Notes under the pieces: generated by a model
What the model was told of the DNA's origin: nothing
What the model saw: the letters and a program-made list of their open reading frames with translations, nothing else
Databases searched by the model: none
In this document: in pieces, positions 1 through 50,874 of the stretch
How the letters are laid out: every line of letters begins with the position of its first letter
Position numbering within the stretch: position 1 is the stretch's first letter
Source: Parcubacteria group bacterium
Lineage (GTDB): Bacteria > Patescibacteriota > Minisyncoccia > Phycocordibacterales > CALRBT01
Assembly: GCA_943354475.1 (NCBI GenBank)
Contig: CALRBT010000006.1
Location: 1 to 50,874, forward strand
Direction: 5' to 3'
Length of the DNA: 50,874 bases
Translations under genes and position numbers: made by a program

Positions 1-375
1 TATACCTGCAAAGGGGTAGCTTCATCTCAAAAAATACTTGCGTATATAAGTAATTCTGCGTCACTCCTTGTGACCTATTCCGAGGGTCGCAATGCAGGCT
101 ACATGCTTTACTTATCCGATAGTAAAGATATTATTTCTTACTCTTGGTCTGAGAGAGAGGGGTCTACATTAGGTGGCCCTAAGTTTAAAATACCGGCAAA
201 GGGGACTGATGGTACTTACGCTACCCCTGGTTTAGTTGCTATGGGTCTACTGGGTGGCGCTATTCTAAATAATACTGGATCTACGCTTACTTGTAGTCCC
301 GGTATTGCGGATAAGAACGTGTTGCGGATCCCCTCAAACGTTGACTTTATCTCAGTACCATCAAGTACTTATTAA
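1..375 (+). CDS. Hypothetical protein, 5'-truncated by the window edge
   Basis: The frame is open from base 1 to the TAA at 373-375, so about 124 C-terminal residues are visible and the start lies outside the window. A GTG at 70 is in frame, but the codons before it are also coding-like, so I do not take it as the start. The visible part is Gly/Ser/Thr-rich with alternating hydrophobic and polar residues, as in extracellular beta-rich or pilin-like proteins, and has no membrane segment. I do not recognise the family. The gene is followed by an AT-rich gap and a small membrane-protein gene. Confidence 0.55.
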   Translation, partial: YTCKGVASSQKILAYISNSASLLVTYSEGRNAGYMLYLSDSKDIISYSWSEREGSTLGGPKFKIPAKGTDGTYATPGLVAMGLLGGAILNNTGSTLTCSPGIADKNVLRIPSNVDFISVPSSTY

Positions 376-427
376 AAAACTGTGTGGCGAATATATCATT
401 TGGTACATATAACTATAGTTTGTGGTT

Positions 428-1132
428 ATGAACAAAAATAGCTCAGATGGAGCCACTGTTATAAGGTTAATAATAACAAAAACGTTTTTAACATTAGTAA
501 AACTATTTGGGTTAATTGTCGGTGGTATCTTAGTCTCCTCTCTACTCTTCTTTCTACTTTTTGCTTTGACTGTTCCTGTATTTATATCGGTATGCGTCAC
601 TGGAGGTTCGGTTATTGTTGTTGGGTACTTATTCCTACGGGTCATGAGGAGTGTCTATATTCGCTCAATGGTCACCCAAACTACCACATTGCAACAAGTA
701 AAAGGTGAAATAGCGAAATACTTTTTAGAACCCAAAAAGAATGGAGAACCGTTATTTTCAGTTACAGAAACTGACAAGAGTGTAGAAATTGGTTGGGCAC
801 AGAGTATCGCATACAATCAACTCATTAATCTTGGGGCAGAGGGTGCGCACATTAAGGTGATAGCATTATTTGATGATTCCAAAAAACAGGTACGCATCCG
901 CACAAAGGAGTTCCGTGTAAGTGGTAGATTGGGTATACCTGGTCTAGCCACCAACTTTTCTTATCGTAGTGGTTTTTGGGTTACGTACAGCTCGACCTTT
1001 GTACCATCTTTTGTTATTACAGATGGGAAGCCCGAATTTAAAATTGAAACGTTAAGTATAAACTCAATGAACCTTACCGCTCCAATAGTCCAATTTGCTT
1101 TAGAAAATGGTTGGAGTGTGCGACTTGGTTAG
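428..1132 (+). CDS. Two-TM membrane protein of unknown function
   Basis: The product is 234 aa. Two hydrophobic segments (about residues 20-45 and 47-68) sit near the N terminus. A polar domain of about 165 residues follows, mostly alternating beta-strand-like sequence, probably cytosolic or surface-exposed. ATG 428 is preferred over GTG 422. A TATAGT box at 414-419 lies 8 nt before ATG 428 and there is no Shine-Dalgarno, which suggests a leaderless or near-leaderless transcript. I do not recognise the soluble domain. Codon use is AT-rich like the core genes and unlike the GC-rich genes just downstream. Confidence 0.6.
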   Translation: MNKNSSDGATVIRLIITKTFLTLVKLFGLIVGGILVSSLLFFLLFALTVPVFISVCVTGGSVIVVGYLFLRVMRSVYIRSMVTQTTTLQQVKGEIAKYFLEPKKNGEPLFSVTETDKSVEIGWAQSIAYNQLINLGAEGAHIKVIALFDDSKKQVRIRTKEFRVSGRLGIPGLATNFSYRSGFWVTYSSTFVPSFVITDGKPEFKIETLSINSMNLTAPIVQFALENGWSVRLG

Positions 1133-1169
1133 TTAAACCGTCGGCTTCTTTGCGTATCGGTCAAGGTGT

Positions 1170-1198
1170 TTGCATTAGGTTATTGATTTTAGTAATCT
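1170..1198 (+). promoter_or_regulatory. Predicted sigma70-type promoter
   Basis: TTGCAT at 1170-1175 and TAATCT at 1193-1198 are separated by 17 bp. Transcription would start near 1205 and give a leader of about 125 nt before ATG 1330. That leader contains a short hairpin (arms TGAAGC/GCTTCA, 1236-1250). Confidence 0.45.
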
Positions 1199-1329
1199 AA
1201 TTGCGGAAAGTACAAGGGATAGGCTAGTGGTAAAGTGAAGCCCAGCTTCATCGATATGGGGTATGGTAACGGCCATGGAGCTCATTTCGCTGAACCCGCA
1301 CCCCGCGGACGTTCAGGGAGCGCACCACC

Positions 1330-1641
1330 ATGCACATCTCTTTTGTTTTCCCGTCCTCACCTTTCTATCTCGAGAACCATCTTATAGTGGATATCGATGT
1401 GGTGGAAAATCTCTCCGACCACTACATGGTTGAGGATGACTTGGGGTTCCTGAGAGGCTTTCTGGTGAAGCACAGCTACGCTGGAAGTCTCGGGCCGGCG
1501 CTCACTTCGATTCTCATCGGAGAGCGGGTGCTCCAGCCTGGGGTACAGGTACTCTACGTAAGAAGGATTATTTCTTCAGATGTCCGTAAGATTGAACTTT
1601 CTTACGAAGGAGATAAACTCCCGTCAGGCCCTTGGGCCTGA
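1330..1641 (+). CDS. Small hypothetical protein of a stand-alone GC-richer cassette
   Basis: The product is 103 aa. ATG 1330 is preceded by AGGGAG with about 9 nt spacing, a clear Shine-Dalgarno. The stop codon TGA (1639-1641) lies inside the 3' arm of a strong hairpin (1620-1645), so gene and terminator overlap. Composition is visibly richer in GC than the flanking genes. The protein is soluble, with no signal peptide or membrane segment. A central stretch rich in V, L, G and Y could be a small beta barrel. I do not recognise it. Promoter, leader, ribosome site, ORF and terminator together make it a self-contained transcription unit. Confidence 0.55.
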   Translation: MHISFVFPSSPFYLENHLIVDIDVVENLSDHYMVEDDLGFLRGFLVKHSYAGSLGPALTSILIGERVLQPGVQVLYVRRIISSDVRKIELSYEGDKLPSGPWA

Positions 1642-1645
1642 CGGG
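1620..1645 (+). terminator. Intrinsic terminator hairpin
   Basis: A 12-bp perfect stem (1620-1631 with 1634-1645, arm CCCGTCAGGCCC) is followed by a short TTT and an AT-rich stretch. It overlaps the last codons of the 1330-1641 gene. Confidence 0.75.
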
Positions 1646-1687
1646 TTTAAACTTTTCTGTAAAGAAATAATTTTTTTAGAATTTTTG

Positions 1688-1717
1688 TTGACTTTGAGTA
1701 GTAAAAATTGGTATGGT
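1688..1717 (+). promoter_or_regulatory. Predicted sigma70-type promoter
   Basis: TTGACT (1688-1693) and TATGGT (1712-1717) have an 18-bp spacer. The start would be near 1724. The leader carries a small inverted repeat (ATCACT/AGTGAT, about 1731-1746) and an AGAGG ribosome site at 1761-1765. Confidence 0.5.
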
Positions 1718-1774
1718 AAAAAACGGAACAATCACTGGAGAGTGATTGTAATCAACAACAAGAGGATCTGTACG

Positions 1775-1927
1775 TTGCCGACGAGAATTGGTCAAGGGAC
1801 TGTAAACCAATCTTTCAAAGGGCCAATCATATTGATTGTGGCTCTCATGGGTTTATATTCCCTCATTGGCTACTGGCCTTATCTGACACGACTAATTCGT
1901 GCCTTCATTTCCACCATGTCTCAGTGA
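1775..1927 (+). CDS. Small single-TM protein with TTG start
   Basis: The frame is open from 1580, but reading from there would overlap the previous gene and its terminator. I prefer TTG 1775, 9 nt after AGAGG (1761-1765) and downstream of a promoter at 1688-1717. The 50-aa product has a basic N terminus, one hydrophobic helix (about residues 17-35) and an Arg-containing C terminus, typical of a small inner-membrane protein. The function is unknown. A hairpin at 1940-1963 ends the unit. The non-ATG start and small size make it easy for automatic annotation to miss. Confidence 0.5.
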   Translation: MPTRIGQGTVNQSFKGPIILIVALMGLYSLIGYWPYLTRLIRAFISTMSQ

Positions 1928-1939
1928 GACACAAAAAGT

Positions 1940-1963
1940 CCTCCGTGCACATTCGCACGGAGG
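1940..1963 (+). terminator. Hairpin terminator after the small TM protein gene
   Basis: A 9-bp stem (CCTCCGTGC, 1940-1948, with 1955-1963) encloses a 6-nt loop. A weakly T-rich tail follows. It lies 12 nt after the stop of the 1775-1927 gene. Confidence 0.6.
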
Positions 1964-2000
1964 CATTCGAGTTTCTGTATGTTTAAAAATGGAAAAACTT

Positions 2001-2028
2001 TAGCCGGACCCTGCTGGGGGCCCGGCTA
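2001..2028 (-). terminator. Intrinsic terminator for the minus-strand small gene
   Basis: On the minus strand an 11-bp stem (outer arm TAGCCGG, one G-T wobble, inner CCC/GGG) is followed by AAAGTTTTT. It lies about 30 nt past the stop of the 2059-2256 gene, which supports transcription of that gene on the minus strand. Confidence 0.6.
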
Positions 2029-2058
2029 CACGATGTGGTGGCTGAAAAAGCCAGTTGA

Positions 2059-2256
2059 TTATCCTTGCGACTCCACCACTGGCAGTGGAATCGCAAACGA
2101 TTGGATAACCGCAATCCGCGGCGAATTTCCGCAAGCTTGCATGACTCGCGTCATTCGAACTTCCTTTCGCCTGATTCGGCGTGATCCGTTTTTTGGTTTC
2201 CCCGCCCGTTTCCCATTACTGTAGTGGGGAACCTTGTTACTTCTCTGACCTCGCAA
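2059..2256 (-). CDS. Small, very basic hypothetical protein
   Basis: The product is 65 aa, started by TTG at 2256 with AAGGGG about 7 nt upstream. The first 40 residues are dense in Arg and Lys, suggesting nucleic-acid contact or a ribosome-associated peptide, and the C terminus is hydrophobic and proline-containing. No family is recognised. A plus-strand frame (1979-2224) overlaps it, but the ribosome site and the terminator at 2001-2028 both favour the minus strand. The coding status is still uncertain, since the unit could encode a structured RNA instead. Confidence 0.35.
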   Translation of the reverse strand: MRGQRSNKVPHYSNGKRAGKPKNGSRRIRRKEVRMTRVMQACGNSPRIAVIQSFAIPLPVVESQG

Positions 2257-2330
2257 TGTCGTACCCCTTCATTGTTGAAGCGAACAGTAAAAAATTTACC
2301 ACAACCTCAAAAAAAGTAAAGAACAACCCC

Positions 2331-2350
2331 GCGCTGGCCTAGGCCAGCGC
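2331..2350 (-). terminator. Perfect 20-bp palindrome, probable terminator of the SpeD-like gene
   Basis: A perfect palindrome (arm GCGCTGGCCT) is centred at 2340/2341. The flanks extend it imperfectly (AACAACC against GGTTTGTT). On the minus strand it lies 30 nt past the SpeD-like stop and is followed by GTTGTTCTTTAC and a T tract, as expected for an intrinsic terminator. Confidence 0.5.
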
Positions 2351-2379
2351 TGGTTTGTTGGGTTTAGAAACCTTCTTTC

Positions 2380-2769
2380 CTATTTTCTTAGTGTATGTGT
2401 CTCACTGTAATCCTTTGCCTCAAAAAACTTCTGTGCAAAATCTGCCGCTACCTTTGGCTCGTAGAATTTGCAAGAGAAAATATCGAGATAGACGGCGTTC
2501 GTTTGGTTTGCAAAGTGCGCTGAGATACATGATGTTTCTATCAACTGGAACATTGAGTATCCAGCGACACGCTCGTCTTCACCAAAGTTAACCACCGTAC
2601 AGTCGCCAAAACGCTTCATCTCGATAAGCTCACAGAGCTCATAGACAAACTGTTTTATCTTCTCTGCATCTCTGATCGTTTCAGGATTACAATGATGTAG
2701 ATCAACGCTTGTAAGGAGACCCCAGCTATCGCTTGCAGTGTACTGCTCGCGCAAATTTTCTTCGTTCAT
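2380..2769 (-). CDS. SpeD-like (S-adenosylmethionine decarboxylase family) protein
   Basis: The 129-aa product matches the length and order of bacterial SpeD proenzymes: an N-terminal strand ending in DLHHC (23-27), then the self-cleavage region at 77-86, then a strand with the conserved Cys (LDIFSC, Cys100). Known SpeD enzymes cleave between Glu and Ser of an ESH motif to form a pyruvoyl cofactor. Here the aligned residues are Thr79-Ser80-Cys81, with Ser83 and His85 kept, so the serine survives but its neighbours are changed. The family includes neofunctionalised members acting on ornithine or arginine, so the substrate cannot be assigned. ATG 2769 has AGAGG three nt upstream. No speE-like partner is nearby. 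Confidence 0.7.
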   Translation of the reverse strand: MNEENLREQYTASDSWGLLTSVDLHHCNPETIRDAEKIKQFVYELCELIEMKRFGDCTVVNFGEDERVAGYSMFQLIETSCISAHFANQTNAVYLDIFSCKFYEPKVAADFAQKFFEAKDYSETHTLRK

Positions 2770-2880
2770 ACGCCTCTTTTACCTTTACTCTGCAACTCTT
2801 TCGAGCACTCGATTGGAGGAAATTAATTTACAATAGGTAGTATGATACGGTTTTTAGAGCGGGATGCAAGGGGGTAAATA

Positions 2881-3249
2881 CTAAACTTCTATTATTTTGA
2901 CCAACTTAAACCTTTCGCAAAATACTTCCATTGTATCTGTATATAACCCTTCGCGAGTAAAATAATCTTGATGCTCCTTTCTCCAATATGCAAGTGTTCG
3001 GTCGCCTTCTCCTTCGTCATGAGCAAAGGATTCATCGACTTCATTAAATCGGCGTTTATTGCACTCAATAGTTTCAATAACAGCTCGTTCTCTACCAAGA
3101 CTGTCTTTAATAATCATATGTGTCCCAACTGGGTTCGCTCCAGTTTTATTTGTGGCAGCCCAACAAGTAGCAGTTTTCTTGCCGATTAATACAAGTTGAA
3201 GTAGCTCATCTGCCATTATTGGATTGTCACCAAAAGTGAAGGATTGCAT
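2881..3249 (-). CDS. ASCH-domain protein (DUF984/YqfB-like)
   Basis: The 122-aa product matches a complete ASCH domain. It has FGDNP near residue 6, the ADELLQLVLIGKKTATC signature (about 14-29), an internal VIETIEC strand, a DESFA..EGEGDR motif (about 72-83), the YWR..H segment, and a C-terminal VFCERF strand. ASCH proteins have a PUA-like beta barrel that binds RNA or nucleotides, and some remove acetyl groups from acetylcytidine. The exact role here is unknown. A TATATA box lies about 5 nt before ATG 3249 on the minus strand, suggesting a leaderless message. Confidence 0.8.
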   Translation of the reverse strand: MQSFTFGDNPIMADELLQLVLIGKKTATCWAATNKTGANPVGTHMIIKDSLGRERAVIETIECNKRRFNEVDESFAHDEGEGDRTLAYWRKEHQDYFTREGLYTDTMEVFCERFKLVKIIEV

Positions 3250-3266
3250 AACTGTATATAAATTTA

Positions 3267-3278
3267 GTGCTAGGATTT
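3267..3278 (-). repeat. Direct 12-nt copy of the tRNA-Ile 3' region
   Basis: GTGCTAGGATTT is identical to 3424-3435 inside the tRNA gene (T-arm and acceptor 3' side), in the same orientation. It could be a trace of integration at the tRNA 3' end. Confidence 0.4.
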
Positions 3279-3347
3279 TTTCCCTACGGGAACGGTACAG
3301 GTTTCGTATTTTTTTGCAGTGCCTTGCTCAAAAATATACTCAACCTC

Positions 3348-3359
3348 TTCAAATCCTAG
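3348..3359 (+). repeat. Inverted 12-nt copy of the tRNA-Ile T-arm
   Basis: TTCAAATCCTAG is the exact reverse complement of 3427-3438 in the tRNA gene. It is a second tRNA-derived fragment in the 170-nt gap between the ASCH gene and the tRNA. The rest of this gap holds a hairpin AAGGTGG/CCACCTT at 3364-3381. Confidence 0.4.
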
Positions 3360-3392
3360 ACGCAAGGTGGGTCGCCACCTTACTCACGCCAC

Positions 3393-3415
3393 AAAAAATT
3401 GCTTCGCTATTTTTT
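3393..3415 (-). terminator. Terminator of tRNA-Ile
   Basis: On the minus strand, just past the tRNA 3' end, AAAAAAT pairs with ATTTTTT around a GC/GC pair and a GAA loop. The T-rich 3' arm makes it a plausible intrinsic terminator. Confidence 0.5.
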
Positions 3416-3418
3416 CGG

Positions 3419-3491
3419 TGCGCGTGCTAGGATTTGAACCTAGGACCTTTCGAGTATCAGTCGAGCGCTCTACCAACTGAGCTACACGCGC
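3419..3491 (-). tRNA. tRNA-Ile (GAT anticodon)
   Basis: The minus strand folds into a full cloverleaf of 73 nt. The acceptor stem GCGCGTG/CACGCGC has 7 of 7 pairs. The D stem is GCTC/GAGC with AGTTGGTA loop. The anticodon loop CTGATAC gives anticodon GAT. The T arm is CTAGG-TTCAAAT-CCTAG. The discriminator is A and the next bases are CCG, so CCA is not encoded. The outermost anticodon-stem pair is a C-A mismatch. Short copies of its 3' portion lie just downstream. Confidence 0.95.
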
Positions 3492-3510
3492 ATTTTGTGG
3501 GGAAATTCTC

Positions 3511-3717
3511 CTAGCACTTCCCCTTGTTGTTCTGTTTCGGAATATCAATCGTAATGACAAAGTCTAGAATAAAGACTCGCAGAAAGAACTTTTTGTTGTC
3601 CAGTTTTAATGAACGCTTTGTTTCAATCTTTGGATGAAGAAGTGGTCTGTGGGTAAAGACTAATTTCTGTACCTCAATCGGACCATATCTCCACATATAA
3701 GGCTTATAGGGCTTCAT
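3511..3717 (-). CDS. Small hypothetical protein with its own strong promoter
   Basis: The frame extends to 3831, but the best start is ATG 3717. GGAGG lies 10 nt upstream of it and a near-consensus promoter at 3753-3781 would not transcribe the upstream part. The 68-aa product is basic and rich in Tyr, Pro and aromatic residues at the N terminus, with a beta-rich hydrophobic segment at about 44-60 (FFLRVFILDFVITIDI) that could be a core strand pair or a weak membrane segment. The family is not recognised. It is divergent from the TrpR-like gene, and the operator-like palindrome at 3834-3855 lies between them, so it may be regulated by that protein. Confidence 0.55.
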   Translation of the reverse strand: MKPYKPYMWRYGPIEVQKLVFTHRPLLHPKIETKRSLKLDNKKFFLRVFILDFVITIDIPKQNNKGKC

Positions 3718-3752
3718 CGGAAACTCGCCTCCCATTGAAGTGGAACAGAGGC

Positions 3753-3781
3753 AATATACCAGAAAACTCAGACTTTGACAA
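3753..3781 (-). promoter_or_regulatory. Near-consensus sigma70 promoter for the 68-aa gene
   Basis: On the minus strand TTGTCA (3776-3781) and TATATT (3753-3758) are separated by exactly 17 bp. The predicted start is near 3746, giving a leader of about 30 nt that contains GGAGG. Confidence 0.7.
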
Positions 3782-3833
3782 AGTTTTTTAGCTTGTGAAA
3801 TCCGACAGAAAGAGTAAGTGAAAGTATTCATAA

Positions 3834-3855
3834 TTTGTTCGATACATCGAACAAA
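3834..3855. promoter_or_regulatory. Operator-like palindrome 1
   Basis: Two perfect 10-bp arms (TTTGTTCGAT and its complement) flank a central AC. The site lies 29 bp before the TrpR-like start, overlapping the expected -35 region if TATTAT (3875-3880) is the -10. A copy lies on the other side of the same gene at 4291-4316. Confidence 0.65.
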
Positions 3856-3884
3856 ATAATCATCATAACCTCATTATTATTCAT

Positions 3885-4283
3885 ATGCCTCATTTATCAA
3901 AACAAAAGTTAGATGAAAGCATTCAAGATAAACTTGATGATTGCGTAGTGGCCTTTCTTGTTGAAACGAGTTATGGAACCAGGCAGAAAATTTTTAAAGA
4001 ATTGTTTACCAAAACCGAACGAATGATGATTGCCAAACGGCTAACAATGTTGTCATTGATTATTCAAAATACACCCACTCATGAGGTTGGTAGGATTCTT
4101 AAAATGAGCTCATCAACCATCTCTCGGTTTGAGTTGTTAGTAGAAATGGGACGATTTGACCAAACAGTTCGGTGGCTCAAGATGGATCGAATACGAAATA
4201 GTGTTGTTCGAATACTTGTGTCACTGCTGAGTGTTCCGTTTGAGGCAAGGAGAAAATCATTAAAACGCCTTATCGAAGAGTGA
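3885..4283 (+). CDS. TrpR/YerC-like transcriptional regulator
   Basis: The 132-aa product belongs to the Trp-repressor-like superfamily. A helical N-terminal part is followed by LFTKTERMMIAKRL (about 45-58), then a helix-turn-helix reading THEVGRILKMSSSTISRF (about 65-82). YerC/YecD-type relatives have the same layout and bind DNA as dimers. The ligand is unknown. The C-terminal 40 residues are basic and helical. Identical palindromes lie 29 bp before the start and 8 bp after the stop, which suggests autoregulation and control of neighbours (the divergent 68-aa gene and murD). The stop is TGA. Confidence 0.8.
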   Translation: MPHLSKQKLDESIQDKLDDCVVAFLVETSYGTRQKIFKELFTKTERMMIAKRLTMLSLIIQNTPTHEVGRILKMSSSTISRFELLVEMGRFDQTVRWLKMDRIRNSVVRILVSLLSVPFEARRKSLKRLIEE

Positions 4284-4290
4284 CGTGTTT

Positions 4291-4316
4291 ATTTTGTTCG
4301 ATACATCGAACAAAAT
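4291..4316. promoter_or_regulatory. Operator-like palindrome 2
   Basis: Perfect 12-bp arms (ATTTTGTTCGAT) flank a central AC. The inner 22 bp are identical to palindrome 1. It lies 8 bp after the regulator stop and about 30 bp upstream of the predicted murD -35 region. As RNA it could also form a hairpin at the end of the regulator message, but no T tract follows. Confidence 0.6.
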
Positions 4317-4342
4317 AAATACACTAGTTCAAAGTTTTAAAT

Positions 4343-4375
4343 AGTATAAAGTGGTCAAAACGATGCTTTTATACT
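4343..4375. promoter_or_regulatory. murD promoter region with an 8-bp inverted repeat
   Basis: TATACT (4370-4375) is a good -10 box 12 nt before ATG 4388. It forms the right arm of a perfect inverted repeat (AGTATAAA 4343-4350, TTTATACT 4368-4375), so a protein bound here would cover the promoter. The -35 match is poor. Confidence 0.4.
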
Positions 4376-4387
4376 AAGCTGAGAGCT

Positions 4388-5731
4388 ATGCAAACAGAAG
4401 GAAAAAGAGATTGGAAGATCTATTTTAAAGGTAAGAGAATCACCATGATGGGATTGGGACTCCTTGGACGTGGAATCAATGTAGCAAAATTTCTAGCAGA
4501 GCAAGGAGCAATTCTTACCATAACTGATTTGAAAACCAAAGAACAACTACAAAGCTCTCTCGATCAACTCAAGAAATTTAAAAGTATCACCTACGTTTTG
4601 GGAGAGCATCGTCTCGAAGATTTTAGGGGTAGGGATATGGTCATCAAGGCGGCAGGGGTCCCGCTCGACTCGCCATTTATTGCTGAAGCGCATAAACAGG
4701 GGATTCCAGTAGAAATGGACGCCTCGCTCTTTGCACAATTCTTCAACGGTACTATTATCGGCATTACGGGTACTCGAGGTAAATCAACAACGACACACTT
4801 GATTTATCACATTCTTAAATCGGCAGGGCTAACAGCCCATCTCGGTGGCAATGTGAAAGGACTTGCGACATTGCCACTACTGAAGAAAGTAAACAGTAAA
4901 AGTATCGTAGTACTTGAGCTTGATTCGTGGCAGTGTCAAGGATTTGGTGAGTCAAAGATTAGTCCGAACATTGCTGTTTTCACCACCTTTTTTCCTGACC
5001 ATATGAATTATTATAAGAATAGTATGGAAGATTATTTTGCCGATAAAGCAAATATTTTTAACTATCAAAATAAAGAAGACTTGCTGGTTGTTGGGAAGCA
5101 AGCTCTGCCGTTTATAAAAAAGATTGGTGGAAAAATCGAAAGTAATCTCGTCGTCCCAAAAACATCGCTTCCTGTCGGGTGGAAATTAAATATTCCAGGT
5201 GAACACAATATCTATGACGCAATGCTTGCGGTGGAAGTCGCGAGGAGTCTTGGAATAAAAGACTCTGTAATTAAAAAAGCACTCGCGGCGTTTAAAGGTG
5301 TTGATGGCAGGCTCGAACTTGTGCGTACTGTTCGAGGAATTAAAATCTACAATGATACAACTGCTACCACACCAGATGCTGCACTTGTTGCATTGAAGAC
5401 ACTTGGAGTGAAGGGTAAGAAAAATATTATCCTCATTACTGGTGGCACTGATAAACTCCTTGATATGAAAGCGTATTTAAAAGAAATTCCAAAGTCATGC
5501 AAGGTTGTTGTGTTACTTGCAGGCTCTGGTACGGAGCGCGTGAAGAAGTCGGTCAAGGCGCCCATCATCAAAGAATTTAGTGAGCTTGGGCCTGCGGTTG
5601 CTGAAGCCTGGTCGCACGCGAAACGAGGGGATATCGTTCTATTGAGTCCCGCATTTACCTCATTTGGTATGTTCAAGAATGAGTATGATCGGGGAGAGCA
5701 ATTCAATAAATTGGTTGCAAAATTAAAGTAG
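4388..5731 (+). CDS. murD: UDP-N-acetylmuramoyl-L-alanine--D-glutamate ligase
   Basis: MurD adds D-Glu to UDP-MurNAc-L-Ala in the cytoplasm. The 447-aa length is normal. It has an N-terminal Rossmann-like UDP-binding domain (GLGLLGRG, about 22-29), the ATP-binding P-loop GTRGKST (128-134), the central-domain segment NYYKNSMEDY..KANIF around 212-230 with the carbamylated-Lys region, and the C-terminal ligase domain with YNDTTATTPDA (about 320-330) and TGGTDK. It heads a run murD-Nudix-ydcF-murC with gaps of only a few bases or overlaps. The start is preceded by GAGAG but no strong Shine-Dalgarno. Confidence 0.95.
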   Translation: MQTEGKRDWKIYFKGKRITMMGLGLLGRGINVAKFLAEQGAILTITDLKTKEQLQSSLDQLKKFKSITYVLGEHRLEDFRGRDMVIKAAGVPLDSPFIAEAHKQGIPVEMDASLFAQFFNGTIIGITGTRGKSTTTHLIYHILKSAGLTAHLGGNVKGLATLPLLKKVNSKSIVVLELDSWQCQGFGESKISPNIAVFTTFFPDHMNYYKNSMEDYFADKANIFNYQNKEDLLVVGKQALPFIKKIGGKIESNLVVPKTSLPVGWKLNIPGEHNIYDAMLAVEVARSLGIKDSVIKKALAAFKGVDGRLELVRTVRGIKIYNDTTATTPDAALVALKTLGVKGKKNIILITGGTDKLLDMKAYLKEIPKSCKVVVLLAGSGTERVKKSVKAPIIKEFSELGPAVAEAWSHAKRGDIVLLSPAFTSFGMFKNEYDRGEQFNKLVAKLK

Positions 5732-5734
5732 GAA

Positions 5735-6193
5735 ATGACAGTATATCAACGTTTAAAAATAGTGGGTTACAGGATAATTAACCCAATCCGGAGAGTGTAT
5801 TGGTTTGTTGTTCGTCCAAATACTCGTGGGACCAAGTGTCTTCTTGAGAACAATAATTCATTTCTTCTTGTTCGTTTAAATTATGCTCACCGAAAGTGGA
5901 CACTCCCGGGAGGTGGGGTTAACAAGAAAGAAACATTCAAGGATGCTGCAATCCGTGAGACAAAAGAAGAAGTTGGGATCGATATTGTAAACCCAACACT
6001 CATTGGCACCTATACTCGCGACATTGAATACAAAAAGGATACCGTGGAGGTATATCATGCAAACACTGAGACTACAGATTTTTATCTTGATCCAGTTGAG
6101 ATTAAGGAGGCGAAATGGTTTAGTAGAGACAGTTTGCCTCAAGATAGGCAACAAAGTATCGATATGATATTTGAAATGTATGACCGAAGTTGA
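5735..6193 (+). CDS. Nudix hydrolase
   Basis: The 152-aa product has an intact Nudix box at 60-82 (G60, E66, R74-E75, E78-E79, G81), so it should be an active Mg-dependent hydrolase of nucleoside diphosphate derivatives. The N-terminal 30 residues are basic and aromatic, possibly associating with the membrane. The gene starts 3 nt after the murD stop and overlaps the next gene, so it belongs to the murD-murC operon. The substrate cannot be read from sequence. A role in cleaning up nucleotide precursors of wall synthesis is only inferred from position. Confidence 0.85.
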   Translation: MTVYQRLKIVGYRIINPIRRVYWFVVRPNTRGTKCLLENNNSFLLVRLNYAHRKWTLPGGGVNKKETFKDAAIRETKEEVGIDIVNPTLIGTYTRDIEYKKDTVEVYHANTETTDFYLDPVEIKEAKWFSRDSLPQDRQQSIDMIFEMYDRS

Positions 6194-6827
6194 TAAGAAT
6201 GCAGAGATAATTTGGGACTATATGCTGATGCATCAAGAATTGAAACCTGTCGATGCGATTTTGGTATTTGGTAGTCATGACACACGCTCTGCTGAAAAGG
6301 GGGCGGAGCTATTTCTTGAAGGATTAGCACCGTATATTGTTTTTTCAGGAGGTTTTGGAAGTAGGTCAAGCAACGACCATTTTAGTAAACCTGAAGCTGA
6401 GATTTTTGCAGAAGTCGCAATTGGAAAAGGTGTCCCAGCAGATAAGATTTTGAAGGAGACTAAGGCTGAGAATAGTGAGCATAACGTCGTGTTTACTAAG
6501 AAACTTCTTGAAGAAAAAGGTCTTCCTTCAGATACGTTTATTGTGGTACAAAAACCCTACATGGAACGACGTACGTATGCTACGTTCAAAAACTTTTGGC
6601 CAGAGCCAGAAATCATTATGGCATCCCCACAGATTTCATTTGAAGATTATCCAGCTGATCTAGAGCATAAAGAAAGACTGATTCATATGCTGGTCGGGGA
6701 TTTACAGCGCATCAAAGAATATCCAGCAAAAGGTTTTCAGATTCCGCAGGTAATTCCAGATGGAGTATGGCAGGCGTATGAAAAGTTGGTTGCGCTAGGG
6801 TATACTGAACACCTCATCAAGGAGTAA
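6180..6827 (+). CDS. YdcF/ElyC-type DUF218 protein
   Basis: The 215-aa product has the DUF218 layout. It begins with a strand reading DAILVFGSHD, then ARG/GAELF, an IVFSGGFGS glycine loop (about 58-66), SKPEAE with the acidic pair, KETKAENSEHN (about 97-107), and a later KPYMERR segment. Family members (SanA, ElyC, YdcF) are linked to envelope integrity, but the reaction is not established. There is no N-terminal membrane helix, so it is probably cytosolic. ATG 6180 overlaps the Nudix stop by 14 nt. TTG 6171 is an alternative start. It ends 3 nt before murC. Confidence 0.8.
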   Translation: MTEVDKNAEIIWDYMLMHQELKPVDAILVFGSHDTRSAEKGAELFLEGLAPYIVFSGGFGSRSSNDHFSKPEAEIFAEVAIGKGVPADKILKETKAENSEHNVVFTKKLLEEKGLPSDTFIVVQKPYMERRTYATFKNFWPEPEIIMASPQISFEDYPADLEHKERLIHMLVGDLQRIKEYPAKGFQIPQVIPDGVWQAYEKLVALGYTEHLIKE

Positions 6828-6830
6828 CTT

Positions 6831-8126
6831 ATGGAAATTGATTTAAAGAAAATAAAAAAAGTGCATTTCATTGGTATTGGCGGGATTGGGATTTCTGCAG
6901 TGGCACGGATGATGCTAGGGGAAGGGAAGATTGTGAGTGGTAATGATACTGCCCAGGGCGACGTGGTGGACGAGCTCATAAAGCTCGGTGTTTCTTTTGC
7001 GTCTGGACAGAGGATTGAGCTAGTTCCCAAGGATGTGGAGTTGATCATCTATAGCCGAGCTATTCAAATTGCAGATCCAGAATTTTTAACGGAAATTAAA
7101 AAGATTGGAATTCCCGCACTCTCCTATCCCGAGGCGTTAGCGATAATCTCAAAGAACAAGTTTACTATTGCAGTCTCTGGTACGCACGGCAAAACGACAA
7201 CAACGGCGATGATTGCAAATGTTCTCCTTGAGACGAAAGTGGACCCAACGGTGATTGTTGGCTCGATGCTCAAGAGTCACAACAGTAACTTCATTGCAGG
7301 TAAGGGTGAGTATTTGGTGGTTGAGGCTGATGAGTACTTGCGCTCATTTCTTAATTTGTATCCAAAAATCTTAGTAATCACCAACATCGACAAAGATCAC
7401 CTCGACTATTACAAAGACCTAGAGGATATTCAGAGCGCATTCCATGAGCTAGTACTACGGGTTCCTGAGGATGGATTTATTATCTGTAATCCTAACTTGC
7501 CAAATGTTGCCCCTGTGCTTGTGGGGGTCAAAGGAAAGATTGTTGATTACTCAGCCATAACCGAGGTTCCAGAACTTAAATTTCCCGGCAAGCATAATAT
7601 TGAGAACGCACAAACGGCACTGGCTGTGGCACAGGCTCTGGGTCTAGATAAGGAAGTTTCTCGGCAGGCTCTGGTGGAATTTATGGGAACCGCAAGACGA
7701 TTTGAATGCAAGGGACAAAATAGTAAAGGAGTACTCGTTTATGATGATTACGCACACAACCCACAGAAGGTAAGGGCAGCGCTCGCTGGTGCACGAGAGA
7801 AATTTCCTGATAATAAAATCATTGCAGTGTTTCAGCCACATCTTTTTAGTCGTACCAAACTACTTCTTGATGAATTTGCCGAAAGTTTTACAAATAGTAA
7901 CGATGTGATCATTCTGCCAATCTATGCCGCACGCGAAAGTGATGATGGGAGTATCAATAATAGTATCCTGGCTGATGAAATCAGGAAGCACCAGAGTAAT
8001 GTCAGAGCACTTGGGTTCGATGAAGCAGTGGGGTATTTAAAAGAAACGACAAGTTCAGGGGATGTGGTGATAACGCTGGGTGCTGGAGAGGCGTACAAAG
8101 TAGGGGATCAGTTGGTCGTTTTGTAA
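6831..8126 (+). CDS. murC: UDP-N-acetylmuramate--L-alanine ligase
   Basis: MurC couples L-Ala to UDP-MurNAc, the first peptide-forming step. The 431-aa product has the N-terminal HFIGIGGIG nucleotide-binding turn (12-20), P-loop GTHGKTT (117-123), the central VVEADEYLRSF and NIDKDHLDYY motifs, then YDDYAHNP and FQPHLFSR in the C-terminal domain. AAGGAG lies 6-7 nt before ATG 6831, one of the clearer Shine-Dalgarno sites among the core genes. A GC-rich hairpin at 8163-8190 separates it from a convergent laccase-domain gene. Confidence 0.96.
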   Translation: MEIDLKKIKKVHFIGIGGIGISAVARMMLGEGKIVSGNDTAQGDVVDELIKLGVSFASGQRIELVPKDVELIIYSRAIQIADPEFLTEIKKIGIPALSYPEALAIISKNKFTIAVSGTHGKTTTTAMIANVLLETKVDPTVIVGSMLKSHNSNFIAGKGEYLVVEADEYLRSFLNLYPKILVITNIDKDHLDYYKDLEDIQSAFHELVLRVPEDGFIICNPNLPNVAPVLVGVKGKIVDYSAITEVPELKFPGKHNIENAQTALAVAQALGLDKEVSRQALVEFMGTARRFECKGQNSKGVLVYDDYAHNPQKVRAALAGAREKFPDNKIIAVFQPHLFSRTKLLLDEFAESFTNSNDVIILPIYAARESDDGSINNSILADEIRKHQSNVRALGFDEAVGYLKETTSSGDVVITLGAGEAYKVGDQLVVL

Positions 8127-8162
8127 ATTCACATCAAGGTAAATCTTGATATGAATGTGTTT

Positions 8163-8190
8163 CGCCGCCCCGAGAATTTCCGGGGCGGCG
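8163..8190. terminator. GC-rich hairpin between convergent genes
   Basis: A perfect 10-bp stem (CGCCGCCCCG, 8163-8172 with 8181-8190) has an 8-nt loop. It lies between the murC stop and the laccase-domain stop. Neither side has a proper T tract, so termination may be weak or rely on the stem itself. Confidence 0.5.
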
Positions 8191-8204
8191 ATGACTGGTT
8201 CTAT

Positions 8205-9047
8205 TTATAGTAGTCGAGTTACGACGACAATGTAGTTTCTTTTATTTGGGTCGTCACCAGGTTTTTTGGTGGTCGGAAGGGTGTCGAGCAAATAGCTGTA
8301 AGCACCGAGGTGCATGTTGCCCGGTTTAACTCCCTGATCTCTGCACTGCACTTCAATAATTTTTGGTAAGTCGAGATGAAGTCCTTCTGGACTGGTGTGC
8401 CAACAACCAGAGGTAAAGGCGGTTGACTCAGGGTATCCTCGAGTACCTAAATAATCAAGGAAACGCTTATTGAATGGCCCATGTTGTGGGTGGTTGAAAT
8501 CGTGTGAGAAATCAGTCGGTTTTATCGAGTAGAATACCCACACTCGTACGTCATCACGATTCTTCGCAAGTGGGTCAAGAGAATTAAGGAGTCTACTAAC
8601 AACACTCGGGTGAGCTCTGCTAGATACCTGTGTGTCGATAAACCCTCGATCAAATAAACAATCACGTCCAGCGTGGGCCCAAGCGAGGTTGCCTGCTAGG
8701 GTCGCCACAATCATTGGGCAACCCATTGCTGTATAGATTCCAGCTTCACCAATCCTTAGATCAACCATCCCTTCTCCTGGAGATTCTGGGGCAAAGTGAA
8801 AGTGAACTCCATTAAAGACACTGCTATGGGTAAACCTTCCTCGATTTAATATCTGCGTTCCAAAATTTGAGCTCGGGGCAAACGCAATATTAACCCCGAT
8901 TCCACTCAGAAGAGCTGCAGGCGTTTCCAGATTATGCGTCTTGCCGCTATAGAGATGGCAGTCGACAGGTTCGGAACAGCCGACCATAAAGGTCGGCTGA
9001 CCACCTTCGATAATTTGCCAGGCACTGAATCCTCGAGGTGTGCTCAT
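8205..9047 (-). CDS. Divergent laccase-domain (PgeF/YfiH-like, PF02578) protein
   Basis: The 280-aa product is divergent, but it keeps the family order: a His in a Q-V-H-like position (His74 in FTHSS), a G-x-G..D segment (91-97), then Cys110 (MGCPM) and His125 (WAHAG), matching the metal-binding H/C/H triad, and a C-terminal LHLDLPKI..QGV..GNMHLGAYSY region. Family members include PgeF, which corrects serine misincorporated by MurC, and purine-nucleoside-active laccase-like enzymes. Location convergent with murC fits a wall-editing role, but this is inference. ATG 9047 has AGGGAG 9 nt upstream and a good promoter (9093-9121). GC content looks higher than in murC or rsmI. Confidence 0.6.
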   Translation of the reverse strand: MSTPRGFSAWQIIEGGQPTFMVGCSEPVDCHLYSGKTHNLETPAALLSGIGVNIAFAPSSNFGTQILNRGRFTHSSVFNGVHFHFAPESPGEGMVDLRIGEAGIYTAMGCPMIVATLAGNLAWAHAGRDCLFDRGFIDTQVSSRAHPSVVSRLLNSLDPLAKNRDDVRVWVFYSIKPTDFSHDFNHPQHGPFNKRFLDYLGTRGYPESTAFTSGCWHTSPEGLHLDLPKIIEVQCRDQGVKPGNMHLGAYSYLLDTLPTTKKPGDDPNKRNYIVVVTRLL

Positions 9048-9092
9048 GATTTGTTACTCCCTCAACTCAGGTTTGTACTAAGGCTAAGGGTC

Positions 9093-9121
9093 ATATTGCT
9101 ACCTTCTAAAGTTTCTGTCAA
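9093..9121 (-). promoter_or_regulatory. Sigma70 promoter of the laccase-domain gene
   Basis: On the minus strand a consensus TTGACA (9116-9121) and CAATAT (9093-9098) have a 17-bp spacer. The start would be near 9086, leaving a leader of about 40 nt with AGGGAG. The -35 overlaps the region upstream of rsmI on the other strand. Confidence 0.65.
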
Positions 9122-9139
9122 CGTGCTAGAGTGTGCATT

Positions 9140-9829
9140 ATGTTAGCCACTCTATCAATCGTCGGAACACCTATCGGTAATCTTGAAGACATCACCCTTC
9201 GAGCGATTCGCGTGCTCGGGGAAGCAGATGTAATTCTTTGTGAAGATACACGAATGACTAAAAAGCTTCTGGCAAAATATGAGATCGCTACACCGACGAT
9301 GAGCTATCATATGCATAGCAAGATCGCAAAAGTTGAAAAGATTTTCGCTCTTTTCGAAGAAGGGAAAAATGTGGCACTCGTGTCGGACGCTGGAACTCCA
9401 GGGATTTCAGACCCAGGTTCGCTTCTCGTCTCACAGATTCGCGAGAAGTTTGGAGCAGAAGTAACAATTGTTACCATCCCTGGTCCGTCTGCATTAACTG
9501 CTGTGCTTTCAATTGCAGGACTGCCTGTTACGGAATTTACTTTTCTAGGATTTTTGCCACACAAGAAAGGGAGGGAAACACTCTTTAAAGAAATTGCTCT
9601 ATCAAAACGTACTATGGTGTTTTATGAGTCACCACACCGGGTTATCAAGAGCCTTGAGTCACTTGCAAAAGTTTTGGCACCAGAGCGCAAGATTATTATT
9701 GGTCGGGAGTTAACTAAGATCTTTGAAGAGGTTGCTATTGGTTCAGCAGGGGAGCTCATTTCTCGTTTTACAGAACATCCTGATACTTTGCGTGGAGAAT
9801 TCGTAGTTATTATCGAAGCTTTGAACTAG
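9140..9829 (+). CDS. rsmI: 16S rRNA 2'-O-ribose C1402 methyltransferase
   Basis: RsmI methylates the ribose of C1402 in 16S rRNA using SAM. The 229-aa product has the tetrapyrrole-methylase fold signatures VGTPIGNLEDIT (about 7-18), CEDTRMTKKLL, LVSDAGTPGISDPG, and PGPSA. It also has FLGFLPHK and FYESPHR, which are specific to RsmI. It is a little shorter than E. coli RsmI (286 aa), lacking the C-terminal extension. ATG 9140 is 7 nt after a TAGAGT -10 box (9127-9132) with no Shine-Dalgarno, so the message is probably leaderless. GTG 9131 overlaps that box and is not preferred. Confidence 0.95.
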   Translation: MLATLSIVGTPIGNLEDITLRAIRVLGEADVILCEDTRMTKKLLAKYEIATPTMSYHMHSKIAKVEKIFALFEEGKNVALVSDAGTPGISDPGSLLVSQIREKFGAEVTIVTIPGPSALTAVLSIAGLPVTEFTFLGFLPHKKGRETLFKEIALSKRTMVFYESPHRVIKSLESLAKVLAPERKIIIGRELTKIFEEVAIGSAGELISRFTEHPDTLRGEFVVIIEALN

Positions 9830-9872
9830 GGTAATCTTGGCTTATACTTACTGGGTTAATACTTTATACGAT

Positions 9873-10100
9873 ATGCAAAAACACACCTACATTGCTATTT
9901 TAGGCATCATTATTCTGGTTATGTTCTCACCGCTTGGCCTTCCTTCTGTGGTTAAACAGATAATAAGTTTACTTGCCGCTCTTGGGATCGTCCTGCTCGC
10001 ACTTTTTGCCTATCGAGAGCATAAGACATTGTTGGTACGTTTAGGAAAAGAACAGAAGAGTACGTTTCCACCATTTGTTGACAATCAGGGTCAGAATTAG
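9873..10100 (+). CDS. Small two-TM protein
   Basis: The product is 75 aa with two hydrophobic helices (about 6-22 and 27-46) and a polar basic tail. TTG 9837 is in frame upstream, but ATG 9873 gives a cleaner membrane-protein start and follows AT-rich -10-like boxes (TAATAC, TATACG). It lies 43 nt after rsmI. The function is unknown. The length suggests a membrane anchor or small regulator. It is followed by a tandem repeat and a hairpin. Confidence 0.5.
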   Translation: MQKHTYIAILGIIILVMFSPLGLPSVVKQIISLLAALGIVLLALFAYREHKTLLVRLGKEQKSTFPPFVDNQGQN

Positions 10101-10112
10101 GAGGCAGAGGGT

Positions 10113-10162
10113 ATAGTCTTGCTTCGCGACATAAGTGTCCACTTTGTTCCCTTAGGTTTTAG
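10113..10162 (+). repeat. Tandem repeat copy 1 (50 bp)
   Basis: This begins ATAGTCTTGCTTCGCGAC and matches 10166-10215 with three mismatches. It contains the words TTGCTTCGC and TTTGTTCCC, also found in the 22598 element. Confidence 0.8.
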
Positions 10163-10165
10163 TGG

Positions 10166-10215
10166 ATAGTCTTGCTTCGCGACATAAGTGTTCACTTCGT
10201 TCCCTTAGGTGTTAG
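10166..10215 (+). repeat. Tandem repeat copy 2 (50 bp)
   Basis: This is the second copy, 3 bp after the first. The differences from copy 1 are single substitutions (CC to TC, TTTG to TTCG, TTTT to TGTT), so the copies are recent or under constraint. It directly precedes the hairpin at 10219-10251. Confidence 0.8.
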
Positions 10216-10218
10216 GGA

Positions 10219-10251
10219 AACACCACGCAAGCCGAAGGCTTGCGTGGTGTT
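10219..10251 (+). terminator. Strong intrinsic terminator
   Basis: A 15-bp perfect stem (AACACCACGCAAGCC with 10237-10251) closes a GAA loop and is followed by CGGTTTCTTT. It ends the rsmI/small membrane protein unit before the ATPase gene. Confidence 0.8.
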
Positions 10252-10299
10252 CGGTTTCTTTAACTTCTTACTTCTTGTCTTTTGTATTACAATATTGTT

Positions 10300-12495
10300 A
10301 TGACTGTGCATAGCTCCTCAAACGATAGTGCCTCAAATAACACAGGTGATCGCATTACCTATTTTGGTCTTACTGATTCTCGTGGTAAGAAAGTGCGTTT
10401 TGGTATTAAAGAAAAAGATCGAAGTAAACATACGTACGTCATTGGCAAGACGGGAATGGGTAAATCAACCCTGCTTGAGAATATGGCCATCCAGGATATT
10501 CAAAATGGTGAGGGAGTAGCCTTTATCGATCCCCACGGAGGGACTGCAGAAAAACTTCTCGAGTATGTTCCAGAACATCGGGTCAAAGACGTGCTTTATT
10601 TTGCACCATTTGATATGGAGTATCCAATTTCTTTCAATGTTATGGAGGATATTGGTGTTGATAAGCGTCACTTGGTTGTTAATGGATTGATGAGTACCTT
10701 TGAGAAAATTTGGGTTGATGCGTGGTCAGCCCGTATGGCCTACATTCTCAATAACACACTCCTTGCGCTTCTTGAGTATCCTGGATCAACGCTTCTTGGC
10801 GTCAATCGAATGTTGGCAGACAAAGAGTATCGAAAAAAGATTGTCGATAATATTACCGACCCGTCGGTCAGATCATTCTGGGTTGATGAGTTTGCAAAGT
10901 ACACTGAACGTTTTGCAGCAGAAGCAACTCCTGCCATTCAGAACAAAGTTGGACAGTTTACCTCAAACCCACTAGTGCGAAACATTATCGGTCAATCCAG
11001 ATCAAGCTTTGACCTTCGAAAAATAATGGATGAGAAAAAAATTCTCATCATTAACCTCTCTAAAGGAAGGGTGGGTGAAGGCAACGCCAATCTCTTGGGA
11101 AGTATGCTCATTACCAAAATTTATTTGGCAGCCATGTCGCGTGCCGATGTTTCTCCTGCGGTCCTCAATAAACTTCCAAACTTCTTTCTTTATGTAGATG
11201 AGTTCCAGTCGTTTGCTAACAAGAGCTTTGCCGACATTCTCTCTGAAGCTAGAAAGTATAAACTCAACCTAACGATTGCTCATCAGTACATCGAGCAAAT
11301 GGAAGAAGAAGTGCGAGATGCGGTTTTTGGTAACGTTGGAACCACCATTGCATTCAGAGTTGGTCCGTTTGATGCCGAGCAACTTGAAACAGTTTTTGCA
11401 CCACAATTTACTGCAGAGAATTTGGTTAATTTAGGACTTCGACAAATTTACCTTTCCCTCATGATCGACGGCGTTGGCTCAAGGCCGTTTTCCGCTACAA
11501 CAATGCCACCAATAGAAGCTCCAGAGATTTCGTATCGCGATGTCATTATTGCCAACTCACGTAAAACATTCGGCACACCCCGTAACCAAGTTGAAGATGA
11601 AATCAGAGTGTGGCACGAAACATCAATGGGGTCAGGTACAGGAGCAGCGTCAACTGCAAAATCACAAGCAGAGAAACCACCAAATAAGATAACTGTAAGA
11701 GCTGATGGAACACGTATTACTGATCCGGTTAAGGTTCCCGAAACCGATAATTCGGTAGATAAACAGACTGACAAACAAACAGAAAAAACAATAAGTAAAC
11801 CAAGTGCTACTGAACCCTCAGCACCACTACCCCAAGTCCGTCCTCAAGCGCCATTGCCAGTAAAGGAGCAGGGTTTCAAAACACCAGCCACAGCACTTCC
11901 CAGACTTCCGGTTCAGCAAGCCCCAACCTTGTCTGTAGAAGCGACCAAACAATCAAAGGCTAATGACCGAGAGACTGAGTTTCGGCGAGCAATTACACAA
12001 TCACAGAATCAATATGCTCGTAACTCAGCGCCACCACCAAGACCAAATAAAGGTCCAACTGATAAAAATCTCAGTCAGCTCCGTGACGCACTCAAATCAG
12101 TAATGAGTGAAGCTGGAATGATTCATCCAAATGCAAGTTCTAATGCTTCAGTGCAAAGTGGTAAATCCCCAGCTCAGGGGATTGAGGGCAACACGGCCTC
12201 TGTGGCTGTAGCGCCAGCTAGCCCAGTGTCTAATGTTCCTAAACCACTACAAACGTCAGTTAGTCTCAAAGATACGATAATGAAAGCGCAAAAAGAAAAG
12301 ATGGAGCGAATGATGCAGGGATCCGGGCAAATCCAGCAAGTTAAACAGGAAAGCGAGGTAAAAGTTGAAAAGCCAGTTACGACTTCAACGGTAACGAAAG
12401 AGCAAACACCTCCTGTTCAGCCTGTGGTACCCACGAAGGAGATAAAAGAAATTCCTGAGGAAGAATTGAAAAAAATATTAGACATAAAGCAGTAG
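10300..12495 (+). CDS. TraG/VirD4-like ATPase with long disordered tail
   Basis: The product is 731 aa from ATG 10300, which lies 6 nt after TACAAT (10288-10293) and so looks leaderless. Walker A is GKTGMGKST (49-57) and Walker B is FLYVDEFQ with Asp300-Glu301. An IDPHGG motif follows the P-loop helix, and an AHQYIEQ segment matches the TraM-recognition/sensor region of conjugative coupling ATPases (TraG/VirD4, HerA-FtsK superfamily). After about residue 430 the protein becomes low-complexity, rich in Pro, Gln, Ser, Thr and Lys, ending in an EELKKIL helix. No transmembrane helix is seen, unlike classic VirD4. No other secretion gene is adjacent except the membrane-anchored LTD protein starting 1 nt after its stop. 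Confidence 0.8.
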   Translation: MTVHSSSNDSASNNTGDRITYFGLTDSRGKKVRFGIKEKDRSKHTYVIGKTGMGKSTLLENMAIQDIQNGEGVAFIDPHGGTAEKLLEYVPEHRVKDVLYFAPFDMEYPISFNVMEDIGVDKRHLVVNGLMSTFEKIWVDAWSARMAYILNNTLLALLEYPGSTLLGVNRMLADKEYRKKIVDNITDPSVRSFWVDEFAKYTERFAAEATPAIQNKVGQFTSNPLVRNIIGQSRSSFDLRKIMDEKKILIINLSKGRVGEGNANLLGSMLITKIYLAAMSRADVSPAVLNKLPNFFLYVDEFQSFANKSFADILSEARKYKLNLTIAHQYIEQMEEEVRDAVFGNVGTTIAFRVGPFDAEQLETVFAPQFTAENLVNLGLRQIYLSLMIDGVGSRPFSATTMPPIEAPEISYRDVIIANSRKTFGTPRNQVEDEIRVWHETSMGSGTGAASTAKSQAEKPPNKITVRADGTRITDPVKVPETDNSVDKQTDKQTEKTISKPSATEPSAPLPQVRPQAPLPVKEQGFKTPATALPRLPVQQAPTLSVEATKQSKANDRETEFRRAITQSQNQYARNSAPPPRPNKGPTDKNLSQLRDALKSVMSEAGMIHPNASSNASVQSGKSPAQGIEGNTASVAVAPASPVSNVPKPLQTSVSLKDTIMKAQKEKMERMMQGSGQIQQVKQESEVKVEKPVTTSTVTKEQTPPVQPVVPTKEIKEIPEEELKKILDIKQ

Positions 12496-12496
12496 T

Positions 12497-13366
12497 ATGG
12501 ATTGGTTTCCTTGGAAACTAACTAAAAAGGCGATAGTGGTTTTCGTTGGGTGCACTCTGATAACGCCACAGACTCTATTTGCTTCTCCTGTATTTACGGA
12601 GATTATGTATGATCTTGAGAATGGCTCAGACTCTGGTAGAGAGTGGGTTGAGGTACAGAATATTGTAAATTCAAATGTTGTCTTGGGAACGTATAAGTTA
12701 TTTGAAAATAAAGTAAATCATGATATAAAATATGTACGTGGCAATCGGTCTTTAGCAAAAGGTGAATACGCAATCATTGCTGTAGATGGCAATAAATTTT
12801 TAACTGACCACCCAGATTTCTCCGGTAATTTATTCGATAGTTCTTTTTCGCTTTCAAATACTGAGGAAACCTTGATACTCCGTGATGCTAAACTACTTGA
12901 TGTAGATTTTGTAACATACACAAGTACTCAAGGTGCCTCTGGGAACGGTAATTCATTACAGAGAAATAGTCGTGGTGTGTGGATTGAAAACTCACCAACA
13001 CCAGGAAGTGGTAATGCAGAGAATCCTGCCCGAAAAGAAATAAAGTCTGAGATTGTTTCCGTGGAGATTCCAAAGCCTGTAAAGGTTGAATCTTCCAACG
13101 CTGTCCCCAAATCAGGTACGGTTATAGACAAAAGAAACCAGAGCGCTCATTTGGAAGTTGTAACAGGACAACCCAGGGTTATAGGGGAGTCTCAAAAAGA
13201 GAGCACTAGCACTCCAATTGGTGATAATAAAAGCTTACTGCCCTGGGCTATTGGATTACTAATGATCATTGGTACTGCAGTCGCCTCGTTTCTCATTGCT
13301 AATAGTTTGGGAAAGAAAGAGAATATGAAGACTACTGATGAAGCAGACGAGTACGAAATTATATAA
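12497..13366 (+). CDS. Secreted lamin-tail-domain (LTD) protein with C-terminal anchor
   Basis: The product is 289 aa. A signal peptide covers about residues 1-29 (basic start, hydrophobic core, FAS-like cleavage region). An LTD follows at about 30-160, with PVFTEIMYD, REWVEVQN, a GxYKLF strand, the AIIAVDG strand and NSLQRN. A Ser/Pro/Lys linker (about 165-240) leads to one transmembrane helix (about 245-266) and a short acidic cytosolic tail. LTDs in bacteria occur on surface and secreted proteins and may bind DNA or other macromolecules. The 1-nt gap after the ATPase implies cotranscription and perhaps a joint role at the envelope, which is inference. Confidence 0.8.
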   Translation: MDWFPWKLTKKAIVVFVGCTLITPQTLFASPVFTEIMYDLENGSDSGREWVEVQNIVNSNVVLGTYKLFENKVNHDIKYVRGNRSLAKGEYAIIAVDGNKFLTDHPDFSGNLFDSSFSLSNTEETLILRDAKLLDVDFVTYTSTQGASGNGNSLQRNSRGVWIENSPTPGSGNAENPARKEIKSEIVSVEIPKPVKVESSNAVPKSGTVIDKRNQSAHLEVVTGQPRVIGESQKESTSTPIGDNKSLLPWAIGLLMIIGTAVASFLIANSLGKKENMKTTDEADEYEII

Positions 13367-13391
13367 AACATTACCATGTAATTGATGGCCT

Positions 13392-14270
13392 ATGAACTCA
13401 GAAGGGAAGAAAAATATTTTAGTAACTGGAGGTGCTGGTTTTATTGGAACACAATTGATTAAGGTCTTGGTAAAGCAAGGATATCATGTTATTTCCCTTG
13501 ATAACTACTTTACTGGTTCTCTCGATAACCACGTAAAAGGTGCAGAATATCGGGAAGGACACACCAAGGATATTGAGTACATAATTCCTGAGAATATTGA
13601 TGTCATCTACCACTTAGGTGAGTACTCACGAGTTGAAATAAGTCTCAATGAACCATTACTTGTTTTTGACTTAAATATGAAAGGGACCCTTGCTGTGTTA
13701 GAATTTTGGCGTAAACAGAAATCAAAACTTATCTATGCTGGATCATCGACAAAATTTGCCGATGGTGGTATGGGTCGGAATCAAAGTCCCTATGCCTTTA
13801 CCAAGGCGGTTAATACTGAGTTGGTTAGTAACTACGCTGATTGGTATGGTTTGAAGTACGCCATTACATATTTTTATAATGTATATGGTAAAGGGGAACG
13901 CTCAGGTACCTACGGTACCGTAATTGAAATTTTCAAGCAAAAGTATTTTGCAGGTGAACCACTCCAGGTTACAGCACCTGGGACACAGCAGCGTATTTTT
14001 ACTCACGTTGATGATATTGTGAACGGCTTACTCTTGATTGGAAGTGTTGGCGAAGGAGATGAGTTTGGGCTTGGTGCCAACGAGATACATTCAATTTTAG
14101 AAATCGCAGCAATGTTCGGTGCACCGATAGAAATGAAGCCAGAAACAAAAGGTAATCGAATGACTGCAAAGCTTGATGTTGCCAAAGCATATAATATTGG
14201 TTGGCGACCAGTAAATAAGGTGGAGGATTATATTAATGCTATTATTCATTCGAAGAACAAAAAAGTATGA
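13392..14270 (+). CDS. NAD-dependent epimerase/dehydratase (extended SDR)
   Basis: The 292-aa product has the N-terminal NAD motif GGAGFIG (13-19), an Asp at the end of strand 2 (SLDNYFTG), active-site Ser118-Ser119-Thr120 and Tyr134-xxx-Lys138. The later YFYNVYGKG and HVDDIVNG motifs are typical of UDP-glucose 4-epimerase-like and dTDP-glucose dehydratase-like enzymes. It is shorter than GalE (about 338 aa), so the exact reaction is open. It opens the glycan locus and overlaps the next glycosyltransferase by the ATGA tetranucleotide. Confidence 0.85.
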   Translation: MNSEGKKNILVTGGAGFIGTQLIKVLVKQGYHVISLDNYFTGSLDNHVKGAEYREGHTKDIEYIIPENIDVIYHLGEYSRVEISLNEPLLVFDLNMKGTLAVLEFWRKQKSKLIYAGSSTKFADGGMGRNQSPYAFTKAVNTELVSNYADWYGLKYAITYFYNVYGKGERSGTYGTVIEIFKQKYFAGEPLQVTAPGTQQRIFTHVDDIVNGLLLIGSVGEGDEFGLGANEIHSILEIAAMFGAPIEMKPETKGNRMTAKLDVAKAYNIGWRPVNKVEDYINAIIHSKNKKV

Positions 14271-15406
14271 AAAGAATTTTGATTTTCTCCCTTTCCTACT
14301 ATCCGTATGTCAGCGGCGCTGAGATTGCTATCAAGGAAATTACTGGCAGGATTTCTCCTGAGGAGGTTGAATTCCATATGGTTACGATGCGTTTTTCGGC
14401 GGATGATGCAAGAGAAGAAAGAATTGGAAACGTAATGGTTTATCGAGTTGGCTGTGGTGGATCGTATCTTTCAAAAATTCTGTATGTACCACGATCGGTT
14501 TTATTGGCGCGCAAGTTGCACAAGCGCGCTAATTTTGATGCGCTGTGGGCGATGATGACCTACATGACATTTCCAATCACTCTTCTTCGTATGGTTGGGG
14601 TGAAGTTACCGTACGTACTGACACTTCAAGACGGTGACCCATTCGAACATGTTTTCAACCGCACTCATATTCGGCCATTTAAGTTTCTGCTAAACTCTGG
14701 TTTTAGAAACGCGACAGTAATACAAGTGATTTCAAACTACCTTGCGACCTGGGTAAAAGAATTTGGGTACAGAGGGTCTTTGGAGGTTATCCCAAATGGA
14801 GTGGATGTAAAAAAGTTTTCTGGAAGCCTTATCGCCCATGAAAATATTGTGCTCGTGCACACAGGTAGGCTTGTATATAAGAACGCGCTTGATGATGTTA
14901 TCCGCGCACTCGTGCACTTACCGAGCAATATTCACTTTTTACTTATTGGAAGTGGTATTGAGGAGAGTCGATTAAAAGAACTTGCTCACAGACTTGGTGC
15001 CCAAAACCGTATGAAGTTTATGGGGAATATTCCAAATGACGACCTCCCAAAGCATTTACATACTTCGGATATTTTTATCCGCCCGTCACGAACTGAGGGG
15101 ATGGGAATTTCTTTTCTTGAGGCAATGGCGGCGGGGATTCCAATTATTGCAACACAGGAGGGCGGAATAGCAGACTTTCTCTTTGACGCCAAACGAAATC
15201 CCGATAAAGCGCCTACTGGCTTTGCGGTAGATAAAAATTCACCACAACAGATTGCTGAGATGGTTGAGTATATTTTGGCAAATAACGCAGAAGTAGAGAA
15301 AGTAGTAGAGAATGCCAAAAAAGTGATTGCTGAAAAGTACGACTGGGATTTAATTGCAAAAGAAATGAAAGTTAAGGTCTTCGACAAACTGCTCCAAAAC
15401 CCATAG
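14267..15406 (+). CDS. Glycosyltransferase family 4 (GT-B)
   Basis: The product is 379 aa. The N-terminal domain opens with LIFSLSYYPYVSGAE, the acceptor-side loop of GT4 enzymes. The C-terminal domain has VIPNGVDVKKF (about 176-186), VHTGRLVYKNALD, and the donor-binding E-x7-E motif in RTEGMGISFLEAMAAG (about 277-292). It probably transfers a sugar from a nucleotide donor to a lipid-linked glycan on the cytosolic face. The start overlaps the preceding stop (ATGA). The sugar specificity cannot be assigned. Confidence 0.88.
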   Translation: MKRILIFSLSYYPYVSGAEIAIKEITGRISPEEVEFHMVTMRFSADDAREERIGNVMVYRVGCGGSYLSKILYVPRSVLLARKLHKRANFDALWAMMTYMTFPITLLRMVGVKLPYVLTLQDGDPFEHVFNRTHIRPFKFLLNSGFRNATVIQVISNYLATWVKEFGYRGSLEVIPNGVDVKKFSGSLIAHENIVLVHTGRLVYKNALDDVIRALVHLPSNIHFLLIGSGIEESRLKELAHRLGAQNRMKFMGNIPNDDLPKHLHTSDIFIRPSRTEGMGISFLEAMAAGIPIIATQEGGIADFLFDAKRNPDKAPTGFAVDKNSPQQIAEMVEYILANNAEVEKVVENAKKVIAEKYDWDLIAKEMKVKVFDKLLQNP

Positions 15407-15409
15407 ACT
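15381..15409 (+). promoter_or_regulatory. Predicted leaderless promoter inside the glycan locus
   Basis: TCGACA (15381-15386), a 17-bp spacer and TAGACT (15404-15409) lie in the end of the upstream glycosyltransferase gene. ATG 15416 is 6 nt after the -10, so the transcript would start at or next to the start codon. Confidence 0.5.
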
Positions 15410-15415
15410 AGAAGT

Positions 15416-16531
15416 ATGAAGCTACTCATTGCAACCCCACTACTTCCTCCTGACATTGGAGGGCCCGCAACCTATACCAAGATTCTTATCGATGAGTTAC
15501 CTAAACGTGGAATTGAGGTTGCGGTCGCTTACTTTGGTGAGATAAGAAATAAGCCAAAGATAATTCGCCACTTGGCGTACCTCTGGCTCGTGTTTAAAAA
15601 AGCTCGAGAAGCAGAGATTGTTTATGCACTCGATCCAGTGAGCGTTGGTTTGCCTGCACGTTTAGCAACATATTTGGCAGGTAAAAAGTTTATGATTCGA
15701 ATCGCGGGAGATTATGCTTGGGAGCAGGGGATGCAACGTTTTGGTGTTACGGACTTACTGGATGACTTTTCAAAAAAACGCTCTGGGTATGGACTCTCTG
15801 TTTCTGTCTTGAAATTCATACAGTACGTTGTTGCTTCTTCAGCGCAGGTAGTTGTTGTGCCGAGCCACTACTTTAAAGGGGTTATTACTAACTGGGGAAT
15901 TTCTGAGGTAAAAGTAAAAGTGATTCACAGTGTCTTTGAATTTAAAGAAGAATCTCTGGGTAAACAGAAGTGTCGAGATAGTCTCGGGATTCACGGTATA
16001 ATTCTTTTTTCTGCAGGAAGACTTGTTCCTTGGAAGGGTTTTCCTATGTTGATTGAGCTAATGAGTGAGTTAAAAAATAAGCATCTTGAGATAAAACTAT
16101 ATATTGCAGGGGAGGGACCAGATAGGGACACGCTTGGAGCCCTTACTCGTCGTTATAATGTTGAAGATCACGTTGTTTTCTTGGGACAACTTTCGAAAGA
16201 GAAACTCGCAACCTACATTAAAGCCAGCGACATTTTTCTCCTTAATACTTCGTATGAAGGATTTTCGCACCAACTGATTGAAGTAATGGCGATAGGAGTG
16301 CCAATTATTACCACCGCAGTGGGAGGAAACCCAGAATTACTCAAAGATGAGGTCAGTGGCTTATTTGCTCAATTTGATAAAAAAGAAGCATGGCAACAAA
16401 AGATAGAATCAATTCTTGACGGTTCAATAAACAGTGACCAACTTGTTTTGAATGCAAAAAAAGAAATTTCAAGCTTTACTGTTAATAAAATGATCGAAGA
16501 ATTACTAGAGACCCTCGAAAAAATAAAATAA
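15416..16531 (+). CDS. Glycosyltransferase family 4 (GT-B)
   Basis: The product is 371 aa. It opens with LLPPDIGGPATYTK, a GT4 acceptor-loop signature. The C-terminal domain has FSAGRLVPWKGFPMLIEL (about 197-214), YIAGEGPD, and NTSYEGFSHQLIEVMAIG with the E-x7-E pair (about 279-294). It is likely a cytosolic or membrane-surface enzyme of lipid-linked glycan assembly. It has no Shine-Dalgarno and sits 6 nt after a -10-like box. It is followed 4 nt later by another GT4-like gene. Confidence 0.88.
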   Translation: MKLLIATPLLPPDIGGPATYTKILIDELPKRGIEVAVAYFGEIRNKPKIIRHLAYLWLVFKKAREAEIVYALDPVSVGLPARLATYLAGKKFMIRIAGDYAWEQGMQRFGVTDLLDDFSKKRSGYGLSVSVLKFIQYVVASSAQVVVVPSHYFKGVITNWGISEVKVKVIHSVFEFKEESLGKQKCRDSLGIHGIILFSAGRLVPWKGFPMLIELMSELKNKHLEIKLYIAGEGPDRDTLGALTRRYNVEDHVVFLGQLSKEKLATYIKASDIFLLNTSYEGFSHQLIEVMAIGVPIITTAVGGNPELLKDEVSGLFAQFDKKEAWQQKIESILDGSINSDQLVLNAKKEISSFTVNKMIEELLETLEKIK

Positions 16532-16535
16532 CAAT

Positions 16536-17678
16536 ATGAAAGTTTTAATGATTTCCACTGACCGAAATATTTTTAATCCAGAAAGTGCTGTCTATCAACG
16601 TGTCCTTGCGTATAGTGAAAAAGTCGAACATTTATCAGTTGTCGTATTTTCACTAAAGCGACATAAGTTGGAGCGAATCATTATTTCAAAACAGTTGATG
16701 ATTAATCCAACCAACTCACTTAATCGATGGTTGTATGTCTTTGGTGCACTCTATGTTGCTTATCGGGATGTTCTTTCTGAAAATGGCTCAGGTGTTGACT
16801 TGATTACCACCCAAGACCCATTTGAAACCGGTATCGTTGGTCTACTCCTTAGTAAATGGTTTTCTAAACGACTCCAAGTCCAAGTCCATACAGATGTTGT
16901 AAGCCCATATTTTAAAAAAACCTCACTGCTTAACCGATTCCGAACTACACTGGCACATATTGTTATTCCGCATGTCAATGGTGTTAGAACAGTCTCAGAG
17001 AAGATAAAAACGTCACTACAATCAACCTTTTCATTTCGAGCACCAGTTAGTGTTCTGCCGGTTTTTGTTGACCAGAGTCGCTTTAGTCATCGAAAGGAAG
17101 ATCACGAGTTCCTTCGCAGTAAGTATCCAGGTTTTGAACTTTTTATTATTTTGGTTGGACGATTAGAATTTGAAAAAAATATTTCATTTGCTCTCGACCT
17201 TTTTAAAGAAATCGCAGATCAATATCCCAAGCTTGCATTAGTAGTTATCGGTGATGGAAGTGAGCGAATGGCGCTCCAAAGGAAAGCAAGCAGTCTTGGT
17301 ATTGGAGAGAGGGTTAAGTTTGAAGGGTGGGTAGATAATCCATCAGTTTACTTTCAGGGTGCAGATATCTTTTTACATACCTCCTTTTATGAAGGCTACG
17401 GCATGACTCTACTTGAAGCAAGGATTGCTGGATTGCCTGTGGTTACCTCAGATGTGGGCATCGCAAGGGAACTCAAAGGAGAAGGGGTTGGGGTTTGTGA
17501 AGTTGGTGACAAGAAATGTTTCCTATCATATCTTGAGCAGTTCCTAAATCAGCAAGATTTAAGATTACGAGTCCACCTCAATACAGAGAGCTACATCGAA
17601 GGGATGTTTATTTCTAAAGAAGAATACGTCAAGCGATACATCGCCCTTTGGGAGGTGGCGCTCAAGGCGGGATGGTAA
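16536..17678 (+). CDS. Glycosyltransferase family 4 (GT-B)
   Basis: The product is 380 aa. The N-terminal domain starts with MISTDRNIFNP and carries TTQDPFETGIVGLLL and QVQVHTDVVSPYF, a GT4 acceptor domain. The C-terminal domain has ILVGRLEFEKNISFAL, VIGDGSER, FEGWVDNPSVY and TSFYEGYGMTLLEA with the E-x7-E donor motif. The specificity is unknown. A TAAAAT box 6 nt upstream of ATG, within the end of the previous gene, suggests an internal leaderless promoter. It is followed by a 93-nt gap before the dehydrogenase gene. Confidence 0.88.
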   Translation: MKVLMISTDRNIFNPESAVYQRVLAYSEKVEHLSVVVFSLKRHKLERIIISKQLMINPTNSLNRWLYVFGALYVAYRDVLSENGSGVDLITTQDPFETGIVGLLLSKWFSKRLQVQVHTDVVSPYFKKTSLLNRFRTTLAHIVIPHVNGVRTVSEKIKTSLQSTFSFRAPVSVLPVFVDQSRFSHRKEDHEFLRSKYPGFELFIILVGRLEFEKNISFALDLFKEIADQYPKLALVVIGDGSERMALQRKASSLGIGERVKFEGWVDNPSVYFQGADIFLHTSFYEGYGMTLLEARIAGLPVVTSDVGIARELKGEGVGVCEVGDKKCFLSYLEQFLNQQDLRLRVHLNTESYIEGMFISKEEYVKRYIALWEVALKAGW

Positions 17679-17771
17679 AAAATATTCTGAAACAAAAGAG
17701 CTTTTTGTTTAGTTATAGGAGAGGTGGGCTGAACAAGCTCTATGTATGCTATACTCTGCTCAATATTAGCT

Positions 17772-18641
17772 ATGAAGCAAGACATTAAATTAGGGTTTAT
17801 TGGGCAAGGTTGGATTGGTAAGAATTACGCAGATTACTTCGAGCGTAATGGTTTTGCTATTGTCCGCTACTCCAACGAGCTCTCCTATAAAGCAAACAAA
17901 GACGCTATCAAAGATTGCGACATTGTTTTTATTGCAGTGCCTACACCGACCACCCCACAAGGTTTTGATGATTCAATTGTTCGTGAAGTTCTTGGAGTTG
18001 TGGGGATGGAGAAGATTGCAGTTATTAAATCAACTATTATTCCTGGAACAACGGAGAAATTACAAAAAGCCTATCCTGATATTTTTATTTTAAATAGCCC
18101 TGAGTTTTTGAGCGAAAAAAATGTTATCTACGACATCGAACACCCAGATAGTAATGTTATTGGAATGCCTATTGAGAGTGATGTATATAAAGAAAAAGCG
18201 GAGTTAGTTGTCAGTGTCTTACCGAAAGCACCCAACATTATCTGTTCCTCAGTTGAGGCAGAACTTATGAAGTACGCACACAATGTCCATGGATTTGTAG
18301 AAATTCTCTATGCTAATCTTCTTTATGATTTGGGGATGAAACTTGGAGTTAATTGGGATAACATGAAGGAGTTCATTAACCACGACAGATTCATGGTGGG
18401 ACGATATGCTAGTCCGATCCATGCAAGTGGACATACGGATAAAGCAGGGCGGGGTGCGGGGGGGCACTGCTTCATCAAAGATTTCAAAGCATTTCGTGAA
18501 GTATATGAGAGAGAAGTGAATGATCCAAAAGGCTTAGCAATACTGAAGAGTCTGGAGGAGAAGAACATCGAACTACTCACCGCAAGTGAAAAAGATCTTG
18601 ATTTACTTACAGAAGTCTACGGAGAGCAAAACAAAAAATAA
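17772..18641 (+). CDS. Short UDP-sugar 6-dehydrogenase-like protein (Ugd family)
   Basis: The 289-aa product has an N-terminal NAD-binding motif GFIGQGWIG (8-16), VPTPTTP (56-62), a KSTIIPGTT motif (86-94), NSPEFLSE (108-115), the central helix ELMKYAHN, and the catalytic-Cys motif GAGGHCFIKD with Cys233. Ugd and related enzymes oxidise UDP-glucose or similar sugars to uronic acids. They are normally 390-450 aa with a C-terminal UDP-binding domain, which is absent here, so activity or specificity may be altered. ATG 17772 follows a TATACT box (17750-17755) by 16 nt. Confidence 0.8.
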   Translation: MKQDIKLGFIGQGWIGKNYADYFERNGFAIVRYSNELSYKANKDAIKDCDIVFIAVPTPTTPQGFDDSIVREVLGVVGMEKIAVIKSTIIPGTTEKLQKAYPDIFILNSPEFLSEKNVIYDIEHPDSNVIGMPIESDVYKEKAELVVSVLPKAPNIICSSVEAELMKYAHNVHGFVEILYANLLYDLGMKLGVNWDNMKEFINHDRFMVGRYASPIHASGHTDKAGRGAGGHCFIKDFKAFREVYEREVNDPKGLAILKSLEEKNIELLTASEKDLDLLTEVYGEQNKK

Positions 18642-18642
18642 G

Positions 18643-19131
18643 ATGAAAGTATTACTCATTACAGAAAAATTAGACAAGAATGACGAAATCACTTCTTTTT
18701 TTCATGGAAGACTGCTTGATTTTGCAGATGAATGCGAAGAGTTGAGTGTGTTGGTGCTGGAGAACAAGAGTCATGCTCTTCCAGAGAAAGTACACGTCTC
18801 TTCTTTAGGAAAAGAAACAGGGGTTTCAAGGGTGAGGAAAATATTTAATTTTTACAAATACATTTTTGGAAATGCCACCAGGTACAACAAGGTTTTTATA
18901 CACCGTAACCCAATTTACATCGTGCTCGGCGGATTCTTCTGGAGGATGATGGGTAAAGAAGTAACACTGTGGTATAGCCATAGGTATTCTGATTGGGTAC
19001 TCCACGTTGCTGTTTTCTTTGCCAACAAAGTAATTACTCCATCAAAAGAGAGTTTTCCTTTTCCAACGAGAAAATTAAAGATTGTAAGTGGTCATGACCT
19101 CGACTCTTATGTTTGCGAAATAAAGAAATAA
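18643..19131 (+). CDS. Truncated glycosyltransferase paralog (N-terminal domain only)
   Basis: The 162-aa product aligns with the N-terminal half of the next gene's product. Shared features include the opening LLITEKLDKND versus LVITQKVDQND, the SLGKE motif, IYIVLGGFFWRMMGKEVTLWY versus LYVILGAPIWKLLGKPIGLWY, a YxHR segment, and TPSKESF versus TATPESF. It stops where the donor-binding Rossmann domain should begin, so it lacks the E-x7-E site and cannot be a complete GT-B enzyme. It may be a decayed duplicate or a partner subunit. ATG 18643 starts just after the previous stop. An in-frame earlier ATG (18586) would overlap the dehydrogenase gene. Confidence 0.75.
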   Translation: MKVLLITEKLDKNDEITSFFHGRLLDFADECEELSVLVLENKSHALPEKVHVSSLGKETGVSRVRKIFNFYKYIFGNATRYNKVFIHRNPIYIVLGGFFWRMMGKEVTLWYSHRYSDWVLHVAVFFANKVITPSKESFPFPTRKLKIVSGHDLDSYVCEIKK

Positions 19132-19132
19132 T

Positions 19133-20191
19133 ATGAAGCTTTTGGTTATTACGCAAAAGGTTGATCAAAATGATGGCTACTTTGGTTTCTTTCACGATTG
19201 GCTTCTAGAGACTGCTAAACAGTCCGAAATGCTTACGGTCATTTCCCTCGAAGTTGGCTCTTATGATTTGCCAAAGAACGTGAAGGTGATATCTCTTGGT
19301 AAGGAGAATGGGCGTTCGCTCATTCGGTATGTTACGAGATTTTTGAGTACCTGCTTGAAGTATCGAAATGACTACACCCACGTGTTTGCCCACATGAGTC
19401 CGCTCTACGTTATTCTTGGCGCGCCGATTTGGAAACTGCTTGGAAAGCCAATTGGGCTCTGGTATGTGCACCGGAATGTTGATTTGAAATTGCAGATTGC
19501 AGAGAAACTAACCGATGTTGTATTCACTGCAACCCCTGAGAGTTTTCGGATTGAAAGTAAGAAACGGCGATTTTTGGGACAAGCGATCGACGTTGATAAG
19601 TTTAAAAATAATTTGTCGATAACTCTTCCAGAGCAACCATTTAAAATGGTGAGTATTGGACGAATCACGCCAATTAAGAATCTTGATACTTTAATACGAG
19701 CATCAAAGATTCTTAAAGATAGAGGATACCAAGTTGAGGTTGAATTGGTTGGTGCGTCGGTCACTGATGAAGATAAGACTTACGATGCCTCACTTCATGC
19801 ACTAGTCAAAGAGCTTGAGGTGGAACGTGAAATTAAATTTATTGGGAGCGTGCCTAACAGTGAGGTTGCAAAGTTTTATTGGAGTAATCATCTCTCGCTC
19901 AATCTCTGTCCGACTGGTGGAATGGATAAAACAATTCTTGAATCAATGGCGGCGAGTACGCCAGTACTTGTTTCAAATGAAGCGTACGGCGATTATTTTG
20001 GTAAGTACGCAAACGAGCTCATCTTTAAGCTCAAAGATCCGGCTGACTGCGCTGACAAAATAGAAGGTTACATTAAAAATCAGAACAAGGGCGAGCTCAA
20101 GGAGTTTCTGATCTCAAGGGTTAAAGAACGCTCGGTTCTCAGTGTGCTTATTGGACAAATAATTAGCATTCTCGAGGGCGTTAAAAGATAA
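19133..20191 (+). CDS. Glycosyltransferase (GT4-like)
   Basis: The product is 352 aa. The N-terminal domain is paralogous to the truncated upstream protein. The C-terminal domain has VSIGRITPIKNLDTLIRA (about 173-190), a VELVGASV strand, FIGSVPNSEVAKFY, and a donor-site region NLCPTGGMDKTILESMAAS in which the usual first Glu is replaced by a Gly-Gly-Met-Asp context while Glu of the second half is kept. It is probably active on a lipid-linked glycan, but with variant donor contacts. It is followed by a promoter at 20193-20220. Confidence 0.82.
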   Translation: MKLLVITQKVDQNDGYFGFFHDWLLETAKQSEMLTVISLEVGSYDLPKNVKVISLGKENGRSLIRYVTRFLSTCLKYRNDYTHVFAHMSPLYVILGAPIWKLLGKPIGLWYVHRNVDLKLQIAEKLTDVVFTATPESFRIESKKRRFLGQAIDVDKFKNNLSITLPEQPFKMVSIGRITPIKNLDTLIRASKILKDRGYQVEVELVGASVTDEDKTYDASLHALVKELEVEREIKFIGSVPNSEVAKFYWSNHLSLNLCPTGGMDKTILESMAASTPVLVSNEAYGDYFGKYANELIFKLKDPADCADKIEGYIKNQNKGELKEFLISRVKERSVLSVLIGQIISILEGVKR

Positions 20192-20192
20192 A

Positions 20193-20220
20193 TTTACACC
20201 TTTTTTTGCTGTGCTATAGT
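20193..20220 (+). promoter_or_regulatory. Predicted promoter for the SDR/flavoprotein pair
   Basis: TTTACA (20193-20198) and TATAGT (20215-20220) have a 16-bp spacer containing a T7 run. The predicted start near 20227 gives a leader of about 47 nt, and a further TATAAC box lies 4 nt before ATG 20274. Confidence 0.55.
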
Positions 20221-20273
20221 AGTAGCATCCAAGACCTCTCTATAAGGGGCTTTTGCACTCAATTATAACGATT

Positions 20274-21188
20274 ATGAAAAAAGAAAACGTACTCATTACC
20301 GGTTGTGGAGGAATGCTTGGTCTCGCTGTTTACGATGCATTCAAAGAGAAATATCAGAATGTGGTTGCAACCGATATTGATCTTAACGAGTCGTGGCTCT
20401 CAGAGCTTGATGTGAGAGATATTGTTCAGTGTGAGAAGATTTTTAATGAGGTTAAACCAAGTATTGTTGTTCACTTGGCAGCGCTTACGGACCTTGAATA
20501 CTGCGAAATGAACCAGCATGACGCTTGGAGGACAAATGCTCTTGGTACTGAAAATGTAACCCTGTTGGCAGAGCGGTATGGCGCCACGATGGTATACATC
20601 AGTACTGCCGGTATTTTTGACGGAGAAAAGGATGAGTATACTGATTTTGATAAACCAAACCCACTTAGTTACTACGGAAAATCAAAGTATCACGGAGAAC
20701 AGTTTGTTGAACGCTTTAGTAGCAAACACTATATTTTCAGAGCTGGTTGGATGATGGGTGGTGGAGTAAAGAAAGATAAAAAATTTATCAACAAAATCTT
20801 CGATCAGATTTTTAAAGGTTCAACTGAGCTAAAGGTTGTTGATGATAAACTCGGAACTCCTACTTACACCAAAGATTTTGCCAAAGCGATTGTTCGGATT
20901 ATTGACTCTGGTTACTTTGGGCTCTATAACCAAGTCTGTGGTGGAAGCTGTAGCCGTTTTGATGTTGCCGAAGAGTTCGTTAAGCTCCTTGATCTTGCTG
21001 ATAAGGTAAAGGTTACCAAGGTTGACTCTGATTATTTTAAGAAAGAATATTTTGCACCACGACCGTATTCTGAGAAATTGATTAATCTTAAATTAAATAC
21101 TCGCAATATAAATTACATGCGTCACTGGAAAGAATGTTTGGAAGAATACGCCAAAGAATATCACAAACTCTATCATGGAAAAATTTGA
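20274..21188 (+). CDS. RmlD-like sugar-nucleotide reductase (SDR)
   Basis: The product is 304 aa. It has the NAD(P) motif GCGGMLG (10-16), a DVRD segment, VVHLAALTDLEYCE (about 66-79), ISTAGIFDG and the catalytic Tyr134-xxx-Lys138 in YYGKSK. The overall layout matches the RmlD substrate-binding family (dTDP-4-dehydrorhamnose reductase and relatives). It likely reduces or epimerises a nucleotide-activated sugar for the glycan. ATG 20274 is chosen over upstream in-frame codons because the promoter start lies after 20226. It overlaps the following gene by 14 nt. Confidence 0.82.
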   Translation: MKKENVLITGCGGMLGLAVYDAFKEKYQNVVATDIDLNESWLSELDVRDIVQCEKIFNEVKPSIVVHLAALTDLEYCEMNQHDAWRTNALGTENVTLLAERYGATMVYISTAGIFDGEKDEYTDFDKPNPLSYYGKSKYHGEQFVERFSSKHYIFRAGWMMGGGVKKDKKFINKIFDQIFKGSTELKVVDDKLGTPTYTKDFAKAIVRIIDSGYFGLYNQVCGGSCSRFDVAEEFVKLLDLADKVKVTKVDSDYFKKEYFAPRPYSEKLINLKLNTRNINYMRHWKECLEEYAKEYHKLYHGKI

Positions 21189-22599
21189 TTTCATTCTTCT
21201 TGGAGGTGGCGTTTCTAGTCTCGGCTTTGCCAAGAGGATTTCAGAGCACGGTTTTTCTGTTTTAATCTTGGAAAAAGAAGCTGTCGTGGGGGGTCTCTCG
21301 CGGACACTTTTGCATAATGGTTTTTACCTGGATTTTTGTGCTCATCGTTTTCATACCAACAATAAAGAGCTCTTGGATGAAATCTTGACTCTACCTGGAC
21401 TGACTATGGAGAAGCATATTAAGAAAAGTCGAATCTATATGTTCGGTAGGTATCTAAAATATCCTTTTGAAATACAGAACCTCTTGCGAGCAATGCCACT
21501 CCATCAGAGTATACTTTCTGGTTTTTCTTTTGGTTTTAATATGATGACCAAGGGGTTGAGAAAGGGTAGAGAGCTAAAATCTTACAAAGACTGGTTTATC
21601 CATCTCTACGGTAAGCAACTCTATAAGGTGATGTGCTATCCATATACCTCCAAGATCTGGCATGTTGATCCAGGACTCATCTCGGCTGACTGGGCGAACC
21701 AACGCTTCCAAGGTGAGAATATGGCCAAGCTCATTAAGCGTATCTTGAAGAAAATTGTTACCCTTGATTTTAGTAACTACAACCTTCAAGATGATAGCTT
21801 GGCTCCTGATGGCGGACCGTTTTACTATCCGCTTCGCGGTATTCAAGAGCTCCCTGATGCGCTTGCACGAGCGGCAGTGAAGAGTGGAACAAAGATTGTT
21901 TGCTCGGCTGTAATTACTAGCGTTAACACAAAAGATAGGAAAGTTACCTATACGGAGGGTGGCAACCAGGTCATTGTTGAATATGGCGATTTGGTCTCAA
22001 CCATTCCACTTCATCAGTTTTATACATTACAAGATCAAAAAGATAAGGAAGTTGAAGATGCGCTCGCTAAAACAAAATACATGGACATTATTTTTATTTT
22101 TGTTTTTCTTAATCAGAAACAAGTTTCAAATGATCACTGGCTCTATTTTCCTGATACTGACATTATCTACAACCGTGCGGTTGAATTCAGTAACTGGTCG
22201 CCTGAAATGTGTCCTCCGGGGAAAACCTCAATCTGTTTTGATATTACTACATTTGAAAATGATGCAACTTGGAATCTTAGTGATGAGGAGTTAACTAAAC
22301 GAACAATTGATGATTCAGTACGGGTAAACTACTTTGAACGAGAAAATGTCGATTCATCCTACGTCTTTCGAGTGAAGTACGCTTATCCATTTTATGACCT
22401 TGAATACAAAGACAGGCTTGATGTGATTGTGAAGTTCTTGGAAGGGGAGCATGTACACCTCTTGGGACGCACGGGTATTTTCCAGTACAACAACTCTGAT
22501 AATTCAATCGAGATGGGATTTAAGCTAGCGGATAATTATCTTGCTAAGAGTAAAGATAAGTCTATTTATGAAGCCAAGGTAAAAGCAATAAGCTATTAG
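21175..22599 (+). CDS. UDP-galactopyranose-mutase-like FAD-dependent oxidoreductase
   Basis: The product is 474 aa. The N terminus has the FAD Rossmann turn ILLGGGVSSLG (7-17), Glu at the end of strand 2 (LEKEAVVGGLSRT, 32-44), and FCAHRFH. The middle contains YTSKIWHVDPGLISADWANQR, and a late segment HLLGRTGIFQYNNSDNSIEMG carries the C-terminal FAD-contact motif. This fits the amine-oxidase/UGM/protoporphyrinogen-oxidase-like group often found in polysaccharide loci. A mutase role is plausible but not proven. The stop codon is part of the left arm of the structured repeat at 22596-22722. Confidence 0.78.
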   Translation: MEKFDFILLGGGVSSLGFAKRISEHGFSVLILEKEAVVGGLSRTLLHNGFYLDFCAHRFHTNNKELLDEILTLPGLTMEKHIKKSRIYMFGRYLKYPFEIQNLLRAMPLHQSILSGFSFGFNMMTKGLRKGRELKSYKDWFIHLYGKQLYKVMCYPYTSKIWHVDPGLISADWANQRFQGENMAKLIKRILKKIVTLDFSNYNLQDDSLAPDGGPFYYPLRGIQELPDALARAAVKSGTKIVCSAVITSVNTKDRKVTYTEGGNQVIVEYGDLVSTIPLHQFYTLQDQKDKEVEDALAKTKYMDIIFIFVFLNQKQVSNDHWLYFPDTDIIYNRAVEFSNWSPEMCPPGKTSICFDITTFENDATWNLSDEELTKRTIDDSVRVNYFERENVDSSYVFRVKYAYPFYDLEYKDRLDVIVKFLEGEHVHLLGRTGIFQYNNSDNSIEMGFKLADNYLAKSKDKSIYEAKVKAISY

Positions 22600-22722
22600 A
22601 ACTCATGAGTTCAGCACATTTCTTTGTTGCTTCGCTCATTTGTTCCCGCAGAGTAGTTAACCTACACTTTGGTCGCAAGCCTCACTCGCGTCTCGAACTG
22701 CACTCAAATTCGTGAGTTCTAA
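22596..22722. repeat. Structured repeat element A (about 123 bp core)
   Basis: The core 22598-22720 aligns without gaps to 27280-27402 at about three-quarters identity. Its ends form a long imperfect stem (TTAGAACTCATGAG against CGTGAGTTCTAA), and a further arm (ATAAGCTA at 22588-22595, TAGCTTAT at 22731-22738) may extend it. The middle is GC-rich with TTGCTTCGC and GGTCGC words. It starts at the stop codon of the flavoprotein gene. No ORF of note lies inside. Confidence 0.8.
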
Positions 22723-22785
22723 GAATCTGGTAGCTTATAGGTGTTAGGTTAAACGCCAGAAACACAAGCTTTAGTTGGAATGTAA

Positions 22786-22812
22786 AAACGGCGGGACTGG
22801 GTCCCGCCGTTT
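22786..22812 (-). terminator. Intrinsic terminator of the GDPMH-like Nudix gene
   Basis: A 12-bp perfect stem (arm AAACGGCGGGAC, 22786-22797 with 22801-22812) has a 3-nt loop. On the minus strand it ends in TTTTTACA. It lies 19 nt after the minus-strand stop. Confidence 0.8.
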
Positions 22813-22830
22813 CGCCGATGCTGTGATCGT

Positions 22831-23415
22831 TCAGATGTTGGCCCATTCTTCCCGCAGTGCCCGAAGGCGACCTCCAAGACTGAAGTATGCCTCGGTGTGG
22901 ATTTCGTGTCCACGAAGCATTGGACTTGGCGTTTCCAAGAACCACTGCAGGTCCTTGGACAAGACGATCTGATCTGGATTGAGTATTCGACAGAGGTAGC
23001 CCGACTGGCTGAGGTGCCCTGTGTTACCTCCGAGACCGTACGGATGGGTAAAGTCTTCGCGATGGAAGATTGCCCCCGTCAGCCCGAAAGGGATGTACTC
23101 GATTTGCGCCCCAATACTCAATGCATGCCTATTGAGGGCGTGCTCGAGCGTCTCACCGGGCAATCGGAATCCGCCGATGGTGTGCCACTCGCCCTTCCAG
23201 ATGCCGTCCTTACGACGTTGGAGGAGGAGCCTCCCGCCGAGTCCAGATTGGTTGGGGCTGTTGATAAGAATCAGCTCGTCGACCACTTTGGGCCCTAAGG
23301 AGACGAATCCGGAGAAAGCCTCCCGAGGGACGGGGTTACCCCCACGTTCGTGACGAGACTCGTACGCCCACGCCAAGCTCTCGGCGAGCCGTTCTTCTGG
23401 TGTTTGGTCATCCAA
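22831..23415 (-). CDS. Nudix protein resembling GDP-mannose mannosyl hydrolase
   Basis: The product is 194 aa from TTG 23415, chosen because GGGAG lies 8 nt upstream and the promoter (23459-23487) would start transcription after the upstream GTG 23460. ATG 23454 is the alternative. RLLLQRR..GIWKGEWHTIGGFRLPGETLEHALNR shows a Nudix fold whose box keeps G, E and R but lacks the catalytic Glu pair. GDP-mannose mannosyl hydrolases show the same degeneration and share the later H..D segment and the HEIHTEAYF-like end. It may hydrolyse GDP-sugars for the glycan locus. GC content is clearly higher than in all neighbours. Confidence 0.6.
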   Translation of the reverse strand: MDDQTPEERLAESLAWAYESRHERGGNPVPREAFSGFVSLGPKVVDELILINSPNQSGLGGRLLLQRRKDGIWKGEWHTIGGFRLPGETLEHALNRHALSIGAQIEYIPFGLTGAIFHREDFTHPYGLGGNTGHLSQSGYLCRILNPDQIVLSKDLQWFLETPSPMLRGHEIHTEAYFSLGGRLRALREEWANI

Positions 23416-23458
23416 GATTGATACTCCCATTTGGTGCCGTGACTGGCTGTCCATAAAC

Positions 23459-23487
23459 ACAATGCCTTATAAATGTATTTATGTCAA
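23459..23487 (-). promoter_or_regulatory. Sigma70 promoter of the GDPMH-like gene
   Basis: On the minus strand a consensus TTGACA (23482-23487), a 17-bp spacer and CATTGT (23459-23464). The start is expected near 23452, which puts GGGAG and TTG 23415 downstream. Confidence 0.6.
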
Positions 23488-23538
23488 ATAGTTTTTAAGA
23501 ATATAAAAAGCTAAAATGGATGACAATATATTCTTTTT

Positions 23539-25569
23539 ATGGAGAAACTCTTACGCTCTTTGAAATCTATTTTAGGCAAGAGGAGTCGGTTCTTTCCTTT
23601 CCCTATACTCATCATTTTTAGTTTCTTTTCACTTTTGGTTATTTCCCCATACTCGGTCTTTACTTCGGATCATAAGATTTACATGCCGGCTATTTTCCAC
23701 GTAACTGACTCATCTCTTTATAATCCCCAAGACTTACTCATTTTCTTTAACCAAACACAATTCACCTTCTTTGGAGAGTTTCTTAATTTCTTCACCGAGA
23801 CACTAGGGTTTAATATTTTTTGTACACTATTTTTCCTAACTCTCCTAACTCGGATTATTTTCTTCTATGCGATCTACAGAATCTCTCGATATTTTTTTGA
23901 AGACGAACGCTTCGCACTTTTCTCTGTGGTTTTATTTGCAACACCGTACTACCTCTTTCAAAATGCCTTTGTCTTTTTACCAAGAACCGTAGCAACATCG
24001 CTTTGTTTCTTGGCAATAAGTTTCTTACTCGAACGAAAGGCGCTTTGGGCATCCACTCTACTTGGACTCTCGGCTTTAATGCACCTTATTAGTATCCCAG
24101 TTTTTGCACTGATTTTTTACATTAAGTTATTACCCAAACTATTTTCAAAAGAGAAAGAATTACTTAAAGGGAAAGTTACTTTTTCCTTGGCACTGATTAT
24201 CCCGATAGTTGCTGTTTTCATTTTATTTACCAAGGCTTCAACTGGTGGGCTCAGTTTATTCTCGGTTCTCGACTCAGAGTGGGCACAGTTGCTGATTGAT
24301 TACAGCAGACTACTTGTTTTTACTGCCTCTGATTTTGGAACAATTCTTTCAATTATTCTAAACCTCATTATTATTAAATTCCTCTACATCAAACTGTTGC
24401 CTTCCTTTGAATCGACAAAAAGGAAAGAACTCTATCTTCTCATTGCTCTACCGCTTTTTCTTTGGCTTTTGTCGCTTGTCTCGGTTGACTTCCTGAGACT
24501 ACATCTCTTTGCTGAATTCCAGTTTTGGCGAGCACTTCGATTCGAAGAATACGTTCTAGCCCTTCTTCTGTTTTGGTATTTTTACAAACAAGTTAAAGAG
24601 AGCACTTTGAATTTCCCGGAGAGTTTTTTTGTTGCGGGTTCAATAATTGGACTAACTTTTGGTGTGCTTGATAGGGAAGTGATGATGACCCCTTTTGCAC
24701 TCGGGCTTTTGATGTTGGCTTTAAAAGAAGTTCCAAGGTTTAGAGATCTCTTGAATAGGTCTAGTCTTAAACATCTGCCGATAGTCGCGTTCAGCATTTC
24801 TCTTCTTGGGATGGCTTACTTGGTATACTCCAAACATTATGGTTTCCTAACACTCTCATTCCTCTCTCTCTTAGGATTTTCTCTAGCCCTTGCTTTGATT
24901 TTGCGTTACAGAAATTATCCGGTAGTCCTTCTTTATCAAGGGTCGGTCCTTACGCTTGTGGGGGCGCTCTTTTTCAAAGTTTATCTGAAAGGATCTCTCG
25001 AATCATGGTCTTTCATTTTTAATCTACAAATTTTTCTTTACGGCCTGCTCTGTACACTTGTATTTTTACTGATTAGTTTACGGCAAACAAAAGCGCTGAA
25101 AATTATCGCTGGTTGTTTAGGAATTTCAATAGCATTTAGTTTTTTAGTTACAGCACCTTACTTTAGTATCTACCCTACATACTACAAAGATTCGAAAATA
25201 ATGGAGCTTTGTTCTTGGATTAAGGAGAATACTCCAAAAGACGCGGTCTTTATCACAGAACCATTTTTGGTAGATTTTAATAATCTCTCCAATTTAATTA
25301 ACCTCAATGAAAGCAATCCAATACGTCTCACTTGTTTGCGCAGCACGTTCGGTTCTCAAAATGATAAAGCCCAGATGGTACTCGATAGAAAGTATGCGAT
25401 TGAATACAAGAAACGAATCGACGCCCTCGCTTTAGTAATAGATAGTCCAGACGGTTTACGTGAATTAGGCAAACAATACAGACTTGACTACATTGTCTCA
25501 CTGTACCCAGTACAAGGGTTTACAGAAGTTTATACTAATGGAAAATTTTATCTCTATAGCGTACACTAG
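23539..25569 (+). CDS. Large polytopic membrane protein, probable GT-C glycosyltransferase
   Basis: The 676-aa product has roughly a dozen hydrophobic segments from residue 20 to about 545, then a soluble C-terminal domain (about 555-676). An acidic loop follows the first helix (FTSDHKIYMPA), as in GT-C enzymes that use polyprenyl-phosphate sugars. The tail has SWIKENTPKDAVFI and QYRLDYIV motifs that recur in the 34131 gene product, so the two are distant paralogs. A TATATT box (23527-23532) lies 6 nt before ATG with no Shine-Dalgarno. It is followed 6 nt later by a GtrA gene, suggesting a functional pair. The sugar is unknown. Confidence 0.65.
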   Translation: MEKLLRSLKSILGKRSRFFPFPILIIFSFFSLLVISPYSVFTSDHKIYMPAIFHVTDSSLYNPQDLLIFFNQTQFTFFGEFLNFFTETLGFNIFCTLFFLTLLTRIIFFYAIYRISRYFFEDERFALFSVVLFATPYYLFQNAFVFLPRTVATSLCFLAISFLLERKALWASTLLGLSALMHLISIPVFALIFYIKLLPKLFSKEKELLKGKVTFSLALIIPIVAVFILFTKASTGGLSLFSVLDSEWAQLLIDYSRLLVFTASDFGTILSIILNLIIIKFLYIKLLPSFESTKRKELYLLIALPLFLWLLSLVSVDFLRLHLFAEFQFWRALRFEEYVLALLLFWYFYKQVKESTLNFPESFFVAGSIIGLTFGVLDREVMMTPFALGLLMLALKEVPRFRDLLNRSSLKHLPIVAFSISLLGMAYLVYSKHYGFLTLSFLSLLGFSLALALILRYRNYPVVLLYQGSVLTLVGALFFKVYLKGSLESWSFIFNLQIFLYGLLCTLVFLLISLRQTKALKIIAGCLGISIAFSFLVTAPYFSIYPTYYKDSKIMELCSWIKENTPKDAVFITEPFLVDFNNLSNLINLNESNPIRLTCLRSTFGSQNDKAQMVLDRKYAIEYKKRIDALALVIDSPDGLRELGKQYRLDYIVSLYPVQGFTEVYTNGKFYLYSVH

Positions 25570-25575
25570 CCATTC

Positions 25576-25989
25576 ATGATTAAGAAAGTTGAACAGTACA
25601 TCCGGCCATATTTTAAAATCATCAGATATCTTCTTGGTGGAAGTGTTGGAGCAGTCACTCTGCTCTCTCTTCTCTTTCTATTTAATTCGATTTTAGATGT
25701 CCATTACTTAACGGCTTCGGTTGCCGCTTATCTGATCGCTTTTGTTGTGAGTTTTTTGATGCAGAAGTTTTTCACCTTTGAGGACAAGGCGACCAAGATG
25801 ATTGAACGGCAATTTGGTATATTCGTTTTTATTGGGGTCATTAACCTAGGTGCTAATACACTATTTATGTATTCTTTGGTCGATTTGGCAGGTCTCCTCC
25901 CTTTAGTTGCTCAATTTTTCACTTCTGCAGTGATAGCAATTTGGAGCTTCTTTCTTTACCAGCGCTTTATTTTTAAGAACATATATTAG
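25576..25989 (+). CDS. GtrA-family membrane protein
   Basis: The 137-aa product has four hydrophobic helices. Signatures are IRYLLGGSVGAVT (about 15-27), the FVVSFLMQKFFTFED segment, GVINLGANTLFMYSLV and a C-terminal WSFFLYQRFIFK. GtrA proteins are thought to move or present undecaprenyl-phosphate-linked sugars across the membrane. Here the gene directly follows a GT-C-like gene, which would use such a donor outside. Gap of 6 nt, so cotranslation is likely. Confidence 0.88.
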   Translation: MIKKVEQYIRPYFKIIRYLLGGSVGAVTLLSLLFLFNSILDVHYLTASVAAYLIAFVVSFLMQKFFTFEDKATKMIERQFGIFVFIGVINLGANTLFMYSLVDLAGLLPLVAQFFTSAVIAIWSFFLYQRFIFKNIY

Positions 25990-26033
25990 TAACTTTTCTG
26001 GAGCAGAGGTGTTATACTATGGATATAAAACAT

Positions 26034-26666
26034 ATGGCCGACACAGGATTTACCAAGCAAGTCGATAAGGGAGCTTACCAGTTTGGTAAGTACACCGACT
26101 TTAATCGTTGGTCAAGTTACTTTTATCAAATTGAACAAGTGTTAAAGACGAAACCAAAAAGTGTTCTTGAGATTGGGGAAGGGGAAGGGGTCCTCCGTGA
26201 TTACCTAAGGAACAACACCGATACTACCTATACGAGTTTGGACATTGCTGATGACCTGAAGGCGGATACTGTGGGGAGCGTGCTCGATATACCATTTGGT
26301 AATGAGTCGTTTGGCACTGTTTGTGCTTTTGAGGTACTCGAGCATCTACCCTTCGAAGAATTCGAAAAAGCACTCGGTGAGTTGAGTCGAGTATCAAGAA
26401 GAAGTGTTGTACTAAGCCTCCCTCATTTTGGTCCACCGGTTAAGTTTTTGTTTAAAATTCCATTTTTACCAGAGATTAAAATTGCTTTTAAAATTCCATA
26501 CCCGAAGAAACATATTTTTGATGGTCAACATTATTGGGAGATTGGTAAAGTGGGGTATCCACCAAAGCGGATACGAAAGAGTCTTGAGAAGTATTTTACG
26601 ATTAAGGATGAATTCGTTCCATTTCAAAATCAGTACCACCACTTTTATTTACTTGAAAAGATATGA
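26034..26666 (+). CDS. SAM-dependent methyltransferase (class I)
   Basis: The product is 210 aa from ATG 26034. ATG 26019 is in frame, but it abuts the TATACT -10 box (26013-26018), so transcription should start after it. Motif I reads VLEIGEGEGVL, then SLDIADD for the acidic residue after strand 2, DIPFGNESFGTVCAFEVLEHLP for motif post-II/III, and a motif resembling SRVSRRSVVLSLPH. It probably methylates a sugar in the glycan. It overlaps the next methyltransferase by ATGA. Confidence 0.82.
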   Translation: MADTGFTKQVDKGAYQFGKYTDFNRWSSYFYQIEQVLKTKPKSVLEIGEGEGVLRDYLRNNTDTTYTSLDIADDLKADTVGSVLDIPFGNESFGTVCAFEVLEHLPFEEFEKALGELSRVSRRSVVLSLPHFGPPVKFLFKIPFLPEIKIAFKIPYPKKHIFDGQHYWEIGKVGYPPKRIRKSLEKYFTIKDEFVPFQNQYHHFYLLEKI

Positions 26667-27277
26667 AACCTTGGGAATTATTTTTTAGAAAACATATCAC
26701 GACTATTTTTTCAGAGAAGAAGTTGATTGTTGATATTGGTGGAGGACTACGAATCCTTAAGGAGAAGAATAATCGTTATGCTCCGGAGAATGATTGGATC
26801 AGAGAATTTTTACCTAATGTTGAATATAAAATTATGGATCCGGTAGATACCTATCATCCTGATATCGTTGGTGACATTCATAACTTACCTTTTGCTGATA
26901 ATTCAGTCGATGCAATTGTTTGTATTGCAGTTCTCGAGCATGTGGAGAATCCGATTAAAGCTATTCAGGAGATGTATCGAGTTCTAAAGCCTGGCGGATA
27001 CTGTTACCTCTACGTACCCTTTCTCTATTACTATCACGCTGAGCCTGGGTACTATGGAGATTTTTGGAGATTTACTGAGGATGGCCTAAGGTGGCTATCA
27101 AAGCCATTCACCTCATTCCAGATTGTTCCAGTACGGGGGGCAATTGGAACACTAATGAAGCTGAGTCCTATTGGTAGAGTAAAGTTCCTTAATCCACTGT
27201 GGTATTTTCTCGATACTATTTCTGGGAAGCTTAAAAGTAAGCAGGTTAGCGGATATAACGTATTTCTTGTAAAATAG
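26663..27277 (+). CDS. SAM-dependent methyltransferase (class I)
   Basis: The product is 204 aa. It has LIVDIGGGLRI as a variant motif I (about 21-31), MDPVDTYHPDIVGDIHNLPFADNSVD for the SAM adenine side, CIAVLEHVENP, and YRVLKPGGYCYLYVPF, typical of Methyltransf_11-type enzymes. A conserved-looking HAEPGYYGDFWRFT segment follows, seen in glycan-locus methyltransferases. It overlaps the upstream methyltransferase by 4 nt. Its stop lies directly before repeat element B. Confidence 0.85.
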   Translation: MKPWELFFRKHITTIFSEKKLIVDIGGGLRILKEKNNRYAPENDWIREFLPNVEYKIMDPVDTYHPDIVGDIHNLPFADNSVDAIVCIAVLEHVENPIKAIQEMYRVLKPGGYCYLYVPFLYYYHAEPGYYGDFWRFTEDGLRWLSKPFTSFQIVPVRGAIGTLMKLSPIGRVKFLNPLWYFLDTISGKLKSKQVSGYNVFLVK

Positions 27278-27404
27278 ACGGAACTTATGCAATTGACGCA
27301 TTTCGTTGTTGCTTCGCTCATTCGCTTCCGCGAAGTAGGTTTGCTACATCTTGGTCGCGAGCCTCGCTTGCGCCTAGAACTGCATTCAATTGCGTAAGTT
27401 CCGT
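27278..27404. repeat. Structured repeat element B (about 123 bp core)
   Basis: The core 27280-27402 aligns gaplessly with element A. The terminal arms ACGGAACTTATGCAATTGA and its 3' partner pair over 18 bp with a single T-G wobble. The base pairs at four positions differ from element A on both sides of the helix. An outer AAATA/TATTT may extend the stem. It begins one base after the stop of the methyltransferase gene. Confidence 0.8.
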
Positions 27405-27439
27405 AAGTATTTGATTAGTTTTACTATCGTCACCATATT

Positions 27440-28123
27440 ATGAATATCAAGCCGAAAGAAAGAAGATTTGCCCTTGTGTCAAAATCAAGGACATTTAAAA
27501 AGATAGTTGGGGATTTTTCTCTTTCCGATAAAAAGGTACTTGACCTTGGCTGTAGTTATGGAGAGTATATGGTTCATTTCGGCCCTTCAAGTATTGGAAT
27601 AACGGCAAATCCAGCCGAGGTCACAATCGGTAAGGAGAGAGGGCTTGATCTACGGTTTGGTAATGTAGAAGAATTGGCAAAACTTAATTTACCGAACGAT
27701 TTTGATTATATTTGGGCAAACAATCTTTTCGAACACCTTCTTTCTCCGCATGCATTTTTGATGCATCTTAAGGCAATTTCTAAACCAGAGTGCACACTTA
27801 TTCTAGGTGTTCCAGTTATTCCATACCCATTTTCTCTGACAGGCTTTAGTAAATTTCGTGGAGCTTTTTCAACCGCTCACATAAACTTCTTTAATTGGCG
27901 AACATTAAAACATACGGTTGAAGCAGCTGGTTGGGTTGTAAAAGACGTTCGACCTTTTGTTTCTCCGGTGTCGGCGCTTGATAGAATACTTAAGCCAGCT
28001 ATGCCACATATCTATATCATCGCAACCAACAACAGTTCGTTTTCCTATTCTGCCGATAAAATCCAGGAATGGAGAGATGTAGAACACTATAAAGCACTTC
28101 TCGATATCTCTGATAAGAAATGA
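27440..28123 (+). CDS. SAM-dependent methyltransferase (class I)
   Basis: The product is 227 aa. Motif I is VLDLGCSYGEY (about 34-44), followed by GITANPAEVTIGKERGLD, NLPNDFDYIWANNLFEHLLSPHAFL, and ILGVPVIPYP. The FEHL.SP.A layout matches Methyltransf_11/23-like enzymes of glycan loci. The start ATG 27440 has a weak upstream AT-rich box. It ends in an ATGA overlap with the following glycosyltransferase, so the two are translationally coupled. Confidence 0.8.
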   Translation: MNIKPKERRFALVSKSRTFKKIVGDFSLSDKKVLDLGCSYGEYMVHFGPSSIGITANPAEVTIGKERGLDLRFGNVEELAKLNLPNDFDYIWANNLFEHLLSPHAFLMHLKAISKPECTLILGVPVIPYPFSLTGFSKFRGAFSTAHINFFNWRTLKHTVEAAGWVVKDVRPFVSPVSALDRILKPAMPHIYIIATNNSSFSYSADKIQEWRDVEHYKALLDISDKK

Positions 28124-29253
28124 AAATTCTATACGTAGCTAATATTCGAATACCGACCGAGAAGGCTCATGGTCTACAGATTATGAATACTTGCGCCGCG
28201 CTTACTTCATCTGGATTTGATGTTCAGTTGGTTATACCCACTCGTAAAAATGTTATAAAAGCAGATCCTTTTGAGTACTACGGGCTCAATAGAAATTTCT
28301 CTATCAAAGTAATTAGTGTTCCTGACGTAATCAATCTTGGTTGGATTGGCTACGCAATTCAAGGAATTGTTTTTGGGTTGAAGCTGTGCTCGTATGTTAA
28401 AGTAATACGTCCAGAAGTTGTTTATTCACGTGACAAAGGATTACTGTTATTGCTTTCAACTTTTTTTAAAAATTTAATTTGGGAGTCGCATGTTGGGGAG
28501 TACGGTCTAGTAACCGCTCTACTCTTGAAAAGAATTCGTGGAATTGTTTGTATCAGTGCCGGTCTACAGGATTTTTATCTTACCAAGGGAATTACGTCAG
28601 ATAAGATACTTGTTGCCCACGATGGGGTTGAGATGGCCAAATTTAATCTATTGGAGGATAAAAAACTTTTTCGGGAGAAACTTTCTTTACCATGTGACAA
28701 AGTTATCGTCATGTACACAGGAAGTGTTGGTTTATATGATTGGAAAGGGGTAGATGTATTCCTTGATGCAGGAGTTATTCTAGGAGATAAGTTTTTATTT
28801 GTTTTAGTGGGTGGATCTACCAAAGATATCGAAACTCTTAAAGAAAAGTATCAATCAGCCGACCTACTTTTTGTTGGACAGCAACTTCATGAGATTATTC
28901 CAGAGTATCTGAAAGCTGCCGACATCCTTGTTCTTCCAAATAAAAGTGGAAATATTATCTCGGAGCGATACACTTCTCCGATGAAGCTGTTTGAGTACAT
29001 GGCAAGTAACCGTACAATTATCGCATCAGATCTGCCATCAATAAGAGAGGTGTTGAATGAATCCAATGCATATCTCGTACCACCAAATAGTCCAGAGGCA
29101 CTCTCTGGGGCGGTGTTGATAGCTCAAGGAAACAAAGCAGAAGCAGAAAAACGCGCAGGTAAGGCACTTACTGACGTCGAAGAGTTCTCCTGGGAGAAGC
29201 GTGGGGAGAAAATAAACTCTTTCATCCAAAAACTATATGAAAAAAGGAGTTAA
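28120..29253 (+). CDS. Glycosyltransferase family 4 (GT-B)
   Basis: The product is 377 aa. It opens with RIPTEKAHGLQIMNTCAAL, typical of GT4 enzymes with an acceptor loop. The second domain has MYTGSVGLYDWKGVDVFLDA (about 198-217), FVGQQLHEIIPEYLKAADILVLPN, then SPMKLFEYMASNRTIIASDLPSIREV. The SPxKxxEYMA form is a known variant of the donor motif. It is likely cytosolic and membrane-associated. It overlaps the FkbM gene by 17 nt. Confidence 0.88.
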   Translation: MKILYVANIRIPTEKAHGLQIMNTCAALTSSGFDVQLVIPTRKNVIKADPFEYYGLNRNFSIKVISVPDVINLGWIGYAIQGIVFGLKLCSYVKVIRPEVVYSRDKGLLLLLSTFFKNLIWESHVGEYGLVTALLLKRIRGIVCISAGLQDFYLTKGITSDKILVAHDGVEMAKFNLLEDKKLFREKLSLPCDKVIVMYTGSVGLYDWKGVDVFLDAGVILGDKFLFVLVGGSTKDIETLKEKYQSADLLFVGQQLHEIIPEYLKAADILVLPNKSGNIISERYTSPMKLFEYMASNRTIIASDLPSIREVLNESNAYLVPPNSPEALSGAVLIAQGNKAEAEKRAGKALTDVEEFSWEKRGEKINSFIQKLYEKRS

Positions 29254-30043
29254 AAAAATCATTGATAATATCCGATTTTCATTTGAGTTTGGAAACAGTG
29301 TTTTTTCAAAGTTTTTTGTTCTCTCGGTAACTTTTTTATTCCCCCTTGAGCATCTATTTAAAATTAAACGAGAGGGGCCACTATCCCTTCATCTTAAATT
29401 TAAAGGTAAATCATTTTCATTTTTTGTTCGTGATAGCTCTGACATTGCGGTTCTTAAGGAAGTCTTTCTCTTTGGTGAATACATAATCGACAAAGGAGTG
29501 GGGCCAAGAACTATCGTTGATCTAGGAAGTAATGTTGGCGCCTCGGTTGTTTATTTTGCGCTCTGTTACCCAAACGCACAGATACTCGCAGTAGAAGCTG
29601 ATCCGGTAACGGCAAATTTTCTTCGAGAGAATTGTAGTCAATTCTCTAAAATTTCTGTAGTAAATTATGCCATCTCTGATATAGATGGAGTGCTACCCTT
29701 CTTTGTTCATCCTTCAAGCCGTATGTCTTCTTCGCTTACTCGCCGAACGCCAGATCAGGAAGTTATTGAAGTGCCATCGGTAACACTAAAATCTCTTCTC
29801 GAGAAAGAGGGGATAGCACAGGTCGACCTATTGAAATTTGATATCGAAGGAGCTGAGTTTAAAGCTTTTTGTAAACCGAATTCTCTCTCTCGTGTCAATT
29901 ATTTAGTTGGTGAGATACACCTCGATTTAGTGGATGTTTCTGAAGAGGGGGTTTGGGAGTGTTTCAAGGAATTTGCTTATACCAAAGAGTTTCTCTCTAA
30001 AAAAAGGTTTATTATTAAAGGATCCCGCACACCTCTAAGGTGA
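29237..30043 (+). CDS. FkbM-family methyltransferase
   Basis: The product is 268 aa. It has IVDLGSNVGASVVYFA (about 93-108) as motif I, VEADPVTANFLREN, the NYAISDIDG strand, and SLLEKEG..VDLLKFDIEGAEFKAF, the hallmark end of FkbM domains. FkbM enzymes O-methylate sugars or polyketides. The preceding 80 residues contain a hydrophobic patch (about 24-38) that may attach to the membrane. The start overlaps the upstream coding region, and it ends overlapping the GtrA upstream sequence. Confidence 0.88.
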   Translation: MKKGVKKIIDNIRFSFEFGNSVFSKFFVLSVTFLFPLEHLFKIKREGPLSLHLKFKGKSFSFFVRDSSDIAVLKEVFLFGEYIIDKGVGPRTIVDLGSNVGASVVYFALCYPNAQILAVEADPVTANFLRENCSQFSKISVVNYAISDIDGVLPFFVHPSSRMSSSLTRRTPDQEVIEVPSVTLKSLLEKEGIAQVDLLKFDIEGAEFKAFCKPNSLSRVNYLVGEIHLDLVDVSEEGVWECFKEFAYTKEFLSKKRFIIKGSRTPLR

Positions 30044-30048
30044 CTGAA

Positions 30049-30435
30049 ATGAATCAGATGAATTTTGCAAGAATAATACGATATTTAATCACCGGCGCCG
30101 TCACGGTAGTCACTCTCATTGGAGTACTTTATTTACTGCGCGATGTACTACAGATTTGGTACTTACTTGCTTCGACAATCGCTTTTCTTATCACACTCTG
30201 TGTTAGTTTTACTCTCCAGAAATTTTGGGTGTTTGAAAGTCAGGGGCTACTCGAGATTAAACAGCAGATGGGTAAATATATTCTCTTGTCACTCTGTAAC
30301 TTAGCGGCAAACACTGCACTGATGTATGTATTGGTCGATAGGTTGCAACTAAATCATTTGTTTGCTCAAGCAGTTGTTGCTGGAATTCTTGCTTGTTGGG
30401 GGTTTTTTCTCTACGCAAAGGTTATCTTTAAGTAG
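30049..30435 (+). CDS. GtrA-family membrane protein
   Basis: The 128-aa product has four membrane helices, IIRYLITGAVTVVTLIG, LITLCVSFTLQKFWVFES, LCNLAANTALMYVLV and ACWGFFLYAKVIFK. ATG 30049 is favoured because AAGGTG lies 6 nt upstream; GTG 30040 is the alternative. It is followed 63 nt later by a GtrB-like GT2 gene with its own promoter, as in phage-type gtrA-gtrB pairs that transfer glucose to a polyprenyl carrier and flip it. Confidence 0.85.
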   Translation: MNQMNFARIIRYLITGAVTVVTLIGVLYLLRDVLQIWYLLASTIAFLITLCVSFTLQKFWVFESQGLLEIKQQMGKYILLSLCNLAANTALMYVLVDRLQLNHLFAQAVVAGILACWGFFLYAKVIFK

Positions 30436-30444
30436 GAAAAAGAG

Positions 30445-30474
30445 TTGGATTTTATTATTCAAAAGTGTTACAAC
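30445..30474 (+). promoter_or_regulatory. Predicted promoter upstream of the GT2 gene
   Basis: TTGGAT (30445-30450), an 18-bp spacer and TACAAC (30469-30474). The start near 30481 leaves an 18-nt leader. Confidence 0.4.
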
Positions 30475-30498
30475 TAGGTTCTAATAAAAGGCCTCTTT

Positions 30499-31464
30499 AT
30501 GCAAAAACCGCTCCTCTCTATCATTATCCCTGTTTACAACGAAGAGGATAACATCCTACCGCTTTGGAATGAGTTAAAAGAAACACTAACTGAACTACCT
30601 CCCGCAGAGGTTATTTTTGTTGATGATGGTTCAAGGGACAAGAGCAGGGAAATTCTGAGAGGTATCGCAGAGAAAGATATTCGTATCAAAGTTATTTTTT
30701 TCCAAAAGAACTCAGGACAAACTGCAGCACTTGGTGCAGGGGTACATTACGCAAAGGGGGAAGTGATTGTTCCGATGGACTCTGACTTGGAGAATGATCC
30801 TGCTGATATTAAACGTCTTTTGAAAAAGATGGACGAAGGATTTGACGTCGTTTCTGGCTGGAGAAGAAAACGTTGGGCCAATCAACGTTTTGTTCGAAAG
30901 ATTCCTTCGGTGATTGCAAGTCTCATGATTTCAAAGATTACTGGAGTACCACTTCATGATCATGGTTGCACAATAAAAGCGTACAAGAGCGATATTATTA
31001 AGCAGATTGACTTTTTGGGAGAAATCCATCGATTCATATCGGTGTACGCTTCTTGGTACGGAGCGACGGTTGTTGAAATCGAAGTTAACCATCGGCCACG
31101 GATACACGGTGTTTCAAAATATGGCTTTGGCCGCGTGCCAAAGGTAGTACTCGACTTGCTTGTTGCGAAGTTTATGATGAAATATTCCACCAAGCCAATC
31201 CACTTTTTTGGAATGCTTGGTTTTTTCTCTTTTCTTTTTGGTGGCCTTTCTTTTCTTCTCGCTACGTTTTTGAGATTCTATGCCCACGTTTCGTACATTC
31301 AAACACCACTCCTTTTACTCACCGCCCTTCTATTTATGGCAGGACTTCAGTTTATTTCAATTGGTTTGATTGCCGATATGATTCTAAGGACACGTGGTTC
31401 AGGGTATCAAACCTATAGAATAAAAGAGGTTATAAATGGAGAGGTTGATACTGTTTCTAAATAA
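30499..31464 (+). CDS. GT2 polyprenyl-phosphate glycosyltransferase (GtrB/DPM1-like)
   Basis: The product is 321 aa. The GT-A domain has SIIIPVYNEEDNI (7-19), EVIFVDDGSRDKS, KNSGQTAALGAG and PMDSDLENDP with the metal-binding DSD. The C-terminal third has two membrane helices (about 237-260 and 268-292), the usual GtrB arrangement. The reaction would be transfer of a sugar to polyprenyl phosphate at the cytosolic face. It follows a GtrA gene, and GT-C enzymes that could use the product are encoded nearby. Confidence 0.88.
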   Translation: MQKPLLSIIIPVYNEEDNILPLWNELKETLTELPPAEVIFVDDGSRDKSREILRGIAEKDIRIKVIFFQKNSGQTAALGAGVHYAKGEVIVPMDSDLENDPADIKRLLKKMDEGFDVVSGWRRKRWANQRFVRKIPSVIASLMISKITGVPLHDHGCTIKAYKSDIIKQIDFLGEIHRFISVYASWYGATVVEIEVNHRPRIHGVSKYGFGRVPKVVLDLLVAKFMMKYSTKPIHFFGMLGFFSFLFGGLSFLLATFLRFYAHVSYIQTPLLLLTALLFMAGLQFISIGLIADMILRTRGSGYQTYRIKEVINGEVDTVSK

Positions 31465-31474
31465 TAAACTTATT

Positions 31475-33325
31475 ATGTGTGGCATCACTGGATTTATAGG
31501 TAAGGGCTCAGAGAAAGATTTAGAGAAGATGAGAGAGGCTATTAAACACCGTGGTCCAGACGATAGCGGTTCCTACTTTGTATCAGGAGTGGGGCTTGCT
31601 CATGCGAGATTGAGTGTTCAAGATTTAAATATTCGTGGAAGGAATCCGCTCTGGAATGAAGAGAAGCGTATTGCCATTATTTTCAACGGAGAAATTTATA
31701 ATTTTAAAGCGTTAAAAGAAGAATTACGCTCACAACATAATGCTGTTTTCCAGACAGAAACAGATACAGAGGTAATCCTAAAGCTTTATGAGGTTTTTGG
31801 GGAAAAAAGCTTCGAACGTCTTGATGGAATGTTCGCTTTTGCGATTTATGATTTACGCACTAAAAAACTAATTCTTGCACGAGATAGGATAGGGGAGAAG
31901 CCACTCTATTGGGGGATATTTGGCCAAACGTTAATTTTTGGCTCAGAGTTGAAAGCCTTACTTGAGCACCCTCAAATGACACGCGAGATTGATAAAGATT
32001 CCCTTATCTCGTATCTCTGTAGAGGATATGTGCCAACACCACACTCAATTTTTAAGGGGATTCATAAGCTGGAGCAAGGAAGTTATTTGGTCTATCAAAA
32101 TAGTGAGGTAATAAAACACTCATTTTGGAAACTTTCATTGGAGACCAAGGAGACCCCACTCAAAGAGGCAAAAGAAAAACTCGATCAGATACTTGAGGAG
32201 ACGGTGAAAAATCGTCTGATTGCCGATGTCCCAACGGGAGTTTTCCTAAGTGGTGGAATTGATAGTAGTACGGTTGCGTACTATGCGCAGAAAGTTTCCA
32301 ACCAGAAAATAAAAACATTTTCTATTGGGTTTCAAGAGAAAAGTTTTGACGAATCGATATATGCTAAGGTTGTCGCAGAGACGCTTGGTACGGATCACTA
32401 TCACCTTGTTGTTAGTGCTCAAGACTCAATTGATGTTGTAAAAGATTTGGCCAAGACACTTGACGAACCATTTGCCGATCCATCAATTGTTCCAGCCTTG
32501 CTACTCTCTAAGTTTGCAAGAGGGAGTGTGATAGTGGCACTTGGAGGCGATGGAGGTGATGAGTTGTTTGCAGGATACCCAACCTTTCAAGCCGATAAAC
32601 TTGTATTTCTTTATAACAAAATTCCTAAATTTTTGAGGAGCCATTTTATCGAACCCTTCATTGGCGCGCTACCTTCTTCAGATAAGAACTTTAGTTTGTC
32701 ATTTAAACTCCAAAAGTTTATTGAAGGGGCAAGTTATCCCGGAATGGGGCGACATAGTCGCTGGCTTCAAGTATTTAGTAAAGAGGAGTTAAGGAGCTTA
32801 CTCTCATTAGAGTTTTATATAGGAACTCCCCACACCGACTTCTATTATGATAACCACGAAACTTCTCCTCAAGGAATACTTCATGGTTACATCGAATCAT
32901 ACCTAATGGATGATGTTTTGGTAAAACTTGACCGTGCCAGTATGCACTACGCACTTGAAGTGAGAGCACCCTTTTTGGGTAAAGAGTTGGTTGAGTTCAC
33001 CTCCACACTTCCATACCGTTTCAAACTACACGGCTTTACCACCAAGTACATTCTCAAGAAAGTAATGGAAGGTAGATTACCAAATTCAATCATCTATCGA
33101 AAAAAGAAAGGGTTTGGAATTCCGGTCGCACAGTGGTTGAAGGGAGAGTTAAAAGATTTTTGTAATGAGCTACTCTCAAGAGAGACTCTTGAACGAGGTG
33201 GAATTTTTAATCCTAACTATGTTGAAAGATTGAAACAAGAACATTTTCAGTTGAAGCACGACAATGCTAAAAAACTTTGGGCGCTCATGATGTTTCAGTT
33301 ATGGTTTAATCAGTATATGAAGTAG
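31475..33325 (+). CDS. asnB: Asparagine synthase (glutamine-hydrolysing) type amidotransferase
   Basis: The product is 616 aa from ATG 31475, giving MCGITGF with the nucleophilic Cys2. The upstream frame to 31436 overlaps the GT2 gene and would block Cys exposure, so it is rejected. The glutaminase domain has RGPDDSG and NGEIYNF. The synthetase domain has the PP-loop SGGIDSS (259-265), GGDGGDELFAGYP, and DRASMHYALEVRAPFL. It may make asparagine or amidate a uronic acid or sugar in the glycan, as is common for such genes in polysaccharide loci. Confidence 0.9.
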   Translation: MCGITGFIGKGSEKDLEKMREAIKHRGPDDSGSYFVSGVGLAHARLSVQDLNIRGRNPLWNEEKRIAIIFNGEIYNFKALKEELRSQHNAVFQTETDTEVILKLYEVFGEKSFERLDGMFAFAIYDLRTKKLILARDRIGEKPLYWGIFGQTLIFGSELKALLEHPQMTREIDKDSLISYLCRGYVPTPHSIFKGIHKLEQGSYLVYQNSEVIKHSFWKLSLETKETPLKEAKEKLDQILEETVKNRLIADVPTGVFLSGGIDSSTVAYYAQKVSNQKIKTFSIGFQEKSFDESIYAKVVAETLGTDHYHLVVSAQDSIDVVKDLAKTLDEPFADPSIVPALLLSKFARGSVIVALGGDGGDELFAGYPTFQADKLVFLYNKIPKFLRSHFIEPFIGALPSSDKNFSLSFKLQKFIEGASYPGMGRHSRWLQVFSKEELRSLLSLEFYIGTPHTDFYYDNHETSPQGILHGYIESYLMDDVLVKLDRASMHYALEVRAPFLGKELVEFTSTLPYRFKLHGFTTKYILKKVMEGRLPNSIIYRKKKGFGIPVAQWLKGELKDFCNELLSRETLERGGIFNPNYVERLKQEHFQLKHDNAKKLWALMMFQLWFNQYMK

Positions 33326-33382
33326 CAGAGTCCACAGCTAGGTTAAGTGAGTAATTTTTGATACTATATTGTCCATAAAGAT

Positions 33383-34120
33383 ATGCAGTACTCACATTAT
33401 GACACTATGTACAGAACCGAAATGGACCATTGGTGGTATAGGGTTCGCCGGCAGATGATCCATTTCATGATTGGAAAATATGTGCCACAAGGTACTGACA
33501 TGAAGGGCTTAAAAATACTAGATATTGGTTGTGGAACGGGAGCATTGCTTAAAGAATTGGATCAGTATGGCGATTGCTTTGGTGTCGATTTTTCCTCGCA
33601 AGCTGTTCAGTTTTGTATCGAGCGTGGGATCCTACAGGTCAAAGAAGGTAGTATTGCAGAGATTCCATATCCAGATGAGAGCTTTGATCTTGTGCTCGCA
33701 CTTGATATCTTGGAGCACATTCCGGATGACTCGGTGGGTATAAGGGAAATAAATCGTGTTTTAAAGAAAGGGGGGAAGGGGATTATTTTTGTTCCAACGT
33801 TTAATTTTCTTTGGGGGGTAACTGACGTACGGAGTGAACATTATTTGCGGTATACGAAAGGAGAACTTCTCAGAAAGCTCAAGCTTTGTGGTTTTAGTAT
33901 CATGAGGTCATCTTACTTTAACTTTTTTTTATTCCCATTTATTTTGACGGTCCGTTTATTTGTCAGGATTTTTGGGATTAAGGTGGAGTCTGAAAATACT
34001 ATGACTGGAAAATTTACAAACAAAATTTTGTACATCATTTTTCGATTTGAATCGCTTCTTGGTAGGGTCATTAATTATCCTGTAGGTGTTTCGGCTTTTG
34101 CGATTGTTACTAAGAAGTAA
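33383..34120 (+). CDS. SAM-dependent methyltransferase (class I)
   Basis: The product is 245 aa. The N terminus YRTEMDHWWYRVRR is a common lead-in for glycan-locus methyltransferases. Motif I is ILDIGCGTGALL (about 45-56), with GVDFSSQAVQF, EIPYPDESFDLVLALDILEHIPDD, and EINRVLKKGG following. The C-terminal third has a hydrophobic, Phe-rich helix (about 176-195) that may anchor it to the membrane. TATATT (33365-33370) lies 12 nt before ATG. Confidence 0.85.
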   Translation: MQYSHYDTMYRTEMDHWWYRVRRQMIHFMIGKYVPQGTDMKGLKILDIGCGTGALLKELDQYGDCFGVDFSSQAVQFCIERGILQVKEGSIAEIPYPDESFDLVLALDILEHIPDDSVGIREINRVLKKGGKGIIFVPTFNFLWGVTDVRSEHYLRYTKGELLRKLKLCGFSIMRSSYFNFFLFPFILTVRLFVRIFGIKVESENTMTGKFTNKILYIIFRFESLLGRVINYPVGVSAFAIVTKK

Positions 34121-34130
34121 TCTATATTTT

Positions 34131-35957
34131 ATGAATGAGGTAAGAATGTTATCGAAACGGGCGGTCAACTTTTTTAAAGCACATATCGTAATGTTTGGCT
34201 TAGCGCTCCTTGTTGGTTTGATTACCGTAGCTCCATCGCTCCTGGGGATGTATGCCCTAGGTGATGATTATCAAGGAGTTCCATTTCTCTACCAAAGTGA
34301 TGAAGAGGTATACCTAAGTCGTATTCAAGATGTTCTCGATGGACATCCCATGGTCGGCTCGCCGGTGCTTTATGAGTATAAGGACGCACCATCACCGATT
34401 CTTCCTCTCGGTGAGTACGCCTACGTGTTGATGGCATTACTTTCAGGCGCCTCCATACTCTCCATACTTATATTTAGTAAGTTCCTTTTCCCATTTTTGC
34501 TCTTTATTTTTGCCTATTTCCTTATTTACCAATTGACAGAAGGGGGGTCATCGCGTAGTAGAAAATATAATTCAATTGCCGGAGCACTACTTGTTGTCCT
34601 TGGTTATGATTTCGTACATTTCAGTAACGCAATTAGACTCATCTTTGGAGACAATTCTTTTAATCTATCGATCTGGACAAGAACCGTTAATCCAACCACC
34701 GGGGCGGTACTTTTGTTTTTGTTCTTGAATTTAGCACTTCGTTATGTAAAATCAGGTAAAAAAATTTTTATACCACTTACCGCTCTAGTCGGAGCCTTAA
34801 TGATTGGTTATGTGTTTAGTTTTGCGATAGTCTTAGCATTCTCAGGACTTTTACTTACACTTTTTTTGTATCAAAAGGATTTTAAACGTGCACGCGGTTT
34901 TTGCTTGATCCTATTGGTTGCAATCATTTCTTTCTTGCTCCAGATTTTTATCGCCAAGCAATACCCAGTGGCTTCTGATATAACAGCGCTGACAAAAAAT
35001 GGATTACTATACACCCACCAACCATTATTTAACAAGTCAATGCTTCTTGCCAGCAGTCTTTTTGCAGGGGCTTCGTATTTTTACTTTAGAAAGAAGGTAC
35101 CGCTTAAGTTACTCTTAAAAGAGGGGATGTATACGTGGTGGGTTTGGATTTGTGGTTTTTTCTTCACACTCTTCATTTGCTACAACCAACAGCTTATTAC
35201 TGGGAGAACTATTTGGCCACCACATTTCGTGCAGTATTCTATACCACTTGTTTTCGTTGCATTCTCTGTCTTTACCTACCACACCACTAGATTAATTTTT
35301 CCATTGCTTTGGAAAATAATGATTGTCCTTATTTTCATTTCTACCATTTCCTATGGGCTTTGGTCAGATACAACCTTTAAAGCGAGACTAGATAATTATA
35401 GAGAAGCTCAGCGTTATGCTCCACTATACAGTTGGCTCAACACAAATGCTCCTACAGATTGTGTCGTCTTTCCAGTTGAAATGACTGACAATCTCTCAAC
35501 CAAACTCCCGGCATTTACTCACTGCAACGTTTATTACTCTATCTACACCTACTTTGGTGTGCCTCAGGATCGAATAGAGTATAGCTACTTGGCACTACTT
35601 CGACTGCGAGGGATTGAGCCAGAGAAGCTCGAAGATTATTTTAAAAATCACGATGTTGAAATGAGGGTGGTTGCTTTTGAAAATTGGAAACAGTTATTAA
35701 GACACGATAATGATCCGTGGATTCGAGGTATTAGTAATGATCAAGAGATTGATGATTGGATTAAATACACTCGTGCAAGACTGACGCTTGAATATAGAGA
35801 ATTTTTGAAGGGGGATTTTAAAGATCAACTTCAGAAGTATCGAATCGACTATATTGTTTGGGATAGAGAGAAGTTTCCAACATGGAGCCCTGAAAAGTTT
35901 CCCTTCCTGAAAGAAATAGGAAATAGTAATGGAGTGGTGACTTATGTTATTAAATAG
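34131..35957 (+). CDS. Large polytopic membrane protein, probable GT-C glycosyltransferase
   Basis: The product is 608 aa with about 10-12 hydrophobic helices between residues 15 and 425. A soluble C-terminal domain of about 180 residues follows. It has a DEEVYLSRIQDVLDG loop after the first helix, matching the acidic first loop of GT-C enzymes. The tail includes YSWLNTNAPTDCVVF and KYRIDYIVW, echoing the 23539 product. ATG 34131 is 2 nt after a TATATT box; ATG 34146 with GAGG upstream is an alternative start. It overlaps the next gene by 14 nt. Confidence 0.65.
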   Translation: MNEVRMLSKRAVNFFKAHIVMFGLALLVGLITVAPSLLGMYALGDDYQGVPFLYQSDEEVYLSRIQDVLDGHPMVGSPVLYEYKDAPSPILPLGEYAYVLMALLSGASILSILIFSKFLFPFLLFIFAYFLIYQLTEGGSSRSRKYNSIAGALLVVLGYDFVHFSNAIRLIFGDNSFNLSIWTRTVNPTTGAVLLFLFLNLALRYVKSGKKIFIPLTALVGALMIGYVFSFAIVLAFSGLLLTLFLYQKDFKRARGFCLILLVAIISFLLQIFIAKQYPVASDITALTKNGLLYTHQPLFNKSMLLASSLFAGASYFYFRKKVPLKLLLKEGMYTWWVWICGFFFTLFICYNQQLITGRTIWPPHFVQYSIPLVFVAFSVFTYHTTRLIFPLLWKIMIVLIFISTISYGLWSDTTFKARLDNYREAQRYAPLYSWLNTNAPTDCVVFPVEMTDNLSTKLPAFTHCNVYYSIYTYFGVPQDRIEYSYLALLRLRGIEPEKLEDYFKNHDVEMRVVAFENWKQLLRHDNDPWIRGISNDQEIDDWIKYTRARLTLEYREFLKGDFKDQLQKYRIDYIVWDREKFPTWSPEKFPFLKEIGNSNGVVTYVIK

Positions 35958-37365
35958 CATTTTCCGTAATTTTAGGTGGTGGGGAGTTACCAAAAAAATT
36001 GCATTTGTGGGCATTTTTTTCCTCGTCTTTTACATCACTCTCTTTGGATTTTTACTTTATACCGATAGATACGTTGATGATCTCGATGGTAACCTTCCGT
36101 ATCAATATCCTGTTTGGGGATGGGACTCACCTGAGTACATTCGTTTAGCAGATCACTTGATTGGAGATAACTTCTTCTCACTCGATGGGCAATATCCTGA
36201 AATACTACGTACCCCAGCTTATCCAATCCTTTTGGCACTAACTAAGATTCTTTTTGGATCATACAAGGTGGTGATACTCTTCCAAATCATTCTGACACTC
36301 TGGAGTGGTTTTTTGATATATAAAATTGGAAAAAAACTCTACGACTCAAGAGTTGGGGCGATTGCTGGTGGTATCTTTCTACTCAATCCATCAACTATCT
36401 TTAATAGTCTTGTGTATTTAACAGATGCACCATTTACCTTTTTGATTGTACTCATAGCGTACATGTTATTTTTTAAAGACACCTCAAATGTTGAGGTGTC
36501 TGGATTGGCAAACGGAGCCCTTATTGCGGGATTAACTTTAGCAGTCGCGACACTTACTCGCCCAATCGCGCTCTATCTTCCGGTTCTTGTTGTGGCAGGC
36601 TACCTCGTACTCTTTAGAGCAAGGGGGTTGAGGAGTAATATCAAGGTACTCATCTTTTTTGTTATTGGTTTTGCTGTTATCGTGTTCCCGTGGATGCTCC
36701 GAAATAAAATTGAGACCGGCAATTTTACTGTATCGTCGATAAGTTTGTATAACCTGACTTACTTTAATACACCAGATTTTTTGGCTAAAAAGTTTGGAGC
36801 TGATTCAATCGAACTTAGTTCTTATAATGAAAAGTTACATGCAAGTCCACTCCATGAAGCAAGGCCAATGGTTTCACTAACCGAGCTTCAAAAACTGCCA
36901 CTGTCCTTCCTTGGACTCTACCCGGTTCCTTATGCGCTTTATCACGTATCATCCTTACCAACATTCTTCCTTTCGAGCTCTGTTCGCTATATCGTACAAG
37001 TCACGGACAATTCAACGGTTAAAGAGCTGTTCTCCCTTAAGGAGAATGCTCCCAACATACTTTCACTACTAAAAGGTGGGAAGTTTCTTGAACTGTTTGA
37101 AACCTTGCGTCATCAACTCCTGTTTACTGTAGATAGAGTGGCTTTACTAGTGATAACAATTCTAGCATTTATCGCGCCACTATTTTTGCCGAAAGGTGTA
37201 AGGATGCAAGGACTGTTTCTCATTGCACTGATTCTTTATTTCGCAATCTTGACTGGACCAGCTTCAATCCCACGATATCGTCTTCCTGCTGACCCCTTTA
37301 TACTTCTTCTAGCTTCAGTCAGTTTTCTATCACTATGGGACTTTCTTAAGAAGAAAAAAGTTTAA
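35944..37365 (+). CDS. GT39/PMT-type glycosyltransferase (ArnT-like, GT-C)
   Basis: The product is 473 aa with about 10 membrane helices. After the first helix comes GWDSPEYIRLADHLI (about 58-72) with the acidic residues used as catalytic base in GT39 enzymes, then RTPAYPILLAL. These motifs match ArnT/PMT_2 family proteins, which transfer sugars from polyprenyl phosphate at the outer membrane face. It overlaps the upstream GT-C gene by 14 nt, so the two are translated together and may act on the same glycan or membrane protein. Confidence 0.78.
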   Translation: MLLNSIFRNFRWWGVTKKIAFVGIFFLVFYITLFGFLLYTDRYVDDLDGNLPYQYPVWGWDSPEYIRLADHLIGDNFFSLDGQYPEILRTPAYPILLALTKILFGSYKVVILFQIILTLWSGFLIYKIGKKLYDSRVGAIAGGIFLLNPSTIFNSLVYLTDAPFTFLIVLIAYMLFFKDTSNVEVSGLANGALIAGLTLAVATLTRPIALYLPVLVVAGYLVLFRARGLRSNIKVLIFFVIGFAVIVFPWMLRNKIETGNFTVSSISLYNLTYFNTPDFLAKKFGADSIELSSYNEKLHASPLHEARPMVSLTELQKLPLSFLGLYPVPYALYHVSSLPTFFLSSSVRYIVQVTDNSTVKELFSLKENAPNILSLLKGGKFLELFETLRHQLLFTVDRVALLVITILAFIAPLFLPKGVRMQGLFLIALILYFAILTGPASIPRYRLPADPFILLLASVSFLSLWDFLKKKKV

Positions 37366-37382
37366 TTATTTTTTATAAAAAT

Positions 37383-38495
37383 ATGCGTATACTTGCACTC
37401 GCACATAATTTACGACCGAACTCTGGTTGGGGGAGATTTTCAAGTTGTGTTATTGATAACTTCGACCTTAAGGAAAATAGCCTCGTGGTTTTAACTGAAA
37501 AAACAACAAAAGAAATAAGGAAATATGAGCTCCCTGTGCTATTGCCCCACAACTCAACTACATCATTTATTCGTAACGTTTTGCTTACGAGAAAATATTG
37601 TAAACAGGCTGATGTTGTGCAGGCTTTTGATATCTGGCCGTACGGAGTGTACGCATACTTAGCCCTGCTATTACTTCCACAAAAAAAGAAACTGTTCATG
37701 AGTGGAGTCGGAACATATTCAATCCCACCAGAGAATTTTTCAATAAAGAAATATTTGATGTCAAAGGCGATACTAAGAGCCACAGAGATTCTTTCGATAA
37801 GCAATTACACAAAGACGAGGATTTTAGAGAGGGTGCCAGAGGCGCATGTATCGGTTGCGCTTATGGGTAATACTCCTATTGTACGAATAAATGAAAAAGA
37901 GAGAGATGTCTTTGAAGCTGAATTCAAACTGGGGAACCGTCATCCAATTATTCTTACAGTAGGGGAGATAAAAAACCGGAAAGGGCAACTCGATACACTG
38001 AAAGCAGTTGCCAGGCTAAAAACTGAATATCCAGATATTCTCTATGTGGTTGTTGGGGGAGACTTGGACACTAACTATGTAAATAAGCTTAAGGTATTCG
38101 CGAAAGAAAACAATTGCGAAGGAAATCTGAGAATCATAAGTAATGCAAAAGATGACAAAGCACTTTCATACTTTTATGGTAAGGCGATAGTGTTTGCACT
38201 CAACTCAAACAATGAAAAAGATCACTTTGAAGGTTTTGGGCTGGTATTTCTTGAGGCCGCATCATTTGGAGTGCCAGTTATTGGAAGCTCTGGTTGTGGA
38301 ATCGAAGACGCACTAGAGAGTGGATATAATGGATATCTTACTAAGCAGGGGGATGAAATTGATATCGCAAATAAACTTAGGTTACTATTGAATAATGAGA
38401 CTCATCAGAAGTTTAGTAAAAACTCACTTGAATTCTGCACACGCTTTTCTTGGGAGAAGACAGGCAAGATATATTTGGATGCTTACAATCGCTAG
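37383..38495 (+). CDS. Glycosyltransferase family 4 (GT-B)
   Basis: The product is 370 aa. The acceptor domain begins ILALAHNLRPNSGWGRFS. The donor domain has TVGEIKNRKGQLDTLKAV (about 199-216), VVGGDLD, NAKDDKALSYFY, and EGFGLVFLEAASFGVPVIG with the E-x7-E pair. The start ATG is 3 nt after TATAAA (37374-37379). The gene ends with a TAG that overlaps the stop of the convergent GT8-like gene by 4 nt. Confidence 0.87.
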   Translation: MRILALAHNLRPNSGWGRFSSCVIDNFDLKENSLVVLTEKTTKEIRKYELPVLLPHNSTTSFIRNVLLTRKYCKQADVVQAFDIWPYGVYAYLALLLLPQKKKLFMSGVGTYSIPPENFSIKKYLMSKAILRATEILSISNYTKTRILERVPEAHVSVALMGNTPIVRINEKERDVFEAEFKLGNRHPIILTVGEIKNRKGQLDTLKAVARLKTEYPDILYVVVGGDLDTNYVNKLKVFAKENNCEGNLRIISNAKDDKALSYFYGKAIVFALNSNNEKDHFEGFGLVFLEAASFGVPVIGSSGCGIEDALESGYNGYLTKQGDEIDIANKLRLLLNNETHQKFSKNSLEFCTRFSWEKTGKIYLDAYNR

Positions 38496-39343
38496 GTAGA
38501 TTGCATTTTCGTTTCAAAATCTTTTCGAAGGTGTCCGGTTTTTATTTCGTCTTCAAGTATCTCTTTGGTGAATACACCTTCTGAAAAAGCATCTTTTGCT
38601 AATTTAAAAAAGAAATTTTCAATATTCTCATCGGGATGTTTTTGGTAGTGTGTCGGATATTTACCAAGAAGCTTATAGATTGGTTCTCGTGGAATAACAC
38701 CAAGATATTTTGGCAGAGGGTTTCTGGTGAAGTCGATAGGAAGGCCTGTTCTCCATGGTTGGGTCAGTCTGTTTGTTGTATGGAGCATTTTTGTTTCAGG
38801 ATGTAGTTCATCGAGACTGTTCCAGATGCGAGGAATTTCTCCAACCGAATCTTCATTTGAAAGTGTCATTAAGGTATTGTAATCCAATCGGTGTTCCACA
38901 AGCTCTTTGATGATAGTTTCAATTTTCCAGTGAGATAGCTTTGCGCAATCAAGTAACATGACACTTGTGTCCCAAGCATCTTTCTTCTTGCAAGCCAAAA
39001 TCGCCCTACCTTTCATATCCGTAGTAAAAAGCTCGTTGATATCACTTAGGGCAAAAATATCAGGATCAATCACTACCGCTTTGCCCTGAAAATCCATTCT
39101 TTCAGGCGGCATAAAGCGAGTGAGGGTAAAATGTTGTAGGTCATTTGGGTCTGCAACAACCTCTTTATTTTTTCTAAGATAACTTTTGTTTGCGAGCGCT
39201 TTAAAAGCGGGAGTCTCATCGACATCGATAATCTCTACGGGAATTATTTCCGATTTCATATTTCGCTCCAGAGCGTACTTTGCCAAAAGTGCTCCAGCAT
39301 ATTGTTTTCCATTTGTTTGGATAAATATCTTTTTGTTGTTCAT
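38492..39343 (-). CDS. Putative GT8-like (GT-A) glycosyltransferase
   Basis: The 283-aa product has an N-terminal strand KIFIQTNGKQYAGALLAKYAL, a VIDPDIFAL segment (92-99) that reads as the metal-binding DxD (Asp93-Pro-Asp95) of GT8-type enzymes, followed by DINELF and a VMLLDCAKL strand. The C terminus has HTTNRLTQPWR, like the H..G..KPW motif of GT8. The similarity is partial, so the family call is moderate. It lies just downstream of the second asparagine-synthase gene on the same strand (2 nt gap). Confidence 0.6.
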   Translation of the reverse strand: MNNKKIFIQTNGKQYAGALLAKYALERNMKSEIIPVEIIDVDETPAFKALANKSYLRKNKEVVADPNDLQHFTLTRFMPPERMDFQGKAVVIDPDIFALSDINELFTTDMKGRAILACKKKDAWDTSVMLLDCAKLSHWKIETIIKELVEHRLDYNTLMTLSNEDSVGEIPRIWNSLDELHPETKMLHTTNRLTQPWRTGLPIDFTRNPLPKYLGVIPREPIYKLLGKYPTHYQKHPDENIENFFFKLAKDAFSEGVFTKEILEDEIKTGHLRKDFETKMQST

Positions 39344-39345
39344 AG

Positions 39346-41136
39346 TTAGAGGTTAAGATTGTACTCTTTCGATAAAATTGCCAGTGACAAGTAAAGGTGG
39401 ATGTACTTTCCCGGCCAAGTATCAGTACGTTCGATTTTTTGCCGCACCTTTTTCCAGTCAATGAGGTGATTATTATTCTCGACTTCACTAATGATATCGA
39501 GAAAGAGGATTTTGAACTTTGGATCATACCATTCTTTAATAGGGGATCGCCAGCCACTTTTGTCTTTCCGCTCGGTAATGTAGTCCGGTAATTTGTCTTT
39601 GTAGTAGTTTCTTAGAAAGAGTTTATTTGAGGTGGGATCCATATAATCCTTCTCTCTAAGAATTTTATCAAAGTGGATACGGAAGGGGTGATAAGAGAGT
39701 GGCGAACGCAGTTCAAGGGATTGACTCATGTAAAGTTTATCCGATCGTATAAAATTCTCTCCACCGAGCCAGAGGGCTCTATCCATCAACATACTCTGAT
39801 AGATTGCTCCAGTTTTTTCTCCATAGATGTTTAAAAAGTCGTTGGCAATTTTTCGCAGGTAGATAGGTCCACTAGTATCCTCATGGAGAAGTGCTTTGAA
39901 GTAAAAGTCTTTTAAGAACATAAATCTATCCGCTGGTTTACTAAAGTCGTAATTACTATGATTTCTATAATTTTTTATTAGATTGTAGAAGAAAGGTGTC
40001 AGTAATTTCATGCCAGATGCTATTTTGGCACTTTGAAGATAGTACGGATATCCTCCAAATAATTCATCGCCACCATCCCCTGATAGAATCACCCTGTTTT
40101 TATCCCCATGAATTCCTTCAGCTTTTGCCGTCTGGAAGTAGGCAGGCAGGCTAATATTATAGTTGGGTTCCTCAATACATTTATAACTTTGAATAAAGTT
40201 TTCAAAAAAACTCTCCTTGGTGATCTGTATCTCATGATGATTGCTCCCATAGTCCTTTGCAAGTTTTTTAGCTAAGAGGGCGTCTGTGTTATACGAGTCG
40301 CTACAGTCAACAAAGTGGTTGGTATAAGTAATCATCTCGTGTCCCGCTTTAGACATCTCATGTAGTAACAGAGACGAGTCCAGTCCACCACTGAGGTTTA
40401 ACGCAACCTTCTGTTTACTCTGAAGGTGTTCTTTTGTTAATTCGGCAAAGACGTCATCACTGCCCTTGTAATAATCCGAGGCAAGACTTTTGAAATACCT
40501 TTTTGAAAGCACTTTGGTTTTAAGGTTAAAACTCACTTCTTCAGAGAGGTTTAATTTTTGTATGTATCTAAAAAGCGTCTTGTTTCCAGGGATATATCCC
40601 AAACTAACCGATAGAGAAACCGCCTCAGTATCAACTTCTTGGTCGATGTTGTTATGCGATAATATCGCTTTAATTTCAGAGCTCCATATCAGCTGATTAT
40701 CTTTGTGATAGTAGTAGAGAAGCTTTTGCCCCGTTGCATCTCGGTATAGCTTCAGGAGCCCTTCTCCTTTGTTATAAAGAACAATGGCAAACATGCCATG
40801 GATTTTATCAATGAAATTCCAACCGTATTTGAGAATCATGCCATAGAGTAACTCAGTATCGAGATCAACTGATTTGTAGGATCCATCCAAATGAGCTTTC
40901 AAATCTTTGTTGTTATAGAGTTGGCCGTTAAAAGCAAGAATCCAAGGGGAGTTATCTTTTAAATATGGTTGTTTGGAAAGGTCGCTCGCTTCACGGATCG
41001 AAAGGAGGTTGTGACCTAATGAAAGGTGCTCGTCGAAGAAAACTCCTGAAAAATCGGGTCCACGATAGTCCAAGAGTTTATTCATCCTTGTCAGTTTCTC
41101 TTTTTCAACCCCAATAAATCCATTTATTCCACACAT
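39346..41136 (-). CDS. Divergent asparagine-synthase-type amidotransferase
   Basis: The product is 596 aa beginning MCGINGF with Cys2. The glutaminase half has YRGPDFSG (24-31) and NGQLYNN. The synthetase half has SGGLDSS (249-255), SGDGGDELFGGYP and LELRSPL. It is clearly divergent from the 31475 product, so it is not a recent duplicate. Its pairing with a GT8-like gene suggests amidation of a glycan component rather than bulk asparagine synthesis. A TATACT box (41146-41151 on the minus strand) lies 9 nt before ATG. Confidence 0.85.
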   Translation of the reverse strand: MCGINGFIGVEKEKLTRMNKLLDYRGPDFSGVFFDEHLSLGHNLLSIREASDLSKQPYLKDNSPWILAFNGQLYNNKDLKAHLDGSYKSVDLDTELLYGMILKYGWNFIDKIHGMFAIVLYNKGEGLLKLYRDATGQKLLYYYHKDNQLIWSSEIKAILSHNNIDQEVDTEAVSLSVSLGYIPGNKTLFRYIQKLNLSEEVSFNLKTKVLSKRYFKSLASDYYKGSDDVFAELTKEHLQSKQKVALNLSGGLDSSLLLHEMSKAGHEMITYTNHFVDCSDSYNTDALLAKKLAKDYGSNHHEIQITKESFFENFIQSYKCIEEPNYNISLPAYFQTAKAEGIHGDKNRVILSGDGGDELFGGYPYYLQSAKIASGMKLLTPFFYNLIKNYRNHSNYDFSKPADRFMFLKDFYFKALLHEDTSGPIYLRKIANDFLNIYGEKTGAIYQSMLMDRALWLGGENFIRSDKLYMSQSLELRSPLSYHPFRIHFDKILREKDYMDPTSNKLFLRNYYKDKLPDYITERKDKSGWRSPIKEWYDPKFKILFLDIISEVENNNHLIDWKKVRQKIERTDTWPGKYIHLYLSLAILSKEYNLNL

Positions 41137-41232
41137 ATATTTTCTAGTATACCATCAAGGTTAGTTTTTTGGAGCCTCTCTTTTTGTAACTATTTTTACT
41201 CCAGAATAGTTCTATATGGTACTATACTCACA

Positions 41233-42231
41233 ATGAAAAAGGCTCTAAAAAAGAATTTATCCGGGGCAAAGAAGGGGATTGATGAAGATAAGATCCTGAT
41301 GGCGCTCTGTGCCGTTGAGGGTTCGCTAAAGGGGCTTCGGGAGTCCTTACTGCTCGATATTCCTAATGCCGTCTCTCTCCTGAAAAAAAGAAAAGGTAAT
41401 ATCATCACTACCGGGATTGGTAAGTCTGGATTTATTGCCCAAAAAATAGCAGCAACCTTCACCAGCCTGGGAGAAAGGGCTCTGTATCTACACCCTGCCG
41501 AAGCGCTTCATGGCGATTCTGGAGTGGTGGCGCAAAGGGACGTGATCATAGCAGTTTCCTATTCAGGCCAATCGACAGAGTTGGTCAAATTGCTCGCCTA
41601 CCTGAAAAAGCAATTCACTGTTTCGGTAATTAGTATCACCGGTAATCCGGCAAGTTCTCTCTCTGTTATGTCGGATGCTGTGGTACGTGCGGCAATCACT
41701 AAGGAAGGCAGTCCTCATGACATAGCACCAATGGCTTCAACAACCCTTGCGTTGATTGCCGGAGATACGCTCGCCTCTGCTCTAGTTAATCCAAAAAAAT
41801 TTACCCATAAAGAATTCGCCAAGTTCCATCCTGGAGGAAGTCTTGGGCTTTCTTTGCGTTTAGTATCGTCCGTTATGCATCAAGGGGAACACCTCCCTTC
41901 TGTTGATAAGGAAGAGAAATTTTCTTCTGCGTTGATGGAGATTAACGCAAAAAAATTTGGTATCACGGCAGTAGTTGGTAATAATCAAGTACTTGTTGGA
42001 GTTATCACTGATGGAGACATCAGACGCACACTGCTTAAGTGCGAATCTCCACTCAAGCTTTCTGTTAAAGATTGTATGACGAGTAATCCCAAGTCGATTG
42101 CTCAGAGCGCAACGCTTAAAGAGGCAATCGAGATGATGGAAAAAAATAAGATTACCACACTTTTGGTTACTGGCAGTAAAGGAAGGCTCGAAGGAATTGT
42201 TCATATTCATGATATCTTGGGAACGTTGTAG
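41233..42231 (+). CDS. kpsF: KpsF/GutQ-family sugar-phosphate isomerase (SIS + CBS pair)
   Basis: The product is 332 aa. The SIS domain has TGIGKSGFIAQKIAATFTSLG (about 56-76), HPAEALHGDSG, and AVSYSGQSTEL. FHPGGSLG joins it to two CBS domains (ITDGDIRRTLL and TTLLVTG). Characterised members interconvert ribulose-5-phosphate and arabinose-5-phosphate for Kdo synthesis. No other Kdo gene is visible here. A TACTAT/TATACT box lies 4-7 nt before ATG, suggesting a leaderless message. It diverges from the asparagine-synthase gene. Confidence 0.9.
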   Translation: MKKALKKNLSGAKKGIDEDKILMALCAVEGSLKGLRESLLLDIPNAVSLLKKRKGNIITTGIGKSGFIAQKIAATFTSLGERALYLHPAEALHGDSGVVAQRDVIIAVSYSGQSTELVKLLAYLKKQFTVSVISITGNPASSLSVMSDAVVRAAITKEGSPHDIAPMASTTLALIAGDTLASALVNPKKFTHKEFAKFHPGGSLGLSLRLVSSVMHQGEHLPSVDKEEKFSSALMEINAKKFGITAVVGNNQVLVGVITDGDIRRTLLKCESPLKLSVKDCMTSNPKSIAQSATLKEAIEMMEKNKITTLLVTGSKGRLEGIVHIHDILGTL

Positions 42232-42248
42232 ATTGTATAGTAAATGAT

Positions 42249-43718
42249 ATGGCCTCAGATATTGATACCAAAAAAGCATACGAAATCCTCTCTAGGATCA
42301 ACAGCCTTGTTATAGAGGGTAACCCAGTTACGAATTCCTTTTTCTACAAAGAATACAATTTATGGCACACCTTTCAGCAGAGTTTATATGAAGACTGTAA
42401 GCATTTTACGACAGGTCAGTATGAGCCTCGCAAAAAAAAAGTAACAGTGCTTTTGAAGAATTTTCTTCTCGGTCTTCTCGTCTTTCTTGAAACACTGGTG
42501 GCAATCCTGGTAAGTCGTTTGCAAGGGAAAAGAGTTTTGGTTTATGGACTAGATAAGGTAAATTCTAAGTTTCACTCCGATAGTAGAACGACCGCAGTAT
42601 ATGAAGCGTTAGAATTAGCCAGAACACCGTACGTAGAATATCTTAGGACTATTTTAGGGAAAGAGACAATTAAGAATTTTCTCAGTCGAGGGCGTTTGGT
42701 AATTTTTACTGAAGCAAGTAGTTTTTTAATTGATCTTGTCTCTTTGATAAAACCTTTTACTCCAAAGAAAAAGGTTAATTATCAAATATTTGAAAACGAA
42801 AAAGAGAGAAAATTTGCTGAAGATGTGGTTCTTAGATACAGCTTGAGAGCAAGAAATTTCTCACTTCGGGTTGCAGTCATTAAGAGATTTCTTAAATTCT
42901 CAAGAGTTCGTTGCTCTCTTATGATTGATGACGTTCGTTTTTGGGGAGAATTTATTTTAGCAGCAAAAGATGTCGGTATAAAAACCGTTGCGGTTCAACA
43001 CGGTCACTATACGAAATACCATGTTGGTTGGTTAACAACCAATCAGTTTGAAGGGAAATTGATTGTGCCAGAGACACTCTTTGTTTGGAGTGATTATTGG
43101 AAAAAAGAACTGACGAGACTAGGGGGATGTGTTTCTACTGACAATGTACGTGTCGGTGGTTTTAAAAGTGGCCCTGTGGCACCAGAGGCTCTAAACCAAG
43201 GTTCTCAGGATTTTACCAATGATCGCATCACGGTACTTATCCCTTACGAAACCGCTTGTTTAAAAGAAGAGGTTAAAAAATATATTGATAGCATGCTGCA
43301 GGATCCAAGGATAAGCGTTATCTTTAAATCAAGGATTGATATGGATAGAGGACTACAGCTCTCAGAATATGGTTTAAACAAGCAGTATCATAAAAATTTT
43401 GAGATTGCTGACAAACTTGAAGACGTGGTTGGTAGAGTTGATGTTGTTGCTGGGACATACTCAACCTTTCTCTATGATGTATTGATATACAAGAAACCGG
43501 TGGTAATTTTAAAAACTGGTTCTGATTACGGAGAAGGAATGCTCAAAAATGGTTTGGCGGATGAAGTTAGTATAGAATTAGGTGATCTGTATACACAGCT
43601 GAGTAAGGTAAGGAATATATCAAAGGGTGTAAAAGAGGAGAGAATGAAAAAATACTTTGGAGATGGACGAGTGGGTATGTCTAAAACGCTCGCTGGAGTA
43701 CTAGAGAAAGAAAAATAA
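42249..43718 (+). CDS. Probable GT-B surface-carbohydrate transferase
   Basis: The product is 489 aa. A hydrophobic segment lies near residues 68-88 (LLGLLVFLETLVAILVS). The central part has TVAVQHGHYTKYH (about 248-260), the QHG signature of several capsule and surface-glycan transferases. The C-terminal part has RVDVVAGTYSTFLYDVLIYKKPVVIL, resembling the D..xS.x.D...KP donor-site region of CDP-glycerol-transferase-like GT-B proteins. It sits 17 nt after kpsF, with a TATAGT box 7 nt before ATG. Linkage to kpsF suggests it uses or modifies a Kdo-like or arabinose-derived sugar, which is inference. Confidence 0.55.
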   Translation: MASDIDTKKAYEILSRINSLVIEGNPVTNSFFYKEYNLWHTFQQSLYEDCKHFTTGQYEPRKKKVTVLLKNFLLGLLVFLETLVAILVSRLQGKRVLVYGLDKVNSKFHSDSRTTAVYEALELARTPYVEYLRTILGKETIKNFLSRGRLVIFTEASSFLIDLVSLIKPFTPKKKVNYQIFENEKERKFAEDVVLRYSLRARNFSLRVAVIKRFLKFSRVRCSLMIDDVRFWGEFILAAKDVGIKTVAVQHGHYTKYHVGWLTTNQFEGKLIVPETLFVWSDYWKKELTRLGGCVSTDNVRVGGFKSGPVAPEALNQGSQDFTNDRITVLIPYETACLKEEVKKYIDSMLQDPRISVIFKSRIDMDRGLQLSEYGLNKQYHKNFEIADKLEDVVGRVDVVAGTYSTFLYDVLIYKKPVVILKTGSDYGEGMLKNGLADEVSIELGDLYTQLSKVRNISKGVKEERMKKYFGDGRVGMSKTLAGVLEKEK

Positions 43719-43721
43719 TAC

Positions 43722-44474
43722 ATGATCAAGAGACTAAAAGATCGCCTATATTTCCTAAAGCATTGGTATGCAGACATTTTTTTGTATCCAAAATCAAAAC
43801 TAACTCTAGAGAATAGTTTGGATTACGATGCTTACTGGAAAGAGAAACGAGGAGGGGATAGTGCAAGACTTTCCAGTTGGCAGCTCGCGCGCGCGATGAT
43901 TATCTCCCATGTTTTAAAGAATACCAGTAAGCCAAGCGTGGGGGATATTGGTTGTGGTGATGGGGCCATTTTGCAGTACATTGATAAGAAAGTTTCTCTT
44001 GGAAGAATAAAAGGCTACGATACCTCCGAGCTTATCTTGGAGAAGATGAGGGTCCTTGGAATAGAGACTGCTGTTTTTGATATAAATAATGAAGGCTCTT
44101 GGGAGATTGTTACGCCGATGGATTATTATTTGTTACTTGAGATTTTAGAGCACATCCCTAACTCAGAGAAGTTTTTGAATGAAGTGTATAGTAAATCATC
44201 AAAGGGCGTCTTTTTCTCCACTCCTAATTCAGGATATTTCACCTACAGACTACGCCTTCTTTTCGGTAAATTTCCAAAGCAGTGGGTCACCTTTCCGAAT
44301 GAACATTTAAGGTTTTGGACGGCAACGGATATCAAATGGTGGCTTAAGGCTTTAGGTTACAGTGATTATAAGATTTTTTATTATAAAGGTATTCCATTTC
44401 TCAATAAGATTTGGCCAGCACTCTTCGCTGCTGCCTTTGTGGTATTTTTACCCAAAAACGTTAGTATTAAATAA
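43722..44474 (+). CDS. SAM-dependent methyltransferase (class I)
   Basis: The product is 250 aa. It has DIGCGDGAILQYI (motif I, about 74-86), KGYDTSELILEKM, DYYLLLEILEHIPN and GVFFSTPNSGYFTYRLR, a typical glycan-locus Methyltransf_23-type enzyme. A C-terminal hydrophobic stretch (about 226-243) suggests membrane contact. It starts 3 nt after the upstream gene and is followed by the 2-oxoglutarate oxygenase gene 2 nt later. Confidence 0.82.
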   Translation: MIKRLKDRLYFLKHWYADIFLYPKSKLTLENSLDYDAYWKEKRGGDSARLSSWQLARAMIISHVLKNTSKPSVGDIGCGDGAILQYIDKKVSLGRIKGYDTSELILEKMRVLGIETAVFDINNEGSWEIVTPMDYYLLLEILEHIPNSEKFLNEVYSKSSKGVFFSTPNSGYFTYRLRLLFGKFPKQWVTFPNEHLRFWTATDIKWWLKALGYSDYKIFYYKGIPFLNKIWPALFAAAFVVFLPKNVSIK

Positions 44475-44476
44475 TT

Positions 44477-45325
44477 ATGAAAAAAGAAGAGGAACTTTGT
44501 TTACTATCAAATGTGAAGAAGAGTGACGTTTTCCACGAGCCATTTCCTCATATTATTATTCGCGACACTATTAGCCCTGAGTTAATCGAGGAGTTAATCA
44601 AGCGTCACCCGCCACTTGAAGTGGTGACCAAGAGAGAACTTCTTGGAAGCAATAAACGATTTGATTATACAGTTAAAGATATTCAAGCTGATAAAACGGT
44701 CGACACACTTTGGAGTGATTTTATTCAAGCTCAGGCGGGCAAAGTCTTTCTCTCTAAAATCTTTGAACTTTTTGGAGAGGATATGGTCAAACTTTATCCC
44801 AAAACCTTCCCGACTATCCCCACAGTAGAGACATTTACTAGCGGCACGCGCTTCATTGATTCACGAGAGGATCAGAGGATTCTTCTCGATGCACATATCT
44901 CAGTTAACTCTCCGGTGGTTGATACACCAGATTCTGTTAGAGCAGGACACGTCGATGATCCTCGCAAACTCTACTCTGGACTTTTCTATATGCGCCGAGA
45001 CAACGATGATTCGAAGGGAGGGGATCTGGAGTTATACCAATTTAAGAGGAAAAAATTTAAAATGTACGGGCAAGGTATTGACGATAAATACCTGAAGCTT
45101 ATCAAAACGGTTCCGTATGAAAAAAATGTTTTGGTTCTTTTCTTAAATTCGATCGATTCGCTCCATGGAGTAACAGTTCGAGAAAAGACAGAACATCCTC
45201 GTTATTTTGTTAATCTGATTGGGGAGCTCAAGGAGCCGCTTTTTGACATAAAAAAATATCAAGAGGGGGTTATTGCAAGAAAATTACGGAGAATTAAAAA
45301 AATATTACCTAAGTTATTAAAATAA
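44477..45325 (+). CDS. 2-oxoglutarate/Fe(II)-dependent oxygenase
   Basis: The product is 282 aa. The iron triad is visible as His158-x-Asp160 (GHVDDP) and the distal His230 (SLHGV), with Arg242 (PRYF) placed to bind 2-oxoglutarate. The segment YSGLFYMRR..GGDLELY after the HxD is characteristic of the fold. The N-terminal part includes FPHIIIRD. It probably hydroxylates a sugar, lipid or protein linked to the glycan. It sits between two methyltransferase genes with 2-3 nt gaps, so the three likely act in sequence. Confidence 0.8.
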   Translation: MKKEEELCLLSNVKKSDVFHEPFPHIIIRDTISPELIEELIKRHPPLEVVTKRELLGSNKRFDYTVKDIQADKTVDTLWSDFIQAQAGKVFLSKIFELFGEDMVKLYPKTFPTIPTVETFTSGTRFIDSREDQRILLDAHISVNSPVVDTPDSVRAGHVDDPRKLYSGLFYMRRDNDDSKGGDLELYQFKRKKFKMYGQGIDDKYLKLIKTVPYEKNVLVLFLNSIDSLHGVTVREKTEHPRYFVNLIGELKEPLFDIKKYQEGVIARKLRRIKKILPKLLK

Positions 45326-45328
45326 AAA

Positions 45329-46147
45329 ATGAAAGCTATTCTAAAGAGGTCAGTATTGTTCTTCATCGGGCTTCCTCAACTTGTTACACCAAACTTTATT
45401 CAACGACGAGCTGATCCAGAGCGTTTTGGGATTGATGATTTTATATATAACTTTGCACAAAAAGAAGTTAAAAAAACAGACTTGGTTTTAGATGCCGGCG
45501 CTGGTTCCTTTCGATATCGAAGCGCCTTTATTCATGCAAAATATGAGAGTACTGATTTCGATGATATATTCGATAAGGCTTCAAGAAATAAACATACGTT
45601 TATTTGTAGTCTCGATGATATTCCAAAGCCATCAAACACTTATGATGTAGTGGTTAATGCTCAAGTCATTGAACATGTTGAATACCCACAAAAAGTAGTA
45701 AGTGAATTGGCACGGATCCTTAAGCCTGGAGGGAAGCTCTTCTTAACCACCCCTCAAGTTTCTCAAGTTCACGGCGCTCCTTATAATTACTTTTTCTATA
45801 CCCATCTCGGACTAGCTTCCCTTTTTAAGAACGCGGGTCTTGAAGTTGTTTTTATAAAACCACGAGGTGGTATGTTTTGGGTGTTAGGTAAAATATTTTC
45901 ACTTATGCCAAAATCTCTTTTTTACCAGCACGCCTTCGATGGGTTCAAAAAAGGAATTGGATTTAAACCAACCTTTAACCACAAAATAACCTCATTTTTA
46001 CTCATCCCATTTTATGTTATTTTCCAGATCATAATTGGATACTGGATTCCCTTCATACTCTTTTATCTTGATGGTTTGGACAAGCAAAAAGACTACACAC
46101 TTGGTTATGTTTGTTATTGTGTAAAAAAAACTAACGCATCCGTTTAA
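45329..46147 (+). CDS. SAM-dependent methyltransferase (class I)
   Basis: The product is 272 aa. It has LVLDAGAGSFRYR (motif I, about 52-64), STDFDDIF, DIPKPSNTYDVVVNAQVIEHVEYP and ELARILKPGGKLFLTTPQ. The last 60 residues carry a long hydrophobic helix (about 226-250), so the protein is likely membrane-attached. Its 3' end overlaps the convergent flippase gene by 17 bp. Confidence 0.85.
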   Translation: MKAILKRSVLFFIGLPQLVTPNFIQRRADPERFGIDDFIYNFAQKEVKKTDLVLDAGAGSFRYRSAFIHAKYESTDFDDIFDKASRNKHTFICSLDDIPKPSNTYDVVVNAQVIEHVEYPQKVVSELARILKPGGKLFLTTPQVSQVHGAPYNYFFYTHLGLASLFKNAGLEVVFIKPRGGMFWVLGKIFSLMPKSLFYQHAFDGFKKGIGFKPTFNHKITSFLLIPFYVIFQIIIGYWIPFILFYLDGLDKQKDYTLGYVCYCVKKTNASV

Positions 46148-47381
46148 CTAAGATGAGAGAAAGAGTTAATCCAAAAACTTTAGAAATCAATTTGGCAACG
46201 ATAACTCCTACAATTCCAAAATAGATAACCCCTAGAAAAAGAAGAGGAATTTTAACTAAATTTGATGCAATACTCAGGATGTACTTTTCTTTGATGGCAA
46301 GTTGTGATTCAAAGAAAGCGATAGGTAGGGCGCCATTGATAATTATCGATAATCCGATTATTTGAGTATAAAAAACTGCGTCCATATATTTAGGGAAAAT
46401 AAATTTGAATATATATGGGGCGACGAGTATATATGCCAGCGAAATTAGGATTAAAAATCCAGTTAAACGAAACATCTTTGAGAAAATCGAGTCTTTTATG
46501 TGGTCTCGTCTGCCTGATGAAAATCTTGCAATCGCAAGAGGCAGTAAGTTTTTTAACATTCCGTTGATATTTTCGGGAATTGCCATGGCAAAAGTGTAGA
46601 TGGCCACCTGTACTGCCCCGAGGTAGTGGAAGATAAGAATACTATCGAGCTTGTCTGCAATGATTGCTAAAACATTAATGACACTTGAGTGTTTTGCAAA
46701 AGGGATGGTTTGATCATCACTTGAGACTTCAACCGCCTTAAACTTCTTTATGGTTAGTTGATATAAAAAGGTGATAACTGTAGTGTTTGCTGCGAAGTAA
46801 ACAAAAATCAGAACGAGTGGATTGTTAGTGAAAAGGACGGTGATAAAAAGAGCAAGTGCTGGCAGTAGCCCCCTGATGACACTATAGAGTCCATTTGTCC
46901 TAAAATCCTTCCTTCCTTGAAGGTACGCTGAGTAAATTGAGGCACTATTTAAAAAGGGTGAAAAGATTCCAATGAAAAGTATGGAGTACGCGAGTAATAT
47001 ATTGTTGTTTAAAAAATAATAACCAGAGACTCCTAGAGACCCAACAACAAAAAAGATGCTCCATTTGAGAGAAATGCGATATCCGTACTTTACAATCCCT
47101 TCGTTTCCACGAGCGATCGTTTGTATAACCGCATTGCTGAGTCCGGTGAGTGTGAATGCACCAAATAGTCCAGCAACGGAGAGAACGTACTTATAGGTTC
47201 CAAAGGCTTCTTTTGAAAGGTAGTGAGCAAAAGCAATTGAAAGCCCAAGGGAGAATAGTGTTGAGGCGACTTGCCCAAAAACAAGCCAAAAACCACCGTT
47301 CAATAGATAGCGGATGTCAGTTTTGAGGTATTTTTGGCCTAGTTCAATTAGGGAGTCAGAATACCTTTTTACAAAAGTCAT
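46131..47381 (-). CDS. Wzx-type polysaccharide flippase (MOP superfamily)
   Basis: The product is 416 aa from ATG 47381. The frame continues to 47435, but the extra 18 residues look like an unrelated hydrophobic extension. There are about 12 hydrophobic helices. The start of the conserved part reads LNGGFWLVFGQVASTLFSLGLSIAFAH and is followed by SKEAFGTYKYVLS, the Polysacc_synt signature. It flips lipid-linked glycan units from the cytosolic to the outer face. It is convergent with the methyltransferase gene and divergent from the ligase gene. Confidence 0.82.
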   Translation of the reverse strand: MTFVKRYSDSLIELGQKYLKTDIRYLLNGGFWLVFGQVASTLFSLGLSIAFAHYLSKEAFGTYKYVLSVAGLFGAFTLTGLSNAVIQTIARGNEGIVKYGYRISLKWSIFFVVGSLGVSGYYFLNNNILLAYSILFIGIFSPFLNSASIYSAYLQGRKDFRTNGLYSVIRGLLPALALFITVLFTNNPLVLIFVYFAANTTVITFLYQLTIKKFKAVEVSSDDQTIPFAKHSSVINVLAIIADKLDSILIFHYLGAVQVAIYTFAMAIPENINGMLKNLLPLAIARFSSGRRDHIKDSIFSKMFRLTGFLILISLAYILVAPYIFKFIFPKYMDAVFYTQIIGLSIIINGALPIAFFESQLAIKEKYILSIASNLVKIPLLFLGVIYFGIVGVIVAKLISKVFGLTLSLILVKRMR

Positions 47382-47487
47382 AATGGTCTGGATAAAAATT
47401 ATGTAACCAATTAAGGTCCAGTCTATAGTAATCAATCAAAGACTTTTTTACTAGCCTGTTTTTTTTCATCGTGATATAGTATTTGCT

Positions 47488-49806
47488 ATGAATTCACAAG
47501 CTAGATATGTAGGTTTATTGCGATATTGTTTGTTGGGAGGCATGTTCTTGGTACCACTAATCCCTTTCCTTGTTTCCTCCTCGTTTTTCTTCCCCTTTAT
47601 TACAACTAAGAATTTTACCTTTAGGATTCTTGTTGAGGTTCTTCTCGCCCTCTGGCTTACCTTAATTCTTTTTGACCGATCTTATTTGCCAAAGTTCTCC
47701 TGGCTTTTGGTTAGTGTCGCATCCTTCGTTGGTATAATTGCTGTTGCTGATATTTTTGGTGTCTATCCATACAAGAGTATCTGGAGTAACTTTGAGCGTA
47801 TGGAAGGGTTGGTGACATTACTTCATTTACTTGCCTACAGTATTGTTTTGGCTTCGGTAATAAAAACAGAAAAGATTTGGACTTATCTTTTCCATACTTC
47901 AATTGTTGCCAGTCTTATTATGGGGGTTTATGGTCTAGCACAACTTTTTGGTGCTGCCACTATTCATCAAGGAAGTGCAAGACTTGATGCTTCTCTTGGA
48001 AATGCCACCTATCTAGCAATATACATGTTAATACACATGTTCCTGACTTCTTTTTATTTGGTTAAATTAGTACAAAAGGAAGGTTCTCAAAATAGAAAGG
48101 GTGGTGAGTTTTATGGAAAAGTTGTTTTCTACGTTTTAACCATTGCTTTTCAATTTTTCATTCTCTACCACACCGCAACTAGGGGTGCTTTGATCGGACT
48201 CTTTGTCGGTGCGTTTGTCACAGCTTGCCTCATAGCGATATTTGGGGAGAAAAAAACAATTTTGAAAAAAGGTGCAATCACTGTGATCGCATTTGTTTTG
48301 ATTGTTGTTGGTGGTTTCTTTGCTATCAAAGAAACTTCCTTTGTAAAGAATAGTCCTGTTTTGGCTCGCTTCTCATCAATTTCACTTTCTGAAACAACCA
48401 CCAAATCTCGTTTCTTGATTTGGAACATGGCACTTCAGGGTGCTAAGGAGAGGCCAATTCTTGGTTGGGGACAGGAAAACTTCAATTATGTGTTCAACAA
48501 GTACTATAGTCCGCAAATGTATAACCAGGAGCAATGGTTTGACCGAACGCATAATGTGATTCTTGATTGGTTGATTGCTGGCGGTATTTTGGGACTCCTC
48601 GGCTATCTTTCTATGTTCTTTTTCCTTTTGTATTACGTTTGGTTTGCAAAAAAAGAAGAATTGGGGGTGGTTGGTTTGGTCAAGGATTCGTTTAATAAAA
48701 TTTTCCGAAGAAGTACGTATTTGTCAGTGAACGCAGAAGGAAGCGAATTTTCTCTAGTAGAAAAGGCGGTACTCTCCGGACTCTTTATTGCCTATTTCAT
48801 TCACAATCTTTTTGTATTCGATAATCTCGTCAGCTACATTCTCTTCTTCACCGTCCTTGCCTATGTTGCTTCACGCGTTGGTAGTCCAACTGCTTTGGCT
48901 ACTACCTCAAAGAAAGAAGTTAAGGAACCCGTTCTTTATGCCTCCATCGCTTCAATTGTAGTTGTGTTCTGTCTAGTCTTCTATTTCGTTAATGTCCCAG
49001 CACTTAAGGCTAGTGGAGGACTTATTGCGGCATTACAAGCACAATCAGCTTCAGGCCCAGAAAAAAATCTTGAGCTAATGCAAGAGGTGATTGGATATGG
49101 TTCGTTTGGGACGCCAGAGGCTAGAGAGCAGCTAATACAGCTGACCATTCAAGTAGTTGGTAGCCAAGGCGTCTCAAATGAGATAAAACAAAAATTTGCA
49201 ACCTTTACTTCTGATCAACTAAAGGCGCAGACTGAGCTGACCCCGCTTGATGCAAGATATCTACTTTTTTATGGAATTTTCCTCTCACAGCTAGGTAGTA
49301 CTGATGCCAGCACTTACTTACTAAAAGCACTCGAGAAATCACCAAAAAAACAATCGATTATTTTTGAAATCGTTTCCGACAATCTACGATTACGAAAATA
49401 CAATGAAGCACTCGTTTTTGCTAAGCAAGCCTACGATCTAGCGCCTGAATATACTGAAGCAACTAAAATTTATGCACTAACTGCCGTGTATGCAGGACAG
49501 CAAGAGTTGGCCAATAAACTACTAGAATCTCTTCCTGAAAACGAACGAGTGTTTGATGACCGTTTTCTCCAAGCGTTTGTTGTGGTAAAACAATATGACC
49601 AAGCTGTGGCGCTACTTCAAGCGAAAATCGCTCAAGACCCGAATAATTTTCAGAATCGTATAAGTGCTGCGCAGATATACTTGCAAATGAACTACAGAGA
49701 ACAGGCGATCAAAGAAATCCAAGCAGCCGTTACCCTAAACCCATCGATAAAAACTCAAGCTGATGCGTATATTAATGACATTAGATCTGGTAAGGTTACT
49801 CAATAA
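47488..49806 (+). CDS. O-antigen ligase/polymerase-like membrane protein with TPR domain
   Basis: The product is 772 aa. About 12 hydrophobic helices occupy residues 10-510. The Wzy_C/WaaL signature is visible: RGALIGLFVGAF (about 232-243), then GWGQENFNYVFNKYY and DRTHNVILDWLIAGGILGL with the conserved His. The C-terminal 200 residues are soluble, with TPR-like helix pairs (KYNEALVFAKQAYDLAPEY, QDPNNFQNRISAAQIYL, YREQAIKEIQAAVTLNP). It would polymerise or transfer the flipped glycan outside, with the TPR part as a docking domain. A TATAGT box lies 7 nt before ATG 47488. murB follows after 7 nt. Confidence 0.85.
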   Translation: MNSQARYVGLLRYCLLGGMFLVPLIPFLVSSSFFFPFITTKNFTFRILVEVLLALWLTLILFDRSYLPKFSWLLVSVASFVGIIAVADIFGVYPYKSIWSNFERMEGLVTLLHLLAYSIVLASVIKTEKIWTYLFHTSIVASLIMGVYGLAQLFGAATIHQGSARLDASLGNATYLAIYMLIHMFLTSFYLVKLVQKEGSQNRKGGEFYGKVVFYVLTIAFQFFILYHTATRGALIGLFVGAFVTACLIAIFGEKKTILKKGAITVIAFVLIVVGGFFAIKETSFVKNSPVLARFSSISLSETTTKSRFLIWNMALQGAKERPILGWGQENFNYVFNKYYSPQMYNQEQWFDRTHNVILDWLIAGGILGLLGYLSMFFFLLYYVWFAKKEELGVVGLVKDSFNKIFRRSTYLSVNAEGSEFSLVEKAVLSGLFIAYFIHNLFVFDNLVSYILFFTVLAYVASRVGSPTALATTSKKEVKEPVLYASIASIVVVFCLVFYFVNVPALKASGGLIAALQAQSASGPEKNLELMQEVIGYGSFGTPEAREQLIQLTIQVVGSQGVSNEIKQKFATFTSDQLKAQTELTPLDARYLLFYGIFLSQLGSTDASTYLLKALEKSPKKQSIIFEIVSDNLRLRKYNEALVFAKQAYDLAPEYTEATKIYALTAVYAGQQELANKLLESLPENERVFDDRFLQAFVVVKQYDQAVALLQAKIAQDPNNFQNRISAAQIYLQMNYREQAIKEIQAAVTLNPSIKTQADAYINDIRSGKVTQ

Positions 49807-49813
49807 ATAAATT

Positions 49814-50836
49814 ATGGAAATAAAGCGGGACGTTCCACTTAAAGAACTGACCACATTTAAAATCGGTGGCAGCGCCGATTTTTTCTGTAGCGTCACATCG
49901 ACAGTAGAACTTGTCGAAGCTTGTCAGTTTGCAAAACAACAAAAACTTCCAATTTTTATTCTTGGAGGTGGTTCGAATGTTTTAATTCCAGATCAAGGCT
50001 TTAGGGGGATGGTCATTCAGATTGCCATCTTAGGAATTAATTTTGAGGAGAGAATAGGAGGGGTCGTATTACTTAGGGTTGGATCTGGAGAAAACTGGGA
50101 TAGGGTCGTCGACACAACAGTTGAACGTAGTCTTTATGGACTAGAAAATCTATCGGCTATTCCTGGCAGTGTCGGTGCATCAGTAATACAGAACATTGGA
50201 GCGTATGGAGCCGAAGTAAAAAATACACTTATTTCTGTTGAAGTTTTTGACACAGAATCAATGGAATCAAGGAGTCTCACAAAGGAAGAGTGTAATCTCA
50301 GGTATCGAAATAGTCTCTTTAAACAATCAGAGGGTAAGAAATATATTGTGACGGCTATCACACTTTCTCTACAAAAAGAAAAAACTCTTTTTCTAGAATA
50401 TCCAGATTTAGCAAATTACTTTAAAGAACGTGATGAATCTACAATAACGCTTCGTGATGTACGTGATGCGGTTATTTCTATACGAAAAAGTAAGTTACCA
50501 GACCTCACCGTTCTTGGAACAGCCGGTTCTTTTTTTAAAAATCCAATTCTCTCTATTGAAGAATACGCTAATTTGAAAGAAAAATATCCAGAATTACCAA
50601 GTTTTCCAGATGAAGGTGGTAAACGTAAGGTTCCGGCAGGTTGGTTGATTGATCAGACAGGTGGTTTTAAAGGATATCGAGTGAATTCAGTTGGAGTATA
50701 TGAAAAGCAGGCACTGGTTTTAGTAAATTATGGTGGCGGAAGTGCTGCGGAAGTACTTGAATTGGCAAATAAGATTGAAATAAGCATAAAAGAAAAAACA
50801 GGAATCACTCTTGAACGAGAAGTATGTGTTCTATAA
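49814..50836 (+). CDS. murB: UDP-N-acetylenolpyruvoylglucosamine reductase
   Basis: MurB reduces UDP-GlcNAc-enolpyruvate to UDP-MurNAc with FAD and NADPH. The product is 340 aa. It has TTFKIGGSADFF (13-24), ILGGGSNVL (49-57), the NLSAIPGSVGASVIQNIGAYGAE FAD segment, RYRNSLFK, and GTAGSFFKNP with catalytic Ser239. The C terminus has PAGWLIDQTGGFKG and ends in EREVCVL. The length and the Tyr-x-x-Ser loop match type I MurB. It lies 7 nt after the ligase gene, so wall-precursor synthesis and glycan assembly may be cotranscribed. Confidence 0.95.
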   Translation: MEIKRDVPLKELTTFKIGGSADFFCSVTSTVELVEACQFAKQQKLPIFILGGGSNVLIPDQGFRGMVIQIAILGINFEERIGGVVLLRVGSGENWDRVVDTTVERSLYGLENLSAIPGSVGASVIQNIGAYGAEVKNTLISVEVFDTESMESRSLTKEECNLRYRNSLFKQSEGKKYIVTAITLSLQKEKTLFLEYPDLANYFKERDESTITLRDVRDAVISIRKSKLPDLTVLGTAGSFFKNPILSIEEYANLKEKYPELPSFPDEGGKRKVPAGWLIDQTGGFKGYRVNSVGVYEKQALVLVNYGGGSAAEVLELANKIEISIKEKTGITLEREVCVL

Positions 50837-50840
50837 AATC

Positions 50841-50867
50841 TTTTTTATTTTTTAAAAAAATAAAAAA
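50841..50867. other. A/T-only inverted repeat at the window end
   Basis: T6-A-T6 pairs with A6-T-A6, and A/T-only sequence runs to the last base. It begins 4 nt after the murB stop and could be a weak terminator, or the edge of an assembled contig. Confidence 0.4.
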
Positions 50868-50874
50868 TAAAAAA

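Follow-up and report, generated by a model that had tools for sequence, protein, structure and literature searches.

Matched palindromes flank a family of TrpR-like genes and recur as dispersed repeats in Patescibacteria genomes

Introduction

RAYT transposase genes are reported to lie between inverted REPs in every case (PMC2817692). In these systems a small gene lies between two palindromes and solo palindromes of the same class are dispersed in the genome; several gene/palindrome classes occur per genome, and the repeats are intergenic, often 3′ of genes (PMC2817692). IS200/IS605 elements likewise are small single-ORF units with hairpins near both ends. A different kind of palindrome is bound by HisR/YerC, a TrpR-family histidine repressor whose operator differs from the palindrome described below (PMC9413887).

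Here we describe a small TrpR-like gene that lies between two palindromes, as RAYT genes do, and whose flanking palindrome is also dispersed in the genome. The hairpins have the same orientation, as in IS200/IS605, but the protein has a TrpR fold and lacks the HUH/Y1 domain of the IS200/IS605 and RAYT transposases. The locus shares with HisR/YerC and TrpR the fold, a palindromic site of ~20 bp and plausible autoregulation; it differs from them in a C-terminal tail, an altered corepressor pocket, a matched downstream palindrome, dispersed copies and the lack of a conserved his, trp or other neighbour. A survey of the open-access literature, with most subscription papers and all preprints outside its scope, found nothing on palindrome-flanked TrpR-like genes or on REPs of the candidate phyla radiation.

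Results

A TrpR-like gene lies between two copies of one palindrome

We examined a window of 50,874 nt, the whole stretch of DNA analysed. The 22-bp palindrome TTTGTTCGATACATCGAACAAA was present in two exact copies, at 3834-3855 and 4293-4314, and the number of matches expected from window shuffles was 0. The upstream copy (TTTGTTCGAT-AC-ATCGAACAAA, + strand) lies 29 bp 5′ of the ATG of a 132-aa ORF (3885-4283, +), a place where homologues also have matched palindromes. The preliminary description had put the same palindrome on both sides of this gene, correctly for the upstream gap; the downstream gap, counted from the stop codon, is 9 bp, not 8 bp. The downstream copy is a perfect palindrome with arms widened to 15 bp (4288-4319, +), and its 22-bp core is shared with the upstream copy in the same orientation. 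Since both centres read AC on the + strand, the two palindromes are direct repeats.

No third copy was found in the window, as had been noted before, and a genome-wide search added only two near copies in the window genome (G000, 786 kb). One, with perfect arms (C9:20240), lies between the convergent 3′ ends of a parB-like and a relA/spoT-like gene, and the other, with 2 mismatches (C2:70159), is upstream of a mutY-like gene; these genes were named from translations inspected by eye. An Rfam scan gave nothing but tRNA above the gathering score. The divergent 68-aa ORF at 3511-3717 (-) is uncertain as a real gene: its sole support was a coding-potential call by our own gene finder, and no Pfam or NCBIfam match was found in the part searched.

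The protein has a TrpR fold and an altered pocket

The window protein scored 28.5 bits against Pfam Trp_repressor (PF01371), just above the cut-off of 27, and PF01371 matched 84/85 aligned family members (E ≤ 0.01). Against solved structures, the family profile matched HisR/YerC-like 3kor (E 9e-18), as well as 3frw and 3g1c, and matched TrpR at ~1e-5. An AlphaFold model of the window protein had a pLDDT of 84, and a Foldseek search with it returned TrpR and HisR-like structures as the nearest (probability up to 0.99, E-values of at least 0.12). The Pfam match, the HisR/TrpR profile match and the model together point to a TrpR-fold DNA-binding protein, with ~40 C-terminal residues past the TrpR domain. 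The protein fell far below the cut-offs of the NCBIfam TrpR equivalog (TIGR01321; 14.5 bits, cut-off 67.25) and of the YerC/HisR model (TIGR02531; 14.2 bits, cut-off 42.2), and the window site TTTGTTCGATACATCGAACAAA was unlike the YerC/HisR site consensus cacTTTAnnnnnnTAAAgtg. The earlier label of a TrpR/YerC-like regulator thus holds for the fold and the Pfam family but not for either NCBIfam model.

In 96 flanked members, corepressor pocket residues T44 and R54 were kept, position G85 carried a bulky residue in nearly all, S88 was mostly lost and R84 was kept in 55. Because of the changes at G85, S88 and R84, it is doubtful that the family proteins sense a tryptophan-like small ligand, and the same doubt falls on the ligand-responsive switch that had been proposed. 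On the surface of the helix that reads the DNA, by contrast, the positions of TrpR I79, A80 and T83 were very variable in the same members, which fits diversified DNA recognition. No Y1/HUH domain (PF01797) was matched among 85 family members, and no catalytic or nuclease domain was visible in the TrpR-like family.

Paired palindromes are characteristic of long family members

Among 60 order relatives sampled first, 14 had homologues, 17 genes in all, and each of these 17, plus the window gene, had matched palindromes on both sides. The sample was then widened to a phylum-wide genome set and 80 named GTDB loci, all placed in Patescibacteria by title or by their identity to sampled genomes; a broad alignment (A1) had no conserved stretch, and the locus search used a tighter one (A2). 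A strict both-sides test was passed by 95/130 distinct long members (≥125 aa) and failed by 35/130, and it was passed by 2/29 short members and by 1/318 other ORFs in the same DNA, which served as controls. The homologues were found by similarity to the already flanked first set, and the percentages hence describe this sample. The comparisons are mostly between genera, not strains, and the genomes include metagenome-assembled ones; viral contigs contained no relative. Absence of the palindrome near orthologues had been named as what would overturn the preliminary description; the opposite was found, with matched palindromes flanking most orthologues.

The single positive control ORF lies next to or within the prfA region of one locus (L183) and involves a different, GC-rich repeat. 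There, a 45-bp GC-rich hairpin (GTATACCCCCACACC...), possibly a RAYT-type REP, flanks an ordinary gene on both sides (L183:7016-7895).

The unit is compact (median 506 bp): the upstream palindrome lies a median of 11 bp before the start codon and the downstream one a median of 8 bp after the stop codon. The palindromes vary by lineage and include CGATATATCG cores, CAGTTAACTG, CCATATATGG, ATAC-N6-GTAT and others. Where the centre is asymmetric, the flanking copies were direct repeats in 17/18 pairs and the non-palindromic spacer was kept, an orientation that a symmetric dimer operator would not require. Since RAYT genes are described as lying between inverted REPs throughout, the direct arrangement, found in the window too, differs from theirs.

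The position of the downstream copies close to stop codons, together with many solo sites near 3′ ends, one of them within a terminator-like stem, could mean that the palindromes are bidirectional terminators or mRNA-end hairpins whose pairing is incidental. However, the downstream copies are not followed by a T-tract (2.7 T on average in 8 nt), a scan of the window region found no terminator-like site, and the same sequence flanks the gene on both sides and co-varies with the protein. We regard this explanation as very unlikely.

Two further arrangements were observed. A short TrpR-like class without paired palindromes (L034, L035, L043, L046, L048, L058, L059, L060 and L071) has the same neighbour genes in many genomes and in this resembles a conventional regulator. 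At L068:1779-2845 (G294:C2), three palindromes alternate with two genes: a SET-domain-like ORF, identified by eye, lies between the first and the second palindrome, and the TrpR-like ORF between the second and the third. In a cassette-like manner, the palindrome may carry other genes.

Palindrome and protein vary together

Palindrome distance tracked protein distance (Mantel r 0.40, p<0.001), and between nearest protein neighbours it was 0.25 versus 0.58 overall. The TrpR domain taken alone gave 0.40, slightly more than the 0.38 of the remaining sequence, and shared ancestry contributes to the correlation. One genome (G042) carries three paralogues with three palindrome classes, each class dispersed separately, and this supports the pairing independently of shared ancestry. 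On this evidence, the TrpR-fold dimer very probably binds its own palindrome. The upstream copy would overlap the gene's promoter, and the protein probably represses its own gene.

Co-variation also bears on the possibility that an ordinary Y1 (RAYT) transposase mobilizes the palindromes as REPs and the TrpR-like gene is a passenger. Y1_Tnp proteins did occur in 17/22 genomes searched, but a Y1 protein was not found in G000, G185 or G218, though G000 and G185 carry the repeats, and the palindromes co-vary with the TrpR-like protein. We regard this explanation, too, as very unlikely.

Genomes with the gene contain dispersed solo copies

The window genome and seven order relatives whose TrpR-like genes use the core CGATATATCG had 4-32 copies of it each, and 15/16 relatives without a detected flanked gene had 0-3; a reversed control pattern occurred 0-1 times. 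The exception (G015) had 9 copies and no gene detected. In G015, G011 and G012 a single site per genome was inspected and proved to be a true palindrome, like an orphan repeat, and a wider-profile search of these three genomes for a missed gene found none. In several other gene-less genomes the inspected core sites were not palindromic and appeared chance-like.

Among the intergenic regions that hold solo sites in G014, G042 and G000, 13 were convergent and 2 divergent (two-sided binomial p ~0.007, based on our own gene calls), a bias opposite to the operator pattern. The neighbour genes of solo sites did not match between these three genomes, apart from tsaD, in which G014 and G042 each have an in-frame copy. 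The proposed link to a cell-wall operon is not supported: murD adjoins the gene in no sampled relative other than the window genome, and solo sites share almost no neighbours, so a cell-wall regulon was rejected.

Eight solo copies are in frame in protein genes, which we named by inspection (tsaD twice, dusB, alaS, ychF, two glycosyltransferase-like genes and a methyltransferase), and fall in hypervariable loops. Comparison of tsaD showed no clean insertion, the loop being hypervariable in all relatives. Other in-frame palindromes were seen in tsaD of relatives at ~aa 231 (L271) and ~aa 291 (L267), with the sequences AGCGTCAACTTGGAAGC... (37 bp) and ATCATACGATACATCGTATGAT. Orthologous CYTH-like genes of G129 (L234, G129:C5) and G185 (L251, G185:C4) have in-frame hairpins at one shared position but of two different classes, which would reflect either a hot spot or concerted change. 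Copies in frame within genes, and a smaller number of copies, distinguish these repeats from REPs. Rickettsia palindromic elements also lie in frame within conserved protein genes, but they are longer than the 20-30 bp palindromes here and, to our knowledge, have no known partner gene, whereas the Patescibacteria palindromes have a matching one.

Some copies are embedded in longer hairpins. In the window genome, the core TTTGTTCGATATATCGAACAAA of the C9 copy occupies the exact centre of a terminator-like stem (AAAAACCTCCGCAATTATT...AATAATTGCGGAGGTTTTT), within a 64-bp perfect palindrome (L128:5220-5283, ~20219-20282 of the contig). Palindromy reached at least 4 bp past the shared part in 24/194 copies, with ~1 expected. 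This excess suggests that copies inserted into hairpins already in place, that they arose by template switching, or that a hairpin is under selection. G185 carries eight dispersed copies of one 26-mer, seven of them identical including the asymmetric loop, and several lie exactly 1 nt 3′ of a stop codon.

These distributions have to be weighed against an ordinary autorepressor, in which a TrpR/HisR-type dimer would act on two operators around its own gene, by looping or a double block, and the other copies would form a small regulon. The TrpR fold, the protein-site co-variation, the closeness of the upstream copy to the start in most members and the window-genome copy upstream of mutY all agree with it; HisR and TrpR use palindromes of ~20 bp, and many genomes have an autoregulated hisR (PMC9413887). 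Such a repressor, however, needs neither a downstream copy at the stop codon nor a directional centre, nor in-frame copies in housekeeping genes, nor a bias to convergent regions, and almost no targets are common to different genomes. As a full account of the locus we judge it unlikely, and of the autoregulated switch envisaged in the preliminary description it is autorepression that stays plausible.

Units are present or absent at corresponding positions

Occupied and empty sites were found at three loci, compared between genera or species, not strains. At the alr-ddl junction, a hairpin is present in G185 (...TAAT-hairpin-AAGGGAAATATG), and in G129 and G218 alr and ddl overlap as TAATG, without the hairpin. 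In a Doudnabacteria exopolysaccharide operon, some genomes have the unit between genes A and X, others have it between X and Y, and the unoccupied junctions have a 2-nt gap or a 4-nt overlap. At the rplL locus of one genus, G064 has rplL, palindrome, gene, palindrome and tRNA in that order, G087 has rplL, one palindrome and the tRNA, the gene being absent, and G195 has neither gene nor palindromes. The G087 arrangement is best read as gene loss that left one palindrome. At a second locus of this genus, the unit is present in G195, and G064 retains a decayed N-terminal remnant without palindromes. Vertical inheritance also occurs, several units having fixed places; in genus g225, for example, the unit beside a ROK-kinase-like gene keeps its place and the palindromes differ between species.

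Discussion

Genome comparison brought out gene-specific flanking, co-variation, dispersal with the gene, direction, and presence or absence at corresponding positions. From these sequence patterns, we lean toward reading the ORF and its paired palindromes as a single compact genetic unit of a large Patescibacteria family, with REP-like spread of the palindrome and a TrpR-like trans-acting factor. The arrangement looks like an undescribed gene-plus-repeat system, not a cell-wall switch. The plain two-operator autorepressor is the main rival to this reading and is partly compatible with it.

In such a unit, the palindrome might be what spreads or persists, as REP-like solo copies, and the TrpR-like protein would be its specific trans-acting factor. 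Because no nuclease domain is visible in the TrpR-like protein, we suppose that it would recruit or shield some host DNA-processing step. Solo copies could have arisen when a palindrome inserted without its gene, or they could be scars of units lost between direct repeats. Points against the unit reading are that the protein shows no catalytic domain that would provide a route of movement, that an operator could just as well occupy the upstream position, and that the window genome has few copies. The units with fixed places, the hypervariable loops that hold the in-frame copies, the 35 long members that fail the both-sides test and the palindromes of G015 also count against it. More tentatively, and as a possibility that we do not favour, the repeats may constitute a new class of self-propagating palindromes, REP-like but kept and spread by a nuclease-less TrpR-fold protein, with many specificity pairs across Patescibacteria.

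More than 90 pairs of TrpR-type proteins and sites would provide a natural library for studies of DNA recognition, and "Trp repressor" annotations in Patescibacteria genomes probably do not mark tryptophan regulation. If the unit reading is true, the very reduced genomes of Patescibacteria would host a widespread repeat system in which a repressor-type partner replaces the transposase, and with this system the spread of palindromic repeats could be put to concrete tests.
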